Source: Actinomycetota bacterium (GTDB lineage: Bacteria > Actinomycetota > Acidimicrobiia > Acidimicrobiales > Ilumatobacteraceae). From it: 54,313 nucleotides of DNA. The translations under genes and the position numbers were made by a program. Shown piece by piece: positions 1 through 54,313 of this stretch (positions are counted from its first letter, which is position 1; every line of letters starts with the position of its first letter). The notes under the pieces are model-generated. The model searched no databases, had not been told where the DNA came from, and saw nothing but the letters and a program-made list of their open reading frames with translations. The DNA lies in assembly GCA_016871355.1 (NCBI GenBank), contig VFZC01000018.1, forward strand, positions 1 through 54,313, in the 5' to 3' direction.

Positions 1-67
1 CGTGGAGGAGCCGGCCCTCATTGATCGCGGTCAGGGTCACCCGGTGGCCTGCCACTTTGCCGACTGA
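1..67 (+). CDS. Oligopeptide/dipeptide ABC transporter ATPase, C-terminal end (partial)
   Basis: Only the last 21 codons lie in the window. The frame is open from the left edge and ends at TGA 65-67. The decoded tail ends in GHPVACHFAD, which resembles the GHxxxCHF ending of the oligo_HPY region that closes Opp/Dpp-type ATPases, the cytoplasmic subunits that power peptide uptake. The call rests on about ten residues, so another protein with a similar tail is possible. secG begins about 20 bases downstream on the same strand. Confidence 0.5.
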   Translation, partial: VEEPALIDRGQGHPVACHFAD

Positions 68-72
68 GCCAG

Positions 73-78
73 TAGGCT
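73..78 (+). promoter_or_regulatory. Candidate -10 box for secG
   Basis: TAGGCT fits TANNNT and ends 8 bases before GTG 87. The spacing is slightly longer than the 6-7 bases seen at the other leaderless promoters of this window, so the assignment is tentative. Confidence 0.35.
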
Positions 79-86
79 CAAATGCC

Positions 87-326
87 GTGCGCGACATCAT
101 CATGTACCTCATGGTCGTCATCAACGTCGTCTCGACGATCGGGATGATCGCTGGCATCCTCATGCACAGCGGTAAGGGTGGTGGCCTCTCCGACATGTTC
201 GGAGGCGGTAGTGGTGCGGCACTCGGATCGGCGGCCGCCGAACGGAACCTCAATCGCATCACGTTCGTGCTCGCTCTGGTCTGGGCCGTTTCGGTTCTCA
301 GCCTGGGCTTTCTCCTCGTGCGGTGA
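87..326 (+). CDS. secG: Preprotein translocase subunit SecG
   Basis: SecG is the small membrane subunit of the SecYEG protein-export channel. The 79-residue product has two hydrophobic helices (about residues 7-27 and 57-78). Between them lie the cytoplasmic loop HSGKGGGLSDMFGGG and AERNLNRIT, which are diagnostic of actinobacterial SecG. The start is uncertain. GTG 87 follows a -10-like box and would suit a leaderless transcript. ATG 102 (74 aa) places the first helix closer to where other SecG proteins have it. No Shine-Dalgarno sequence favours either. A tRNA-Leu follows 31 bases downstream. Confidence 0.92.
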   Translation: MRDIIMYLMVVINVVSTIGMIAGILMHSGKGGGLSDMFGGGSGAALGSAAAERNLNRITFVLALVWAVSVLSLGFLLVR

Positions 327-357
327 TCGAGTCCCGGCTGTATCGTTCTCACTCCAC

Positions 358-444
358 GTCGAAGTGGCGGAATAGGCAGACGCGCTAGCTTGAGGGGCTA
401 GTGATCGTAAGATCGTGGGGGTTCAAGTCCCCCCTTCGACACCA
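358..444 (+). tRNA. tRNA-Leu (anticodon GAG)
   Basis: The acceptor arm GTCGAAG (358-364) pairs perfectly with CTTCGAC (434-440), followed by discriminator A and an encoded CCA (442-444). The anticodon stem CTAGC/GCTAG encloses loop TTGAGGG, giving anticodon GAG (reads CUC/CUU). A long variable arm (TGATCGTAAGATCGT) marks a class II tRNA, as expected for leucine. The T arm is GGGGG-TTCAAGT-CCCCC. Everything needed for a functional tRNA is present. Confidence 0.97.
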
Positions 445-460
445 GTGACACGTTTGTCAC
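445..460 (+). terminator. Short hairpin after tRNA-Leu
   Basis: GTGACA-CGTT-TGTCAC is a perfect 6-bp stem immediately after the tRNA CCA end. There is no T-run, so it could be a processing or weak termination structure rather than a classical rho-independent terminator. Confidence 0.3.
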
Positions 461-467
461 GGGGTCT

Positions 468-479
468 CTCACCGGTGAG
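468..479. repeat. Perfect 12-bp palindrome upstream of the protease gene
   Basis: CTCACCGGTGAG reads the same on both strands. It lies about 32-43 bases before the predicted leaderless start at 511, where a -35 element would be, so it could be an operator for the protease gene. No second copy was noticed in the window. Confidence 0.4.
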
Positions 480-498
480 CATGACGAGCGTGCCTGAC

Positions 499-504
499 TA
501 GCGT
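499..504 (+). promoter_or_regulatory. -10 box of a leaderless promoter (protease)
   Basis: TAGCGT lies exactly 6 bases before GTG 511, the spacing expected when transcription starts at the first base of the start codon. No Shine-Dalgarno sequence is present. Confidence 0.6.
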
Positions 505-510
505 GATCGT

Positions 511-2262
511 GTGAAGTCGGTCGTTCGCATCACACTCGTTCTGAGTTGTCTGACTGCCTCCGTGGGCTGGACCTCGAACGACGCGCTGCCGCCACCGTCG
601 TCGTCTTCGTCGCCGTCGTCGTCGACGTCCGAATCCGAGCGCAGTGTTCAGGTGGTCGGTGGAGTGGCGGCTCCGGCGCGCTGGGGCTCGTCGGTCGTTC
701 GGATCATCACCGACGGCGGAAGCTTGTGCTCGGGGACTCTGATCAGCGCGTCGTGGGTTCTGACCGCCGCCCATTGCGTGGAGAACCGCGCGACCATCTA
801 CACCGGCTCGACGACCGTGGCATCGTTGGTGTCGGCCGGCGGGGCGACCGGCACCGCCCACCCGTACTTCTCGACCACCAGTCTGTCGATTCGCTACGAC
901 TTCGGTCTCTACCGCCTCGACGCTCCGGTGTCGGTCGACCCTTCGGTGCTCCCCGGCCTCGCGTCGTACGACGACACCTGGGCCTGGCAGACGGGTGGGC
1001 TCGTCACGGTGATCGGCTGGGGGCGTACGGTAGCTGGCGGTGCCGCGAGTTCGAGCCTCCAGTCGGCCGACCTGAACGTGGTGGCCGATACCGACTGTGC
1101 GCGTCTCGATCTGTCGCTCGGCGTCATCTACGACCCATCCACTGCGCTGTGCGCTCGTTCGACGATCTCGTCGGCGTGCAACGGAGACTCCGGTGGGCCG
1201 GTGGTGGCCCTCGGAACCGACAACCGATTCCGCATCGTCGGAGTGACGAGTTACGGCCCGGTCTACTGCGTGGGACATTCGGTGTCGGCCTGGGTGCCGG
1301 CCGGCTTGGCCTGGGTTCGTTCGGTCACCGGACTCGAACTGGGCGGTGCGTCGGCCATCACCCGCGGCCTCGTGGTCACCCGAATCTTCGGTGCCGATCG
1401 CTACGAGACGGCGGCCGCGGTGTCGGCCTATTGGCGATCGACCGACGAGGTCTTCATCGCGACGGGAACCAAGTTTCCCGATGCCCTGGCGTCCGGCGCG
1501 GCGGCGGCCCGTTTCAACGCACCGTTCCTCTTGGTCGACGCCAACGGCGTGCCGCAATCGACGCGTCTCGAACTCGAACGCCTCCGTCCGAGCAAGGTCT
1601 ACGTGGCCGGCGGAACCGCCGCGGTCTCCGACGCGGTGTATCAGCAACTGCGGGCGCTCGGATCGTTCGAACTTCTTCGCATCGGCGGCGCCGATCGCTA
1701 CGACACGGCCAATCAATTCACACAAATCGCCTGGGCCGGGCAGAGGAGTTCGACCATCTGGGTGGCCAGTGGTCGCGACTTCGCCGATCCATTGATCGCG
1801 TCTACGGCGGCGGCGGTCTACGACCGGCCGTTCGTGCTCATCGACGGCATCAACCCGCTACCGACGTACACCCGACAGTTGATCCAGACCTTGGGGCCCA
1901 CATCCATCCGAGTGCTCGGGCCCGACACGTCGATCTCGAGTGCCGTGCTGGCCGATCTCGCCACGTTCGCAACGGTGAGTCGCATCAACGCCCTCGACGT
2001 TTCGGAGCGCTCGTCAGCGGTGTGGGCCGACATGTCCACCTCCAAGTGGGCGGCGGTGGCCACCGCCACGAACTTCCCGGACGCCCTGGCCGCGGTGCCG
2101 TTCTCGTCGGTCGACCCGGTGGCGCCGTTGATGCTCATTCCTCCCACGTGTGTTCCGACGACGGTTCGCGACCGCATCGCTCGACTGGGTGTCGTCAAGT
2201 TGGCCATCTTCGGTGGTCCGGCCGCCGTGAGCGAACGGGTGGAGTCGCTCGGAGCCTGCTGA
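511..2262 (+). CDS. Secreted trypsin-like serine protease with three cell-wall-binding (CWB2) repeats
   Basis: A 583-residue exported S1-family endopeptidase, probably held at the cell surface. A hydrophobic signal (about 1-20) is followed by a serine/proline-rich linker (27-41) and the protease domain (about 48-275). The catalytic triad is visible: His88 in TAAHC, Asp130 in YDFGLYRL and Ser227 in CNGDSGGP. The mature N-terminus VVGG is the usual activation site. Residues 288-583 hold three CWB2 (PF04122-like) repeats; the first two begin FGADRYET and GGADRYDT, and the third is more diverged. CWB2 repeats bind cell-wall polymers in Gram-positive bacteria. GTG 511 is chosen because of its leaderless promoter. 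The gene converges with thrH. The natural substrate is unknown. Confidence 0.93.
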   Translation: MKSVVRITLVLSCLTASVGWTSNDALPPPSSSSSPSSSTSESERSVQVVGGVAAPARWGSSVVRIITDGGSLCSGTLISASWVLTAAHCVENRATIYTGSTTVASLVSAGGATGTAHPYFSTTSLSIRYDFGLYRLDAPVSVDPSVLPGLASYDDTWAWQTGGLVTVIGWGRTVAGGAASSSLQSADLNVVADTDCARLDLSLGVIYDPSTALCARSTISSACNGDSGGPVVALGTDNRFRIVGVTSYGPVYCVGHSVSAWVPAGLAWVRSVTGLELGGASAITRGLVVTRIFGADRYETAAAVSAYWRSTDEVFIATGTKFPDALASGAAAARFNAPFLLVDANGVPQSTRLELERLRPSKVYVAGGTAAVSDAVYQQLRALGSFELLRIGGADRYDTANQFTQIAWAGQRSSTIWVASGRDFADPLIASTAAAVYDRPFVLIDGINPLPTYTRQLIQTLGPTSIRVLGPDTSISSAVLADLATFATVSRINALDVSERSSAVWADMSTSKWAAVATATNFPDALAAVPFSSVDPVAPLMLIPPTCVPTTVRDRIARLGVVKLAIFGGPAAVSERVESLGAC

Positions 2263-2270
2263 CGAACCTC

Positions 2271-2289
2271 GAGACCGTGGAGCGGTCTC
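2271..2289. terminator. Hairpin between convergent genes
   Basis: GAGACCG-TGGAG-CGGTCTC forms a 7-bp stem with a 5-base loop between the protease stop (2262) and the thrH stop (2288-2290). It could end transcription from both sides. No U-tract follows, so it is weak by E. coli standards. Confidence 0.4.
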
Positions 2290-2908
2290 AGAGGTGGCTG
2301 CTGATCGCGGCCAGGAGCGTGTCGTACTCGTCGTGGGCCATGAATTGCGGGAACTCGCGGCGCACGTTGTTGGGAGCATGGAACAAGAATCCGGCGTCGG
2401 CCTCGGCGAGCATGGCGGTGTCGTTGTACGAGTCGCCGGCCGCGATCACGCGGTAGTTTAGCGCCTTCAGCGCGGCCACCGCGTGTCGCTTCTGATCGTT
2501 CATTCGTAGTTCGTAGTCGACGATGCGATCGTTCTCGACCACGAGACGATGACACAACAAAGTGGGCATGCCGAGCAGTCGCATGAGTGGTTGTCCGAAC
2601 TGCTCGAAGGTGTCGGACAGGATCAGGACTTGCGTGCGGCTCCGCAGTTCGTCGAGGAAGGAGCGAGCCCCGGGCAGTGGGTCGAGGGTTCCGATCACCG
2701 AAGCGATCTTCGACATCGTCAGGTCGTGTCGATCGAGGATCTCGAGACGACCACGCATCAAGACGTCGTAGTCGGGCTCGTCGCGTGTGGTGAGACGCAA
2801 CTCGGGGATGCCGGTTGTCTCGGCGACCGCGATCCAGATCTCGGGCACCAGGACGCCTTCGAGGTCGAGGGTCACCACGGTTTGAGTGCGTGACGAGGCA
2901 ACGCCCAT
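2288..2908 (-). CDS. thrH: ThrH-type phosphoserine phosphatase / phosphoserine:homoserine phosphotransferase
   Basis: A HAD-superfamily enzyme of 206 aa, matching the ~205 aa of Pseudomonas ThrH. That enzyme dephosphorylates phosphoserine and can pass the phosphate to homoserine. Near-identical landmarks are LDLEGVLVPEIWIA (14-27), with nucleophile Asp15 and Glu in place of the usual second Asp, then TTRDEPDYDVLM, LILSDTF (motif II, Ser98), PTLLCH, and VIAAGDSYNDT (motif IV, Asp159 and Asp163). The start overlaps the Rieske gene stop as TGATG, so translation is probably coupled. It is the last gene of a catabolic operon, an unexpected place for serine/threonine metabolism. The family call is strong; the true substrate here is open. 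Confidence 0.88.
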   Translation of the reverse strand: MGVASSRTQTVVTLDLEGVLVPEIWIAVAETTGIPELRLTTRDEPDYDVLMRGRLEILDRHDLTMSKIASVIGTLDPLPGARSFLDELRSRTQVLILSDTFEQFGQPLMRLLGMPTLLCHRLVVENDRIVDYELRMNDQKRHAVAALKALNYRVIAAGDSYNDTAMLAEADAGFLFHAPNNVRREFPQFMAHDEYDTLLAAISSHL

Positions 2909-3909
2909 CAGCGGGCTCCGGTCGACTGACGAATGCGACCCTGGAACCACGCCAAGGCGTTCTCGTGGCGGGGACTCAGCGGTCCGGCTTCGTACACCCC
3001 GGCATCGAGATTGCGTTGCACGAGTTCGGCGATCGTCTGGTCTTCGTCGAGAGTGATGTTCGACATTTCGACCATGGACTGGATCTTCTCCTCGGAGACG
3101 TCCTGTGCGAAGTAGTCGTAGACCACAGCGGTTCGAGTCGACGACAGGGGCACGATGCGCTCGACGTTCATGCCGTCGGAGTACACGTTGATGGCGAGAT
3201 TCGGATAGCGGAACACCCACACCCCGGCGGAGGCCGAACCTTCGACCTGGCCGGCCCGATGGATGCAGTAGGTGTCGTCGGGAACCTCGACCGAATACGT
3301 CTTCATGTCGACGGCCGAATTGAGGAGCGGATGCAGGAGGGGGACGTGGTAACCCTCGAGGTAGTTGTCGACGTACGTCTTCCAATTGCACTCGAGGGTG
3401 CGAACCAGACGCCGCCCGTAGGCGAAATCGGTGAAGGCATGCTGGCGAACGGCGGTGTCGAGCGAACCGAGAGTGGATGCCAACGCCGGTGCGTTCTCGT
3501 CGAGATTGACGAACACGAGTGGGCCCCAGGTTTCGACACGAATCGGTCGAAGGGAGTGGTCATCGGGTGTGGGTGAGTCGCCGAAATCGCGGGCCGACTT
3601 CAGGGAACCGTCCCAGCTGAACGCCCAACCGTGGTAGCGACACACCAGATTTCCGGTTTGGCCGCAGCCCGGCCACTGGATCACGCCGGCCCGATGTGGG
3701 CACACGTTGTGGAAGCCGCGTAACTCTCCCTGAGGATCGACCACCACCAGGAGCGGATAACCGGCGATCTCGTCAGCGACGTAGTGGCCCGGTCGTGACA
3801 ACTCGGCGGTGACCCCGAACATCAGCCATTCGGAACCCCAGATGACTCGTCGTTCGTTCTGATACTGGTCGTGGTCGGAGTACCAACGAGCGGCGAGGGC
3901 ACGAGGCAT
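2908..3909 (-). CDS. Rieske non-heme iron oxygenase, alpha subunit
   Basis: A 333-aa aromatic-ring-hydroxylating-type oxygenase. The N-terminal Rieske domain has the [2Fe-2S] ligands Cys70 and His72 (CPH) and Cys90 and His93 (CRYH). The C-terminal catalytic domain has DNYLEGYHVPLLHP (181-194), whose His188 and His193 are the expected mononuclear iron ligands. Such enzymes use O2 and electrons from a separate reductase to hydroxylate or demethylate substrates; no reductase gene lies nearby. ATG 3909 is chosen because the domain begins directly there and it leaves 19 bases after the upstream SDR stop. The size and motifs suit the choline/carnitine-monooxygenase-like branch as well as aromatic enzymes, so the substrate is not assigned. 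Confidence 0.9.
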   Translation of the reverse strand: MPRALAARWYSDHDQYQNERRVIWGSEWLMFGVTAELSRPGHYVADEIAGYPLLVVVDPQGELRGFHNVCPHRAGVIQWPGCGQTGNLVCRYHGWAFSWDGSLKSARDFGDSPTPDDHSLRPIRVETWGPLVFVNLDENAPALASTLGSLDTAVRQHAFTDFAYGRRLVRTLECNWKTYVDNYLEGYHVPLLHPLLNSAVDMKTYSVEVPDDTYCIHRAGQVEGSASAGVWVFRYPNLAINVYSDGMNVERIVPLSSTRTAVVYDYFAQDVSEEKIQSMVEMSNITLDEDQTIAELVQRNLDAGVYEAGPLSPRHENALAWFQGRIRQSTGAR

Positions 3910-3928
3910 GTGCCCATGGTACGCGCGT

Positions 3929-4777
3929 TCAGTCGCGTCGCCCCAAGACCGGGTGAGCCGGAGGCAGGACGATCGGATGGCCCAACCAGATACCCACGTT
4001 GTCGCCCGAACGGCCGTCGGCTCCCTCGTCGTGAAGTTGGAGAACGACGTCGGCCACGGTGTCGGTGGGCATCCACGAGTCGATTTCCCTCTGTGAGGCG
4101 GGTCGTCCACGTCCGACGAGCACCGCTTCGCGCATCATCTCGCTGTCGGTGGCACCGAGGCAGATGTTGTTGACTCGAATTCCGTATTCGCGAAGTTGAT
4201 GAGCCCAGGTCTGGGTGAGGCCGTTGAGCGCCCACTTCGAGGCGTCGTACGCATCGAACGGACCGGGGCCGAGTGGTCGCCGAGGTGCTCCGGACCAGGC
4301 ACAGGATTCGGAACCTTCGTGAGTCACCACCTCGGGAAAGCCGCAGGTGTGGATGTGGTCGGTGGCGATGTTGATGATGTGCCCCGATCGCGCTTTCATC
4401 ATGTGCGGAATCACGAGACGGCCAAGGACGTACGGCGCTCGGGTGTTGACTCGCCATAGTTCCTCGACGTGCGTGATGGCGGTGTCGATGGGTGCGTCGA
4501 TGGGTGTGAACCGCACCTGACCGGCGTTGTTGATGAGAACGTCGAGACGTCCGAAAGTCCGAATCGTCTCGTCGACGAGTGACCGGAGAGTCGCATCGTC
4601 GGTCACATCACCACGCACGGCGAGAACGTCGACGCCCGATCGACGAAGTTCGTCGGCCGTGGTCTCGAGTTCGTCGCGAACATCGATGAGGACGAGCGAA
4701 TGACCGGCCCGGCCGAACACGCGGGCGAGCCCGCGGCCGAAGCCGACCGCGGCACCGGTGATCAGCGCGACCGACAT
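3929..4777 (-). CDS. SDR-family NAD(P)-dependent oxidoreductase
   Basis: A 282-aa classical short-chain dehydrogenase. The cofactor motif TGAAVGFG is at 7-14, NNAG at 83-86, and the catalytic pair Tyr177-x3-Lys181 sits in YDASK. The region that normally carries the catalytic Ser reads INIATDHIH and is followed by a roughly 30-residue insertion (145-175, with SCAWSGAPRRPLGPGP). Substrate handling may therefore be unusual. It lies 4 bases after the acyl-CoA dehydrogenase stop, in the same operon. It probably oxidises or reduces an alcohol/ketone intermediate of the pathway. Confidence 0.88.
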   Translation of the reverse strand: MSVALITGAAVGFGRGLARVFGRAGHSLVLIDVRDELETTADELRRSGVDVLAVRGDVTDDATLRSLVDETIRTFGRLDVLINNAGQVRFTPIDAPIDTAITHVEELWRVNTRAPYVLGRLVIPHMMKARSGHIINIATDHIHTCGFPEVVTHEGSESCAWSGAPRRPLGPGPFDAYDASKWALNGLTQTWAHQLREYGIRVNNICLGATDSEMMREAVLVGRGRPASQREIDSWMPTDTVADVVLQLHDEGADGRSGDNVGIWLGHPIVLPPAHPVLGRRD

Positions 4778-4781
4778 GACT

Positions 4782-5930
4782 TCAGAGCCCCATGTCCTTG
4801 GCGATGATGCTCTTCATCACCTCGGTGGTTCCGCCGTAGATGGTGGTGATACGGGCGTCGGCGTAGGCCCGCGCGATCGGGTACTCGCGCATGTACCCGT
4901 AGCCACCAAAGAGTTGCAGGCACTTGTCGGCCACTCGCTTCAAGAGCTCGGTGCACCAGTACTTGGCCGCGGCCGCTTCGGCGGCGGAGAGACGACCGGC
5001 GTTGAGGGCCAACACACAGGCATCCACGTAGGCCAGGGCGACGTCCACTTCGGTTCGCTGTTCGGCCAGGACGAACTTGGTGTTCTGGAACGATCCGATG
5101 GTGGTGCCGAAAGCCTTGCGTTCCTTCACGTAGTCGAGAGTCCAGTTCACGCAGGCGCGGGCCGAGGCCAGACTGGCCACGGCGATCGACAATCGCTCCT
5201 GGGCCAGATTGCCGGTCAGGTAGTGGAACGCTCGGCCTTCGTCACCGAGTCGATTCTCGACGGGAACTTCCACGTCGTTGAAGAACAATTCGGAAGTGTC
5301 GGCACTCGTTTGACCGATCTTGTCGAGGTTGCGTCCACGCTCGAACCCGGCCATGCCCCGTTCCACGACCAGCAACGACATTCCGGTGTGGCGCTGCGTC
5401 GGGTCGGTCTTGGCGGCCACGATCACCAGATCGCTGTTGATTCCGTTGGTGATGAAGGTCTTCGATCCATTCAGGATGTAGCGATCACCGTCGCGTCGCG
5501 CAGTGGTGGCGATGCTGGCGAGATCACTACCCGTACCCGGCTCGGTCATGGCGATCGCGGTGATGAGGGATCCGGTGGCGATTCCGGGCAGCCAGCGCTG
5601 CTTCTGTTCGTCGTTGCAGATATCGGTGAAGTAGGGCGTGGTGATGTCGTTGTGGAGGGTGATCCCGTTGCCGGCTCCGCCGATGCCGGCCAGGGCCAGT
5701 TCTTCACCGAGGATCGCGTTGAAGCGGAAGTCCGTGCTCCCGCCACCTCCGTACTCCTCGGGGATGGCCATGCCGATGAAGCCGCTGGCGCCGGCCTTCG
5801 AGTACAGATCGCGCGGAGCGATGCCTTCTTCTTCCCATCGGAGATAGTCGGGTGCGATCTCTTTGTCGATGAAGGCTCGGAAACTCTCGCCGAACGCGAG
5901 GTGATCGTCTTCGTACAGTGAGCGATCCAT
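4782..5930 (-). CDS. Acyl-CoA dehydrogenase (long-chain type)
   Basis: A 382-aa FAD flavoenzyme that introduces the alpha,beta double bond of acyl-CoA thioesters. AMTEPGTGSDLA (127-138) is the flavin/substrate signature, and the C-terminal end IYGGTTEVMKSIIAKDM is typical. The position of the MCAD-type catalytic Glu near the C-terminus is Gly (IYGGT). A Glu is instead present in NLAQERL (Glu245), as in LCAD and isovaleryl-CoA dehydrogenase, so a bulky or branched acyl chain is likely. A good Shine-Dalgarno sequence (GAGGAG) precedes ATG 5930. It sits in the middle of the operon between two SDR genes. Confidence 0.92.
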   Translation of the reverse strand: MDRSLYEDDHLAFGESFRAFIDKEIAPDYLRWEEEGIAPRDLYSKAGASGFIGMAIPEEYGGGGSTDFRFNAILGEELALAGIGGAGNGITLHNDITTPYFTDICNDEQKQRWLPGIATGSLITAIAMTEPGTGSDLASIATTARRDGDRYILNGSKTFITNGINSDLVIVAAKTDPTQRHTGMSLLVVERGMAGFERGRNLDKIGQTSADTSELFFNDVEVPVENRLGDEGRAFHYLTGNLAQERLSIAVASLASARACVNWTLDYVKERKAFGTTIGSFQNTKFVLAEQRTEVDVALAYVDACVLALNAGRLSAAEAAAAKYWCTELLKRVADKCLQLFGGYGYMREYPIARAYADARITTIYGGTTEVMKSIIAKDMGL

Positions 5931-5940
5931 CGTGGTCTCC

Positions 5941-6678
5941 TCAGGCCCAGCCGCCGGCGTAGGCGACGAACTGACCGGTCGTGAAGCGACTACTGCCGTC
6001 GAGGAAGGCCATGCAGAACGACGCGAACTCGGTCATGGTGCCGAGTCGACGCATCGGGACTTGAGCTTCGATCTTGGCGCGCACTTCGGGATCGGTCGCT
6101 CCACTCGACTTCAAGAAGGCCGGGAAGTCCATGAAGTTGGTGCCGACCGCGTTCACCTGAACGCCGGTGCGAGCGACTTCGTCGGCCACGTTCTTGACGA
6201 GCATCGTGGCGCCGGCGCGGGCCGCCGAATAGAGCGGTGCACCCGGGGTGGGTCGCGCCGCCGACGCACTCGTGATGATCAGCACCTGTCCTTGGGCCGC
6301 CTCGGTCATCACGGGCACCACCGCGCGTAGGAAGTTGTACGGGGCTTCGACGCAGCCCACCAACACTCGACGCAGATCGTCGACCGTCGACTTGGTGAAA
6401 CGACCGGTGACGATGTCGCCCGAAAAGGCGACGGCCGAGTCGATCCGTCCGTATTCGCGTTGGGCCGCTTCCACGAGAGCGCTCGCGCCTGACCCGGCGA
6501 GATCCGAGCCACCGGGGACCGAGACCAGGCGTCGACCGAGACCGGCGATCTCGTTGGTCAGGGCTTCGTCGGCGTCGCCCACGACGAGATCGAAGCCGCG
6601 CGCTGCGAGCTGCTTGCAGAGGTCAGGGCCGACGTAGAAGCGTCCGTCGGCGACGATGGCGACCGGTGATGGACTCAT
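5941..6678 (-). CDS. Atypical SDR-fold protein, first gene of the operon
   Basis: A 245-aa protein with the overall SDR layout: the VDDLRRVL/APYNFLRAVVP helices and a C-terminal TGQFVAYAGGWA ending. Key residues are missing. The N-terminal TGxxxGxG cofactor motif is replaced by VADGRFYVGPDL, the NNAG segment reads AFSGDIV, and the catalytic YxxxK is Tyr150-SAA-Arg154. It may bind cofactor differently, or act as a non-catalytic partner of the neighbouring dehydrogenases. ATG 6678 is preferred over an in-frame ATG 18 bases upstream because a leaderless promoter points to it. It diverges from the sulfatase gene. Confidence 0.8.
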   Translation of the reverse strand: MSPSPVAIVADGRFYVGPDLCKQLAARGFDLVVGDADEALTNEIAGLGRRLVSVPGGSDLAGSGASALVEAAQREYGRIDSAVAFSGDIVTGRFTKSTVDDLRRVLVGCVEAPYNFLRAVVPVMTEAAQGQVLIITSASAARPTPGAPLYSAARAGATMLVKNVADEVARTGVQVNAVGTNFMDFPAFLKSSGATDPEVRAKIEAQVPMRRLGTMTEFASFCMAFLDGSSRFTTGQFVAYAGGWA

Positions 6679-6684
6679 GGGTCG

Positions 6685-6690
6685 AAAGTA
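6685..6690 (-). promoter_or_regulatory. -10 box of a leaderless promoter (SDR-ACAD-Rieske operon)
   Basis: On the minus strand TACTTT is followed by 6 bases and ATG 6678. It lies within the 47-bp divergent intergenic region shared with the sulfatase. Confidence 0.6.
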
Positions 6691-6701
6691 GTTCACGCCA
6701 C

Positions 6702-6707
6702 TAAGGT
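6702..6707 (+). promoter_or_regulatory. Candidate -10 box of the sulfatase gene
   Basis: TAAGGT would start transcription near 6714, just ahead of the strong purine-rich ribosome site GGGGGGA (6716-6722). Only 11 bases separate it from the opposing -10 box at 6685-6690, so the two promoters must compete or be co-regulated. Confidence 0.4.
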
Positions 6708-6725
6708 CGGCCGAAGGGGGGAGTC

Positions 6726-9008
6726 ATGTCGGCAAAGCGCATCGACGAGTACGAAGGTTTTCGAGGCCGGATCGGTCGGACCCACGGGGAGTCCGAGCCG
6801 TGGTGGCCGACGCGGGCCCATCCACGAGCGGGATCGCCCAACGTCATCGTGGTCCTGTTCGACGATCTGGGGTTCTCTCACCTGGGCTGTTACGGCTCGT
6901 CCATCGACACACCGAACATCGACCGACTGGCCGATGAAGGGCTGCGGTTCACCAACTTCCACGTGACTCCGCTCTGCTCGCCCACGCGGGCCGCTTTGCT
7001 GACGGGTCGCAATCATCACGCCGTGGGCATGAGATCGATCTCCAACTTCAACTCGGGCTATCCACACATGCGCGGCCACATCTCCAACAACGCCGCGACG
7101 ATCGCCGAGGTGTTGCGTGACACCGGGTACGCGACCTTCGCGCTCGGCAAGTGGCATCTCTGTCCGATGACCGATTGCTCGGCCGCCGGTCCGTTCGATC
7201 AGTGGCCCCTTCAGCGAGGGTTCGATCGGTTCTACGGCTTCCTCGACGGTGAGACCGACCAGTTCCATCCCGAACTCGTCTACGACAATCACTGGATCGA
7301 ACCACCCGGGCGCCCGGAGGACGGTTATCACCTGAGCGAAGACCTGGTCGACAAGGCCGTGGAATTCGTGCACGACTCGGTGGGCGTGCGGCCCGATCGG
7401 CCGTTCTTCATGTACTTGGCGTTCGGAGCGACTCACGCACCTCATCAGGCCCCGTCGCGATACCTCGAGAAGTACCGCGGAGTCTTCGACGAAGGTTGGG
7501 ACGTCTGGCGCGAGCGGTGGTTCGCTCGGCAGAAGGAACTCGGGGTGATCCCGGCCGATACCGAGTTGGCCCCGCGCAACCCGGGTGTCGAAGCCTGGTC
7601 CGATCTGTCCGACAATCAACGTCGTCTGGCCTGCCGCCTGCAAGAGGCGTACGCGGCCTTCCTCGATCACACCGACGATCAGATCGGCCGTCTGATGCAA
7701 TCGCTCGAGGCGCTCGGAATCGCCGATGACACGATGGTCGTGCTGCTCGCCGACAACGGAGCGAGCCAGGAGGGCGGCCCGTTCGGCGTGCTGCACGAGA
7801 TGAAGTTCTTCAACTTCCTGATCGAGACGCCCGACGAAGCCATTTCTCGCATCGACGAGATCGGTGGTCCCCATTCGCACAGTAATTATCCGTGGGGCTG
7901 GTCGCAGGTCGGCAACACGCCGTTCAAGTGGTACAAGCAGAACACTCACGAAGGTGGCATCCACGTGCCGTGCATCGTGCGCTGGCCGAAGGGACTCGAA
8001 GCCCGCGGTGAGACGCGTGATCAGTTCCATCACGTCAACGACATCGTGCCGACGATTTACGAGGTTCTCGGCGTGACGCCGCCCGACGTGTATCGCGGGT
8101 ACGAGCAGATGCCGGTGTCCGGAACGTCCATGACCTACACGTTCGGCTCTCCTGAAGCGCCGAGCCGCAAGAAGGTCCAGTACTACGAGATGCACGGCCA
8201 CCGTGCGATCTACCACGACGGTTGGAAGGCCGTGACGCGCCATCAGCCCGGCGTGCCGTACGACGATGACACGTGGGAGCTGTACCACGTGGCCGTCGAT
8301 CGCTCGGAGGTCAACGATCTGGCGGCGGCCGAACCCGAACGCCTGGCTGAACTCGTCGCCCTGTGGTGGACCGAAGCCGAACGTGAAGGAGTTCTTCCTC
8401 TCGACGATCGCGGGCTCGAATTGATGGGCGTTCGCTTCGCCGACAACTCTGCGCATCCGGTCGACCGAACCTATGTGTATCGACCGCCGATGGCTCCGTT
8501 GCCCGCACAGGCTGCGGCCGCCCTGGGTGGCCGCAGCTGGGATCTCGACGCACACGTCTCGTTGTCACCCGGTCAGGGTGGCGTCGTCTACGCGTCGGGA
8601 ACCGAGAACTCGGGGATGAGCGTGTACGTCGAAGACGATCGGCTGGTGTTCGATTACAACATCTTCGGCGAACATCACGTGGTGCGCTCGTCCGAGCGCG
8701 TTCCGGACGGCGCGTCCGTTCTGTCGCTGGCTTTTCGTCGTGAGGGCAAGACCGGTACGGCCACGTTGGCCATCGATGGGCGGCCGGTGGGTCAATTGGC
8801 CATCCCGTTCGTGATGCGCACCATGAGCAGTGTCGGTCCGTCGGTCGGTTACGACCACGGTTCACCGGTGGCCGAGTCGTACGCATCGCGTCGTGACGGC
8901 TTCCCGCTCGAGGGACGACTCGACCGTCTCGAGATCAGGCTCGTGCGAGCAGCGAGTGAATCCGACGTGGCGGCGTCGGAAGCGCGCGCACAGATGGGCC
9001 GTCAGTGA
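6726..9008 (+). CDS. Arylsulfatase-family sulfatase
   Basis: A 760-aa type I sulfatase. The metal-binding DDLG is at 46-49 and the signature CSPTRAALLTGR begins at Cys84, the residue converted to formylglycine by an FGE enzyme not encoded here. GKWHL and the later DNGAS and NTPFKWYKQNTHEGG blocks complete the fold. No signal peptide is evident, so it probably works in the cytoplasm. The extra C-terminal part (about 540-760) contains a beta-rich region (for example GVVYASGTENSGMSVYVEDD). The gene diverges from the Rieske/SDR operon, suggesting that removal of a sulfate ester feeds that pathway (inference). It converges with the cupin gene. Confidence 0.92.
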   Translation: MSAKRIDEYEGFRGRIGRTHGESEPWWPTRAHPRAGSPNVIVVLFDDLGFSHLGCYGSSIDTPNIDRLADEGLRFTNFHVTPLCSPTRAALLTGRNHHAVGMRSISNFNSGYPHMRGHISNNAATIAEVLRDTGYATFALGKWHLCPMTDCSAAGPFDQWPLQRGFDRFYGFLDGETDQFHPELVYDNHWIEPPGRPEDGYHLSEDLVDKAVEFVHDSVGVRPDRPFFMYLAFGATHAPHQAPSRYLEKYRGVFDEGWDVWRERWFARQKELGVIPADTELAPRNPGVEAWSDLSDNQRRLACRLQEAYAAFLDHTDDQIGRLMQSLEALGIADDTMVVLLADNGASQEGGPFGVLHEMKFFNFLIETPDEAISRIDEIGGPHSHSNYPWGWSQVGNTPFKWYKQNTHEGGIHVPCIVRWPKGLEARGETRDQFHHVNDIVPTIYEVLGVTPPDVYRGYEQMPVSGTSMTYTFGSPEAPSRKKVQYYEMHGHRAIYHDGWKAVTRHQPGVPYDDDTWELYHVAVDRSEVNDLAAAEPERLAELVALWWTEAEREGVLPLDDRGLELMGVRFADNSAHPVDRTYVYRPPMAPLPAQAAAALGGRSWDLDAHVSLSPGQGGVVYASGTENSGMSVYVEDDRLVFDYNIFGEHHVVRSSERVPDGASVLSLAFRREGKTGTATLAIDGRPVGQLAIPFVMRTMSSVGPSVGYDHGSPVAESYASRRDGFPLEGRLDRLEIRLVRAASESDVAASEARAQMGRQ

Positions 9009-9030
9009 TCTGAAGCAGTCGAGCGGTTCG

Positions 9031-10062
9031 TCACGACGTCGGGATCGACACGTCGAGCAACGTGAGGGATCCGGACAGTTCGGCTGATTCGCCCACGGGT
9101 ACGACCAAGCCAGTCGACTCGACGAGGTCGACCGGGCGAGAGCCGACCGAACCGGATCCTCGTCCGTCGAGAACGAAGAGGAAGCGGAACTCGCGGTCGA
9201 CGACCGGCTCGAAGATGGCCGTGGCCTCGGCGAGGTGATGCACTTTCACGTCGGCGACTCCCGCCGTTCCGTGACGAATTCCGGTGTCGGCCGACCGCCA
9301 GCCCGCGGCGTTCGCGGTCCACGTGGCATCAGCGGCGACGAAGTGGACGAAACGTTGCCCCGACCACTCGCGATCGGAGCGGCGAACGTCGGTGGGCAAC
9401 CGAGTGGACGGATCGGCGTAGGTGACGTGTTCGGCGGGATAACCGATTTCGACGACGTGCATGTCGTCGGAACTCTCGAGAACTCGGTGTCGGATCCGCG
9501 GTGGTTGGATCACGCAGTCGCCGGCTTCGAGGACGAACGGCTCTCCTTGATCTTCGTAGACCACCTTGACCCAACCCTTGTGGCAGAAGATGAGTTGGAA
9601 CACGACGTCGTGGAAGTGCACGTAGTCGGGAACCGGTCCGGCGTTCGGAATGCGGATGTGAGACGCGATGACCGAGCCACCCTGTCGGTCGGGCACGAGG
9701 TCGCGGTACTGCATTCCGGCGCGCCCCACGTGCCAGCCGTCGGATGGCCCGGTGTGAACGAATTCGGAGACGAGGGGTGGAAGCACGAGGGGTTCGTGGG
9801 CGGGAAGCCATTCGATGGAGGTGCCATCGACCAGACGCTCGACCCGAGCCCGATCGATGTCGTCGCTCACGAGCCTGATGACCGAGTCGGCGTCGGCGAT
9901 GCTGCTGGTTTCGAGATGAACTCGGCAGCCGTGGCCCGACAACGTGGCCGACCGGGGCGAGTCGGCCGGAAAGATCCGCTCGACCCGAAAGCCCTGGTCG
10001 AGCAGGTAGGCCATCGGAACGTCGATGTCGTTCGAGTTGACCACGATGCCAGCGGTGAGCAC
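9031..10062 (-). CDS. VOC-like / double-cupin protein
   Basis: A 343-aa protein of unknown reaction. Residues about 1-60 resemble half a VOC/glyoxalase module (IDVPMAYLLDQGFRVERIF). A cupin follows, with VHFHDVVFQ (two His), KVVYEDQGEPFVLEAGDCVIQPPRIRHRV and a terminal His, so a metal site is likely. A second, degenerate cupin at about 255-343 lacks the His cluster. It could be a dioxygenase, isomerase or sensor. It sits alone between the sulfatase and the LLM-P450 operon and diverges from the latter. GTG 10062 is chosen from the leaderless promoter. Confidence 0.78.
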   Translation of the reverse strand: MLTAGIVVNSNDIDVPMAYLLDQGFRVERIFPADSPRSATLSGHGCRVHLETSSIADADSVIRLVSDDIDRARVERLVDGTSIEWLPAHEPLVLPPLVSEFVHTGPSDGWHVGRAGMQYRDLVPDRQGGSVIASHIRIPNAGPVPDYVHFHDVVFQLIFCHKGWVKVVYEDQGEPFVLEAGDCVIQPPRIRHRVLESSDDMHVVEIGYPAEHVTYADPSTRLPTDVRRSDREWSGQRFVHFVAADATWTANAAGWRSADTGIRHGTAGVADVKVHHLAEATAIFEPVVDREFRFLFVLDGRGSGSVGSRPVDLVESTGLVVPVGESAELSGSLTLLDVSIPTS

Positions 10063-10068
10063 GCGACG

Positions 10069-10074
10069 ACCCTA
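10069..10074 (-). promoter_or_regulatory. -10 box of a leaderless promoter (cupin gene)
   Basis: TAGGGT on the minus strand, then 6 bases, then GTG 10062. Confidence 0.6.
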
Positions 10075-10154
10075 TCGGAGCGATGAGTCGCGACTCCGGT
10101 GATTCGGTTCCGAGGTGACCGGATCGGCGATACTGGAAACTTCAGGGGGTGAAC

Positions 10155-11228
10155 ATGTCGATGAACGAACTGGGTTTCTACACGTTGCCCGGAGCACCGA
10201 AGTCACCACGCGACCTGATCGACGAGGTGCGCGACGGAGAACGACTCGGGCTCGGATCGTGCTTCATCTCCGAGCGCTTCAACATCAAAGAAGCAGTCAC
10301 GCTCTCGGGAGCGGTCGGGGCCGTGTCCGAGACGATCGGCATCGCCACCGCAGCCACGAATCACAACACGCGACATCCGCTGGTGACCGCGTCGTACGCC
10401 ACGACGATGCACCGTCTCACCGATGGCCGGTTCTGTCTCGGAATCGGCCGCGGTATCGCACCGATGTTCTCGGCGTTCGGTCTGCCCAAGATCACGACTG
10501 CTCAGATGGAGGACTTCGCGCAGGTGATGCGGCGACTCTTCGCGGGTGAAGTGATCGTGGGTCACGACGGCCCGATCGGGAAGTTCCCGGTGCTGGCGCT
10601 CGATCCGTCATTCGACGAGAAGATCCCTCTCGGTATCACGGCGTTCGGTCAGAACACTCTCGAGCTGGCCGGTCGCGCCTTCGACTGCGTGATCCTGCAC
10701 ACCTTTTTCACCGACGAAACCTTGGTGCGTTGCGTACGCACCGTGAAGGAGTCAGCCGAGCGCGCCGGTCGCAATCCGGCCGCAGTCCGTGTCTGGTCGT
10801 GTTTCGCCACGATCGGCGACCACATTCCCGAAGACGTTCGCCTCAAGAAGACGGTGGGACGGTTGGCGACGTATCTCCAGGCGTACGGCGACTTGATGGT
10901 CAGCACCAACGGCTGGGATCCGAAGGTGCTCGAGCGTTTCCGTCAGGACGAGTTCGTGCGCACCTTCCGCGGTGCGCTCGACGGTGTGGCCACCACCGAA
11001 CAACTCGAACACGTCGCCACTCTGATCCCCGACGAATGGTTGGCCCCGGCGGCCGCCGGATCGCCGGAGAACTGCGTCCGCAAGATCAACGAGCAGTTCG
11101 ATCTCGGTGCCGACGGTGTGATCCTGCATGGCGCGAGTCCGCACGACCTCGAACCGATCGTCACCGAATACGCGAGGACTCGACCGGCCGGCCGGTTCGA
11201 TCACCTCGCCGCCAATCCAGGAGGTTGA
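10155..11228 (+). CDS. LLM-class (luciferase-like) F420/FMN-dependent oxidoreductase
   Basis: A 357-aa TIM-barrel flavin/F420 enzyme of the bacterial luciferase superfamily. Typical features are GFYTLPGAPKSPRDLIDEV at the N-terminus, ISERF, ATNHNTRHPLV, GRFCLGIGRG and the C-terminal GADGVILHGASP. Members oxidise or reduce substrates such as ketones, or act as monooxygenases with reduced flavin. ATG 10155 is preferred because AGGGGG at 10144-10149 is a good ribosome site; GTG 10149 is an alternative. A GATACT box at 10129-10134 is a plausible -10. It is the first gene of an operon with a hydrolase, a P450 and a carboxyltransferase. Confidence 0.88.
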   Translation: MSMNELGFYTLPGAPKSPRDLIDEVRDGERLGLGSCFISERFNIKEAVTLSGAVGAVSETIGIATAATNHNTRHPLVTASYATTMHRLTDGRFCLGIGRGIAPMFSAFGLPKITTAQMEDFAQVMRRLFAGEVIVGHDGPIGKFPVLALDPSFDEKIPLGITAFGQNTLELAGRAFDCVILHTFFTDETLVRCVRTVKESAERAGRNPAAVRVWSCFATIGDHIPEDVRLKKTVGRLATYLQAYGDLMVSTNGWDPKVLERFRQDEFVRTFRGALDGVATTEQLEHVATLIPDEWLAPAAAGSPENCVRKINEQFDLGADGVILHGASPHDLEPIVTEYARTRPAGRFDHLAANPGG

Positions 11229-11229
11229 A

Positions 11230-12045
11230 GTGGCCACCACCCGCAACGGTTCGGTCGAGATCTACTACGAAGTCTTCGGACGTGTGGACGAGCCGCTCTT
11301 GATTCTCGTCAACGGGCTCGGCAATCAGTGCATCGCGTATCGCCCCGGACTCATCGAGGAGTTTGTCGGCCGTGGCTTTCGAGTGGCCCGATTCGACAAT
11401 CGCGACGTCGGTCTGTCGAGCGATGGCCCCGACGGTTACACGCTCGGCGACATGGCGTCGGATGCGGTGGCGGTGCTCGACGCCATCGGGGACGAGAAGG
11501 CTCATTTCTTCGGCGCTTCGCTGGGCGGCATGATCGTTCAGACCGTCGCGATCGAGCACGCGAACCGAGTCCTGTCGATCACGTCGGTGATGTCGACGAC
11601 GGGAGATCCCGAAGTGGGCGGCCCGACCGAAGAGGCGCGAGAACTACTGCTCACTCCGGGCTCGACCGATCGCGACCGAGCCATCGAGTTGCACCTGGCC
11701 GGCCAGAGGGTGTGGGGCAGTCCCGGTCTCGTCGAGTGGGACCTTCAACGGCAGATCGCTGGCGAACTGTTCGATCGGGCCTGTCGTCCCGACGGTGTGG
11801 CCCGTCAGTATCGCGCCGCGCGAAGCGACCGCTCGCGGTCCGAACGTCTGCGTGCGATCGCGGTTCCGTTTCTGGTGTTGCACGGCACCGCCGACACGTT
11901 GATCGACATCTCGGGAGGGCGTCGTACGGCCGAGGTCGTGCCGGGCGCGACTTTCGTGGCCATCGACGGCATGGGTCACGACTGGCCCCGTCACTTCTGG
12001 CCGCGTCTGGCCGACGAAGTCGCGGGCTTCGCCCTACAGTCGTGA
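11230..12045 (+). CDS. Alpha/beta hydrolase
   Basis: A 271-aa serine hydrolase. The oxyanion region is LVNGLGNQ, the nucleophile elbow is GASLGGM, the acid is probably in HGTADTLID, and the catalytic His is in GMGHDWP. It resembles the ester/lactone-cleaving enzymes often paired with monooxygenases. The GTG at 11230 has AGGAGG at 11219-11224 and lies 1 base after the LLM stop, so the two are translated together. A lactone or ester produced by the LLM enzyme or the P450 is a reasonable but unproven substrate. Confidence 0.88.
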   Translation: MATTRNGSVEIYYEVFGRVDEPLLILVNGLGNQCIAYRPGLIEEFVGRGFRVARFDNRDVGLSSDGPDGYTLGDMASDAVAVLDAIGDEKAHFFGASLGGMIVQTVAIEHANRVLSITSVMSTTGDPEVGGPTEEARELLLTPGSTDRDRAIELHLAGQRVWGSPGLVEWDLQRQIAGELFDRACRPDGVARQYRAARSDRSRSERLRAIAVPFLVLHGTADTLIDISGGRRTAEVVPGATFVAIDGMGHDWPRHFWPRLADEVAGFALQS

Positions 12046-12057
12046 GCGGAGAATCCG

Positions 12058-13302
12058 ATGACCGACACCGCGAGTACCCCCGTACGCCAGCCCGTCAGCG
12101 ACTGGGCCACCGACTACGACATCTTCGACCCTGAATACGTGCGCAACCCGTTCGTTGTCTGGGACGATTTGCGTGAGCGCTGCCCGATCGCGCACACCGA
12201 TCGTTGGGGCGGATCGTGGCTCCCCACCAAGTACGACGACGTCACACGAATCGCGCGCGACATTGAGCGCTTCCCGTCGGGCGGCGGTATCGCCGTGATT
12301 CCTCCGGTCGGTCTCGATGGCGCTCCCGGCGCCGGCCCCGGAGCAGGTGTACCCGTTCTGCCCTACGGCGTTCCGCCCATCAGTGCCGATCCGCCGTTGC
12401 ACACCTGGACCCGTCGCTTGATCCTGCCCTGGATGAGTCCGCAGAAGACCGCCACCTACGAGCCGATGACCCGGGCGCTCTGCGACAAGTTGATCGACGG
12501 TTTCATCGCCTCGGGGCAGGCCGACGTGGCCGCCGATTACGCGCAGCAGATTCCGGTTCGCGTGATCGCCCACATTCTCGGTGTGCCGCCCGAACTGAGC
12601 GACACGTTCACTGGTTGGGTACGCGACGTTCTCGAGTTCGCGTACGACCCCGAACGACGTCGACGCGGCGTCATGGGAGTGGTCGGTTTCTTCCAGAACG
12701 CCTTGGCCGATCGGCGAATCAACCCGTCCGACGATTTGATCTCCGAACTGCTGCACACCGAAGTCGATGGAGCACCGATCGAGGACTCGGTCATCATCGG
12801 TATGTGCAGCCTGTTGCTGATCGCTGGAGTCGACACCACCTGGTCGGCCATCGGTTCGTCGCTCTGGCACTTGGCCTCACATCCCGACGATCGGCGCCGC
12901 TTGGTGGATCACCCCGAGTTGATGGACACCGCGGTCGAAGAGTTCCTGCGTGCGTATTCACCCGTCACGATGGCCCGGCGTCTGCCCGAGGACGTCGAGT
13001 ACGAGGGCTGTCCGATGAAGGCGGGGGAGCGAGTTCTGATGAACTTCCCCGGCGCCAATCGCGACCCGGATGTCTTCGAGAACGCCGACGAGGTCATCAT
13101 CGACCGTCAGATCAATCGGCACGTCGCGTTCGGAGCCGGTATCCATCGGTGCGCCGGATCCAACTTGGCTCGCATGGAACTCCGTGTGGCCATCGAAACG
13201 TTCATCCATCGCATTCCCGAGTTCGAATTGATCGATCCGGCCACGGTCACCTGGGCCGGCGGTCAGGTGCGCGGTCCACGCGAGGCACGCGTTCGGTTCT
13301 GA
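12058..13302 (+). CDS. Cytochrome P450
   Basis: A 414-aa soluble bacterial P450. The I-helix oxygen-activation motif AGVDTT, the ExxR pair in EEFLR, and the heme loop FGAGIHRCAG with Cys365 as the iron ligand are all present. It hydroxylates an organic substrate using electrons from a ferredoxin system not encoded here. A Gly/Pro-rich segment (PVGLDGAPGAGPGAG, about 83-97) in the B-C region that shapes the substrate pocket is unusual. Its stop overlaps the start of the carboxyltransferase as TGATG, showing coupled translation. The P450 family number cannot be set by eye. Confidence 0.93.
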   Translation: MTDTASTPVRQPVSDWATDYDIFDPEYVRNPFVVWDDLRERCPIAHTDRWGGSWLPTKYDDVTRIARDIERFPSGGGIAVIPPVGLDGAPGAGPGAGVPVLPYGVPPISADPPLHTWTRRLILPWMSPQKTATYEPMTRALCDKLIDGFIASGQADVAADYAQQIPVRVIAHILGVPPELSDTFTGWVRDVLEFAYDPERRRRGVMGVVGFFQNALADRRINPSDDLISELLHTEVDGAPIEDSVIIGMCSLLLIAGVDTTWSAIGSSLWHLASHPDDRRRLVDHPELMDTAVEEFLRAYSPVTMARRLPEDVEYEGCPMKAGERVLMNFPGANRDPDVFENADEVIIDRQINRHVAFGAGIHRCAGSNLARMELRVAIETFIHRIPEFELIDPATVTWAGGQVRGPREARVRF

Positions 13303-15116
13303 TGGCATCGTCGATCGAGGCACCGATGCAAGGCACGGTGCTCTCCGTCGTTCCGGTTGGTTCGCTCGTGCGTGCCGGTGGTGCGGTGGTGATTCTCGAG
13401 TCGATGAAGATGCAGCACGACGTCATCGTCGATCATCCGTCACGAGTCGTCGAGGTGAAAGTCGCCGCCGGCGACACGGTGATGGCGGGATCGCCGCTCG
13501 TGGTGGTCGAGTCGGCCGATGTCGCGACCGCTGATACGCCCGACGGCGATGTCGCTGGCGGACCTCGGGTCGATCTGACCGAGGTGATCGACCGTCATCG
13601 CTCGGGTCTCGACGCGGCCCGCCCGGAAGCGACCGGACGTCGGCACGAAGCCGGTCGTCGAACGGCCCGCGAGAACGTGGCCGATCTCGTCGACGTCGAC
13701 TCCTTCGTCGAATACGGACCACTCGTGATCGCCGCTCAACGTCGACGCCGAGGCGTCGACGATCTCATCGCCCGCACGCCGGCCGATGGACTCGTGGGTG
13801 GCATCGGACGTGTGAACGGCGAACTGTTCGCTGGTCGTGAGTCGCGGGTGGTCGTGATGTCGTACGACTACACGGTGCTGGCCGGCACCCAGGGGCAACA
13901 GAACCATCGCAAGAAGGATCGTCTCTTCGATGTGGCCGAACGGCTCCAGGTCCCCGTGGTGTTCTTCGCCGAGGGCGGAGGCGGTCGACCCGGCGACACC
14001 GATGGTTTGGGCGTGTCCGGGCTCGATTGCTGGGCGTTCCATGATTTCGCGCGACTCTCGGGACTCGTCCCGCTCGTCGGGATCACCGGTGGTTATTGCT
14101 TCGCGGGAAACGCGGCCATTCTCGGCTGCTGCGACGTGGTCATCGCTCTCGAAGGTTCGAACATCGGCATGGGTGGTCCGGCCATGATCGAAGGCGGTGG
14201 GCTCGGTGTGTTCGAGCCCACCGCGATCGGGCCGTTGTCGGTGCAACGTGTCAACGGTGTGGTCGATCTGGTGGCCCAGGACGACGCTCATGCGGTCGTC
14301 TTGGCCAAGAAGTATCTGTCGTACTTCCAGGGACCCGTCGGTTCATCCGTGACACCCGATCAGACGGGGTTGCGCGACGTCGTCCCGACGAACCGCAAGA
14401 AGGCCTACGACATGCACGACGTGTTGGACGGCTTGTTCGACATCGATTCGGTTCTCGAATTGCGGCGGGATTTCGGCATCGGCATGATCACTGCCTTGGC
14501 GCGAGTCGACGGGCGTCCGGTGGGCGTGGTGGCCAACAATCCGGTTCATCTGGCCGGAGCGATCGACAGCGACGGGGCCGACAAGGCCGCGCGGTTCATG
14601 CAGCTCTGTGATGCCTTTGATCTTCCGATCGTCACTCTGGTCGACACACCCGGAATGATGGTGGGCCCGGACGTGGAAGAAACCGCCCTGGTGCGCCACT
14701 GCAGTCGGCTCTTCGTCACCGCCGTCAACATCACGGTGCCGGTCGTGTCGGTGGTCGTACGCAAGTCGTACGGACTCGGTGCCCAGGCCATAATGGCTGG
14801 CTCCACCAAAGCGCCCTTGGCCTGCGTGGCGTGGCCCACCGGGGAGTTCGGAGGTATGGGACTCGAGGGTGCGGTTCGTCTGGGTTACCGCAACGAACTC
14901 GTGGCCATCACCGATCCGATCGAGCGCGAGGCGACCTTTCAGCAGATGGTCGACCGCATGTACGAGCACGGCAAGGCGTTGTCCGTCTCGACGCACTTCG
15001 AGATCGACGACGTGATCGATCCGGCCGACACCCGCCGTTGGATCAACGCGGTGTTCGAGTCGGCTCCACTCGCTACTCGACAGGGCAAGAAGCGACCCAA
15101 CGTCGACACGTGGTGA
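13302..15116 (+). CDS. Acyl-CoA carboxylase carboxyltransferase with N-terminal biotinyl domain
   Basis: A 604-aa fusion. Residues 1-75 form a biotin carrier domain with EAPMQGTV and the biotinylation site ESMKMQH (Lys36). Residues about 95-604 are the biotin-dependent carboxyltransferase, with both crotonase-like halves: GGYCFAGNAAILGCCD, GMGGPAMIEGGGLG and VDTPGMMVGPDVEE. The enzyme moves CO2 from carboxybiotin to an acyl-CoA (acetyl, propionyl, methylcrotonyl or geranyl type). The biotin carrier is more usually fused to the biotin carboxylase, which is not in this window and must act in trans. The start overlaps the P450 stop. The acyl substrate is not determinable by eye. Confidence 0.9.
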   Translation: MASSIEAPMQGTVLSVVPVGSLVRAGGAVVILESMKMQHDVIVDHPSRVVEVKVAAGDTVMAGSPLVVVESADVATADTPDGDVAGGPRVDLTEVIDRHRSGLDAARPEATGRRHEAGRRTARENVADLVDVDSFVEYGPLVIAAQRRRRGVDDLIARTPADGLVGGIGRVNGELFAGRESRVVVMSYDYTVLAGTQGQQNHRKKDRLFDVAERLQVPVVFFAEGGGGRPGDTDGLGVSGLDCWAFHDFARLSGLVPLVGITGGYCFAGNAAILGCCDVVIALEGSNIGMGGPAMIEGGGLGVFEPTAIGPLSVQRVNGVVDLVAQDDAHAVVLAKKYLSYFQGPVGSSVTPDQTGLRDVVPTNRKKAYDMHDVLDGLFDIDSVLELRRDFGIGMITALARVDGRPVGVVANNPVHLAGAIDSDGADKAARFMQLCDAFDLPIVTLVDTPGMMVGPDVEETALVRHCSRLFVTAVNITVPVVSVVVRKSYGLGAQAIMAGSTKAPLACVAWPTGEFGGMGLEGAVRLGYRNELVAITDPIEREATFQQMVDRMYEHGKALSVSTHFEIDDVIDPADTRRWINAVFESAPLATRQGKKRPNVDTW

Positions 15117-15128
15117 GTGTCGTTTCGG

Positions 15129-17405
15129 TCAGAGACAGACGTCGTACGGCCTGATCGGAACCCGTGGAAGTTCGCGACCGGTGGCGTTGCGAATGGCGTT
15201 GGCGATCGCCGGTGTGACCGAGATGCAGGGCGGCTCGCCGACTCCCTTGGCTCCCAGCGGTGACTTCGGCTCGAATTCCTCGATGAACACGGCCTCCACA
15301 GCGGGAGCATCCAGGAAAGTCGGCAACAAATAGTCGGTGAAACTCGGATTGCGAACCTTGCCGTTGGTGACGACGATTTCTTCCATGACGGCGAGTCCGA
15401 GGCCTTGAGCGATGCCACCCTCCACTTGGCCGACGCACGAGAGGGGGTTGAGGACACGTCCGACGTCCTGGGCCGTGGCCACTTGAACGACTTTCACGAG
15501 ACCGAGTTCCGGATCGACGTCGACGACCGCGCGGTGGGCCACGAAAGCGAACGCAACGTGGCAGTTTCCCTGGCCGTTCTCGTCGAGGTCTTCGGTGGGC
15601 GGGTGGTGATACTCGACGGTCTCGTCGATCTCGAGATGTGCGATCACGTCGGACACCGCAACGCGGAAATTGCCGCGGGTGTCGACGACGTCGGTTCCGT
15701 CGATCGCGAGATTCGCAACCTCGAGATCGTGATACTGCGCGACATGGGCCATCACCTTGTCACGGACCGCGACGCAGGCCGCGTTCACGGCTCCACCGCT
15801 CATCCACGTCTGGCGGCTGGCCGATGTGGAGCCAGCCGAGCCGACCTGGGTGTCGATCGTGTCGAGGAGTACCTCGTCGACACCGAGAACGGTACGAGCG
15901 ATCTGTTGAGCCAGCATGACGAAGCCTTGGCCCACTTCGGCCGTGGCGAACTTGACCGTCACCACGCCGTTGGAAATGCGACACCGAGCGGTCGAGTAGT
16001 CGTCGAAGCCTTCGCTGTACATCATGTTCTTGATGCTCACGCCCCAACCGATTCCACGGCGGATGTGCGAACGGTCGGCGGTGCGGCCGGACCCGCCCGG
16101 AATGTCGCGGAAGTCGGGATCTGATTCGAGATCAGGCGGCAGGGGAATGGCGGCCGTGGCGCGAATGCATTCCTCGACGGGAGCCACGCTGTCGACCACC
16201 TGGCCGGTGATCAACCGGTCGCCTGTCTCCATCGCGTTGAGAAGGCGGATCTCCACCGGGTCGATACCGCAGGCGGCCGCCAACTTGTCCATTTGACTCT
16301 CGTGGGCGTAGCAGGCCTGCACCACACCGAAGCCGCGCATGGCACCACAGGGAGGATTGTTGGTGCGAACCGCATAGCCGTCGACCAACGCGTTGTCACA
16401 CTTGTACGGACCCTGGGTGTGCGTGATGCCGTTGATGAGCACGGCCGGAGACGTGCTGCAGTACGCGCCGCCGTCGAACACCATGCGGCTCTCGATCTTG
16501 ACGATGCGTCCGTCTCGGGTGGCGTGGTGTCGCATCCAGATACGGGCTGGATGACGGTGAACGTGGCCAAAGAACGATTCTTCGCGTCCGTACGCGATGC
16601 GAACGGGTCGTCCGGTACGGAGAGCCAGGAGGCAGGTGTGGACCTGAAGCGAGATGTCCTCGCGGGCACCGAATGCTCCTCCGACGCCGCCCAGAACGAG
16701 CCGGACCTTCTCTTCGGGAAGACCAAGGCAGGCCGCGATCTGTTTGCGATCCTCGTGCAGCCATTGAGTGGCGATGTAGAGCTCGACACCGTCTCCGCCG
16801 GAGTCGGGAATGGCCAGAGCCGCTTCGAGGCCGAGGAAGGCCTGATCCTGCATGCCGATCTCGTAGTCGCCTTCCACCACGACGTCACCTTCGACCGATT
16901 GATCGCCGGTCACGATGCGCTGATGACGAAAGACGTTGCCGTGCGGATGGATTTCGGGAGCACGACCGGCGATGCATTCTTCGGGATCGACGACCGGGTC
17001 GAACACTTCGTACTCGACCTTGATCGCTTCGAGTGCTCTCTTGCACGTCTCGGGATGATCGGCGGCGACGGCAGCGATGGGCTCACCGCTGTACCGAACG
17101 AGATCGCCCACCTTGGCGAAGACCGGCTGATCCTGAACGATGAGTCCGTACGCGTTGAGCCCCGGGACGTCGTCGGCGATCACGATGACTTCGACGCCGT
17201 CGATCTTCCACGCGGCCGTCACATCGATGCTGACGATGCGCGCGAAGGGATGCGGACTGCGCAGAGTCGCCCCCCACAACATGTTCTCGGCCCACGTGTC
17301 GCTCGAGAAGGCGAAACCCCCCTGAACCTTGGCCACACCATCGGGACGAGACGCGTTGGTGCCGAGAGTTCCGGATCGCGGTGGCGAAACGACCGAGACG
17401 TTCAT
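15129..17405 (-). CDS. Xanthine-dehydrogenase-family molybdenum hydroxylase, large (molybdopterin) subunit
   Basis: A 758-aa catalytic subunit that binds the Mo-pterin cofactor and hydroxylates a carbon next to a ring nitrogen (or an aldehyde) with water as oxygen source. Landmarks are LGGVGGAFGAREDI, CGAMRGFGVVQ, EVGQGF and the active-site Glu724 in KGVGEPP. The AYRCSFR signature of true CO dehydrogenase is absent, so CO oxidation is unlikely. The ATG overlaps the iron-sulfur subunit stop as ATGA, continuing a chain of coupled genes in the order LLM, FAD, Fe-S, Mo. It is the last gene of the operon and converges with the carboxyltransferase. Confidence 0.92.
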   Translation of the reverse strand: MNVSVVSPPRSGTLGTNASRPDGVAKVQGGFAFSSDTWAENMLWGATLRSPHPFARIVSIDVTAAWKIDGVEVIVIADDVPGLNAYGLIVQDQPVFAKVGDLVRYSGEPIAAVAADHPETCKRALEAIKVEYEVFDPVVDPEECIAGRAPEIHPHGNVFRHQRIVTGDQSVEGDVVVEGDYEIGMQDQAFLGLEAALAIPDSGGDGVELYIATQWLHEDRKQIAACLGLPEEKVRLVLGGVGGAFGAREDISLQVHTCLLALRTGRPVRIAYGREESFFGHVHRHPARIWMRHHATRDGRIVKIESRMVFDGGAYCSTSPAVLINGITHTQGPYKCDNALVDGYAVRTNNPPCGAMRGFGVVQACYAHESQMDKLAAACGIDPVEIRLLNAMETGDRLITGQVVDSVAPVEECIRATAAIPLPPDLESDPDFRDIPGGSGRTADRSHIRRGIGWGVSIKNMMYSEGFDDYSTARCRISNGVVTVKFATAEVGQGFVMLAQQIARTVLGVDEVLLDTIDTQVGSAGSTSASRQTWMSGGAVNAACVAVRDKVMAHVAQYHDLEVANLAIDGTDVVDTRGNFRVAVSDVIAHLEIDETVEYHHPPTEDLDENGQGNCHVAFAFVAHRAVVDVDPELGLVKVVQVATAQDVGRVLNPLSCVGQVEGGIAQGLGLAVMEEIVVTNGKVRNPSFTDYLLPTFLDAPAVEAVFIEEFEPKSPLGAKGVGEPPCISVTPAIANAIRNATGRELPRVPIRPYDVCL

Positions 17406-17908
17406 CGGGCACCATCCTGTGTCGAGGACCGACGTGACACCGACACCTGTTTCACGGCGTCGAGGATGCGCCCGTAACCGGTGCAGCGGCAGATGTTGCC
17501 GGACAGTGCTTCTTTGATCTCGAGATCGGACGGCTCGGGATTGCCGTCGAGTAGATGGTGGACGGCAACGATGAATCCGGGAGTGCAAAAGCCGCATTGA
17601 ACTCCGCCGGCATCGAGGAACGACTGCTGAACGTCGCTGAGACGGCCGTCGGGGCCGAGGCCTTCGACGGTTCGGATGGAGGCACCTTGGGCCGAAGCCG
17701 CCATCACGAGACACGAGCACACCGCTTGGTCGTCGATGATCACCGTGCAACTACCGCATTCACCTTGTTCGCAGGCTCCCTTGGCGCCGGGAAGGCCGAG
17801 GCGCTCGCGTAGGACGAAGAGCAGACTCTCGCCGATCCAGGAGCCGCGAACATGATGTTCGCGACCGTTGACACTCAACGTGTAGATCTCGGAACCGATG
17901 GCAGTCAT
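17402..17908 (-). CDS. Molybdenum hydroxylase, [2Fe-2S] subunit
   Basis: A 168-aa small subunit that passes electrons from the Mo centre to FAD. The plant-type cluster uses Cys46, Cys51, Cys54 and Cys66 (CEQGECGSC...C). The second cluster uses Cys105, Cys108, Cys140 and Cys142 (CGFC...CRC). Size and spacing match CoxS/XdhC-type proteins. It overlaps the FAD subunit gene upstream and the Mo subunit gene downstream by ATGA junctions, so the three subunits should be made in balance. Confidence 0.95.
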   Translation of the reverse strand: MTAIGSEIYTLSVNGREHHVRGSWIGESLLFVLRERLGLPGAKGACEQGECGSCTVIIDDQAVCSCLVMAASAQGASIRTVEGLGPDGRLSDVQQSFLDAGGVQCGFCTPGFIVAVHHLLDGNPEPSDLEIKEALSGNICRCTGYGRILDAVKQVSVSRRSSTQDGAR

Positions 17909-18741
17909 GAGTAGGACCTCGTGAGGAGTCGTTGGGCGAGAACACCGACGGCGTGCCGGCGGTAGGCGGCCGTCGAGCGGTGGTCGTCGATCGGTCGCGA
18001 TGCTTCGCGAACCATTCGGCCGAACTCGGAGAGAGTTTCGACGTTCGGAGGAGAAGACATCACGTGGTTCGCCACCAACCATCGTTCGGCTTCGGTGGCC
18101 CGAATGATCGTCGGTCCGACCGCTCCGAGTGCCACGGCCACGTGATCGATCGAACGGACGAGACACACCGATGCCGTGGCGATCACCATGGCATTGCGGG
18201 TTCCGACTTTCGCGTACCCCTGCCAACCTTCGACCAAGGGCAACGTGACCGACCGAACGAATTCGGACGGCTGGAGCGAGTTCTTCTTGACGCCCACCAT
18301 GAAATCGGCGAAGCGGACTTGGCGTTGTCCGTTCGGGCCCACCACATCGATGAGAGCGTCGAGAGCCGAGAGAATAGGAAGGCCATCGCCCGCGGGCGAA
18401 CACGTGCCGAGATTGCCTCCGAGAGTTCCGGCGGCGCGAATCTGCGGTGAACCAACGGTGCGGGCCGCTTCAGCCAGGGCCGGCACGAGACGCGCGAGTT
18501 CTCCCGTTTCCATCTCGGCGTACGGCACTCCCGAACCGATGGTGACGGTGCGTCGTGACGTGTCGAGCGACCAGGTTCGCAGTTCGGAAACCCGGTGCAG
18601 CGCGACCACGTCGCCGGGGCGGCGGCCGTGCAGGTTCACCTCGACCATGAGATCGGTGCCACCGGCGAGAAGAGTCGCTTCGGGATTGTGCGCGAGCAAG
18701 TCGACAACTTCGCCGACACTGGTGGGGAGAGCGACGCTCAT
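17905..18741 (-). CDS. Molybdenum hydroxylase, FAD-binding subunit
   Basis: A 278-aa CoxM/XdhB-type flavoprotein. FAD-binding signatures are LLAGGTDLM (24-32) and [17 protein letters not shown] (about 103-119). The C-terminal CO_deh_flav_C-like part follows. It takes electrons from the [2Fe-2S] subunit and hands them to the final acceptor. ATG 18741 overlaps the stop of the LLM gene as ATGA. Confidence 0.93.
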
Positions 18742-19754
18742 CGTGGTGACCCGTCCCATCCGCAGAAAGCGTCGATCATCGCCTCCACGTCGCCGAGCGG
18801 GTACAGAATCGGGCAGGTGCAACCGTGCTCGATGTAGTGGGCGACCTTGGCGCGCGCCTCGGAGGGGGTGCCGCTGGCGGTCAACATCTGAACGATTTCG
18901 TCGGGGACCAACTTGCTGGCCTTCTCGACTTGTTCGTGGGTGGCCGGCCACGTGAGTACCTCGCCCACTCTGTCGAGAAGCGACTGTGGAACTCCGGACG
19001 CCTTCATGATGTGGGGCTGCTGGCCGAGGTACTGCGTGACCATGAGACGGGCCATGTCGAGCGCGGTCTGGCGATCTTCGTGGACGCTGCACACGACCAA
19101 TTGAGGACGATCGATGTCGTCGAGTGATCGGCCGGCTTTGGCGGCGCCCTTCGCCAGCGCCTCGACGGCTTGGTCGTTGTAGTCGGGGGAGACCAGATAG
19201 TTGAGAACGGCACCATCGGCGATCTCGCCGGTGAGCTCCATCATCTGCATACCCGTGGCGCCGATGTAGATCGGGACATCCTTCGGTCGGCGCTCTTGGT
19301 AGACGTAGTCGAGTTCGACGCCGTCGAGATGTACGTACTCGCCGTGGAACGTGACGTTCTCGTTGTTGAGGAGAGCGCGCACCGTGGTGACGATCTCGCG
19401 CATGACGCGCAACGGCTTGGCCCGGTCGATGCCCACCTTCTGGGCCAGCGGATCCCACCAGGCGCCGATGCCGAGGATCACGCGGCCGGGAGCGAGGTCG
19501 TCGAGGGTGGAGAAGGTGGCGGCCAAGCGGGCCGGATTACGACTCCAGCAGTCGACGACTCCACTGCCCACCTTGATGGTGTTGGTCACGCTGGCGAACG
19601 CGGCCATCGGTACGGTGGCTTCGCGTACCAGGCGACTCTCGGCCTGCCAGACCGCGTCGAAACCGCGCTGTTCGGCGTACTGGGCGAACTCCATGCCCTC
19701 GCGGATGCGGTGCGCATCTTGAAGGTAGATGGCGACGGGTTGGATGGCGGTCAT
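18738..19754 (-). CDS. LLM-class F420/FMN-dependent oxidoreductase heading the molybdenum hydroxylase operon
   Basis: A 338-aa luciferase-like TIM barrel. Features are [58 protein letters not shown] (methylene-H4MPT-reductase-like), PIYIGATG and a C-terminal [10 protein letters not shown]. It is the first gene of a four-gene coupled operon, with a leaderless ATG at 19754 and a conserved operator-like motif just upstream. In pyrimidine catabolism the LLM enzyme RutA opens the uracil ring, so a ring-opening role beside a molybdenum hydroxylase is conceivable, but sequence alone does not show it. Confidence 0.88.
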
Positions 19755-19760
19755 GGCTGA

Positions 19761-19766
19761 ATCGTA
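19761..19766 (-). promoter_or_regulatory. -10 box of a leaderless promoter (LLM-molybdenum hydroxylase operon)
   Basis: TACGAT on the minus strand is followed by 6 bases and ATG 19754. The shared operator motif begins 2 bases further upstream. Confidence 0.6.
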
Positions 19767-19768
19767 CC

Positions 19769-19783
19769 TTTACGTTTTGTCAA
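19769..19783. promoter_or_regulatory. Operator candidate, copy 1 (TTTAC-N5-GTCAA)
   Basis: TTTACGTTTTGTCAA, an imperfect inverted repeat (TTTAC facing TTGAC), lies directly behind the -10 box of the LLM-molybdenum hydroxylase operon. It matches copy 2 (25699-25713) at 13 of 15 positions. AT-rich sequence like this stands out in a GC-rich genome. It is probably the site of a repressor controlling both operons. Confidence 0.55.
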
Positions 19784-19793
19784 GACTGGGCGA

Positions 19794-20822
19794 TCACGCC
19801 AGTGCGGAGTGGAGACGGGACGCCGCTTCGGCGGCCTTCCGACGGACTTGGTCGAGGTCGACTCGCGTGGGTCGACCGTCGGCCAGAAGAACCTCACCGT
19901 CGGCGCGCACCACATCGATGGCACGAATGCCCGGAGTGAATGCGACGTGCCACGGCGAGTCGACGTGGTCGTAGCTCCAGGTGACCCGATCGTCGCGACA
20001 CTCGGGGAGCAGATCCCAGGACGCGGCCAGCCAAGCCCAGGCATCGTCGGGGCTGGCACTAATGTCGTCGTTGCGGGCGGCGACGTACGCGAGGCGGAAC
20101 TCTTCGAGCATGTCGGCACCGATGCCATCGGTACCGAGAACGATGCGATTGGATCGAGCCGCTGGTCGCGCATAGCCGACCGAATTGTTCATGTTGCTGC
20201 GCGGATTGTGGGCAATGGTTCCGGGTAAATCTCGGTCGAGGTGGACGCAATGAACGAGTAACCAGTCTTCACGGGCCAGCGACGACAGGCGCCGACCGGC
20301 CTCGAGGTCGTCGATTCCTTCGGCCACGTGGATGTGGACTCCCACACCGAGGTCGGTGGCCAACCCGGCGGCGTCGTGGAGCAATTCGTCGCCACACGTG
20401 AAGGCGGCGTGCACTCCTATCAGGCCACGGCCGCCAGCCCGGATGAATCGCTCGTTCTCGCGGAGCCCGCGTCGCCCACCGTCGACGCCGTGGCGATCGG
20501 TGACTCCGTACGCGCACACCACGCGCACGCCGACTTCTTCACACGCTTGGGCGATCACGTCCAGGCTGCCCTCGATGGCATTTGGACTTTCGTGGTGATC
20601 GATGATGCCCGTGGTGCCCGAGCACAACGCCTCGACGGCGCCGAGTTTGGCCGACCAGTACAGCGTGTCGAGATCGAGGGCCGCGTCGAGACGCCACCAG
20701 ATCTGTCGCAGCGTGCTCAAGAAATCGTGCGGGGCCGAGGGCGGGGCGGGCATGCCACGAGCCAACGACGAATACAGATGGTGGTGCGCACACACCAAGC
20801 CGGGCGTGGACGAGGCGGTCAC
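19794..20822 (-). CDS. SsnA-like amidohydrolase/deaminase, short form
   Basis: A 342-aa metal-dependent hydrolase of the amidohydrolase superfamily. YSSLARGMPAPP, TLRQIWWRLDAALDLDTLYWSA and GIIDHHESPNAIEGSL closely follow the putative aminohydrolase SsnA. Metal ligands are present: His13-x-His15, HIHVAE, HCVH and the Asp of LGTDGIG. SsnA relatives are about 440 aa. Here the N-terminal beta-sandwich strands (about 60 residues) before PGLVCAHHH are missing, and the C-terminal part is also trimmed. The GTG at 20822 overlaps the molybdenum hydroxylase stop as GTGA, which supports this start. Deamination of a hydroxylated N-heterocycle is the likely role. Confidence 0.82.
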   Translation of the reverse strand: MTASSTPGLVCAHHHLYSSLARGMPAPPSAPHDFLSTLRQIWWRLDAALDLDTLYWSAKLGAVEALCSGTTGIIDHHESPNAIEGSLDVIAQACEEVGVRVVCAYGVTDRHGVDGGRRGLRENERFIRAGGRGLIGVHAAFTCGDELLHDAAGLATDLGVGVHIHVAEGIDDLEAGRRLSSLAREDWLLVHCVHLDRDLPGTIAHNPRSNMNNSVGYARPAARSNRIVLGTDGIGADMLEEFRLAYVAARNDDISASPDDAWAWLAASWDLLPECRDDRVTWSYDHVDSPWHVAFTPGIRAIDVVRADGEVLLADGRPTRVDLDQVRRKAAEAASRLHSALA

Positions 20823-23416
20823 TGTTCGTCGGTGTCGTCGTTGGCCGGACGCATGGGCAGCACGGTGCGCCAGTTCCCGTCCCACTGATGCAAGGAAGCG
20901 GCCACCGCACCGGCGGTCGGAACCAGCCCGATCTCGCCGACGCCTTTGATGCCATACGGGGCGTTGGGCTGGGGTGATTCGACCAAGATCACGTCGATGG
21001 TGGGCACGTCTTTGGCCCGCAGGATTCCGAGTGAGCGCAATGTCATGTTGGTGGGGAACCCGGTCTCGGGATCGGAAGGGAAATCCTCCGACAGCGCGTA
21101 GCCCAGACCCATGTGCACCGACCCTTCGATCTGACCTTCGCACAACGTGGGATTGACGGCTCGGCCAACATCGTGGGCGGCCACCACACGATTCACCTTG
21201 CCCGTCGCGCGATCGACACGCACCAATTGAGCGGCGTAACCGAACGTCGAGTGGATCGTCGGATTCTCGACTTCTCCGAGTTTCTGCGTCCAATCGACTC
21301 GGTATTCGCCGTAGTGGTCGACCCCGACCGAACAACCCGCTTCCTTGGCCGCGAGGCAGGCTGCGCGTACTGCTCCTGCACCCATGAGGGTGCCGCGCGA
21401 ACCCGTGGTCTGGCCGAACCCCAACTCGCGCGTGGTGTCGACGATGACGCGGATGCGCTCGGGTGCGATGCCCAGCTCTTCGACCACCACCTGCAGGGCG
21501 ACGGTGTTGATGCCCTGGCCCATTTCGGTCCAGCCGTGGCGAACTTCGACGACTCCGTCGGCTCGGAAATGAACGACGGCGCCCGTGACTTCCTTGAAGC
21601 CGTTGCCGAGTCCGCTGTTCTTGAGGCCGAGGCCGAGACCGACCGCATCACCCGAGGCAATCGCGGCGTCGTAGTGAGGCTTGATCTCGTCGAGGCAACG
21701 CTCGGCCCCGAGACAGCCATCGTCCATGATCTGCCCGGGTCCCCACACCTGACCCGGTCGGATGACGTTGATCTTGCGCATGGTCCAGCCGTCGATGCCC
21801 ACGCTCTGGGCCAGACGATCCATCACGCCTTCCATGGCGAACTGCGCTTGGTTGGCACCGAAACCTCGGAATGCTCCGCACACCGGATTATTGGTGCGCA
21901 CGGCGACGGCTTCGACATCGATCGTGGGAAGTTGGTACGGGCCCGACGCGTGGCCGGCCATGCGTTCGAGCACCTTCATGCCGACACTCGCGTAGGCCCC
22001 ACTGTCGCCGATGGCGCGCACACGCAGTGCGGTGAGTCGGCCTTCGGAATCGCACCCAGCGGTGTACTCCATGCGGATGGGGTGGCGCTTGGCGTGTATG
22101 AGAAGCGACTCTTCGCGCGACAACGTGCACTTCACCGGACGATCGAGGAGCCAGGCCGCCAGAGCGGCCTGGGCCTGATTGCTCATGTCCTCCTTGCCAC
22201 CGAACGCTCCACCGTTGGTGACGAGTTCGACCGTGACTTGGTCGTTTCCGATACCGAGCACCCGGGCGATGTCGTTGCGGTCGTCCCACACACCTTGGCC
22301 GCCCGAGTAGACGTGGAGGTGACGGCGGCCATCGCGAACGCTCGGGACCGCCAAGGAGCTCTCGGGCTCGAGGAACGCATGCTCGATGCGCTGTGTCTGG
22401 AAGACCTCGGAGATCACGTGGGACGAAGACGCCAGCGCTTCATCGACGTCTCCACGCCGATACGTGCTGGTGCTGAGAACATTGGAGTCGGTGCCCCACA
22501 CCGAAATGTCGGACGAATCGATCGCGGCGACGGGATCGGTGATCGTCGGTAACACCGCGTACTCGATCTGCACGAGCGTGGCGGCCTGACGAGCGATCTG
22601 GCGCGTTTCGGCCACGACCACGGCCAGAACGTCACCGGCGTAACTGGTTCGACCACCGACCGGGATCATGATCGGCCAGTCCTTGTAGATGAGTCCGACT
22701 CTCAACTCGGCCGGAATGTCGGCGGCAGTGAAGACCGCGACCACACCGGGAACCGCGAGTGCGGCTGACGTGTCGATACCGACGATGTCGGCGCGAGCGT
22801 GGGCGGTGAGATGCAGTGCGGCGTGCAGCATTCCAGGGATCCGGATGTCGTCGACGTATCCACGGTCGCCCAGAGTGAGTTCCTTCGCTTCGTACTTGGT
22901 GCCACGACTTCCGATGCCGCCGGGAGGGACAGGCGTGAGCTCGATGCCCTTCGCCACGGCGTCGATGGCGTCGAGAACCTTCACGTATCCGGTGCATCGG
23001 CACAGGTGGGCACCGAGGTGCCGCGCCATGTCTTCGCGCTTGAGATCGGCGCCTTTCTTGTCGACTTGGGCCTTGGCCCGCATGACGATGCCGGGGATGC
23101 AAAAGCCGCATTGCAGACCACCACAGGCGGCGAATGCATCGGCGTAGGTGTCGCGTTCGGTCTGGGGCAGACCTTCGAGAGTGGTGATGGTCTTGCCGGC
23201 GACCTTGGCGAGGGGTTGTTGGCAACTCACGACCGGACGACCGTCGATGAGAACCGTGCAGCAACCGCATTGACCGGACGGCGAGCAGCCGTCCTTGGGC
23301 GAAGTGATGTCGAGTTCGTCGCGCAGAGCCGCCAAGAGGTGTGGGTGGTCGCCGCGCACGCTGACCTCGCGCCCGTTGACCGTGAGCGACACGGGTGTGG
23401 TGATCACGTCGGTCAT
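20819..23416 (-). CDS. Fused [2Fe-2S]/molybdopterin xanthine-dehydrogenase-family hydroxylase
   Basis: An 865-aa single-chain enzyme. Residues 1-165 carry two [2Fe-2S] clusters (DGCSPSGQCGCC...C65; CGFC...CRC). The first has an extra residue between its first two Cys (C-x5-C instead of C-x4-C). Residues about 185-865 are the Mo-pterin domain, with GGAFGGKED, CGAFRGFGANQ, EMGQGI and the active Glu in KGVGEIG. No FAD domain is fused. The layout, and the SsnA-like gene directly downstream, recall the XdhD/selenium-dependent molybdenum hydroxylase group. The selenium-handling genes of those clusters are not in the window. ATG 23416 has GAGGAG upstream. Confidence 0.88.
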   Translation of the reverse strand: MTDVITTPVSLTVNGREVSVRGDHPHLLAALRDELDITSPKDGCSPSGQCGCCTVLIDGRPVVSCQQPLAKVAGKTITTLEGLPQTERDTYADAFAACGGLQCGFCIPGIVMRAKAQVDKKGADLKREDMARHLGAHLCRCTGYVKVLDAIDAVAKGIELTPVPPGGIGSRGTKYEAKELTLGDRGYVDDIRIPGMLHAALHLTAHARADIVGIDTSAALAVPGVVAVFTAADIPAELRVGLIYKDWPIMIPVGGRTSYAGDVLAVVVAETRQIARQAATLVQIEYAVLPTITDPVAAIDSSDISVWGTDSNVLSTSTYRRGDVDEALASSSHVISEVFQTQRIEHAFLEPESSLAVPSVRDGRRHLHVYSGGQGVWDDRNDIARVLGIGNDQVTVELVTNGGAFGGKEDMSNQAQAALAAWLLDRPVKCTLSREESLLIHAKRHPIRMEYTAGCDSEGRLTALRVRAIGDSGAYASVGMKVLERMAGHASGPYQLPTIDVEAVAVRTNNPVCGAFRGFGANQAQFAMEGVMDRLAQSVGIDGWTMRKINVIRPGQVWGPGQIMDDGCLGAERCLDEIKPHYDAAIASGDAVGLGLGLKNSGLGNGFKEVTGAVVHFRADGVVEVRHGWTEMGQGINTVALQVVVEELGIAPERIRVIVDTTRELGFGQTTGSRGTLMGAGAVRAACLAAKEAGCSVGVDHYGEYRVDWTQKLGEVENPTIHSTFGYAAQLVRVDRATGKVNRVVAAHDVGRAVNPTLCEGQIEGSVHMGLGYALSEDFPSDPETGFPTNMTLRSLGILRAKDVPTIDVILVESPQPNAPYGIKGVGEIGLVPTAGAVAASLHQWDGNWRTVLPMRPANDDTDEQ

Positions 23417-23418
23417 GT

Positions 23419-24396
23419 TCAGCTCCTCGGCGGTTCGATGACGCCGCGTTGACTCGTGAGGCGGGTGTACACCTCGGGACGGCGATAGCGATCGAAGTCG
23501 AACAAGGTCTCCTTGTAGCGGCGACACCATTCGAGATCGCAATCGGCACTGATCAGTTCGTCACCGGTGGTGATCGTCTGGGCCACGATCTGCCCGGAGG
23601 GCGCCACGATGCTCGATTGGCCGAGTGAGTCGACGCCTTCTTCGACGCCTCCCTTGGCGACACCGATCACCCAGGTTCCGTTCTGATACGCGCCCGCCTG
23701 CATCACGAGCGAGTTGTGGAAGCCCTGGAGGATGTCCTGCGACGGATCGGGCACGTAATGAATCGGCGTGTTGTAGCCGCACAGAATCATCTCGACACCT
23801 TGCAGACCCATCTCGCGGTACGACTCGGGCCAGCGACGGTCGTTGCAGATCATCATTCCGACGATGCCGCCGAAGGCGCGCCACACCGGGAAGCCCTCGG
23901 GGCTCGGCTCGAAGTAGTAACGCTCGGCGTGCTGGAACGGGCGATCGGGTTCGTTGGTTTCGTGACCCGGAATGTGCACCTTGCGGTACTTGCCGACGAT
24001 CGAACCGTCGCGTTCGACGAGGATCTGCGTGTTGTAGCGATGGCGGGCGCCGCTTCGATCGGGCTCGGTCAGTTCGGCGTAACCGAGACAGAAACCGATT
24101 CCGAGTCGACGGGCCTCGTCGAACAAGGGTCGAGTTGCCTCGTTCGGCATGGCGGTCTCGTACCAATGATCGGACTCGCCGATGTTGGAGATGAACCAGC
24201 GCGGGAAGAAGGTCGTGAGGGCCAATTCGGGAAAGACGACCAGTTCGACACCTCGTTCGGAGGCCCGACGGAGCAGGACGAGAAGGCGCTCGACGACGTC
24301 GGAACGTGAGTGATCGCGATTGATCGGACCGAGTTGGGCGGCCCCGACGTTCACGATCCGCTGAACGCCGATGTCGTGTGTGAAGTGAGTGGACAC
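23419..24396 (-). CDS. N-carbamoyl-D-amino-acid hydrolase (nitrilase superfamily)
   Basis: A 325-aa C-N hydrolase closely resembling Agrobacterium D-carbamoylase: FPELALTTFFPRW, LGIGFCLGYAEL, GKYRKVHIPGH, RPFQHAERYYFEP, MMICNDRRWPE, GYNTP and MQAGAYQNGTW. The catalytic triad is Glu57, Lys139 and Cys184. The reference enzyme cleaves N-carbamoyl-D-amino acids to the amino acid, CO2 and ammonia, the last step of hydantoin breakdown. The GTG at 24396 has GAGGAG upstream. It lies between the M20 amidohydrolase (16-base gap) and the fused hydroxylase (2-base gap). The actual ureido substrate may be a ring-opened heterocycle. Confidence 0.9.
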   Translation of the reverse strand: MSTHFTHDIGVQRIVNVGAAQLGPINRDHSRSDVVERLLVLLRRASERGVELVVFPELALTTFFPRWFISNIGESDHWYETAMPNEATRPLFDEARRLGIGFCLGYAELTEPDRSGARHRYNTQILVERDGSIVGKYRKVHIPGHETNEPDRPFQHAERYYFEPSPEGFPVWRAFGGIVGMMICNDRRWPESYREMGLQGVEMILCGYNTPIHYVPDPSQDILQGFHNSLVMQAGAYQNGTWVIGVAKGGVEEGVDSLGQSSIVAPSGQIVAQTITTGDELISADCDLEWCRRYKETLFDFDRYRRPEVYTRLTSQRGVIEPPRS

Positions 24397-24412
24397 GGTG
24401 TCTCCTCTGGGC

Positions 24413-25690
24413 CTACGGCTTGCCGATGGCTGGTTCGTGAGCGTGGGCGGAGAACTCGGTGTGCGCGAGTTTCCACATCACGTCGAGCAGGATGTCGGTT
24501 CCCTCGACCAGGTCGGCTGGATCGGTGAACTCGGCCGGATTGTGGCTGATACCGAGGTGTGACTGGGTGAAGATCATCGCGCTGGGGCAGACCCGGGCGA
24601 GCATCTGCGCGTCGTGTCCGGCTCCGGACGGGAGTCGCATGTTCGAGTGGCCTCGTTCGTCGATCACCGTCTCGATGAGGTCGACGACACGATTGTCGAA
24701 CACGACGGGTTCGAAGCGAGCCAGGCGCCGAGTCGAGATCGTCACTCCTTCGTCGGCCGCGACCTGAGCGAGGAAATCGGTGATCTCGGTCTCGGCCCGT
24801 CGCAGCGTCGACTCGTCGGTGTTGCGCACGTCGAGAGTGAGCGTGGCCGAGCGGGGAACCACGTTCACCAAATTGGGGACGAGGTCGATCTTGCCCACCG
24901 TGCACACCTGGTCGCCCCCGTATCGCGTCGCGAGATCGCGCAGGAAGACCACGATGCGTCCCGCGACCAGGGCGGGATCGTGTCGCAACGACATCGGCGT
25001 GGTTCCGGCGTGATTGCTCTGACCGGTGATGGCGACTTCCTGCCAGGAGATCCCTTGTACGCCCGTCACCGTTCCGAAACGCTTGTCGTCGGCCTCAAGG
25101 CGAGGACCTTGTTCGATGTGCAGCTCGACGAACGCGTGGGGCGCCGCCGAGGGGCACGGGTGAGAGCCGGCGTAACCAATGCGTTCGAGTTCGTCACCGA
25201 GGCGCGGTCCGTCGATGGCCGGTGCATCGAGTGCTTCTTCCACCGACATCCCGCCCACGTAGACGAGCGAGCCGAGCATGTCGGGTTGGAAGCGGGCGCC
25301 TTCTTCGTTGGTGAAGAACGCGACGGCGAGCGGTCGCGGGGGAGTCAGGCCGGCTTGCATCAGGGTTTCGATCACTTCGATACCGGCCAGGACTCCGAGG
25401 TTGCCGTCGTACCGTCCTCCGGTGCGCACGGTGTCGATGTGCGAACCGGTCATCACCGGCTGGCCCCGACCGACCGACCAGGTGCCCACCACGTTGCCCA
25501 CGGCGTCGACCACGACGTCGAGGCCGAGGTCGCGCATCCAGGTCACGACGAGATCTCGACCATCGCGATCGGCGTCGGAGAGAGCCAAACGGCACGAGCC
25601 ACCGCCGTCGATGGGTCCGATCCGGGCCAACTCGTCGAGGCGCGCCAACAGGCGCGCTCCGGACACTCGGACCCCTCCCAGTGACGTCAC
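24413..25690 (-). CDS. M20-family ureido hydrolase (HyuC / allantoate amidohydrolase / beta-ureidopropionase type)
   Basis: A 425-aa zinc/manganese peptidase-fold amidohydrolase. Metal ligands are visible in GSHIDTV (His84), GRYDGNLGVLAG (Asp95), the NEEG pair (Glu129/130), ELHIEQGP and ISHNPAE near the C-terminus. The dimerisation-domain signature NHAGTTPM is present. Family members remove the carbamoyl group from N-carbamoyl-L-amino acids or beta-alanine, or attack allantoate; these cannot be told apart by eye. It heads the second operon, with GTG 25690 supported by a leaderless -10 box. The operator motif shared with the LLM operon overlaps that box. Confidence 0.9.
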   Translation of the reverse strand: MTSLGGVRVSGARLLARLDELARIGPIDGGGSCRLALSDADRDGRDLVVTWMRDLGLDVVVDAVGNVVGTWSVGRGQPVMTGSHIDTVRTGGRYDGNLGVLAGIEVIETLMQAGLTPPRPLAVAFFTNEEGARFQPDMLGSLVYVGGMSVEEALDAPAIDGPRLGDELERIGYAGSHPCPSAAPHAFVELHIEQGPRLEADDKRFGTVTGVQGISWQEVAITGQSNHAGTTPMSLRHDPALVAGRIVVFLRDLATRYGGDQVCTVGKIDLVPNLVNVVPRSATLTLDVRNTDESTLRRAETEITDFLAQVAADEGVTISTRRLARFEPVVFDNRVVDLIETVIDERGHSNMRLPSGAGHDAQMLARVCPSAMIFTQSHLGISHNPAEFTDPADLVEGTDILLDVMWKLAHTEFSAHAHEPAIGKP

Positions 25691-25696
25691 GGGACG

Positions 25697-25702
25697 AGTT
25701 TA
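25697..25702 (-). promoter_or_regulatory. -10 box of a leaderless promoter (ureido hydrolase operon)
   Basis: TAAACT on the minus strand, then 6 bases, then GTG 25690. It overlaps operator copy 2, so a bound regulator would block RNA polymerase. Confidence 0.6.
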
Positions 25703-25713
25703 CAATTTGTCAA
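25699..25713. promoter_or_regulatory. Operator candidate, copy 2 (TTTAC-N5-GTCAA)
   Basis: TTTACAATTTGTCAA can be read as two 7-base arms, TTTACAA and TTGTCAA, around a central T with one mismatch. It matches copy 1 (19769-19783) at 13 of 15 positions, and both are followed within a base by GAC. It overlaps the -10 box of the ureido hydrolase operon. Confidence 0.55.
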
Positions 25714-25762
25714 AGACGTCCCGACGGCCTTTGAACGGGCATAGTGGCGTGGTGGTGGGGCG

Positions 25763-26488
25763 ATGACCGGTTCGGAGATCGCCGTCATGTTGGTGGCGGT
25801 GTTGATCGCATCCACGGCTCAGTACACCGCCGGTTTCGGCTTCTCTCTGCTGAGCGTCCCGATCATGGCGCTGGCGCTCGAGACTCACGATGCGGTGATC
25901 GTGGCGACCTGGCTGGGCCTGATCACCAGCGGCTACCAGGCGATCGAGAGTCGCCGCGCCGTCGAGTGGGGCACGGCCCGCCGACTCCTGATCGGAACCC
26001 TCCTCGGTATCCCGCTGGGCCTGGTCGTCTTCACGCAAGTCGCCGAGTCGACTCTGCGACTCGTTCTCGGTGTCAGCGTTCTGTTGGCGACGGTCGTTCT
26101 GGCTCGCGATTTTCGGCTGACTCGTCCGGGAAATGGCCCCGAGTGGATCGCGGGAACCGTGAGTGGGGCGTTGGCATCTTCGTTGTCGACGAATGGCCCT
26201 CCCTTGGTGTTCGTTCTGCAGGCGCGTCGCATGCCGATCGTGACGTTTCGCGCGACCTTGAGTCTCGTGTTCACCGTGGCCAACATCGCGTCGTTGATCG
26301 GATTCTTCGTGACCGACGAACTGGACGCCGATGTAAGTGCTCGGAGCGCACTCGGGTTGCCGTGCCTCGTGATGGGCGTGGCCGTCGGATCGTGTCTGCG
26401 GAAACGAGTCACCGAGGACAGCGCCCGCCATGTGGTGATCGGACTGCTGGCTCTGGCCGGGGTGTCGGCGGTGATCGCCGCGCTGTGA
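25763..26488 (+). CDS. TauE/SafE-family membrane anion exporter
   Basis: A 241-aa integral membrane protein with about eight hydrophobic segments. The repeated motif pattern of the sulfite exporter TauE/SafE family is visible (AQYTAGFGFSLLSVPIMAL in the first half, STNGPPLVFVLQAR in the second). Members move sulfite, sulfoacetate or other organic anions across the membrane. It diverges from the ureido hydrolase operon across a 72-bp region and may export or import an anion of that pathway; this is inference. CATAGT at 25740-25745 is a possible -10, and GGTGGGG precedes ATG 25763. Confidence 0.88.
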   Translation: MTGSEIAVMLVAVLIASTAQYTAGFGFSLLSVPIMALALETHDAVIVATWLGLITSGYQAIESRRAVEWGTARRLLIGTLLGIPLGLVVFTQVAESTLRLVLGVSVLLATVVLARDFRLTRPGNGPEWIAGTVSGALASSLSTNGPPLVFVLQARRMPIVTFRATLSLVFTVANIASLIGFFVTDELDADVSARSALGLPCLVMGVAVGSCLRKRVTEDSARHVVIGLLALAGVSAVIAAL

Positions 26489-26529
26489 TCAGTTCTTCGG
26501 GATCAGTTCTTCGGGGTCAGTTGTTTCGG
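26487..26529. repeat. 14-bp tandem repeat between convergent genes
   Basis: GATCAGTTCTTCGG occurs twice head to tail (26487-26500, 26501-26514). A third diverged copy, GGTCAGTTGTTTCGG, follows at 515-529. The array fills the gap between the TauE and MBL stop codons. It does not form an obvious terminator hairpin. Confidence 0.6.
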
Positions 26530-26531
26530 CA

Positions 26532-27248
26532 TCAGCCGCCACCGAAGATCGTGAGCCACTGCTCCTTCGATTTCGGCTTCAGGACGAAATTGTGGCTCCG
26601 TACCTCTTGCAGGGTTTCGGAAGGTGGCGGCGAGTAACGATGTCCGGGATACACGATCGTGGTCGACGGCATCGCGTCGAGACGTTGAAGGCTCTCGAAC
26701 ATGTCGTCCGGATTGCTGCCGGGCAGGTCGGTGCGCCCGCAGCCGTCCAGGAACAAGGTGTCACCGGAGATCAAACAGCCGTGCACGTGAAAGCATTGGC
26801 TGCCCGGTGTGTGGCCTGGAGTGTGCACGAGGTCGATATCGACCGATCCGACGCGAACACTGTCGCCGGCCGTGTGGGCGCACAGATCGGTCTCCGTCAA
26901 ACCGGTCGTGCGTGTCACCCAGGGAACCTCGTTTTCGTTCACGTGAATCGGCACCTGAATGCGCTCGAGAAGGCGCGCGACACCTTCGATTCGGTAGCCC
27001 ATCATCGAACCGCCCACGTGGTCGGGGTGGTAGTGGGTGGCCAAGACGCCAGTGACTCGAAGACCATCGGCCTCCACGATGTCGACGAGATCGTCGACTC
27101 CGTACGCCGGATCGACGATGACGCATTCACCAGCGCGACGGTCACCGATCAGGTAGACGAAGTTGGCCATCTGAGTGGCCAACGGATCGCCCACGGCGAA
27201 ATCGTGACCCGAGAGCAGTTGGCGGAAGTAGAGGTCGTCGTCGGCCAT
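26532..27248 (-). CDS. MBL-fold metallo-hydrolase (glyoxalase II-like)
   Basis: A 238-aa metallo-beta-lactamase-fold protein. THYHPDHVGG (71-80) supplies His72, His74, Asp76 and His77, and later ligands are in HTPGHTPGSQCF, SGDTLFLDGCGRTDLPG and YPGHRYSP. The GRTDLPG block is typical of glyoxalase II / persulfide-dioxygenase-like hydrolases acting on thioesters or persulfides. ATG 27248 is set by a leaderless promoter shared back to back with the proA-like gene. It is not in an operon. The substrate is uncertain. Confidence 0.88.
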   Translation of the reverse strand: MADDDLYFRQLLSGHDFAVGDPLATQMANFVYLIGDRRAGECVIVDPAYGVDDLVDIVEADGLRVTGVLATHYHPDHVGGSMMGYRIEGVARLLERIQVPIHVNENEVPWVTRTTGLTETDLCAHTAGDSVRVGSVDIDLVHTPGHTPGSQCFHVHGCLISGDTLFLDGCGRTDLPGSNPDDMFESLQRLDAMPSTTIVYPGHRYSPPPSETLQEVRSHNFVLKPKSKEQWLTIFGGG

Positions 27249-27254
27249 CGGCCC

Positions 27255-27261
27255 TACGCTA
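27255..27261. promoter_or_regulatory. Symmetric bidirectional -10 element (TACGCTA)
   Basis: Read forward, TACGCT (27255-27260) lies 6 bases before GTG 27267 of the proA-like gene. Read on the minus strand, TAGCGT (27261-27256) lies 7 bases before ATG 27248 of the MBL gene. Both genes would be leaderless, and their start codons are only 18 bases apart. One AT-flanked element therefore seems to position polymerase in both directions. Confidence 0.6.
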
Positions 27262-27266
27262 ACCCC

Positions 27267-28727
27267 GTGTCGATCGAGCGTCTGACCAGACTGAGAGCCG
27301 GACAACTCGTCCCGTTCGGCGGTGACCAGGTGGCCGTGGTTTCGACCGAACTCGCCGCATCCTTCGTGGCCGGTGACCGATTGGTGGTCGTCCAGGAGAC
27401 GGGCGACCTGATCAGGATCCCGGCGTCGGTTTCGTCGCTCGTGGATGCGGCGGTGTCACGGGCGCGGGGAGCATTCAGCGAACTCGCGAGGGTGTCCGAC
27501 CAAAGTCTCGATCGCTTCTACGACGCGATGGCAGCCGCTTTGGCGGACGATCGCGTCATGTCGTCAGTACTTCACGCCAACCGGACCGACGTCGACGATG
27601 CGCAGACGCGTGGTCGCTCGACCACTCGCCTCGAACTCAGCGACAAGATGCGTCGAGACATGATCGAGGGCGTTCGACTGTGGAGGCACATCGACGTTCG
27701 GCGCGACGCATCGGTTTCGACGATCGAGCACGCAACCTGGTCGGTCGAGGAACGTCGGGCCCCACTGGGAGTGGTCGCGTTCGTGTTCGAAGGTCGACCC
27801 AACGTCTTCGCCGACGCGACCGGCGTCCTTCGAAGCGGGAACGCGGTCGTGTTCCGCATCGGAAGTGATGCTCTACGCACGGCCCGAGCTCTCATGGACG
27901 CCGTGGTTCGACCGTCCCTCGTCGCGGCGGGACTGCCCGAAGGTGCCGTGGTCCTCGTCGAATCGGCCGAACGTTCGGCTGGTCACGCTCTGTTCTCCGA
28001 CCGACGGGTCGCTCTGGCGGTCGCTCGCGGGAGCGGTGAAGCGGTGGCGCAACTCGGTGCAGTGGCTCGCCAAGCCGGAGTTCCCGTGAGTTTGCACGGG
28101 ACCGGGGGAGCGTGGATGGTGATCGCATCCGACGCCGACGCGTCGGTGATCGAAGCCGTTGTCGACGCCTCACTCGACCGCAAGGTCTGCAACACGCTGA
28201 ACGTCGCGTGCGTGATGCGCGATCGTCCCGAGCATCTCGCCGCCCTGTCGAGTGGTGTTCGGCGCGCGGCCGCGCGTCGCGCGGTTCGTCCGATCGTTCA
28301 CGTTCGTGCCGGCACGGTGCTCGACGCGGCCGACCTCGGTGAGGCCGACGTGATCGTCCATGACGACGACGTCTTCCTCGCTCACGAATACGAATGGGAC
28401 GAGCGGCCCGAGTTGGCCGTTCGATTGGTCGATTCCGTCGACGAGGCGGTCGGACTGTACAACGCGCACAGTCCTTGGTTCGTCGCCTCGCTCATCTCCG
28501 GCGACGACACCTCGTTCGAAGATTTCTACCGCAACGTCGAGGCACCCTTCGTCGGCGACGGGTTCACGCGGTGGGTCGACGGTCAGTACGCCCTGCGACG
28601 TCCTGAACTCGGTCTGTCGAACTGGCAGAGTGGACGCCTGTTCGGACGGGGCGGAATTCTGTCGGGAGACGGAGTGTTCGCCGTGCGTTACGTGGCTCGG
28701 CACAGCGATCCGACGCAGCGGCGCTGA
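27267..28727 (+). CDS. proA: Glutamate-5-semialdehyde dehydrogenase-like protein (ProA family)
   Basis: A 486-aa aldehyde-dehydrogenase-fold protein. ProA reduces gamma-glutamyl phosphate to glutamate semialdehyde in proline synthesis. Family marks are LGVVAFVFEGRPNVFADATGVLRSG, GLPEGAVVLVES, the catalytic region KVCNTLN (Cys308), VRLVDSVDEAVGLYNAHS and the ending RPELGLSNWQSGRLFGRGG. It is longer than the usual ~420 aa because of an N-terminal extension of about 60 residues, and several stretches diverge from canonical ProA. No proB lies beside it. It may be the housekeeping ProA of this lineage or a relative with another acyl-phosphate substrate. GTG 27267 is set by the leaderless promoter. 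Confidence 0.78.
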   Translation: MSIERLTRLRAGQLVPFGGDQVAVVSTELAASFVAGDRLVVVQETGDLIRIPASVSSLVDAAVSRARGAFSELARVSDQSLDRFYDAMAAALADDRVMSSVLHANRTDVDDAQTRGRSTTRLELSDKMRRDMIEGVRLWRHIDVRRDASVSTIEHATWSVEERRAPLGVVAFVFEGRPNVFADATGVLRSGNAVVFRIGSDALRTARALMDAVVRPSLVAAGLPEGAVVLVESAERSAGHALFSDRRVALAVARGSGEAVAQLGAVARQAGVPVSLHGTGGAWMVIASDADASVIEAVVDASLDRKVCNTLNVACVMRDRPEHLAALSSGVRRAAARRAVRPIVHVRAGTVLDAADLGEADVIVHDDDVFLAHEYEWDERPELAVRLVDSVDEAVGLYNAHSPWFVASLISGDDTSFEDFYRNVEAPFVGDGFTRWVDGQYALRRPELGLSNWQSGRLFGRGGILSGDGVFAVRYVARHSDPTQRR

Positions 28728-28728
28728 G

Positions 28729-30111
28729 TCAGCTGAGGAACGAGTCGACGATTCGTCCGGCCAGCTTCGCGCCCGGCCGGCTGGTGTCGCTCCATGTGGC
28801 GAGAGTGGCCAGTGAGTTGATGCCGATCCAGCGAAGAGGTTCGGGCTCCCACCGTCGTGAACGATGGCCGACGAACGGCACCCGAGTGAGTTCGGTGTCA
28901 TGGCCTGCGACGAGATCGGCCAGGATTCGGCCGACGAGATTGCTGGTGGCCACCCCATCGCCCACGTACGCGCCGCCCTTGAGCACGCCGGCGTCCGGGC
29001 CGACCGACATGGTCCAGTCGCGCGCGGCCGCCAGCGGTCCTCCCCAGTGGTGCGTGGTGGCGACGTCACGAAGCACGGGGAACATGTCGCGCAGTGTGTG
29101 TTCGAGCGCCTCCTTCGTCGGAATGTGTTGATCGAACGACGGCGAGATGCGACTTCCGTAGTGGTACGGCGCTCCGCGACCACCGAAGGCGATACGACCA
29201 TCGGCGGTTCGTTGTCCGTAGATCACCAGTCGCCGCAGATCGGCGAACGTCTCTCGTTCCGATAGACCGATTGCCGACCAGGTCGAATCGTCGAGGGGCT
29301 CGGTGGCGATCATCATCGAGTAGAGGGGAACCACGCGGCGCCGCTGCGACTTCCAACGGGTGGAGTACGCCTCGGTCGCCTGAATGACGTGTCGAGCCCG
29401 AACAGGACCGCGCGAGGTGTTCACGAGTCGAGAATCCAGATCGAGCGCGGCGGTGTGTTCGGCGATGAGGACTCCCCGTTGCCGCAGCGAACGGGCCAAG
29501 CCGGTCACCAAGTGGTAGGGCTGGATCGCGGCGCAGTCGGGATGGAACAGAGCACCGAGCAGGCGAGTGGTGTTGAGGCGTTGTCGCGCCGTGTCGGCAT
29601 CGAGGAGTTGCACCCGATCGCCCGCGAGTCCCCAACTGGACGCTTCACGCACCGAGTCGTGAGCGACCTGCATCTGACGTTGGTCTCGGATGGCGCCGAT
29701 GTAGCCACCCTTCTTGTAGCCGCAGTCGATTCCGAGGGAAGTGGCCTGTCGGCCGACCTCGTCGACGGTCTCGTACATCAGGTGCTGGAGACGAACGGCC
29801 TCCTCGCGCGATGACATCGCGGCGACTCGATCGAGTGACATCGGAAGAATCGACGAGCACCATCCGCCATTGCGACCACTGGCGCCGAATCCGACGTGGT
29901 TGGCTTCGACGACGAGGATGCTCGTGCTCGGGGACGCGATGTTCAGGTAGTGCGCGGTCCACAGTCCGGTGTAGCCCGCACCAACGATCACCACGTCGAC
30001 GTCGTTGGGCAGACGGATCGTGTCGTCGTCGGCGGTCCGACCTGGCGTCGCAACGCCGTCTTGCCACAAACAGGTCTCCACCGTGTCGACTGTAGGCGAC
30101 GAGGTGCTCAA
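28729..30111 (-). CDS. FAD-dependent oxidoreductase (DadA/DAO family)
   Basis: A 460-aa amine/amino-acid-oxidase-type flavoprotein. The dinucleotide fold VVIVGAGYTGLWTAHYL has GxGxxG at 44-49, followed by VVEANHVGFGASGRNGGW, the usual second signature of the glycine/sarcosine oxidase branch. The C-terminal KGGAYVGDGVATSNLVGRILADLV is the FAD-closing motif. The start is ambiguous. TTG 30111 overlaps the panC stop as TTGA, which favours coupling. GTG 30081 lies 7 bases after a TACAGT box (30089-30094) and would be leaderless. It probably oxidises a primary or secondary amine; the substrate is unknown. Confidence 0.87.
   Translation of the reverse strand: MSTSSPTVDTVETCLWQDGVATPGRTADDDTIRLPNDVDVVIVGAGYTGLWTAHYLNIASPSTSILVVEANHVGFGASGRNGGWCSSILPMSLDRVAAMSSREEAVRLQHLMYETVDEVGRQATSLGIDCGYKKGGYIGAIRDQRQMQVAHDSVREASSWGLAGDRVQLLDADTARQRLNTTRLLGALFHPDCAAIQPYHLVTGLARSLRQRGVLIAEHTAALDLDSRLVNTSRGPVRARHVIQATEAYSTRWKSQRRRVVPLYSMMIATEPLDDSTWSAIGLSERETFADLRRLVIYGQRTADGRIAFGGRGAPYHYGSRISPSFDQHIPTKEALEHTLRDMFPVLRDVATTHHWGGPLAAARDWTMSVGPDAGVLKGGAYVGDGVATSNLVGRILADLVAGHDTELTRVPFVGHRSRRWEPEPLRWIGINSLATLATWSDTSRPGAKLAGRIVDSFLS
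30089..30094 (-). promoter_or_regulatory. Candidate internal -10 box before the FAD oxidoreductase
   Basis: TACAGT on the minus strand, 7 bases before GTG 30081. It would give the oxidoreductase its own leaderless transcript, independent of panBC. Confidence 0.35.
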
Positions 30112-30980
30112 CCCAGAACGACGTTGTCGATCAGTCGGACGTCACCGACCGTGGCAGCGATGAGAACGACTACTGAACCGGTGTCGTTCGTTCGTTCGGA
30201 GAGCGTCGAAGGATCGACGACCGCGACGTAGTCGACATCGAGGTCGACGAGTTCGGCGGTGACGATGGCTTCGAGTTCGCCACGGCCACGGACGCCGGAT
30301 TGCCAAGCACTCGACGCGGCACGAAGCGATCGAGGTATCGCCAGCGCCTGAGTGCGGGCCAGCGGGTCGAGACGAACGTTTCTGCTCGAGAGAGCGAGGC
30401 CGTCATGATCGCGCACGGTTGGTGCGACATCGATGGTCACAGGAAGCCCGAGATCGATGGCCAGACGTTTGATCACGGCGACTTGTTGAAAATCCTTGGC
30501 GCCGAAAACCGCCACGTCGGGTCGAATGACCGAGAAGAGTTTGGTGACGACCGTGGCGACTCCATCGAAGTGTCCTGGGCGGTGCCGTCCCTCGTATGGT
30601 TCGGATACTCCGGACACGGTGACACGAGTGGCGAAGCCCGATGGGTACATGTGGTCGACTGATGGCGCCCAGACCAGATCGACGTTCGCGTCACGGCAGG
30701 CCGCGAGATCACGGTCGATATCGGATGGGTACTTCGCCAGGTCGGCCTTGTCGCCGAACTGAAGGGGATTGACGAAGATGGACACGACCACGCTCGCGCC
30801 GAGCGAGTGGGCGCGCTGAATGAGACTCACGTGTCCGTCGTGAAGAGCCCCCATCGTGGGAACCATGACGACCGGGCCATTCGGTCGGAGACGATCGGCC
30901 GCCAGCGACGCGTCGGCCGGCGAGTGAACGACTCGCACGACGTCAGTTGAACGAATGATCGAGATCGGGCCAGGTGCCAT
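30108..30980 (-). CDS. panC: Pantothenate synthetase
   Basis: PanC joins pantoate and beta-alanine with ATP to make pantothenate, the coenzyme A precursor. The 290-aa product has the nucleotidyl-transferase motif VPTMGALHDGHVSLI (His47, His50), SIFVNPLQFG, YEGRHRPGHFDGVATVV, FGAKDFQQ and LALSSRNVRL. ATG 30980 overlaps panB by 38 bases but gives the usual N-terminal IRSTDVVR strand. GTG 30938, four bases past the panB stop, is the alternative. It lies directly after panB, as in many bacteria. Confidence 0.95.
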   Translation of the reverse strand: MAPGPISIIRSTDVVRVVHSPADASLAADRLRPNGPVVMVPTMGALHDGHVSLIQRAHSLGASVVVSIFVNPLQFGDKADLAKYPSDIDRDLAACRDANVDLVWAPSVDHMYPSGFATRVTVSGVSEPYEGRHRPGHFDGVATVVTKLFSVIRPDVAVFGAKDFQQVAVIKRLAIDLGLPVTIDVAPTVRDHDGLALSSRNVRLDPLARTQALAIPRSLRAASSAWQSGVRGRGELEAIVTAELVDLDVDYVAVVDPSTLSERTNDTGSVVVLIAATVGDVRLIDNVVLG

Positions 30981-31758
30981 CACGAACCTCATCGACGAAC
31001 GAGGCGGTGGCGTCGATGACGGCGGTGCGCAGGTCGGCGTACTTCTTGGCGAAGCGGAAATCGGCCTCACAGAGCCCGAGTACGTCGTGCATTACGAGAA
31101 CTTGACCCGAGCAATGGGGACCAGCGCCGATACCGATCGTCGGAATGCTGACTTTGTCGGTGATCTCGGCCGCCAGGTCGAGCGGAACGCCTTCGATCAC
31201 GACCGCGCACGCACCGGATTGTTCGACGGCATGAGCATCCTCGAGAAGCCGCTCACGGCCGCCGGGCTCGTAACCAGCGGTGCGGCCCTGGACGCGGTGG
31301 CCACCCATACGGTGATAACTCTGCGGTGTGAGGCCGATGTGTCCGACCACCGGAATGTCGGCGGCGGTGATGGCGGCGATGGCCGAAGCGACGGTGACTC
31401 CACCTTCGAGCTTGACCGCCTCGGCGCCCTCCTTCATCAGGCGAATCGAGGACTCGACAGCCTGCTGAGCACTCGCTTGATACGAGCCGAAGGGGAGATC
31501 GCCCACGACGAGCGCCTTGGTCCGGGCACGAGCCACGCAGCGCACGTGATACGCCATTTCGTCGAGATCGACGGGAATGGTGTTGCGCTCACCTTGAACC
31601 ACCATGGCCAGCGAGTCGCCGACGAGGATCATGTCGACGCCCGCGAGATCGACGAGGCGCGCGAACGTGTAGTCGTACGCCGTGATCATCGAGATCCGAC
31701 GGCCGCCTTCCCGCCACGCAGCGAGGTCGGGCACGGTGACTTTCTTGCGCTCGGTCAT
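30943..31758 (-). CDS. panB: 3-methyl-2-oxobutanoate hydroxymethyltransferase
   Basis: PanB transfers a hydroxymethyl group from methylene-tetrahydrofolate to ketoisovalerate, the first committed step to pantothenate. It has 271 aa. MITAYDYTFARLVD, the metal site VGDSLAMV (Asp48), VVGDLPFGSYQ (Asp87), KLEGG (Glu118) and GHIGLTPQSYHRMGG are all canonical. A TAGGTT box on the minus strand about 20 bases before ATG 31758 may be the promoter. panB and panC form the core of a short operon that also includes the FAD oxidoreductase. Confidence 0.97.
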   Translation of the reverse strand: MTERKKVTVPDLAAWREGGRRISMITAYDYTFARLVDLAGVDMILVGDSLAMVVQGERNTIPVDLDEMAYHVRCVARARTKALVVGDLPFGSYQASAQQAVESSIRLMKEGAEAVKLEGGVTVASAIAAITAADIPVVGHIGLTPQSYHRMGGHRVQGRTAGYEPGGRERLLEDAHAVEQSGACAVVIEGVPLDLAAEITDKVSIPTIGIGAGPHCSGQVLVMHDVLGLCEADFRFAKKYADLRTAVIDATASFVDEVRDGTWPDLDHSFN

Positions 31759-31892
31759 GGGGGCCTCAGGGGGCAACCTAGCGATGGGGTCCGAGAGCGC
31801 CACTACCGGAAATCGGGGGTGTTGTGATTTCCGACTCAAGTCCGGCACCTATGCCTGACCGGGATCACGACCGGGATCACGACGGTTCTCCA

Positions 31893-31898
31893 TAGAGT
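31893..31898 (+). promoter_or_regulatory. -10 box of a leaderless promoter (acyltransferase)
   Basis: TAGAGT, then 6 bases, then GTG 31905. Just upstream, GACCGGGATCAC is repeated in tandem (31857-31868 and 31869-31880), in the position of a possible regulator site. Confidence 0.55.
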
Positions 31899-31904
31899 CA
31901 GCCC

Positions 31905-32564
31905 GTGCCCGCCCCGCTGCCACCGCGCCCGATGAGTCCACTTCGGGGCCGGATCGTGCGCCTTCTTCACCCGGTCGTGCACGCCGTGTGGGATCGAGTG
32001 GTCGAGGCCGGGGCCATCGGCCCCGACTCTCGGCGCGGTCGTCTCTTCGGTCGGTTCGGATCCGGAAGCGTGATCTGCTTTCCCGTCAACACCCTCTACA
32101 ACGAGAAGTACATCCGGATCGGACGAAACACGATGATCGGCCCACAGTGCACTTTGTCGGCCGGGATGATGCCCGGCCAGGAGTGTCTCACCGATCCTGT
32201 GGTCTCGATCGGCGACCGATGCTTGATCGGGAAGGGTTCGGGCATCGTCGGCCATTTCTCGATCGAGATCGGCGACGACGTGTGGACCGGTCACAACGTG
32301 TACATCACCGATCAGAACCACGGGTACGAAGACGTCGATCGGCCGATCTCGGTGCAGACGATGCCCGAGAAGCCGGTGCGAATCGGCCGGGGATCGTGGC
32401 TCGGGTACGGAACCGTCGTGCTTCCGGGTTCCGACATCGGCGAACACGTCGTGGTGGGAGCCAACAGTGTCGTCACCGGCGTCATTCCTTCGTTCTCCGT
32501 TGCCGTCGGATCACCCGCGCGTGTCGTTCGCCGTTTCGAGAACGGTGAATGGAAGAGCGTTTAG
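31905..32564 (+). CDS. Left-handed beta-helix acyltransferase (hexapeptide repeat)
   Basis: A 219-aa protein of the LbetaH acetyl/acyltransferase superfamily. Repeated hexapeptides such as IRIGRNTMIG, VSIGDRCLIGKGSGIVG, IEIGDDVWTGHNVYITDQNH, VRIGRGSWLGYGTVVLPG and VVVGANSVVTG build the helix. The His in TDQNHGYED matches the catalytic His of the family, and VGSPARVVRR is the typical end. It probably acetylates a sugar or lipid-linked acceptor. Its TAG stop overlaps the TAA stop of the convergent gene within TTAG (32561-32564). Confidence 0.9.
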   Translation: MPAPLPPRPMSPLRGRIVRLLHPVVHAVWDRVVEAGAIGPDSRRGRLFGRFGSGSVICFPVNTLYNEKYIRIGRNTMIGPQCTLSAGMMPGQECLTDPVVSIGDRCLIGKGSGIVGHFSIEIGDDVWTGHNVYITDQNHGYEDVDRPISVQTMPEKPVRIGRGSWLGYGTVVLPGSDIGEHVVVGANSVVTGVIPSFSVAVGSPARVVRRFENGEWKSV

Positions 32565-33085
32565 ACGGCGAGATCGGCCGGAGCCGAGCAGGGCCTCATG
32601 CGATTGGCGACGGTGAAGTCGTTGATGTACTCGGAAATCGGGGACCCATCGATGACCGACTCGGGGAACGGCGGATTGTCGCCACTTCGTAACACGTCGG
32701 TGTAGTCGCGACGGTCGGACATGAGCGTGCGGTAGTACCCGATCCAGGTTTCGACGAGACGGCGATCGTCGCCGACCGCCGGCGCAGTGGCTTCGAGTTC
32801 GTCGAGCATGCTGTCGATGATGTCGGTGGCTCGATCGATGAGATCGGCTCTCTCGGCCAGGGCACCCTCTCCGACGTCTTCGATACGGCGAGTATCGGCC
32901 AGATCGTTCCGGCGAATGTTGGCGTTCTCGCAGACGACCACGGCACGTTCGGTCCAGGCGACGTCGCTCACCTTGGCCACCGACTGCTTGGGCGGAAAGA
33001 AAAGGGCCCACACCCAGAAAGCGGCGATGGCGAGGCTGATGAAGCCCAGCACGACGCGCACGATCGTTCGGCGACTGGTGTTCAC
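32561..33085 (-). CDS. Small membrane-anchored protein of unknown function
   Basis: A 174-aa protein with no family that I recognise. Residues 9-30 form one membrane helix (VVLGFISLAIAAFWVWALFF), and the rest is hydrophilic and would face outward. It contains a Cys-containing segment (VVVCENANIRRNDLADTRR), a predicted helical stretch rich in acidic residues (about 75-100) and a second Cys near the end (MRPCSAP). The two Cys could form a disulfide. GTG 33085 overlaps the DoxX stop as GTGA, so the two proteins are co-expressed and may work together in the membrane. Confidence 0.75.
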   Translation of the reverse strand: MNTSRRTIVRVVLGFISLAIAAFWVWALFFPPKQSVAKVSDVAWTERAVVVCENANIRRNDLADTRRIEDVGEGALAERADLIDRATDIIDSMLDELEATAPAVGDDRRLVETWIGYYRTLMSDRRDYTDVLRSGDNPPFPESVIDGSPISEYINDFTVANRMRPCSAPADLAV

Positions 33086-33609
33086 GACCGAGGGCGGTAG
33101 GACGTCGTGAGAAGAAGTGCAGCGCTACCCAGACCGACGACGGTGGTGACGATGGCCCCGGTCCATCCATCGACATGGATGTCGAGGGCGTGATCGAGCG
33201 ACCAACGACCCGGCCCGATGACGCCGACCGACCAGGCCATGAGAGCGATCGTCGCGCAGTACTCCCAGCCTTGATTGGGCAAGAAGACGAAGAAGCCCAC
33301 TTTCGCGTGAGCGACGACGATGGCCACGATCATGATCCCGATCACTCCGGCAGCCGACAAGGACGTGAAGAGCCCGAAAGCCAGTGCGAGTCCGGCACCG
33401 ATCTCGGTCGCCGCGGCCAGACGGGCCTGGAGGTGGGGCCACTTCATACCGATGGATCCGAACCAGGCCGCCGTGCCCGAGAGACCTCCGCCTCCGAAGA
33501 TCTTGTTGTAACCGTGGTACGCGAGGAATCCACCGATGCACACGCGAACGACGAGGAGACCGACGTCGATCTGGTCGAGACCAGCGAGTGCGGCGCCGAG
33601 GGAACTCAC
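33082..33609 (-). CDS. DoxX-family membrane protein
   Basis: A protein of about 175 aa with four hydrophobic helices and the DoxX pattern: LLVVRVCIGGFLAYHGYNKIFGG, MKWPHLQARLAAATEIGAGLALAFGL, VAHAKVGFFVFLPNQGWEY and an ending PGRWSLDHAL. DoxX relatives take part in quinone- or thiol-linked redox processes at the membrane. GTG 33609 is chosen because it lies 7 bases after a TAGTGT -10 box; GTG 33615 would add two residues. It is transcribed with the downstream single-helix protein. Confidence 0.88.
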   Translation of the reverse strand: MSSLGAALAGLDQIDVGLLVVRVCIGGFLAYHGYNKIFGGGGLSGTAAWFGSIGMKWPHLQARLAAATEIGAGLALAFGLFTSLSAAGVIGIMIVAIVVAHAKVGFFVFLPNQGWEYCATIALMAWSVGVIGPGRWSLDHALDIHVDGWTGAIVTTVVGLGSAALLLTTSYRPRS

Positions 33610-33616
33610 CCGCACG

Positions 33617-33622
33617 ACACTA
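33617..33622 (-). promoter_or_regulatory. -10 box of a leaderless promoter (DoxX gene)
   Basis: TAGTGT on the minus strand, 7 bases before GTG 33609. Confidence 0.5.
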
Positions 33623-33664
33623 GTAGTTGGGCCGTCGTTCGAGCCCGACTGCTACAAAGGAAAC

Positions 33665-35377
33665 GTGACGACCGAATCGCGCTTTCGCAAGAGGGTGAAG
33701 CTCGTCACCTCTCTCGTGTCGTACCGTCGAGCCGATTTCGCGGTGGCGGTAGCGGGAGCGAGCGTCTTCGCCTTCGGCACGGTCGCGTCGTCGTGGGTCC
33801 TGCGCTGGATCATCGACAACGTGATCATCGAGCGATTCGAATCCGGCTCGATCGACGCGTCGGCTACCGCGGCCGGAATCGCGATCTTCATTCTCGTGGC
33901 GATCGTTCGAGCGGCCGGAGTCATCGTTCGTCGTACGTGGGCCGGTAAGGCGCAGTGGGGCATCGCCGAGGATCTCTCCGGAGAAGCGATCGAAGCCGTC
34001 GTGCGCCAGCCCGTTCCGTGGCAGCGTCGCCAGAGCACGGGCGATCTGATGACGCGCGTCGGCGTCGACGTCGAAGCGGCGGTTCAGGTCGTGTCGCCGC
34101 TGCCGTTCTCGACCGGGGTGGTGCTGATGCTCGTGATCGCTTCGGGTGGCCTCATCGCGGCGGATCCGTTGTTGGGTGTTCTGGCAACTCTCGTGTTTCC
34201 CGTGATCATGTCGCTCAACCTCGTGTATCAGAAGCGTGCTGATCGCTGGTACGACTTGGCTCAGGCCGAGCTCGCTACCTTGTCGTCGGCGGCTCATGAG
34301 AGTTTCGAAGCCGTCACCGTGGTGAAGGCTTTCGGCGCCGAGGCGCGCGAAGCGAGTCGTCTGTCCGACATCGCGTTTCGCGTGAGGTCTGCTCGTGTCC
34401 AGGCCATCAAGGTGCGTTCACTCTTCGAAACGCTTCTCGATGTGGTTCCGAGTTCGGCGAGTGTTCTGATCGTTCTGCTCGGCTCGTACCGTGTCGCAGA
34501 CGGTGCGATGACCGTGGGCGATCTGGCGTCGTTCATCTACATCTTCACTTTGCTCGTCTTCCCTTTGCGGATCATCGGCTATGCGTTCAGTGAGATGCCG
34601 CGATCACAGGCCGGATTCGATCGGGTCAAACAGTTGGTGGCCGAGCCGGTGGAGTCGGACCCCCGTCGTGGACTTCTGATCGAGTCCGGTGGCGTCACTC
34701 TCCGTGACGTCTGCATCGAACAAGGAGACGGTCGAGAGGTCCTCACCGACATCTCGTGCACGTTTCCGGCCGGCGCTCTCACCGCGATCGTCGGGCCAAC
34801 CGGTTCGGGCAAGACCTCGCTTCTGCATGCTCTGGCGGGATTGCTCGCTCCGACGAGCGGAACGATCTCGGGACCGCTCGACGACTCGGCCCTCGTGTTC
34901 CAAGAGCCTTTCCTCCTGAGCGGATCCATCCGCGACAACATCGCATTGGGACGAGTCGTGAGTGACGGCGCTCTTCACAACGCCCTCGGGGTCGCGCAAG
35001 CTGACTTCGTCTTCGACCTGCCTGGTGGACTCGATGCCGTGGTGGGAGAGCGAGGCGTGGGCCTGTCGGGAGGACAACGACAGCGAATCGCCCTCGCCCG
35101 TGCGATCGTGGCGGCGCCGCGAGTACTTCTCCTGGACGACACGACCAGCGCACTCGATCCGTCGACGGAGGCCGCCGTTCTGGAGGGTTTGCGTCGCTCT
35201 CTTGCCGACACGACGGTGATCGCCGTGTCGTCGCGGCCGAGTCTGGTCTCGAATGCCGATGTGGTCGTATTCATCGATGGTGGGCGGATCGTCGACAGTG
35301 GTCGACACGAGGAGATCGTCGGTCGTACCGAGTCGTATTCCGTGTTGATGAGTGCGTACGAGAGCGACCGAGCGTGA
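33665..35377 (+). CDS. ABC exporter half-transporter A (degenerate catalytic site)
   Basis: A 570-aa fusion of a six-helix membrane domain (about 1-320) and an ATPase domain. Walker A is GPTGSGKTS (about 376) and the ABC signature is canonical LSGGQRQ (about 465). The catalytic Glu after Walker B is Asp (LLLDDTTS, Asp492), and the H-loop His is Ser523 (AVSSRPS). This is the degenerate half of a heterodimeric exporter whose partner is the next gene, 10 bases downstream. GTG 33665 is preceded by AAAGGA. The exported compound (drug, lipid or peptide) is not evident. Confidence 0.92.
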   Translation: MTTESRFRKRVKLVTSLVSYRRADFAVAVAGASVFAFGTVASSWVLRWIIDNVIIERFESGSIDASATAAGIAIFILVAIVRAAGVIVRRTWAGKAQWGIAEDLSGEAIEAVVRQPVPWQRRQSTGDLMTRVGVDVEAAVQVVSPLPFSTGVVLMLVIASGGLIAADPLLGVLATLVFPVIMSLNLVYQKRADRWYDLAQAELATLSSAAHESFEAVTVVKAFGAEAREASRLSDIAFRVRSARVQAIKVRSLFETLLDVVPSSASVLIVLLGSYRVADGAMTVGDLASFIYIFTLLVFPLRIIGYAFSEMPRSQAGFDRVKQLVAEPVESDPRRGLLIESGGVTLRDVCIEQGDGREVLTDISCTFPAGALTAIVGPTGSGKTSLLHALAGLLAPTSGTISGPLDDSALVFQEPFLLSGSIRDNIALGRVVSDGALHNALGVAQADFVFDLPGGLDAVVGERGVGLSGGQRQRIALARAIVAAPRVLLLDDTTSALDPSTEAAVLEGLRRSLADTTVIAVSSRPSLVSNADVVVFIDGGRIVDSGRHEEIVGRTESYSVLMSAYESDRA

Positions 35378-35387
35378 GGGCACTGTC

Positions 35388-37220
35388 GTGAACGAAGCGG
35401 AATTCTCCCACGGTCCCGTCGCGACGATCGGTGCCGGTGTGCGCGCCGCCCCCGCTCTGAAGTCCGGCCTCTCACTGACTCTGGTTCTCGCGTTGATCGG
35501 TTCGGCCGGACGCGTCGTCGGTCCAGTGGTGGTGCAGCAGGCGATCGATCGCGGTATGGACATCGAAGGTGGACTCGCGGTCGACACCTCGTTCATCAGC
35601 CGCCTCTGCCTCATCGGATTAGCGTGCTTGTTGGTGACGGGTCTGGCCCAACGAGCCGCGGTCAAGCGGCTCGGTCATCGCAGTGAAGAAGCACTCTTCG
35701 GGTTGCGTTCGCGTCTGTTCGAACACGTCCACCGTCTGAGTCTCGAAGATCACAACGACGAGCGACGCGGCGCGCTGGTGGCGCGGGTGACGTCCGACGT
35801 GGAAACCCTCTCGCAGTTCTTCTCGTGGGGCGGATTCGCCTTCATCTTGAACGGCGCTCTCACGATCGTCGTTTCCGCGGTGATGTTGTCGTACGACTGG
35901 ATCCTGGCCGTCACCGCAATTGTCGTGTCGGCGCCCCTGTATCTCGTGCTCCGTCGAGTCCAGCGCCGTCTCGTCGCGGCGTACGACGCGGTACGAGCCG
36001 CCAATGGTCGGGTTCTCGGCACTGCGGGAGAAATCATCAACGGAGCCGAGACGCTGTTCGCTTACCGTTGTGGACCCGAGTTCGCCGGTCGCGTCGCCGA
36101 AGCGACAGCCGAGCGACGTCGAGCACAGACCCGCGCATCGTTGATCGGAGCGTTCCTGTTCCCGAGTGGCGAAGTGTTCGGAACCTTGGCCATCTCGGCC
36201 GTGGTGATCGTGGGTGTGTGGCGTGGAGAGGCCGGCGGTCTCACCGCGGGTGCATTGGTCGGATTCGTGTTCTTGACCTATCGCCTACTCGAGCCGATCG
36301 CCGAACTCACCGAGGTGCTCGACCAGACGCAGACAGCGATCGCCGGCTTAAGACGTGTTCTCGGCATCCTGGCGATCCCCGTCGGACCTCTGCCGCCATC
36401 CGATCCGATTCCGTTGCCACGTGGACCTCTCGACATCGTCGTCGACGACGTGAGTTTTCGTTATCGCCCACGAGGAGACGAAGCCGAAGAGGCTCCTGCA
36501 CTACGCAACGTCGACGTCACGATCAAGGCCGGAACCCGTGTGGCGATCGTTGGCGAAACAGGATCCGGAAAGACGACCTTGGGGCGACTGCTGGCTCGTT
36601 TCTCCGATCCGACGGTCGGTGACGTTCGGATCGGTGGCGTCTCTCTACGTCGGATCGACAACGACGAACTGCGCCGTTCCGTGGTTGTTGTTCCGCAGGA
36701 GCCATTCCTGTTCGACGACACGATCATCGCGAACGTGGGTTTCGCTCGTCCGGGTATAGGTCGCGACGACGTGACGGCATGTGTCGACTCGCTCGGACTA
36801 ACCGACTGGATCACGAGCCTGACCGATGGCCTCGACACCCAAGTGGGGAACCGTGGCTCCGCGCTGTCGGCTGGCGAACGACAGTTGGTCGCACTCATTC
36901 GTGCGGCCGTCGTCGATCCTCCGATTCTGGTGTTGGACGAGGCGACGTCGTCGGTCGATCCGGGGACCGAAGTGAGCATCGCACGGGCTCTCGACATGCT
37001 GAGTCGAAATCGCACGACCATCTCGATCGCGCACCGTCTGTCGACCGCGGCCCGAGCCGATCGCGTCATCGTCCTGGCCGATGGGCGCGTGGTTCAGGAC
37101 GGACCTCACGATCGTCTCGTCGTTCAACCGGGACCGTACGCTCGGATGTACGCCGACTGGATCGAGTCGACGTCCGTGACCGAGTCGACCTCTCTGACCG
37201 AGACAGACGGCCGTGGTTGA
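35388..37220 (+). CDS. ABC exporter half-transporter B (catalytically intact site)
   Basis: A 610-aa membrane-ATPase fusion that pairs with half-transporter A. Walker A is GETGSGKTT (about 388), the catalytic Glu is intact in LVLDEATSS, and the H-loop His is intact in SIAHRLST. The signature is degenerate, LSAGERQ instead of LSGGQ. In the head-to-tail ATPase dimer its good Walker motifs meet the good signature of A, making one working site, while the other site is degenerate. The C-terminal tail (SVTESTSLTETDGRG) is a short Thr/Ser repeat. GTG 35388 is chosen from spacing and a GAGG upstream. Confidence 0.92.
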   Translation: MNEAEFSHGPVATIGAGVRAAPALKSGLSLTLVLALIGSAGRVVGPVVVQQAIDRGMDIEGGLAVDTSFISRLCLIGLACLLVTGLAQRAAVKRLGHRSEEALFGLRSRLFEHVHRLSLEDHNDERRGALVARVTSDVETLSQFFSWGGFAFILNGALTIVVSAVMLSYDWILAVTAIVVSAPLYLVLRRVQRRLVAAYDAVRAANGRVLGTAGEIINGAETLFAYRCGPEFAGRVAEATAERRRAQTRASLIGAFLFPSGEVFGTLAISAVVIVGVWRGEAGGLTAGALVGFVFLTYRLLEPIAELTEVLDQTQTAIAGLRRVLGILAIPVGPLPPSDPIPLPRGPLDIVVDDVSFRYRPRGDEAEEAPALRNVDVTIKAGTRVAIVGETGSGKTTLGRLLARFSDPTVGDVRIGGVSLRRIDNDELRRSVVVVPQEPFLFDDTIIANVGFARPGIGRDDVTACVDSLGLTDWITSLTDGLDTQVGNRGSALSAGERQLVALIRAAVVDPPILVLDEATSSVDPGTEVSIARALDMLSRNRTTISIAHRLSTAARADRVIVLADGRVVQDGPHDRLVVQPGPYARMYADWIESTSVTESTSLTETDGRG

Positions 37221-37249
37221 GGCCGTGACGCGACAAGGAGATTGTTGAG

Positions 37250-37927
37250 ATGGACATCGTTCTCGTTCGCCACGGTGAACCCGAATGGGTTCGCGACGAC
37301 CTGAACGTCGACAATCCGCCGCTGACCGAGCGTGGCCACCGACAGGCGGCCGAAGTCGCTCGAGTGCTGCACGGTGAAGAGTTCGACGAAGTGTGGGTGT
37401 CGCCGTTGGTGCGAGCTCGCCAGACGGCTCGTCCGCTCCTCGACGATCGCCGGCTCGTCGAGCCGATTCAGGACTGGCTGGAGGAGATCCGTAACCCCCT
37501 GTGGCACGGCACTCCGCGTGAACGGGCCGACGCGGCCTATGCCGAAGAGCGTGGACGACCCGCCGAACAGCGTTGGGAGGGGCTCGTCGGCGGTGAGCCG
37601 GTTCGAAACTTCGTCGACCGTATTCACACCAACGCTGGTTTCTTCTTCGCCGAACGCGGGATGCGCCCCAGTGAACAAAGTCTTCCGGTCTGGGAGATCG
37701 ACGATCCGAACCGCCGAATCCTGTTGGTTGCCCACGGCGGAACCAACAGTGTTCTGATCTGTCACCTGCTGGGTCTCCCGGCCACCCCGTGGGAGTGGGA
37801 GCGCTTCGTGCTCGGCCACGCGTCGATCAGTCGTCTGTCGTCACACGCGATCGGCGACGGCCACACCTTCGGTTTGACCAAGTTGAGCGATGTGGAACAC
37901 TTGGCTCACGCCGACCGCACGTACTGA
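37250..37927 (+). CDS. Histidine phosphatase family protein (phosphoglycerate-mutase-like)
   Basis: A 225-aa member of the RHG phosphatase superfamily. VLVRHGEPEW carries the phospho-accepting His8, LTERGHRQA and SPLVRARQTA the supporting Arg, and LLVAHGGTNSVL the second catalytic His. It removes phosphate from a small molecule; the substrate cannot be read from sequence. AAGGAG lies 10 bases before ATG 37250. It is followed at 12 bases by the methyltransferase gene on the same strand. Confidence 0.9.
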   Translation: MDIVLVRHGEPEWVRDDLNVDNPPLTERGHRQAAEVARVLHGEEFDEVWVSPLVRARQTARPLLDDRRLVEPIQDWLEEIRNPLWHGTPRERADAAYAEERGRPAEQRWEGLVGGEPVRNFVDRIHTNAGFFFAERGMRPSEQSLPVWEIDDPNRRILLVAHGGTNSVLICHLLGLPATPWEWERFVLGHASISRLSSHAIGDGHTFGLTKLSDVEHLAHADRTY

Positions 37928-37939
37928 ACGGACTGAATC

Positions 37940-39025
37940 GTGACAGACATCGATCCCATGGCCGTGAAACTCTTCAGTTTCCTCGTGTTCACGAAACTCG
38001 AAGGCGCGGTCACGGCTGGCATGATCCATCTCGGAGACCGCTTGGGTCTCTACCAGGCGATGGCTTCGCTCGATCGCCCGCTCACGATCGACGAGTTGTC
38101 GAGTCATTTGAGTCTCGCTCCGCGCTGGGTTCAGGAGTGGGCGCACAATCAGGCCGCGGCTAAGGTGATCGAGTTCACTCGCGACGATCGAGGTCGTGAA
38201 ACGTTCTGGTTGCGCCCCGAGGCCCGAATGGTTCTCGCCGACGAGGAGAACCCGGCGTTCGGAATGGGAATGTTCCACCGTCTGCCCCAGACGATGGCGG
38301 CGCTCGAGCGGCTCCCGGAGAGTTTCCGCACCGGGATGGGTCACGACTACGACAGCCACGGACCCGAGGGTGCGGTCGGCATCGAGCGCTCGTTCGAACC
38401 GTGGTCGAACGCCTTCTTGATCCCCCTCGTCGTGCCGGCCCTCGATGGCGTGGTGTCGAAGCTCGATGGCGGTGCCCGAGTCGCCGACATCGGCTGCGGC
38501 GCCGGTGGCGCGGCCCTGCGTTTGGCGCAACGGTTCCCTCGTTCCGAGGTGGTGGGCTACGACATCTCGCGATACGCCCTCGATCGAGCCGAGACGAAAC
38601 TGCGCGAATCGGGCGTCGCCAATGCTCGCTTCGTCGACCCGCGACGAGAGCCGCTTCCCGATGATGGCTCGCTCGATCTCGTCACGGCTTTCGACTGCGT
38701 ACACGACATGACTCATCCGGCCGACGTGATGCGGGCCATTCGTCGGTCGCTGAAGCCTGACGGAACGTGGTTGCTCGTCGACATCAAGGCCCTCGACACG
38801 TTCGAAGAGAATGCGGCCAAGAATCCAATGGCCTCGCTGATGTACGGAATCAGCGTGATGTCGTGCATGTCGTCGGCGCTCTCCGCCCCCGGAGGGGCCG
38901 GACTCGGAACCCTCGGCCTACCCGAGTCGAAGGCCCGGGCCATGGCCGAAGAAGCGGGTTTCACCCGCTTTCGACGTCTGGACATCGATCATTCCGTCAA
39001 CGCTTTCTACGAGGTGAGACCATGA
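37940..39025 (+). CDS. SAM-dependent methyltransferase with winged-helix N-terminus (Rv2258c-like)
   Basis: A 361-aa class I methyltransferase. Residues about 20-95 form a winged-helix dimerisation domain (GDRLGLYQAMAS, LTIDELSSHLSLAPRWVQEW). The SAM site is VADIGCGAGGAALRLAQRFP (about 177-196), followed by VGYDISRYAL and LVTAFDCVHDM. The size and two-domain layout match the mycobacterial Rv2258c type, annotated variously as regulator or methyltransferase. Its stop overlaps the next start as ATGA. Confidence 0.85.
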   Translation: MTDIDPMAVKLFSFLVFTKLEGAVTAGMIHLGDRLGLYQAMASLDRPLTIDELSSHLSLAPRWVQEWAHNQAAAKVIEFTRDDRGRETFWLRPEARMVLADEENPAFGMGMFHRLPQTMAALERLPESFRTGMGHDYDSHGPEGAVGIERSFEPWSNAFLIPLVVPALDGVVSKLDGGARVADIGCGAGGAALRLAQRFPRSEVVGYDISRYALDRAETKLRESGVANARFVDPRREPLPDDGSLDLVTAFDCVHDMTHPADVMRAIRRSLKPDGTWLLVDIKALDTFEENAAKNPMASLMYGISVMSCMSSALSAPGGAGLGTLGLPESKARAMAEEAGFTRFRRLDIDHSVNAFYEVRP

Positions 39026-39462
39026 CAACCGTGACACTCGACGACATCAGGACCTTCTCGACCGGTCTCAGCCCGTGGGCCCATCTGGCCACGGTTGGCT
39101 CCGATGGCGAACCCGACGTGGTGCCCGTTCATCCGTGCTGGGAAGGCGACGTGATCTGGATCATGGTGGGTCGTGACTCGGTGAAGTCCAAGAACGTGGC
39201 TCACGAGCCTCGGGTGGCGCTGCACTGGCAGGTGACCGAGAACGGCGACGGAGTGGAGGTCTGGGGGCGCTCGTCGTTGCACGGTGACGTCGAGACCAAG
39301 CGTCGACTCTGGAGCGGTGTGTTCGATTACGACCTGAACGCGTTCGCTCCGGGTGGACCCGACAACAGTCCCGACACGGTCTTCATGCGGGTCGACGTCG
39401 ACCGAGCGATGCTCATGCGTGCCTACGGCATGGCCGGTATCGAACGCTGGAAGCGTCGCTGA
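39022..39462 (+). CDS. Pyridoxamine-5'-phosphate-oxidase-like split-barrel protein, copy 1
   Basis: A 146-aa FMN/F420-binding split-barrel protein. The core reads WAHLATVGSDGEPDVVPVHPCWEGDVIWIMVG, SKNVAHEPRVALHW and the tail VDRAMLMRAYGMAGIERWKRR. Proteins of this size reduce or bind small molecules with FMN, F420 or heme. It is clearly a paralogue of the next gene. ATG 39022 overlaps the methyltransferase stop. Confidence 0.85.
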   Translation: MTTVTLDDIRTFSTGLSPWAHLATVGSDGEPDVVPVHPCWEGDVIWIMVGRDSVKSKNVAHEPRVALHWQVTENGDGVEVWGRSSLHGDVETKRRLWSGVFDYDLNAFAPGGPDNSPDTVFMRVDVDRAMLMRAYGMAGIERWKRR

Positions 39463-39509
39463 CGTTCGGGTCGCCGCGCATCCGCAAGAAACACGAAAGG
39501 ATCACGATC

Positions 39510-39944
39510 ATGGCATCACTGGAAGACATCAAGACCGACAGTCGTCGGTACGGGCCATTCGCGTTCATCGCGACGACCGGGGGCGATGGTGAACCGCATC
39601 TGGCACCTGTCGCGGTGAACTGGATCGGAGATCAGATCGCCGCGTTCGTTCTGTCGAGTAGTCGCAAGGTGCGCAACGTTCGGCAGAATCCCCGAGCCAC
39701 CGTTCACTTTTCGGTCGGCGAATCCACGAAGTGGGACAGTTGCATCGTGTGGGGTGATGCCCGTATCGCCGATACCACGGCCGAGCGCGTCGAGCTCTGG
39801 GACAAGATGGGTTACGACCTCAAAGCGTTCGAGCCCGGTGGACCCGAGTCCGACAATCACGTCTTCTTGCTCATCGATCCGGTGCGCGCGACGATCCTTC
39901 GTACCTACGGCATGGCCGGTCGGGACGCCTGGCGCCGTTCATGA
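39510..39944 (+). CDS. Pyridoxamine-5'-phosphate-oxidase-like split-barrel protein, copy 2
   Basis: A 144-aa split-barrel protein, FAFIATTGGDGEPHLAPVAVNWIGDQIAAFVLSSSRKVRNVRQNPRATVHF. It shares with copy 1 the block YDLxAFxPGGP and the ending RTYGMAGxxxWRR, so the pair came from a tandem duplication. AAAGGA lies before ATG 39510. Its stop overlaps the SDR start as ATGA. Two copies side by side may form a heterodimer. Confidence 0.87.
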   Translation: MASLEDIKTDSRRYGPFAFIATTGGDGEPHLAPVAVNWIGDQIAAFVLSSSRKVRNVRQNPRATVHFSVGESTKWDSCIVWGDARIADTTAERVELWDKMGYDLKAFEPGGPESDNHVFLLIDPVRATILRTYGMAGRDAWRRS

Positions 39945-40732
39945 AGCGCCTGTCATCGCTCGATCGCTCGGTGGCCGAGCGAGTCGCGATCGTGACCGGT
40001 TCCGCGAGCGGAATGGGTCGGGCGACCGCACACCTCTTCGCCGACGAGGGTGCACGCGTCGCGGTGGTCGATCTGGGCGAAGAGCGGGTCGATGCGGTCG
40101 TCAGCGAGATCGAAAGAGCCCACGGCTCCGGACGAGCTCTGGGTTTCGCGCTCGACGTGACCGACCGTGCCGCACTCGCATCCATGGTGAAGCGAGTGTG
40201 CGACGAGTGGGGACGAATCGACGCTCTGGTGAACAACGCCGGAGTGTCGCTGGTCTCGAGCCTTCTGCAGGACGACGATTCGTTCCTCGATGCGTGGCGC
40301 CGAACCATCGACGTCAACCTGTCGGCGTACGTGCACCTCGCTCGGCTGGTGGTGCCGGTCATGAAGCAGGCCGGCTTCGGTCGCATCGTGAACATCGCAT
40401 CGACCGAGTCGATCGTCGCGACGGGGGGACTGGCGGCCTATTCGGCCTCGAAGTCGGGCGTAACCGGGCTCACGCGTTCAATGGCTGTCGAGTTGGGTCG
40501 GTTCGGCATCACGGTGAACTGTGTGTGTCCGGGTCCGATCAACACCGGCATGACGTCTGGCATCCCTGGCGACGCCAAGGACGTGTACGCGAAGCGGAAG
40601 GTTCCGTTGCGGCGTTATGGCGAACCTGAAGAAGTCGCCCAGATGACTTTCTCGCTCTGTCTGCCCGCGGCCAGTTTCACCAACGGGGCAACCCTCGTGG
40701 TCGACGGCGGAATGACGATCAGACACACGTAG
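39941..40732 (+). CDS. SDR-family oxidoreductase
   Basis: A 263-aa classical SDR: cofactor motif TGSASGMG (19-26), NNAG, catalytic Ser in NIASTES, YSASK (Tyr-x3-Lys), and an ending CLPAASFTNGATLVVDGG that resembles FabG-type enzymes. It interconverts an alcohol and a ketone with NAD(P). It is the last gene of the operon methyltransferase, split-barrel 1, split-barrel 2, SDR, all but one junction overlapping. It faces the CrtC/AttH-like gene tail to tail. Confidence 0.92.
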   Translation: MKRLSSLDRSVAERVAIVTGSASGMGRATAHLFADEGARVAVVDLGEERVDAVVSEIERAHGSGRALGFALDVTDRAALASMVKRVCDEWGRIDALVNNAGVSLVSSLLQDDDSFLDAWRRTIDVNLSAYVHLARLVVPVMKQAGFGRIVNIASTESIVATGGLAAYSASKSGVTGLTRSMAVELGRFGITVNCVCPGPINTGMTSGIPGDAKDVYAKRKVPLRRYGEPEEVAQMTFSLCLPAASFTNGATLVVDGGMTIRHT

Positions 40733-40769
40733 TCGCCGACACGCGTAGTCGCCGCGCCATTGGCGATTC

Positions 40770-41861
40770 TCAGGCCGGGTCGAAGATTCCGGTGAGTCCG
40801 GTCGGCTGATGCTCGCCGATGATCAATTGCTCGAGGACGCCGAGACCGGTGTTCTCGCCATCGCGAACTCGACAGACGGCCTGGATGTGCACGTGGCGCG
40901 GCTCGCACGGTGTCGTGACGGGAAGGTTCCATGCTTCGGCGCCCACCGCCAACTCACCTTTCCAGTAGCCATGTCCCCACTCGGGGTTGAAGTAGCCGAT
41001 CCCGGACATGTGGAACTCGTAGAGGGGTTCGAAGACGAGATGGCGCAATTCTCCGCTGGGTAGGGCGAGGTCGAGTGAGAACGACTGGGCCCAACGAGTT
41101 CCTGGGCGAAGCGACGTCGAGTAGGCGATACGTTCGGCTGACACGGCGGGTGCGTCCCCGTCGTTCAGGACGAAGCCGACCTCGTGCCAGCGAGACCCAT
41201 CAGCGAACTCGTTGACGTCGAAGTGCGTGGCGTAGGTCTCGAAGTTCACCGGAGCCCACAACCAGTAGTACTGAGGTTTGTTGGTGGGTGCTCCGAGATC
41301 GGCCGGTGGTCCGATCGGGCGCACACCCCACGAACGATCGCGTGATCCGTACGAACCAGGTTCGACCTCGTGGCGCTCACCTTCGACTTCGATCCAACCC
41401 GACCAGTGGCCGAACTGTGTGAGGCGGGTGTAGTCGGTGGTGATCCGCTGACCGGCCCGGGCCAGAAAATGCGGTTCTTGAACCGGACCGCTGCGAGCGA
41501 CGAACTCGAGATCGGCCTTGATCGCGTGCTCCGGCGAATCGACGATCACGCGGTGCCGTTTCATGGGTTCGACGATGCGAACTTCGATGGGCCCGACGTG
41601 GTTCGCGCGAGCCCGATCGAGTGGTGCGCGGCCCGAAGCGTGGAGGGAGATCTGCCGGGATCCGGCCACCACGACCGAGAACGATGCGTCGACGACGTGC
41701 CGGTTGGGGTAGAGACCGAGCGCGACGCCGAAGTAGAGCGACGCGTCGCGGCGATAGCCGTTGAAGAAATAGCGGTCGTAGTGATTCGGATCACTCGACG
41801 CAGTGAAAGCGATCGGTGAACTCGACGGATGAATCGGATAGTCGTCGAACGATGTGAGCAC
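40770..41861 (-). CDS. Unknown protein, possibly CrtC/AttH-like lipocalin fold
   Basis: A 363-aa soluble protein from GTG 41861. I recognise no firm family. YFFNGYRRDASLYFGVALGLYPNRHVVDASFSVV, GHWSGWIEVEGE, the run of aromatic residues YYWLWAPVNFETYATHFDVNEFADGSRWH, and FEPLYEFHMSGIGYFNPEWGHGYWKGEL suggest the double-lipocalin (hydroxyneurosporene synthase/AttH) fold seen in actinobacterial proteins of unknown role. The many Trp/Tyr would suit a hydrophobic ligand. GTG 41861 is chosen for its leaderless promoter; GTG 41867 adds two residues. It diverges from ctaA. Confidence 0.72.
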   Translation of the reverse strand: MLTSFDDYPIHPSSSPIAFTASSDPNHYDRYFFNGYRRDASLYFGVALGLYPNRHVVDASFSVVVAGSRQISLHASGRAPLDRARANHVGPIEVRIVEPMKRHRVIVDSPEHAIKADLEFVARSGPVQEPHFLARAGQRITTDYTRLTQFGHWSGWIEVEGERHEVEPGSYGSRDRSWGVRPIGPPADLGAPTNKPQYYWLWAPVNFETYATHFDVNEFADGSRWHEVGFVLNDGDAPAVSAERIAYSTSLRPGTRWAQSFSLDLALPSGELRHLVFEPLYEFHMSGIGYFNPEWGHGYWKGELAVGAEAWNLPVTTPCEPRHVHIQAVCRVRDGENTGLGVLEQLIIGEHQPTGLTGIFDPA

Positions 41862-41868
41862 GGTCACG

Positions 41869-41874
41869 ACCGTA
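41869..41874 (-). promoter_or_regulatory. -10 box of a leaderless promoter (CrtC/AttH-like gene)
   Basis: TACGGT on the minus strand, 7 bases before GTG 41861. Confidence 0.5.
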
Positions 41875-41911
41875 CTTCGCTCCGGGAAGTTCGGCCGTCA
41901 GCGGTCCGTAA

Positions 41912-41917
41912 TAGGGT
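41912..41917 (+). promoter_or_regulatory. -10 box of a leaderless promoter (ctaA)
   Basis: TAGGGT, then 6 bases, then GTG 41924. The opposing -10 box lies 37 bases upstream. Confidence 0.6.
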
Positions 41918-41923
41918 CGGGTC

Positions 41924-42808
41924 GTGCGGACGATCAGCCCTCGCTCGTATTCGCGGCTCGCGCTCACTGCCCTGGTCTTTTTGTGTGTGATCGTCCTCAC
42001 GGGTGCGGCGGTGCGTCTCACAGGTTCGGGTCTCGGCTGCGAGGACTGGCCTCGCTGCAACGAAGAGCGTTTCGTCGACGTTTCGTCCACGCACGGCGCG
42101 ATCGAGCAGGTCAATCGGCTCTTCACCGGCCTGGTGGCCCTGTCGGTGATCTTGGCCGTTCTCGGCGCCCACCGGCGGCTACCGCGACGCCCCGACCTGG
42201 TTCGCTTGGCCTGGGGTCTGGTGGCTGGGGTGGTCGGTCAAGTCGTCCTGGGCGGGATCGTCGTCCTCACCGATCTGCATCCGTTGGCCAACCAAGGTCA
42301 CTTCTTGTTGTCGATGGTCCTCGTCACCAACGCGACGGTGCTGTGGGTCCGCGCATCCGACGAACAGCGTGTCCATCGAAGCGGTCAGCGGTCTCTTTCG
42401 CAACAGTTGGCGCTGGTTACGTTCGTCCTCGGCTGTGTCGCTCTGTACACCGGAACCATCGTGACCGGCTCGGGTCCGCACGCTGGTGACGAGGAAGCGC
42501 GTCGATTCGGTTTCGACATCTCCCACGTGGCGCGCCTCCACGGAATCAGCGTCATCCTCTTCCTGGTCGTCCTTCTCGCAACCATCGCCGTCATTCGCCG
42601 AGCCAGGGACGAGTGGAAGTCGATGAGTGGAGTACTCGAAGCGACGATGGCCATCGGTGTGATTCAGGCCGCGATTGGCTACACGCAGTACTTCAACGAC
42701 ATTCCGTCCGCCTTGGTGGCCATTCACATCGTCGGTGCGACAGCGATCATGATCGCTCTCACACGGCTGGTCACACAGTCGAACCGCGTCTCAGTCGACG
42801 TCGCGTAA
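41924..42808 (+). CDS. ctaA: Heme A synthase (CtaA/COX15)
   Basis: A 294-aa, eight-helix membrane enzyme that oxidises the methyl group of heme O to give heme A for aa3-type cytochrome oxidase. Four conserved heme-ligand His lie in STHGAIEQVNRL (His57), NQGHFLLS, HVARLHG and AIHIVGA. LTGSGLGCEDWPRC carries the extracellular Cys pair (Cys39, Cys45) near Glu61. The GTG start fits the leaderless promoter. Its 3' end overlaps the convergent NMO-like gene by 18 bases. It implies an aerobic organism with an aa3 oxidase. Confidence 0.95.
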   Translation: MRTISPRSYSRLALTALVFLCVIVLTGAAVRLTGSGLGCEDWPRCNEERFVDVSSTHGAIEQVNRLFTGLVALSVILAVLGAHRRLPRRPDLVRLAWGLVAGVVGQVVLGGIVVLTDLHPLANQGHFLLSMVLVTNATVLWVRASDEQRVHRSGQRSLSQQLALVTFVLGCVALYTGTIVTGSGPHAGDEEARRFGFDISHVARLHGISVILFLVVLLATIAVIRRARDEWKSMSGVLEATMAIGVIQAAIGYTQYFNDIPSALVAIHIVGATAIMIALTRLVTQSNRVSVDVA

Positions 42809-43732
42809 ACGGTCACGAACGGCTCTGAATTCGTCGACCATCGTGTGAACGATCGACTCGACCGGCTCGACCGACTCGATACGGCCCATGACCTGGCCGG
42901 TCAGTGCGATCGAGGCTTCCATGTCGCCTCCGAAGTAGAGATCGAGAGCGCGGCTCATTTCGGTGAGTGGAACGTTCTCTCGTCTCTCCAAGAGAGTGGT
43001 TCGTTCGGTTCGCAGTGCGCGCAAACCTGGGCGCGAGTGCCGGTTCAGGAACACCGTGTCGGTTTCGGCTCCGGCCACGATGGCGTTCTTCCAGTTGTCG
43101 TGTACCGGAGACTCGGCAGCCGACACCATGCGGGTGCCGAGCTGGACCCCTTCGGCGCCCAGTGCGAACGCGGCGGCCATCGACCGGCCGTCGCAGATGC
43201 CGCCGGCGGCGATGATCGGGACGTCGACCTTGCTGGCGACCAAGGGCAACAGGACCATGGTGGACACGTCGCGTGGATTCTTGAACCCTCCGCCCTCGCC
43301 ACCTTCCACGACGAGACCGTCGACTCCGGCGTCGACGGCCTTCAAGGCCGCTGACAACGTCGGAACGACGTGGAACACGGTGAGACCGGCTGCTTTGAGC
43401 TTCTCCGTGTACTGACGAGGATCACCCGCCGAGGTGGTGACGAACCGAACGCCCTGGGCCACCACGAAATCGACGATCGACGGATCACGCACGAAGAGCT
43501 GTGCGATGTTGACGCCGAACGGCCGATCGGTGATCTCGCGCATGGTCGAGATCTCGTTCCGAACGGCGTCGAGTTCTCCCGAGGACGTTTCGATGATGCC
43601 GAGTGCACCTGATCGACTCACTGCTGAAGCGAGTTGCGAGCGAGCGATCCAACCCATGGGCGCTTGCACGATCGGATAGTCGACGCCGAGCAGACGCGTG
43701 AGTCGGTTGTTGATCGGGGCCGGTCGGTTCAT
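42791..43732 (-). CDS. NMO/FabK-like FMN flavoprotein lacking the catalytic His
   Basis: A 313-aa TIM-barrel flavoprotein of the nitronate monooxygenase/enoyl reductase family. FMN-contact motifs are PIVQAPMGWIA, GVNIAQLFV, VPIIAAGGICDGRSMAAAFALGAEGVQLGTRM. The usual EAGGH segment that carries the catalytic His in both nitronate monooxygenase and FabK reads EGGEGGGFKNPRD, with Phe in its place, so a different reaction is likely. ATG 43732 overlaps the EamA stop as ATGA. Confidence 0.87.
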   Translation of the reverse strand: MNRPAPINNRLTRLLGVDYPIVQAPMGWIARSQLASAVSRSGALGIIETSSGELDAVRNEISTMREITDRPFGVNIAQLFVRDPSIVDFVVAQGVRFVTTSAGDPRQYTEKLKAAGLTVFHVVPTLSAALKAVDAGVDGLVVEGGEGGGFKNPRDVSTMVLLPLVASKVDVPIIAAGGICDGRSMAAAFALGAEGVQLGTRMVSAAESPVHDNWKNAIVAGAETDTVFLNRHSRPGLRALRTERTTLLERRENVPLTEMSRALDLYFGGDMEASIALTGQVMGRIESVEPVESIVHTMVDEFRAVRDRLRDVD

Positions 43733-44682
43733 GTGCGCACGGTAGTTCGTGCCGACAGAGCGGCCAGTGGCATCGCAGCCAGCACGAGACCGGCTCCGAT
43801 CCAGCCGACGGTCGAGAGTCGTTCGTCGAGGAACGTCACCGCGAGGACGGCCGCGACGGCTGGCTCGAGCAAGGTGAGCATCACGACCGTGGTCGGAGCG
43901 AGCGTGCGCAAGCCCCAGCCGAACGCGACGTAGGCGATCGTGAGTGTCACGAGAGCGAGCCAGGCCATGACGATCAGGCCGCGGCCTTCACCGAGCCAGG
44001 CCAGATCGCGAACGAAGAGAAGTGGGCTGGCGAGGAGTCCGCCTCCGAAAAACAGCAGAGCCATGGTGCTCGTCGAGTCCGCACCCGCGCCGATCGCGGT
44101 CGAGCCCGCCTCGGTGTAGAGCGCGTAACTGGCGCCGGCCAAGACCGCGGCCACGATGCCAACGGTGTCGGTTTCGAGTCGGTCGGAACCATCACCGATG
44201 AGCAGAACCAGTCCGATGCCGATCATGACGGCAGCGAGATACCACAGGGGCGCCGGTGCCGGGCGATGACGAAACGCGCCGATCAGCCGACTGGCCAGGG
44301 GACTGACGGCGATCGTGATGACGGTGGCCATGGCCACGCCGGTTCGTTGGGTCGCGTCGAAGAATCCGAGTTGGTATACCGCGACCCCAATGGCCCCCAC
44401 GCCCAGAGCAGCCCGGTGTCGACGCCACATCGACAGTCGTCGCCCCGCGATGAGGCACAGCGCCGCTCCACCCACCAAGAGCCGAACCGCACCGGCGGCC
44501 AGTGAATCGGTACCGGCCGGGGCCTTGGCCAGAGCGGTTCCGGTCGTGCCGAAGAGGGCGGCCACTCCCATGACGGCCAGGACGGATTCGGCGAACGGGC
44601 GGCTGGCCGGGGAGTTGGCCGCTGTCGGTGTGACTCTTTCGAGCGGCACGCACTCTGAACTACCATCTCGGCGTTCCGTCAT
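43729..44682 (-). CDS. EamA-family (DMT) transporter
   Basis: A 317-aa membrane protein with ten hydrophobic segments in two EamA repeats (ALFGTTGTALAKAPAGTDSLAAGAVRLLVGG and AGASYALYTEAGSTAIG). The family exports or imports small metabolites such as amino acids. ATG 44682 gives a roughly 30-residue hydrophilic leader; a GTG a few codons in (VPLERV) is possible. It is co-transcribed with the NMO-like flavoprotein through an ATGA overlap and diverges from the liv operon. Confidence 0.87.
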   Translation of the reverse strand: MTERRDGSSECVPLERVTPTAANSPASRPFAESVLAVMGVAALFGTTGTALAKAPAGTDSLAAGAVRLLVGGAALCLIAGRRLSMWRRHRAALGVGAIGVAVYQLGFFDATQRTGVAMATVITIAVSPLASRLIGAFRHRPAPAPLWYLAAVMIGIGLVLLIGDGSDRLETDTVGIVAAVLAGASYALYTEAGSTAIGAGADSTSTMALLFFGGGLLASPLLFVRDLAWLGEGRGLIVMAWLALVTLTIAYVAFGWGLRTLAPTTVVMLTLLEPAVAAVLAVTFLDERLSTVGWIGAGLVLAAMPLAALSARTTVRT

Positions 44683-44750
44683 CACGGATGACCAATGGTC
44701 GTCCGGGGCGTATCGGCTGAGTGTCGCCGATGTGTCGTTGCGGTGTCGGA

Positions 44751-44774
44751 CCTGGGCGGGGGGTTCTCCCCAGG
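44751..44774 (+). other. Hairpin in the leader before livH
   Basis: CCTGGG and CCCAGG can pair, with an inner GGGG/CCCC option, about 28 bases before the livH start. It lies in the likely 5' untranslated region and might modulate translation or mark attenuation. No riboswitch class is recognisable. Confidence 0.3.
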
Positions 44775-44801
44775 TAACTGGACGAGGAAGAGACGGTTTT
44801 C

Positions 44802-46151
44802 GTGGCGAATCGCTGGAGACGATTGATCGTCTTGCTGTTCGGCTTCCTCGCCGTCTTGGGCTGGGCGGCCACACCGGCCTCAGCCGACGGCGTTTCGCTT
44901 CGCGCACAGGTCAAAGAGCAGGCCCGTGGAGCCGGTGGTGAGACCGCCAACAAGCCCATTGCCGGAGTCGTCATCGTGGTCACCGACGAAGCGGGCAACG
45001 AGGTCGGTCGCGGTGAGACCGACGACAAGGGTGTGGTGGTCATCGAACTGCCGGGAAAGGCCAACTACACCGTCACCCTCGACGAGGACACCTTGCCGGA
45101 CGGTCAAGCTCTGACTGGCACCTCGCCCGCCACCCAAAGGCTCACGGCCGAGAGTTTCATCACGTCGACCAAGGTGGTGAACTTCTTCACCGGCGAGTCA
45201 CAGGGAGGCTCCCAGAACCTCGGCGAGAAACTGGCCCAACGTCTGGTCAATGGCATCCGGCTCGGATTGATCCTGGCCATGTGCTCGGTGGGTCTTTCGC
45301 TCATCTTCGGGACCACCGGCCTCACCAACTTCGCGCACGGCGAAATGGTGACCTTCGGAGGTCTGGCCGCCTTCATCTTCAACATCACGGGACTCACCTT
45401 CCTGGGCTTCCTCGGTTTCCTGCCCGGAGTCACCGACGACGGGAAGTTTCACATCCTCATCGCTGCGCCACTCGGCATCGCGGCCGGTGGTTTGTTCGGC
45501 TGGGCGCTCAATGCCGGAATCTTCGCTCGACTGCGTCAGCGCGGAATCGGCTTGGTCACCCAGATGGTGCTCACGGTCGGCCTGTCGATCTTGCTACGCA
45601 ACGTCTATCTGTCGCGGTTCGACAGCCGCACCAGGCCCTATGGCGACTACTCGTTGCAGAAGTCATGGAAATTCGGGCCGATTCAGATCACGCCGCGCGA
45701 CTTCACGTTGTCGGTGCTGTCGGTGGTCATCCTCGTGGCGGTCGCCCTCGCGCTGCGGTACACGCGTCTCGGTAAGGCGACGCGCGCGGTGTCCGACAAC
45801 CCCGATTTGGCTTCGTCCACTGGTATCGACTCCGAACGGGTCGTCAAGTTGGTGTGGATCCTGGGCGGAGCATTGGCGGCCACCGGCGGCGTGTTCCGCG
45901 GACTCGACGAGCAGGTCAGCTTCGACATGGGAGCGCGTCTGCTGTTCTTGATGTTCGCCGGTATCACCTTGGGTGGCCTCGGCTCCGCCTTCGGCGCCCT
46001 CGTGGGCGGTTTCGTGGTGGGTGTTCTCGTCGAAGTGGCGAGTTTGGTGGTGCCCAGCGAATTGAAGGCCGCACCAGCCCTCCTGATCTTGATCCTCGTG
46101 CTCCTGTTCCGTCCGCAGGGCATCCTCGGTAAAGCGCAGAGAGTGGGGTAG
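44802..46151 (+). CDS. livH: Branched-chain amino-acid-type ABC permease LivH with secreted N-terminal domain
   Basis: A 449-aa protein. Residues 1-28 are a signal sequence ending TPASA-DG. Residues about 30-115 form an extracytoplasmic beta-sandwich-like domain (IAGVVIVVTDEAGNEVGRGETDDKGVVVIELPGKANYTVTLDEDTLPDG) similar to carboxypeptidase-regulatory/prealbumin-like modules. Residues about 140-449 are the LivH permease, with GIRLGLILAMCSVGLSLIFGTTGLTNFAHGEM, the EAA-like RAVSDNPDLASSTGID and the ending LLFRPQGILG. Ordinary LivH is about 290-310 aa and lacks the first 130 residues. GTG 44802 has GAGGAAGAG upstream. It is the first gene of livHMGF. Confidence 0.9.
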   Translation: MANRWRRLIVLLFGFLAVLGWAATPASADGVSLRAQVKEQARGAGGETANKPIAGVVIVVTDEAGNEVGRGETDDKGVVVIELPGKANYTVTLDEDTLPDGQALTGTSPATQRLTAESFITSTKVVNFFTGESQGGSQNLGEKLAQRLVNGIRLGLILAMCSVGLSLIFGTTGLTNFAHGEMVTFGGLAAFIFNITGLTFLGFLGFLPGVTDDGKFHILIAAPLGIAAGGLFGWALNAGIFARLRQRGIGLVTQMVLTVGLSILLRNVYLSRFDSRTRPYGDYSLQKSWKFGPIQITPRDFTLSVLSVVILVAVALALRYTRLGKATRAVSDNPDLASSTGIDSERVVKLVWILGGALAATGGVFRGLDEQVSFDMGARLLFLMFAGITLGGLGSAFGALVGGFVVGVLVEVASLVVPSELKAAPALLILILVLLFRPQGILGKAQRVG

Positions 46152-46153
46152 CG

Positions 46154-47164
46154 ATGGATTGGTCGCTCATCTTCGAGAACACCCTCAAAGGCTTCATTGG
46201 CATCAACGCGGTGTACTTCGCGCTCGCTGCTCTCGGTCTCAACGTTCAGTTTGGTTACACCGGGCTTCTCAACTTCGGCCAGGCCGGCTTCATGGCCTGC
46301 GGTGCCTATGGCCTCGGTATGACGGCTCAGTACTTCGAGATCTCCATGTGGTGGGGCATCCCTCTCGGCATCCTGTTCTCGGTCGGGCTCGGTCTGCTGA
46401 TGGGTGTTCCGACACTGCGATTGCGTGCCGATTATCTCGCGATCGTCACGATCGCCGCGGCCGAGATCATCCGCTTGGTCGTGCGATCGGTCCGCTTCAA
46501 GCACTACTTCGGTGGTAGTGACGGCATCAACAACTTCTCGCGGACGTTTCGCGATCTGGGCAACAAAGTCGGTATCGACGAGGCCTCGAGATATGGTTTC
46601 TCGCCTTTCCGGTTCACCGGCCGTGAACTCTGGACTCTCATCGTCGGTTGGATTCTGGTCGCGCTCCTCGGCTTCTTCGTCTACACGTTGATGAAGAGTC
46701 CGTGGGGACGAGTGCTCAAGGCCATTCGCGAGGACGAAGACGCGGTTCGATCGCTCGGCAAGAACGTGTACTCGTACAAGATGCAGTCGCTGATCCTGGG
46801 CGGCATCCTCGGAACGATCTCCGGCATGATCTTCGCTCTCGACCGGGCAGCCGTGCAGCCCGACAACTACAGCCGCGACGTCACGTTCTACATCCTCACT
46901 GCTCTGGTGCTCGGTGGAGTCGCCCGGGTATCCGGTTCGATCATCGGTCCGATGATCTTCTGGGGAATCTTCACCTTCCTCGACAACTTCATGCGCCAGG
47001 TGGCCGACGACCCGATCCGCATCGGCAACTTCCAGGTAATGGACTCGACCGATGTCGGTCCGCTCAACTTCATCCTCATCGGTCTGACCCTCATCTTGCT
47101 GATGGTGTTCCGGCCTCAGGGTGTGTTTGGTGATCGCAAGGAGATGGCGTTCGATGGCCGCTGA
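46154..47164 (+). CDS. livM: Branched-chain amino-acid-type ABC permease LivM
   Basis: A 336-aa inner-membrane permease. AALGLNVQFGYTGLLNFGQAGFMACGAYG is the family signature. GVPTLRLRADYLAIVTIAAAEIIRLV and KAIREDEDAVRSLGKNVYSYK (the ATPase-coupling loop) follow. It pairs with LivH to form the channel for a branched-chain amino acid, amide or urea-like solute. It begins 2 bases after the livH stop and overlaps livG by 11 bases. Confidence 0.94.
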   Translation: MDWSLIFENTLKGFIGINAVYFALAALGLNVQFGYTGLLNFGQAGFMACGAYGLGMTAQYFEISMWWGIPLGILFSVGLGLLMGVPTLRLRADYLAIVTIAAAEIIRLVVRSVRFKHYFGGSDGINNFSRTFRDLGNKVGIDEASRYGFSPFRFTGRELWTLIVGWILVALLGFFVYTLMKSPWGRVLKAIREDEDAVRSLGKNVYSYKMQSLILGGILGTISGMIFALDRAAVQPDNYSRDVTFYILTALVLGGVARVSGSIIGPMIFWGIFTFLDNFMRQVADDPIRIGNFQVMDSTDVGPLNFILIGLTLILLMVFRPQGVFGDRKEMAFDGR

Positions 47165-48029
47165 GCGTTCGTATTCACCCTTGGCGCAGGCCGCCCGTTC
47201 GGCCCTGGCGGGTTGCGAGAAGGTGCCCGGATCGCGCAAACCCGATCCGATCCTGGTCGCTGATGGTGTTCGTCGTGAGTTCGGTGGCATCGTCGCCGTG
47301 GACGTCGATCACATCGATGTGCAGCGCGGCTCGATCACGGCACTGATCGGACCCAACGGAGCCGGCAAGACCACGCTGTTCAACCTTCTCTCCGGCTTCG
47401 ACACTCCATCGACCGGTCAATGGTCGTTCGACGGACGAGACATGGCCAAGGTCGCACCGCACAAGACCGCCGCGCTGGGCATGGTGCGCACGTTCCAGCT
47501 CACCAAGAGCCTCACGAAGTTGTCGGTGATCGAGAACATGCGTCTCGGTGCCACCGGACAGCGGGGCGAGAAGTGGTGGAACGGCTTGTTCGCGAGCACC
47601 TGGAAGAAACAGGAGGCCGAGATCACCTCTCGGGCCGAGGGGCTGCTCGATCGCTTCACGTTGTCGCACATGCGTGACGAGTTCGCTGGCGCCCTGTCGG
47701 GTGGGCAACGCAAGTTGCTCGAGATGGCTCGTGCGCTCATGACCAACCCCAACTTGGTGATGCTCGACGAACCGATGGCGGGAGTCAACCCGGCCCTCAA
47801 GCAAAGCCTCAACGACCACATCCGCGGCCTCCGCGATGAAGGCATGACCGTGCTCTTCGTCGAACACGACATGGACATGGTTCACGACGTATCCGACTGG
47901 GTGATCGTGATGGCCGAGGGGCGAGTCATCGCCGAAGGGACACCCGACGACATCTCGAAGAATCCGGCCGTGATCGACGCCTACCTCGGCGCGCACCAGG
48001 GTCGTTCACTCCTGGAGGAGGACGCATGA
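47154..48029 (+). CDS. livG: ABC transporter ATPase LivG
   Basis: A 291-aa cytoplasmic ATPase. Walker A is GPNGAGKTT, the signature is LSGGQRKLLEMARALM, Walker B is VMLDEPMAGVNP, and the H-loop is FVEHDMDMV, which is the LivG-type order. A roughly 30-residue N-terminal extension (AERSYSPLAQAARSALAGCEKVPG) precedes the usual start of the domain. ATG 47154 lies inside the livM 3' end, and the stop overlaps livF as ATGA. Confidence 0.94.
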   Translation: MAAERSYSPLAQAARSALAGCEKVPGSRKPDPILVADGVRREFGGIVAVDVDHIDVQRGSITALIGPNGAGKTTLFNLLSGFDTPSTGQWSFDGRDMAKVAPHKTAALGMVRTFQLTKSLTKLSVIENMRLGATGQRGEKWWNGLFASTWKKQEAEITSRAEGLLDRFTLSHMRDEFAGALSGGQRKLLEMARALMTNPNLVMLDEPMAGVNPALKQSLNDHIRGLRDEGMTVLFVEHDMDMVHDVSDWVIVMAEGRVIAEGTPDDISKNPAVIDAYLGAHQGRSLLEEDA

Positions 48030-48757
48030 GCAAGGTTCTCCACGCCACCGACCTCGTCGCCGGGTACATCCCCGAGGTCAACATCCTCAATGGTTGCAAT
48101 CTGGAGGTGTCGAGCGGCGAGTTCGTGGGCATCATCGGCCCGAACGGCGCCGGCAAGTCGACCTTCCTGAAAGCAGTGCTCGGGCAGTGCAAGGTGCGTT
48201 CGGGTCAGATCTTCTTGAACGAACATGAGATCACCGGACGTAAGGCTCACGAACTCGTCGCCATGGGTGTGGGCTACGTTCCGCAGACCAAGAACGTGTT
48301 TCCGAGTCTCACGGTTCGTGAAAACCTCGAGATGGGTTGCTTCCTGAAGCCTTCGGTGTTCACCGAACGTTTCGATTACGTGGTCGACATGTTCCCGCGA
48401 CTGGGTGAGCGGGCGGCTCTGCGAGCCGGCTCGTTGTCTGGTGGCGAGCGTCAGATGGTGGCGATGGGTCGCGCTCTCATGATGAAGCCGGCGATCCTGC
48501 TTCTCGACGAACCGTCGGCCGGGTTGTCACCACAGCTCCAGGACGAAGTGTTCGTCAACTGCCGGACCATCAATCAGTCGGGAGTGGCGATCTTGATGGT
48601 CGAACAGAACGCTCGCCGTTGCCTCCAGGTGGTGCACCGCGGCTACGTACTCGATCAGGGTCGTAACGCCTACACCGGTTCGGGCCGCGATCTGCTGAGC
48701 GATTCGAACGTGATCGAGTTGTATCTCGGCACGCTCGCCCGCTCGACCGGCGGCTGA
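48026..48757 (+). CDS. livF: ABC transporter ATPase LivF
   Basis: A 243-aa ATPase partner of LivG. Walker A is GPNGAGKST, the family-typical GVGYVPQTKNVFPSLTVRENLEMG follows, the signature is LSGGERQMVAMGRALM, and Walker B is ILLLDEPSAGLSP. Together LivG and LivF power uptake through LivHM. It is the last gene of the operon and is followed 13 bases later by a triplicated terminator repeat. Confidence 0.95.
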   Translation: MSKVLHATDLVAGYIPEVNILNGCNLEVSSGEFVGIIGPNGAGKSTFLKAVLGQCKVRSGQIFLNEHEITGRKAHELVAMGVGYVPQTKNVFPSLTVRENLEMGCFLKPSVFTERFDYVVDMFPRLGERAALRAGSLSGGERQMVAMGRALMMKPAILLLDEPSAGLSPQLQDEVFVNCRTINQSGVAILMVEQNARRCLQVVHRGYVLDQGRNAYTGSGRDLLSDSNVIELYLGTLARSTGG

Positions 48758-48770
48758 GCCGTTATCACGT

Positions 48771-48868
48771 CCCCCGGTTTCCCGGGGGAGTCTGAGAATG
48801 AGAAAGGCCCCCCGGTTTCCCGGGGGAGTCTGAGAATGAGAAAGGCCCCCCGGTTTCCCGGGGGGCCT
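48771..48868. repeat. 38-bp tandem repeat of a terminator hairpin (about 2.6 copies)
   Basis: A 38-bp unit starting CCCCCGGTTTCCCGGGGG and continuing AGTCTGAGAATGAGAAAGG is repeated with period 38; the GGTTT core begins at 48776, 48814 and 48852. Each copy carries a GC-rich hairpin with loop TTTC. Only the last copy has the full 13-bp stem. The array lies between livF and the convergent livK gene. Confidence 0.85.
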
Positions 48869-48870
48869 TT
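48841..48870. terminator. Bidirectional rho-independent-type terminator
   Basis: AAAGGCCCCCCGG-TTTC-CCGGGGGGCCTTT is a perfect 13-bp stem with a 4-base loop. The AAA/TTT ends give a short U-tract in both directions, so it can end both the liv operon and the convergent livK transcript. Confidence 0.8.
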
Positions 48871-48898
48871 GCTTCACTCGATCAGAGCGAGTGGGTGA

Positions 48899-50275
48899 TC
48901 ACTTTCCGGCGTCGAAGTTCTCGCCGAGTGCGTTACCCATGTTGCCGTCGGTGCCGTACCAGTTCTTCACCTTCGGACCGATTCCGCTCTCGACAGCAAC
49001 GCGCAGGATGCGGCTGCCTTCGTCGAACGAGATCAGAACGACTGCGTCCGGATCGGCGGCGACCACGTCGGCCACTTCAGCGTCGAACGACGCAGCAGCC
49101 GGGTCGTAGGCCTTGACTCCCTTGACTTCGACACCTGCGGCCTCGAGCACGTTCTTCACGACAGCGGCGATGCCGTTGCCGTACGCGTCGTCGAGGTTGA
49201 GGATGTAGGCCGAAGCGTTGCCGTCTTCCACGATCTGGTTGGCCACCACGGCGCCCTGCAGACCGTCCGCCGGAGCGTTACGGAAGTACAGGTTGTCGTC
49301 GGGGTAGTCGCTCAGCTTGGGGCTCGTGTTGGCCGGGCTGAACATGGTGATACCAGCAGCGGTGATCTTGTCGATGACCGTGAGGGTCACGCCAGACGAA
49401 GCGGCGCCAACGATGGCGTCCACGTTCTCGCTGATGAGACGATCGGCGGTCTGCGACGCGATGTCGGTGGAGGTGTCGCCAGAGTCGCCCTGCGAGTACA
49501 GGACTTCCTGGCCGAGAACGCCACCCGCGGCGTTGATTTCGCTGATGGCGTACTCGAGGCCGGCGTACTCCGGTGCACCGAGGAAGGCAAGGTTGCCGGT
49601 TTCGGGCAGGAGCGAACCGATCTTCAGCTGGCCGTCACCCTCACGGGTGGCGGTGGTGGTGCCGAGAGCGACGATTGCCGAATCGGGAGCCTCTGCCTGG
49701 ATCAGGTTGTCGTTCGACTCTTCGGTGATGCGGTTGTCAGCACCGAACTCGAGCATGGCGTACGAACCCTGGAGGGGCTCGCCGTTGCCGTTGAACTCGT
49801 GCGGGCCGGAGATTCCGTCATAGTCGGGGTCTCCGCCAGCGGCGATGATGGCCTTGCAGTCGGCGAAGGTGGTGCACTTCTCGCCGTCCTTGGTGATGCC
49901 GACGATCTCGTCAGCATGCTTGGCGCCATCGGTGCCAGCCTTCTCGACCGCCAGAGCGATCACGACGGCAGCGTCGAACGCCTCACCGGCGTAGTTGAAG
50001 TCCTCGAGAGCAGCGTTGCCCTTCGAGACCCAGAAGTCCGAAACCTTCTGGAGCCACTCGTCGCTGACTTCAGCACCCTTGGGCGTGGTGCCCTTCATGC
50101 CCTCGAGCTCGCCACCAGCGGCCGGAGCCTCGGTTGCGGGTGCCTCGGTGGCAGGTGCTTCAGTAGCCGGAGCGGCGGTGGTGTCTGCACTCTCGTCGTC
50201 GCCACCGCAGGCTGCGCCTACGAGTGCGAGACCAAGAATGAGAGCCCCAACGCGGCGTGCGCGGGTCTTCTGCAT
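48899..50275 (-). CDS. livK: Branched-chain amino-acid-type substrate-binding lipoprotein, apparently circularly permuted
   Basis: A 458-aa exported solute-binding protein (Peripla_BP_6, type I fold) for the livHMGF transporter. The lipoprotein signal ends VGAAC (lipid Cys23) and is followed by an Asp/Glu- and PATEA-repeat linker (24-54). The domain order is unusual. Residues about 57-195 (LEGMKGTTPKGAE, NYAGEAFDAAVVIALA, KCTTFADCKAI, YDGISGPHEFNGNGEP) are what normally ends the family. Residues about 214-458 (LKIGSLLPETGNLAFLGAPE, SEINAAGGVLGQ, VGAASSGVT, FSPANTSPKL) normally begin it, and the chain stops at GTDGNMGNALGENFDAGK. Joining that end to LEGMKG restores the ordinary order. GGGGGAG precedes ATG 50275. 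Confidence 0.9.
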   Translation of the reverse strand: MQKTRARRVGALILGLALVGAACGGDDESADTTAAPATEAPATEAPATEAPAAGGELEGMKGTTPKGAEVSDEWLQKVSDFWVSKGNAALEDFNYAGEAFDAAVVIALAVEKAGTDGAKHADEIVGITKDGEKCTTFADCKAIIAAGGDPDYDGISGPHEFNGNGEPLQGSYAMLEFGADNRITEESNDNLIQAEAPDSAIVALGTTTATREGDGQLKIGSLLPETGNLAFLGAPEYAGLEYAISEINAAGGVLGQEVLYSQGDSGDTSTDIASQTADRLISENVDAIVGAASSGVTLTVIDKITAAGITMFSPANTSPKLSDYPDDNLYFRNAPADGLQGAVVANQIVEDGNASAYILNLDDAYGNGIAAVVKNVLEAAGVEVKGVKAYDPAAASFDAEVADVVAADPDAVVLISFDEGSRILRVAVESGIGPKVKNWYGTDGNMGNALGENFDAGK

Positions 50276-50377
50276 GTTTGGTTCTCCCCCTATGGAGATG
50301 AGGGGCGGATGCCCCATTGGTTTAGGAAGGGCACAGGTTACCCCGGCTCCGGAAAAGATGACTTCTGTTATCGGTGT

Positions 50378-50383
50378 TACGGT
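50378..50383 (+). promoter_or_regulatory. -10 box of a leaderless promoter (enoyl-CoA hydratase)
   Basis: TACGGT, then 6 bases, then ATG 50390. The 114-bp gap to livK holds both promoters and a small inverted repeat (GGGGC-GGAT-GCCCC, about 50305-50318) on the livK side. Confidence 0.6.
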
Positions 50384-50389
50384 CGGATC

Positions 50390-51187
50390 ATGAGCGAAGT
50401 CCTGTACAAGGTCAACGACCACGTGGCGACCATCACCCTCAATGCTCCGGAGCGGCTCAACACCATTTCCGGGGGGATGCTGAACGACCTGTCCGATGCC
50501 CTCCTGCAGGGCGATCGTGACCGTGACGTGCGCTGCATCGTCCTGACCGGAGCCGGCAAGGCCTTCTGCGCGGGCCTCGATCTGGCGGCCCAGATGGGTC
50601 AGAAAAAGGCTCTCGGGGTCCTCGACAGCGGGGGAGACATGGGCAGTGAGTTCGACCTCCGGACCGCCCCGCCGGTCGTTCTCCACAACCTCGACACCCC
50701 GACCATCTGCGCTTTGAACGGAGGCGCGGCCGGCTACGGACTCGATCTGGCCTTCGGCTGCGACATCCGGATCGCCGCGTCGACCGCGAAGCTGAATCCT
50801 GGTTTCGCCAAGCGCGGAATACTTCCCGAGAGCGGTGGTACCTGGCTGTTGCCGCGCATCGTCGGCTACGCCAAGGCCGCGGAGATCTGTTTCACCGGTC
50901 GAACGTTGTCGGCGGCCGAGGGTCTCGACCTCGGGCTGGTGAATCACGTGGTCGAACCCGATCAACTGCACGACCGCGTTGCGGAACTCGCCGGAGAAAT
51001 CGCAGCCAACGCTCCACTCGCCGTGCGGGCCATCAAGCGCATGATGCGCGCGGCCGAGACCGAGACGTTCGAGCAGAACATCCACCACGTGTTCTTGCAA
51101 CTGCTTCCGCTTTTCCGAACGAACGACTTCAAAGAGGGAGTCGCCTCGTTCATGGAGAAGCGACCCGCCAACTTCACCGGTCGCTGA
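50390..51187 (+). CDS. Enoyl-CoA hydratase/isomerase family protein
   Basis: A 265-aa crotonase-fold enzyme acting on acyl-CoA. The oxyanion-hole segments are AFCAGLDLAAQ and ALNGGAAGYGLDLAFGCDIRIA. A Glu is retained in the active-site helix region GILPESGGTWLLPR. The ending KEGVASFMEKRPANFTGR is typical. It could hydrate enoyl-CoA or isomerise a double bond. The start is set by the leaderless promoter. The nitroreductase follows after 11 bases. Confidence 0.93.
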   Translation: MSEVLYKVNDHVATITLNAPERLNTISGGMLNDLSDALLQGDRDRDVRCIVLTGAGKAFCAGLDLAAQMGQKKALGVLDSGGDMGSEFDLRTAPPVVLHNLDTPTICALNGGAAGYGLDLAFGCDIRIAASTAKLNPGFAKRGILPESGGTWLLPRIVGYAKAAEICFTGRTLSAAEGLDLGLVNHVVEPDQLHDRVAELAGEIAANAPLAVRAIKRMMRAAETETFEQNIHHVFLQLLPLFRTNDFKEGVASFMEKRPANFTGR

Positions 51188-51198
51188 ACCGATCATCG

Positions 51199-51900
51199 AT
51201 GTCGTCGGAACACTCGAGCGACGAAGAGATCTCCCTTCTCGAGGGTCTGGCCACCACTCGGGCCATTCGTCGTTACACGAACGATCCGATTCCGGAGCAC
51301 GACCTCAATCGAATTCTCTGGTCGGCGTCGCGCGCACCGTCGGGATCCAACCGCCAGCCGTTTCGATTCCTGGTTCTGCGTGACGGTGATCGCGCACGAC
51401 GAGCCAAGGCATTGCTCGGACAGGCCTTTCGCGCGGGCTGGGACTCGAAGAGATCGACCGATGGCTACGACCGATCCGAAGATTCGGCCAGTCCGAAGGC
51501 TCGCCAGGCTCGTGCGATGCAGTACTACGTCGATCACTTCGAAGAGATTCCGGTGGTGGTTCTGGTCGGTCTGGTTCGGTACCGCAGCGCGAATCCGTAC
51601 GAAGGCGCTTCGGTGTACCCAGCCTGCCAGAACTTGTTGTTGGCCGCCCGCGCGCTCGGCTACGGCGGTGCGCTCACGATGTGGCACCAAGGGGTCGAAC
51701 CAGACCTGCGCGCGATCCTCGACATTCCCGAAGAGGTCGCCTTGTCGGCGTGCATCACGCTCGGTCGTCCGCAGGGGTCGCACGGTCCGGTGCGGCGTCG
51801 TCCGATTCGTGAGTTGGTGTTCGACGATCGTTGGGGTCAGGAAGCCGAGTGGGCACGCGATCCGGACGGAACGGGATTCACGGTCTGGAAGGCGCGGTGA
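51199..51900 (+). CDS. Nitroreductase family protein
   Basis: A 233-aa FMN enzyme of the nitroreductase superfamily. TTRAIRRYTNDPIPEHDLNRILWSASRAPSGSNRQPFRF holds the FMN-phosphate arginines and the SNxQP motif. YPACQNLLLAARALGYGG and ITLGRPQG complete the fold. It reduces nitro, quinone or enone groups with NAD(P)H. Its stop overlaps the next gene as GTGA. Confidence 0.92.
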   Translation: MSSEHSSDEEISLLEGLATTRAIRRYTNDPIPEHDLNRILWSASRAPSGSNRQPFRFLVLRDGDRARRAKALLGQAFRAGWDSKRSTDGYDRSEDSASPKARQARAMQYYVDHFEEIPVVVLVGLVRYRSANPYEGASVYPACQNLLLAARALGYGGALTMWHQGVEPDLRAILDIPEEVALSACITLGRPQGSHGPVRRRPIRELVFDDRWGQEAEWARDPDGTGFTVWKAR

Positions 51901-52433
51901 CGCGAGAAGAAGCCGAAGCGTTGCTCGGTCTCGTCGGACCGTACGACGAGAAGATTCTGCGTGGTCATTGGCGGCGCGCCGCTCGAGATCATCATCCCGA
52001 TCGCGGAGGATCGAACGATCTGATGGTTCGCATCAACGAGGCGTATTCCGGGTTGATGTCGGGCTTGATATCGGACGATGAAGCGACTCCAGCCGATCCG
52101 CCCTCACGACCGACGCAACACCCTCGGCCGAACACCGATCCGATCGTTCGCTCCGTCGATCGCCCGGCTTTCGTCATCGACGCACTTCCCGTGGTCGCCT
52201 TCGAGACGCTCCTGTTGGCCGCTCGTGTTCTCGGCGACGTGGTCGATGACGATCCCCCGTACGTTCTCGAGGCCCTGATCGATCATTCCGGAGTATCGAC
52301 GTGGTGTCGTCTCGACCTCGTTCCGGACGCCGGCTCCTCGACCGTTTCGATCACCACTGATGGACGAGTTTCCGCCGAGCAGCTCTGCCACGTCTGGGTC
52401 TCGACGGTCAACGAGTTGGGAGTCGTTCAGTGA
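51897..52433 (+). CDS. J-domain protein with unknown C-terminal domain
   Basis: A 178-aa protein. Residues about 1-55 are a J domain (HWRRAARDHHPDRGGSNDLMVRINEAY) with the HPD motif that stimulates DnaK ATPase. Residues about 85-178 form an unrecognised domain (IDALPVVAFETLLLAARVLGDVVDDDPPYVLEALI, with strands to the end). GTG 51897 overlaps the nitroreductase stop. It may bring Hsp70 to a specific client. The 3' end overlaps the convergent gene by 7 bases. Confidence 0.85.
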   Translation: MTREEAEALLGLVGPYDEKILRGHWRRAARDHHPDRGGSNDLMVRINEAYSGLMSGLISDDEATPADPPSRPTQHPRPNTDPIVRSVDRPAFVIDALPVVAFETLLLAARVLGDVVDDDPPYVLEALIDHSGVSTWCRLDLVPDAGSSTVSITTDGRVSAEQLCHVWVSTVNELGVVQ

Positions 52434-53338
52434 CTGCGGTGTGCAGCGGCCTTGAAGATTCGATCTCGAACGGCGCGACCCACGCCCACGTCATCGGGTA
52501 GCAAAACGGCGACGCGGCAAAGTGACTGCCGGTCGCAGTCGCGCAGAAGCGAGTAGAGGTCGTGGGCGAAGCGCAAGGGATCGCTCCGCCCGTCCAGAAT
52601 TCGGTCGACGTCGCTCGGTGGCGAGTCGGATACGTCGACCGGCACGATCGTGCAGTCGGGGGCGTAATGACTTTCCAACATCCCGGGTGCTCGCGACGGG
52701 CCCGAGGCGCTGGCCAGCCGACCCACCACGTCGGCGATCTGTTCGGCGCTGATCGATCCGGGTCGGAGGATCTGGGGTGGATCGACCGAGCAATCGACGA
52801 TGGTTGATTCGAGGCCGACCTCACATGGACCGCCATCGAGAACCATGGTGACGTCCGATCCGAGATCGGACCGAACGTGTTCGGCCGTCGTCGGGCTCAC
52901 GCGACCGAAGCGGTTCGCCGATGGGGCAGCAACTGGCCGACCGAACCGCTGAAGGAGCCGCAGTGCCACTGCGTGTCGCGGAATGCGGATGGCGACGGTG
53001 TCACGTCCGCCCGTGACGACATCGAGAATCATCGGACCTCGTTCGACGATGATCGTGAGCGGTCCGGGCCAGAAGGCCTCGGTGAGAACTTCGGCGGACG
53101 ACGGCCACGATCGACTGAGTTCTCGCGCAGCCGCGAGGTCGGCCACGTGCACGATCAGCGGATGATCGGCGGGGCGTCCCTTGATCGCGAAAATCTTCCG
53201 GATCGCTGACGGCGACGTGGCATCGGCACCGAGTCCGTAGACCGTTTCGGTGGGAAGGCCGATGACGTCGCCCGACTCGAGTACTCGACGTGCCTCGTCG
53301 ATCTGGTCGTCAGTTGGCGAGGAAGTCGAGGACGGCAT
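52427..53338 (-). CDS. tsaC: L-threonylcarbamoyladenylate synthase (Sua5/YciO/YrdC type)
   Basis: A 303-aa enzyme that makes threonylcarbamoyl-AMP from threonine, bicarbonate and ATP, the first step of the t6A37 modification of ANN-reading tRNAs. The catalytic domain shows GLPTETVYGLGADA, KGRPADHPLIVHV, TVAIRIPRH, PSANRFGRVSPTTAEHV and STIVD. A C-terminal Sua5-type domain (about 215-303, after PGMLESHYAPD) is present, so it is the long form. ATG 53338 overlaps the upstream hydrolase gene by 29 bases; no better start follows. Confidence 0.93.
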   Translation of the reverse strand: MPSSTSSPTDDQIDEARRVLESGDVIGLPTETVYGLGADATSPSAIRKIFAIKGRPADHPLIVHVADLAAARELSRSWPSSAEVLTEAFWPGPLTIIVERGPMILDVVTGGRDTVAIRIPRHAVALRLLQRFGRPVAAPSANRFGRVSPTTAEHVRSDLGSDVTMVLDGGPCEVGLESTIVDCSVDPPQILRPGSISAEQIADVVGRLASASGPSRAPGMLESHYAPDCTIVPVDVSDSPPSDVDRILDGRSDPLRFAHDLYSLLRDCDRQSLCRVAVLLPDDVGVGRAVRDRIFKAAAHRSH

Positions 53339-53990
53339 CGAAGAAACCGAAATTCTCGGTGGTGGCGAAGTGATCGCAGTTGCGCAACGTCACGAGACGC
53401 GCGTTAGGGAGAGCGGCGGCCAAGGGATCACCAGGGCCGGCGAAATCCTTGTCGCCGATCACGACGAGCGTCTCGGCGCTGACGCGTCGGAACTTTTCGG
53501 GGTCGAACGGCTGCGACGGCCTCTTCATGATCGCGGTGAGTGCGACGCGGTCGTTGCCCGTTGAGTCGGCGTACTGCACGAAGAGCCGACCGATGTTGTC
53601 GTCCGGGTCACCGCGTCCTTCGAGGGCGGCCACGAGTCGTTCGTGGGCGACTTCGTCACGGGGCTCGATCACGTTCTTCCCGATACCGGCGAGCACCAAT
53701 TTGCCGAAAGACGACGGCTGTTCGATGGCGGTGCGGAGCAACGTCATGGCTCCGAGGGAAAAGCCCACGGCATCCACCGGACGATCGCCGATGGTGTCGA
53801 GGATGCGAGCCGTGAGGTCGGAGTAGTCGTTCGGATCGTGGGGCCGGGGTGCCGAACCGTGTCCGAGCAGATCGACGCCGATCACCTCACGACCGATGTC
53901 GGTGAGGAGATCGACCAGGCCCGACGAACGCCAGGTGGACTCGAAAGAACCTCCCCAACCGTGCACCAGAACGACCGGACGGTTCACCAC
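53310..53990 (-). CDS. Alpha/beta hydrolase
   Basis: A 226-aa serine hydrolase. LVHGWGGSFES is the oxyanion region, GHGSAPRP follows strand 4, GFSLGAMT is the nucleophile elbow, GDKDFAGPGDP holds the acid and NCDHFA the catalytic His. GTG 53990 is chosen because it lies 7 bases after a TAGTTT box; an in-frame open region runs further upstream to 54050 but has no promoter or family support. It is co-transcribed with the threonylcarbamoyl-AMP synthase gene. Confidence 0.88.
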   Translation of the reverse strand: MVNRPVVLVHGWGGSFESTWRSSGLVDLLTDIGREVIGVDLLGHGSAPRPHDPNDYSDLTARILDTIGDRPVDAVGFSLGAMTLLRTAIEQPSSFGKLVLAGIGKNVIEPRDEVAHERLVAALEGRGDPDDNIGRLFVQYADSTGNDRVALTAIMKRPSQPFDPEKFRRVSAETLVVIGDKDFAGPGDPLAAALPNARLVTLRNCDHFATTENFGFFDAVLDFLAN

Positions 53991-53997
53991 AGGGGTC

Positions 53998-54003
53998 AAA
54001 CTA
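53998..54003 (-). promoter_or_regulatory. -10 box of a leaderless promoter (alpha/beta hydrolase)
   Basis: TAGTTT on the minus strand, 7 bases before GTG 53990. A TAGCCT box on the plus strand at 54009-54014 may serve guaB1, making another tight divergent promoter. Confidence 0.5.
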
Positions 54004-54011
54004 CCCCGTAG

Positions 54012-54313
<302 letters not shown>

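Follow-up and report, generated by a model that had tools for sequence, protein, structure and literature searches.

The window, by which the whole stretch of 54,313 nucleotides that was analysed is meant, comes from a freshwater actinobacterium. It contains a liv-type locus, at which the gene for a nutrient-catching surface protein is placed tail to tail with the genes of an ABC importer. The first of these importer genes encodes a LivH-type permease (44802–46151, + strand, BPD_transp_2), with an extra amino-terminal secreted domain resembling CarboxypepD_reg, for which the CarboxypepD_reg and bMG3 matches are weak and below their cut-offs. It is followed by a LivM-type permease (46154–47164, +, BPD_transp_2), a LivG-type ATPase (47121–48029, +, as the open reading frame is listed, the true start being probably further in; ABC_tran and BCA_ABC_TP_C) and a LivF-type ATPase (48026–48757, +, ABC_tran). 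Permease and ATPase genes are adjacent, as in importers of the LivHMGF type. When loci were compared by eye, a similar extension upstream of LivH was visible at all 20 liv loci having LivH, permuted and normal alike, with that of L163 shortened; three other loci compared for it are without LivH.

Convergent with the LivF gene is the substrate-binding protein gene (48899–50275, − strand), of which the frame is intact, as the earlier note on this DNA had it: 458 amino acids plus a stop codon. The gap between the two is occupied by a probable terminator array (48771–48864), in which a GC-rich hairpin unit of 38 bp, able to fold from either strand, is present in 2.5 copies. The copies are perfect, and the array is likely a two-way terminator. 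On its other side, the substrate-binding protein gene is divergent from an enoyl-CoA hydratase/isomerase gene (50390–51187, +, ECH_1, E-value 1.1e-54).

Block order of the lipoprotein

The protein starts with a lipoprotein-type signal peptide (residues 1–23; 50207–50275, −), recognised from sequence and alignment, the Cys23 of which is invariant in the 16 of 16 permuted proteins aligned. A low-complexity tether of PATEA repeats follows (residues 24–56; 50108–50206, −). In a permuted protein from the same genus (L040, RHCK01000027.1, 5001–6479), an extra stretch in the tether repeats, with a cysteine in it, interrupts the PSTEA pattern. The next segment, the C block (residues 57–195; 49691–50107, −), is a homologue of the final third in normal-order relatives (positions 243–371 of 377 in the family profile described below). 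A fusion linker (residues 196–213; 49637–49690, −), placed by sequence and linker comparison, leads from the old carboxy-terminus to the old amino-terminus, and the chain ends with the N block (residues 214–458; 48902–49636, −), which is homologous to the fold's first two thirds (positions 2–237 of Peripla_BP_6 and 1–241 of the family profile). The linker counts 18 residues with the boundaries of the earlier note, the length given there, and 27 with the profile boundaries.

Searched in its native order against Pfam, the window protein matches Peripla_BP_6 with residues 217–452 (profile positions 2–237 of 343; 122.5 bits, with a curated cut-off of 31.7), and residues 57–195 have no Pfam binding-protein match. 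When the halves are restored to their usual order, the Peripla_BP_6 match is extended to positions 2–305 and 132 bits, while that to ANF_receptor grows from positions 6–216 to 6–350 of 353 and from 83.9 to 91.1 bits. A family profile of 377 positions was built from 43 normal-order relatives, and proteins were scored on it in their native block order, because rotated sequences still carrying signal and tether misaligned in many rows. The window protein aligns first to positions 243–371 (126 bits) and then to 1–241 (339 bits). These are the end and start segments of the fold, complementary and in reversed order, as in a circular permutation; the same was found in 31 of the 31 permuted proteins scored. 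The swap of the two halves claimed in the earlier note is thus confirmed by the family profile, and the match in the usual linear order of the Peripla_BP_6/LivK fold, which that note had named as evidence to the contrary, was not obtained. As the two blocks are complementary, the fold is complete or nearly so, and only the order is altered. The window protein retains 58 of the 64 columns that are at least 95% conserved among 52 normal-order relatives, and dN/dS is 0.07–0.14 when it is compared with five relatives, so the permuted gene is under purifying selection. Profile alignment, conservation and the structure model presented below support the window protein as a natural circular permutation.

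The window genome is fragmented (59 contigs, 85.83% complete), a state in which a misassembled gene or a decaying pseudogene might be suspected. Either is exceedingly improbable: the reversed order recurs with intact frames in many independent assemblies, namely those of 16 other genomes of the genus, of two Blastococcus genomes and of genomes on megabase contigs, which excludes misassembly, and the dN/dS values are those of a gene being maintained. An assembly artefact and a pseudogene were both ruled out on these grounds, and the search in related genomes that the earlier note had called for came out in favour of the swapped order.

Predicted fold and cut sites

A first AlphaFold2 model, made with a shallow alignment of 16 rows, was poor (pLDDT 55). 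With 53 rows, the model of the permuted chain reached a mean pLDDT of 89.2 and a pTM of 0.85, with a bias to the usual fold, since normal-order relatives were supplied as two fragments each. According to this model, the permuted chain is predicted to fold into one compact unit, with a first strand formed by residues 61–65 (KGTTP) and a terminal helix formed by residues 448–456. When the model was submitted to Foldseek, proteins of the LivJ/LBP type were returned first, including 4n0q, 4gnr, 1usg and 1z15. Most of the top 50 align over about 230–260 columns, less than a full superposition, which is what is expected when a permuted protein is aligned by a sequential aligner. For the two-lobed type I fold, which the model predicts, the sequential alignment extends over about 245 columns. 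The location of the new termini at an inter-lobe crossing, as put forward in the earlier note, would fit the modelled secondary structure, in which the first strand begins at residue 61. According to the same note, ligand closure or coupling to the permease may be altered.

Two cut sites are present in the family, about 20 profile positions apart. Type A proteins, comprising the window protein, its Acidimicrobiia relatives and group A2, end after a YGTDGNMGNALGENFDAGK-like sequence and start near GMKGTTP. In the window protein, the chain is now open behind the GTDGNMGNALGENF segment, immediately before the strand starting with GMKGTTP; the earlier note's statement that the chain stops exactly where LEGMKG would go on holds to within about one residue. 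Type B proteins (groups B1 to B4, of which B1 is the Blastococcus family) start directly before a YGTDGN-like strand and have GIGP or its counterpart at their end. In terms of the family profile, the last N-block position is 241 in type A and 218–222 in type B, one row being cut by a contig end. The linkers are 21–47 residues long, similar within a group and different between groups. Going by the hinge positions of LivJ and the alignment, the new termini would lie at the hinge in type A and inside the second lobe in type B.

Distribution and number of origins

A first search covered 41 genomes, from the window's own genome outwards to its genus, family and order. Of the 24 genomes of the same genus, 17, among them that of the window, have full or nearly full colinear matches, and the order was confirmed in the frames of all 17. 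Three further genomes of the genus (G006, G010 and G011) hold pieces of the permuted gene, and among the matches listed for the remaining four there are only distant paralogs or short pieces. Four records (L041, L042, L053 and L054) are titled Bifidobacterium breve, yet their matches are 85–88% identical to the window's, and the titles look wrong. The permuted order is shared by two Blastococcus genomes, one of them B. xanthinilyticus DSM 46842. In the family around B. xanthinilyticus (Geodermatophilaceae at NCBI), 95 of 112 genomes matched, 92 with a colinear copy that is full or nearly so and three with partial matches only; three of the 92 also have a match to the N block only. Block order was verified in the frames at 30 Geodermatophilaceae loci.

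Wider draws gave smaller shares. A class draw contained 10 permuted genomes among 394 (120 matched, Blastococcus itself counted), and the draw from the window's class 12 among 296 (51 matched), four of which belong to the window's genus. Seven new permuted genomes, one of them with its gene truncated by a contig end, were found among 148 in a draw from one order, and two among 396 (45 matched) in the phylum draw, besides G1126, which is apparently the same as G247. Most other relatives listed in the draws match the N block of the query only, and relatives classified from DNA as not permuted are of normal order or partial. A collection of plasmids yielded five matching records: the best two, from Nonomuraea and Arthrobacter, are of normal order, and the other three match about half of the query. 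The relative on the plasmid of Arthrobacter sp. StoSoilB13 (L219), of normal order, is spread across two reading frames and is perhaps frameshifted.

Trees were built from re-ordered sequences, and AU tests were performed on the whole protein and on each half. Near-copies, distant paralogs and long branches were left out. This removed 22 locus prefixes from one tree and 29 from the 64-row whole-protein and half tests, including the permuted L142, L107 and L108. In the enlarged set, 27 normal loci and the context loci were left out and only 28 chosen permuted rows included; six more prefixes were left out of the 80-row trees and seventeen of the 69-row half-trees. The sets of all permuted, all type A and all type B proteins were defined by their cut sites. 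Groups B1 to B4 were named only after a first tree had been viewed, which weakens the tests on them relative to those on the cut types.

Placing all permuted proteins in a single clade costs 147 log-likelihood units with 64 rows (p-AU 1.2e-4); the p-values are 5.8e-5 for the N half, 1e-4 for the C half and 1.1e-60 with 80 rows. A single origin of all permuted proteins was thus rejected by the AU tests, on the whole protein and on each half. A single clade of all type B proteins is rejected as well, by the whole protein with 64 rows (7.5e-5) and with 80 rows, and by both halves in the 64-row set and in the 69-row half-trees, which also reject B1 with B3. The two type A groups, A and A2, are rejected as a clade by the whole protein (3.7e-4, 80 rows) and the N half (0.0317, 69 rows), while the C half gives no rejection (0.222, 69 rows). 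Other pairs are less clear-cut. For A with B1, p is 0.0034 with 64 rows, 0.027 for the N half, 0.384 for the C half and 0.214 with 80 rows; for B3 with B4 it is 0.0474 with 64 rows, a marginal value, and 0.0571 with 80 rows, which is no rejection; B1 with B2 is not rejected either (0.238, 80 rows). The 80-row tree, with more lineages, requires six label changes, five of which are forced by well-supported branches.

As far as sequence trees can tell, the permuted proteins are shown to be polyphyletic. We infer at least three independent permutations in Actinomycetota (one for A, B1 and B2, one for A2, and one for B3 and B4), and possibly as many as six, the number suggested by the best tree. 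The count is uncertain, because A and B1, B1 and B2, and B3 and B4 are poorly separated and A with A2 is not rejected by the C half.

Proposed route to the permutation, probable function and known systems

The convergent arrangement seen in the window is the rule. The substrate-binding protein gene is tail to tail with the liv genes at 15 of 20 permuted loci, the window counted, and at all 8 normal-order loci examined. The exceptions among the permuted loci are three without liv genes in the stretch and two A2 loci, in which the gene is divergent from livH. Tandem copies of the substrate-binding protein gene at the liv locus occur in two normal-order genomes. In addition, a replicon of Nonomuraea gerenzanensis (L218, NZ_LT559118.1) has three normal-order frames in a row within 4.2 kb, of which two are truncated where the stretch ends. 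Such copies fit permutation by duplication, for which they are the starting material (PMC3320104). In genome G937 (L193, 1056–3989), a type B permuted gene is directly followed by a normal-order gene and then by a convergent liv operon. The permuted copy is nearest to group B3 and the normal copy to other normals, so this pair is a standing mixture rather than a fresh product. In the loci examined, the stop-to-stop frames of 150 codons or more included no fused double gene or partial duplicate that could be an intermediate: 107 frames were reversed, 110 normal or partial and none odd (the loci overlap, and these are not genome counts).

The main rival to repeated permutation is a single event, followed by horizontal spread and by gene conversion with neighbouring normal copies, which would have scattered the permuted proteins over the trees. 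The same type B cut in separate clades, with N blocks ending at 218–222, could have come about in this way, conversion is possible where permuted and normal copies adjoin, as in G937, and some pairs of groups are inseparable in the AU tests. We nevertheless regard it as unlikely, because each half separately rejects one permuted clade and one type B clade, the linkers differ between groups and have no normal counterpart that could convert them, the A and B cuts are separated by some 20 profile positions, and at both A2 loci the gene is divergent from the liv genes instead of convergent. Fission of the gene in two, with later fusion of the pieces in opposite order, is very unlikely. It is one of the two main models of circular permutation (PMC3320104), but the single-block pieces found in loci of the genus sit where locus and contig end together, and the copies seen in tandem are whole.

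In all likelihood, the window gene encodes a membrane-anchored, circularly permuted binding protein of the LivK/HAAT family (type I periplasmic-binding proteins), which would feed LivHMGF and the permutation of which would have arisen repeatedly by tandem duplication. The route would start with a gene duplicated in tandem at the liv locus. An in-frame fusion of the C block of the first copy with the N block of the second would come next, joining the old carboxy-terminus to the old amino-terminus through a linker of about 20–27 residues, and finally the N block of the first copy and the C block of the second would be lost, with the signal peptide retained. The product would close on its ligand as usual and feed the convergent LivHMGF transporter. 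Judging from family and neighbours, this ligand is most likely small and probably amino-acid-like, bound between the two lobes and passed to LivHMGF. The lipid tether, formerly at the first strand, would now be attached near the hinge in type A and at a strand deeper in what used to be mid-chain in type B. The permutation probably moves the membrane tie in such a way that the tether would pull on the hinge region or on the second lobe. A bolder reading, less probable than not, is that one ortholog has undergone up to six independent permutations, all of them opening the chain in the same stretch of about 20 residues, through recurrent tandem duplication and through selection for taking the tether away from lobe I, where it sat on the first strand, to the hinge or lobe II; this would alter access to the permease, in which LivH has the extra, probably outward-facing domain.

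Compared with LivJ and LivK (LIV-BP and LBP, Peripla_BP_6), the window protein is homologous in both blocks and has like livHMGF neighbours, but differs in its reversed block order, new termini and additional linker. Normal-order relatives from Actinomycetota (for instance L028, L143 and L119) are about 53–62% identical in the N block, have the usual order and lie at the same convergent liv locus. In the literature searched, which takes in only a minority of subscription papers, there was no report of a permuted LivK/Peripla_BP_6 protein, and the only natural permuted binding protein was TpMglB-2 (Tp0684) of Treponema. PMC4990184 describes it as a circularly permuted glucose-binding protein and names the class 'Type Ic'. 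Of the other papers, PMC9815098 concerns engineered halves, and in passages of PMC12667903 and PMC11757225 neither periplasmic nor ABC binding proteins came up under the terms searched.

According to PMC4990184, TpMglB-2 is a type I binding protein that serves an ABC importer, is permuted by nature, is anchored by lipid and has two lobes, and the authors also raise a link to membrane tethering; the window protein is like it in these traits, its two-lobed fold being predicted. By sequence, the window protein is a permuted member of the type I superfamily, as 'Type Ic' implies, with the fold taken from the model. The TpMglB-2 cut and homology to MglB are absent: the window protein is cut at position 241 of 377, and its best Pfam match is Peripla_BP_6. 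TpMglB-2 belongs to the MglB family; in it, the three strands that open the N-lobe have gone to the carboxy-terminus, which creates a fourth crossover (PMC4990184), and its permuted origin is less clear, since identity to E. coli MglB is just 13% in the relocated part. The window family, in contrast, belongs to LivK, has two other cuts, is plainly homologous to normal proteins in both blocks and apparently has several origins.

What appears to be new is the occurrence in the LivK family, the two cut sites, the scale and the apparent recurrence; the wide spread, the second cut site and the recurrence go beyond what the earlier note foresaw. A standard transporter part seems to have been rewired repeatedly in nature, apparently still working, and the permuted proteins are natural scaffolds for biosensor work. 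With permuted and normal orthologs at one conserved locus, two cuts, several apparent origins and one genome with tandem permuted and normal copies, both the route (duplication, fusion and trimming) and the benefit can be tested directly in bacteria that can be cultured, Blastococcus for example. For annotation pipelines the family is a warning, as Pfam and NCBIfam models matched one block only.
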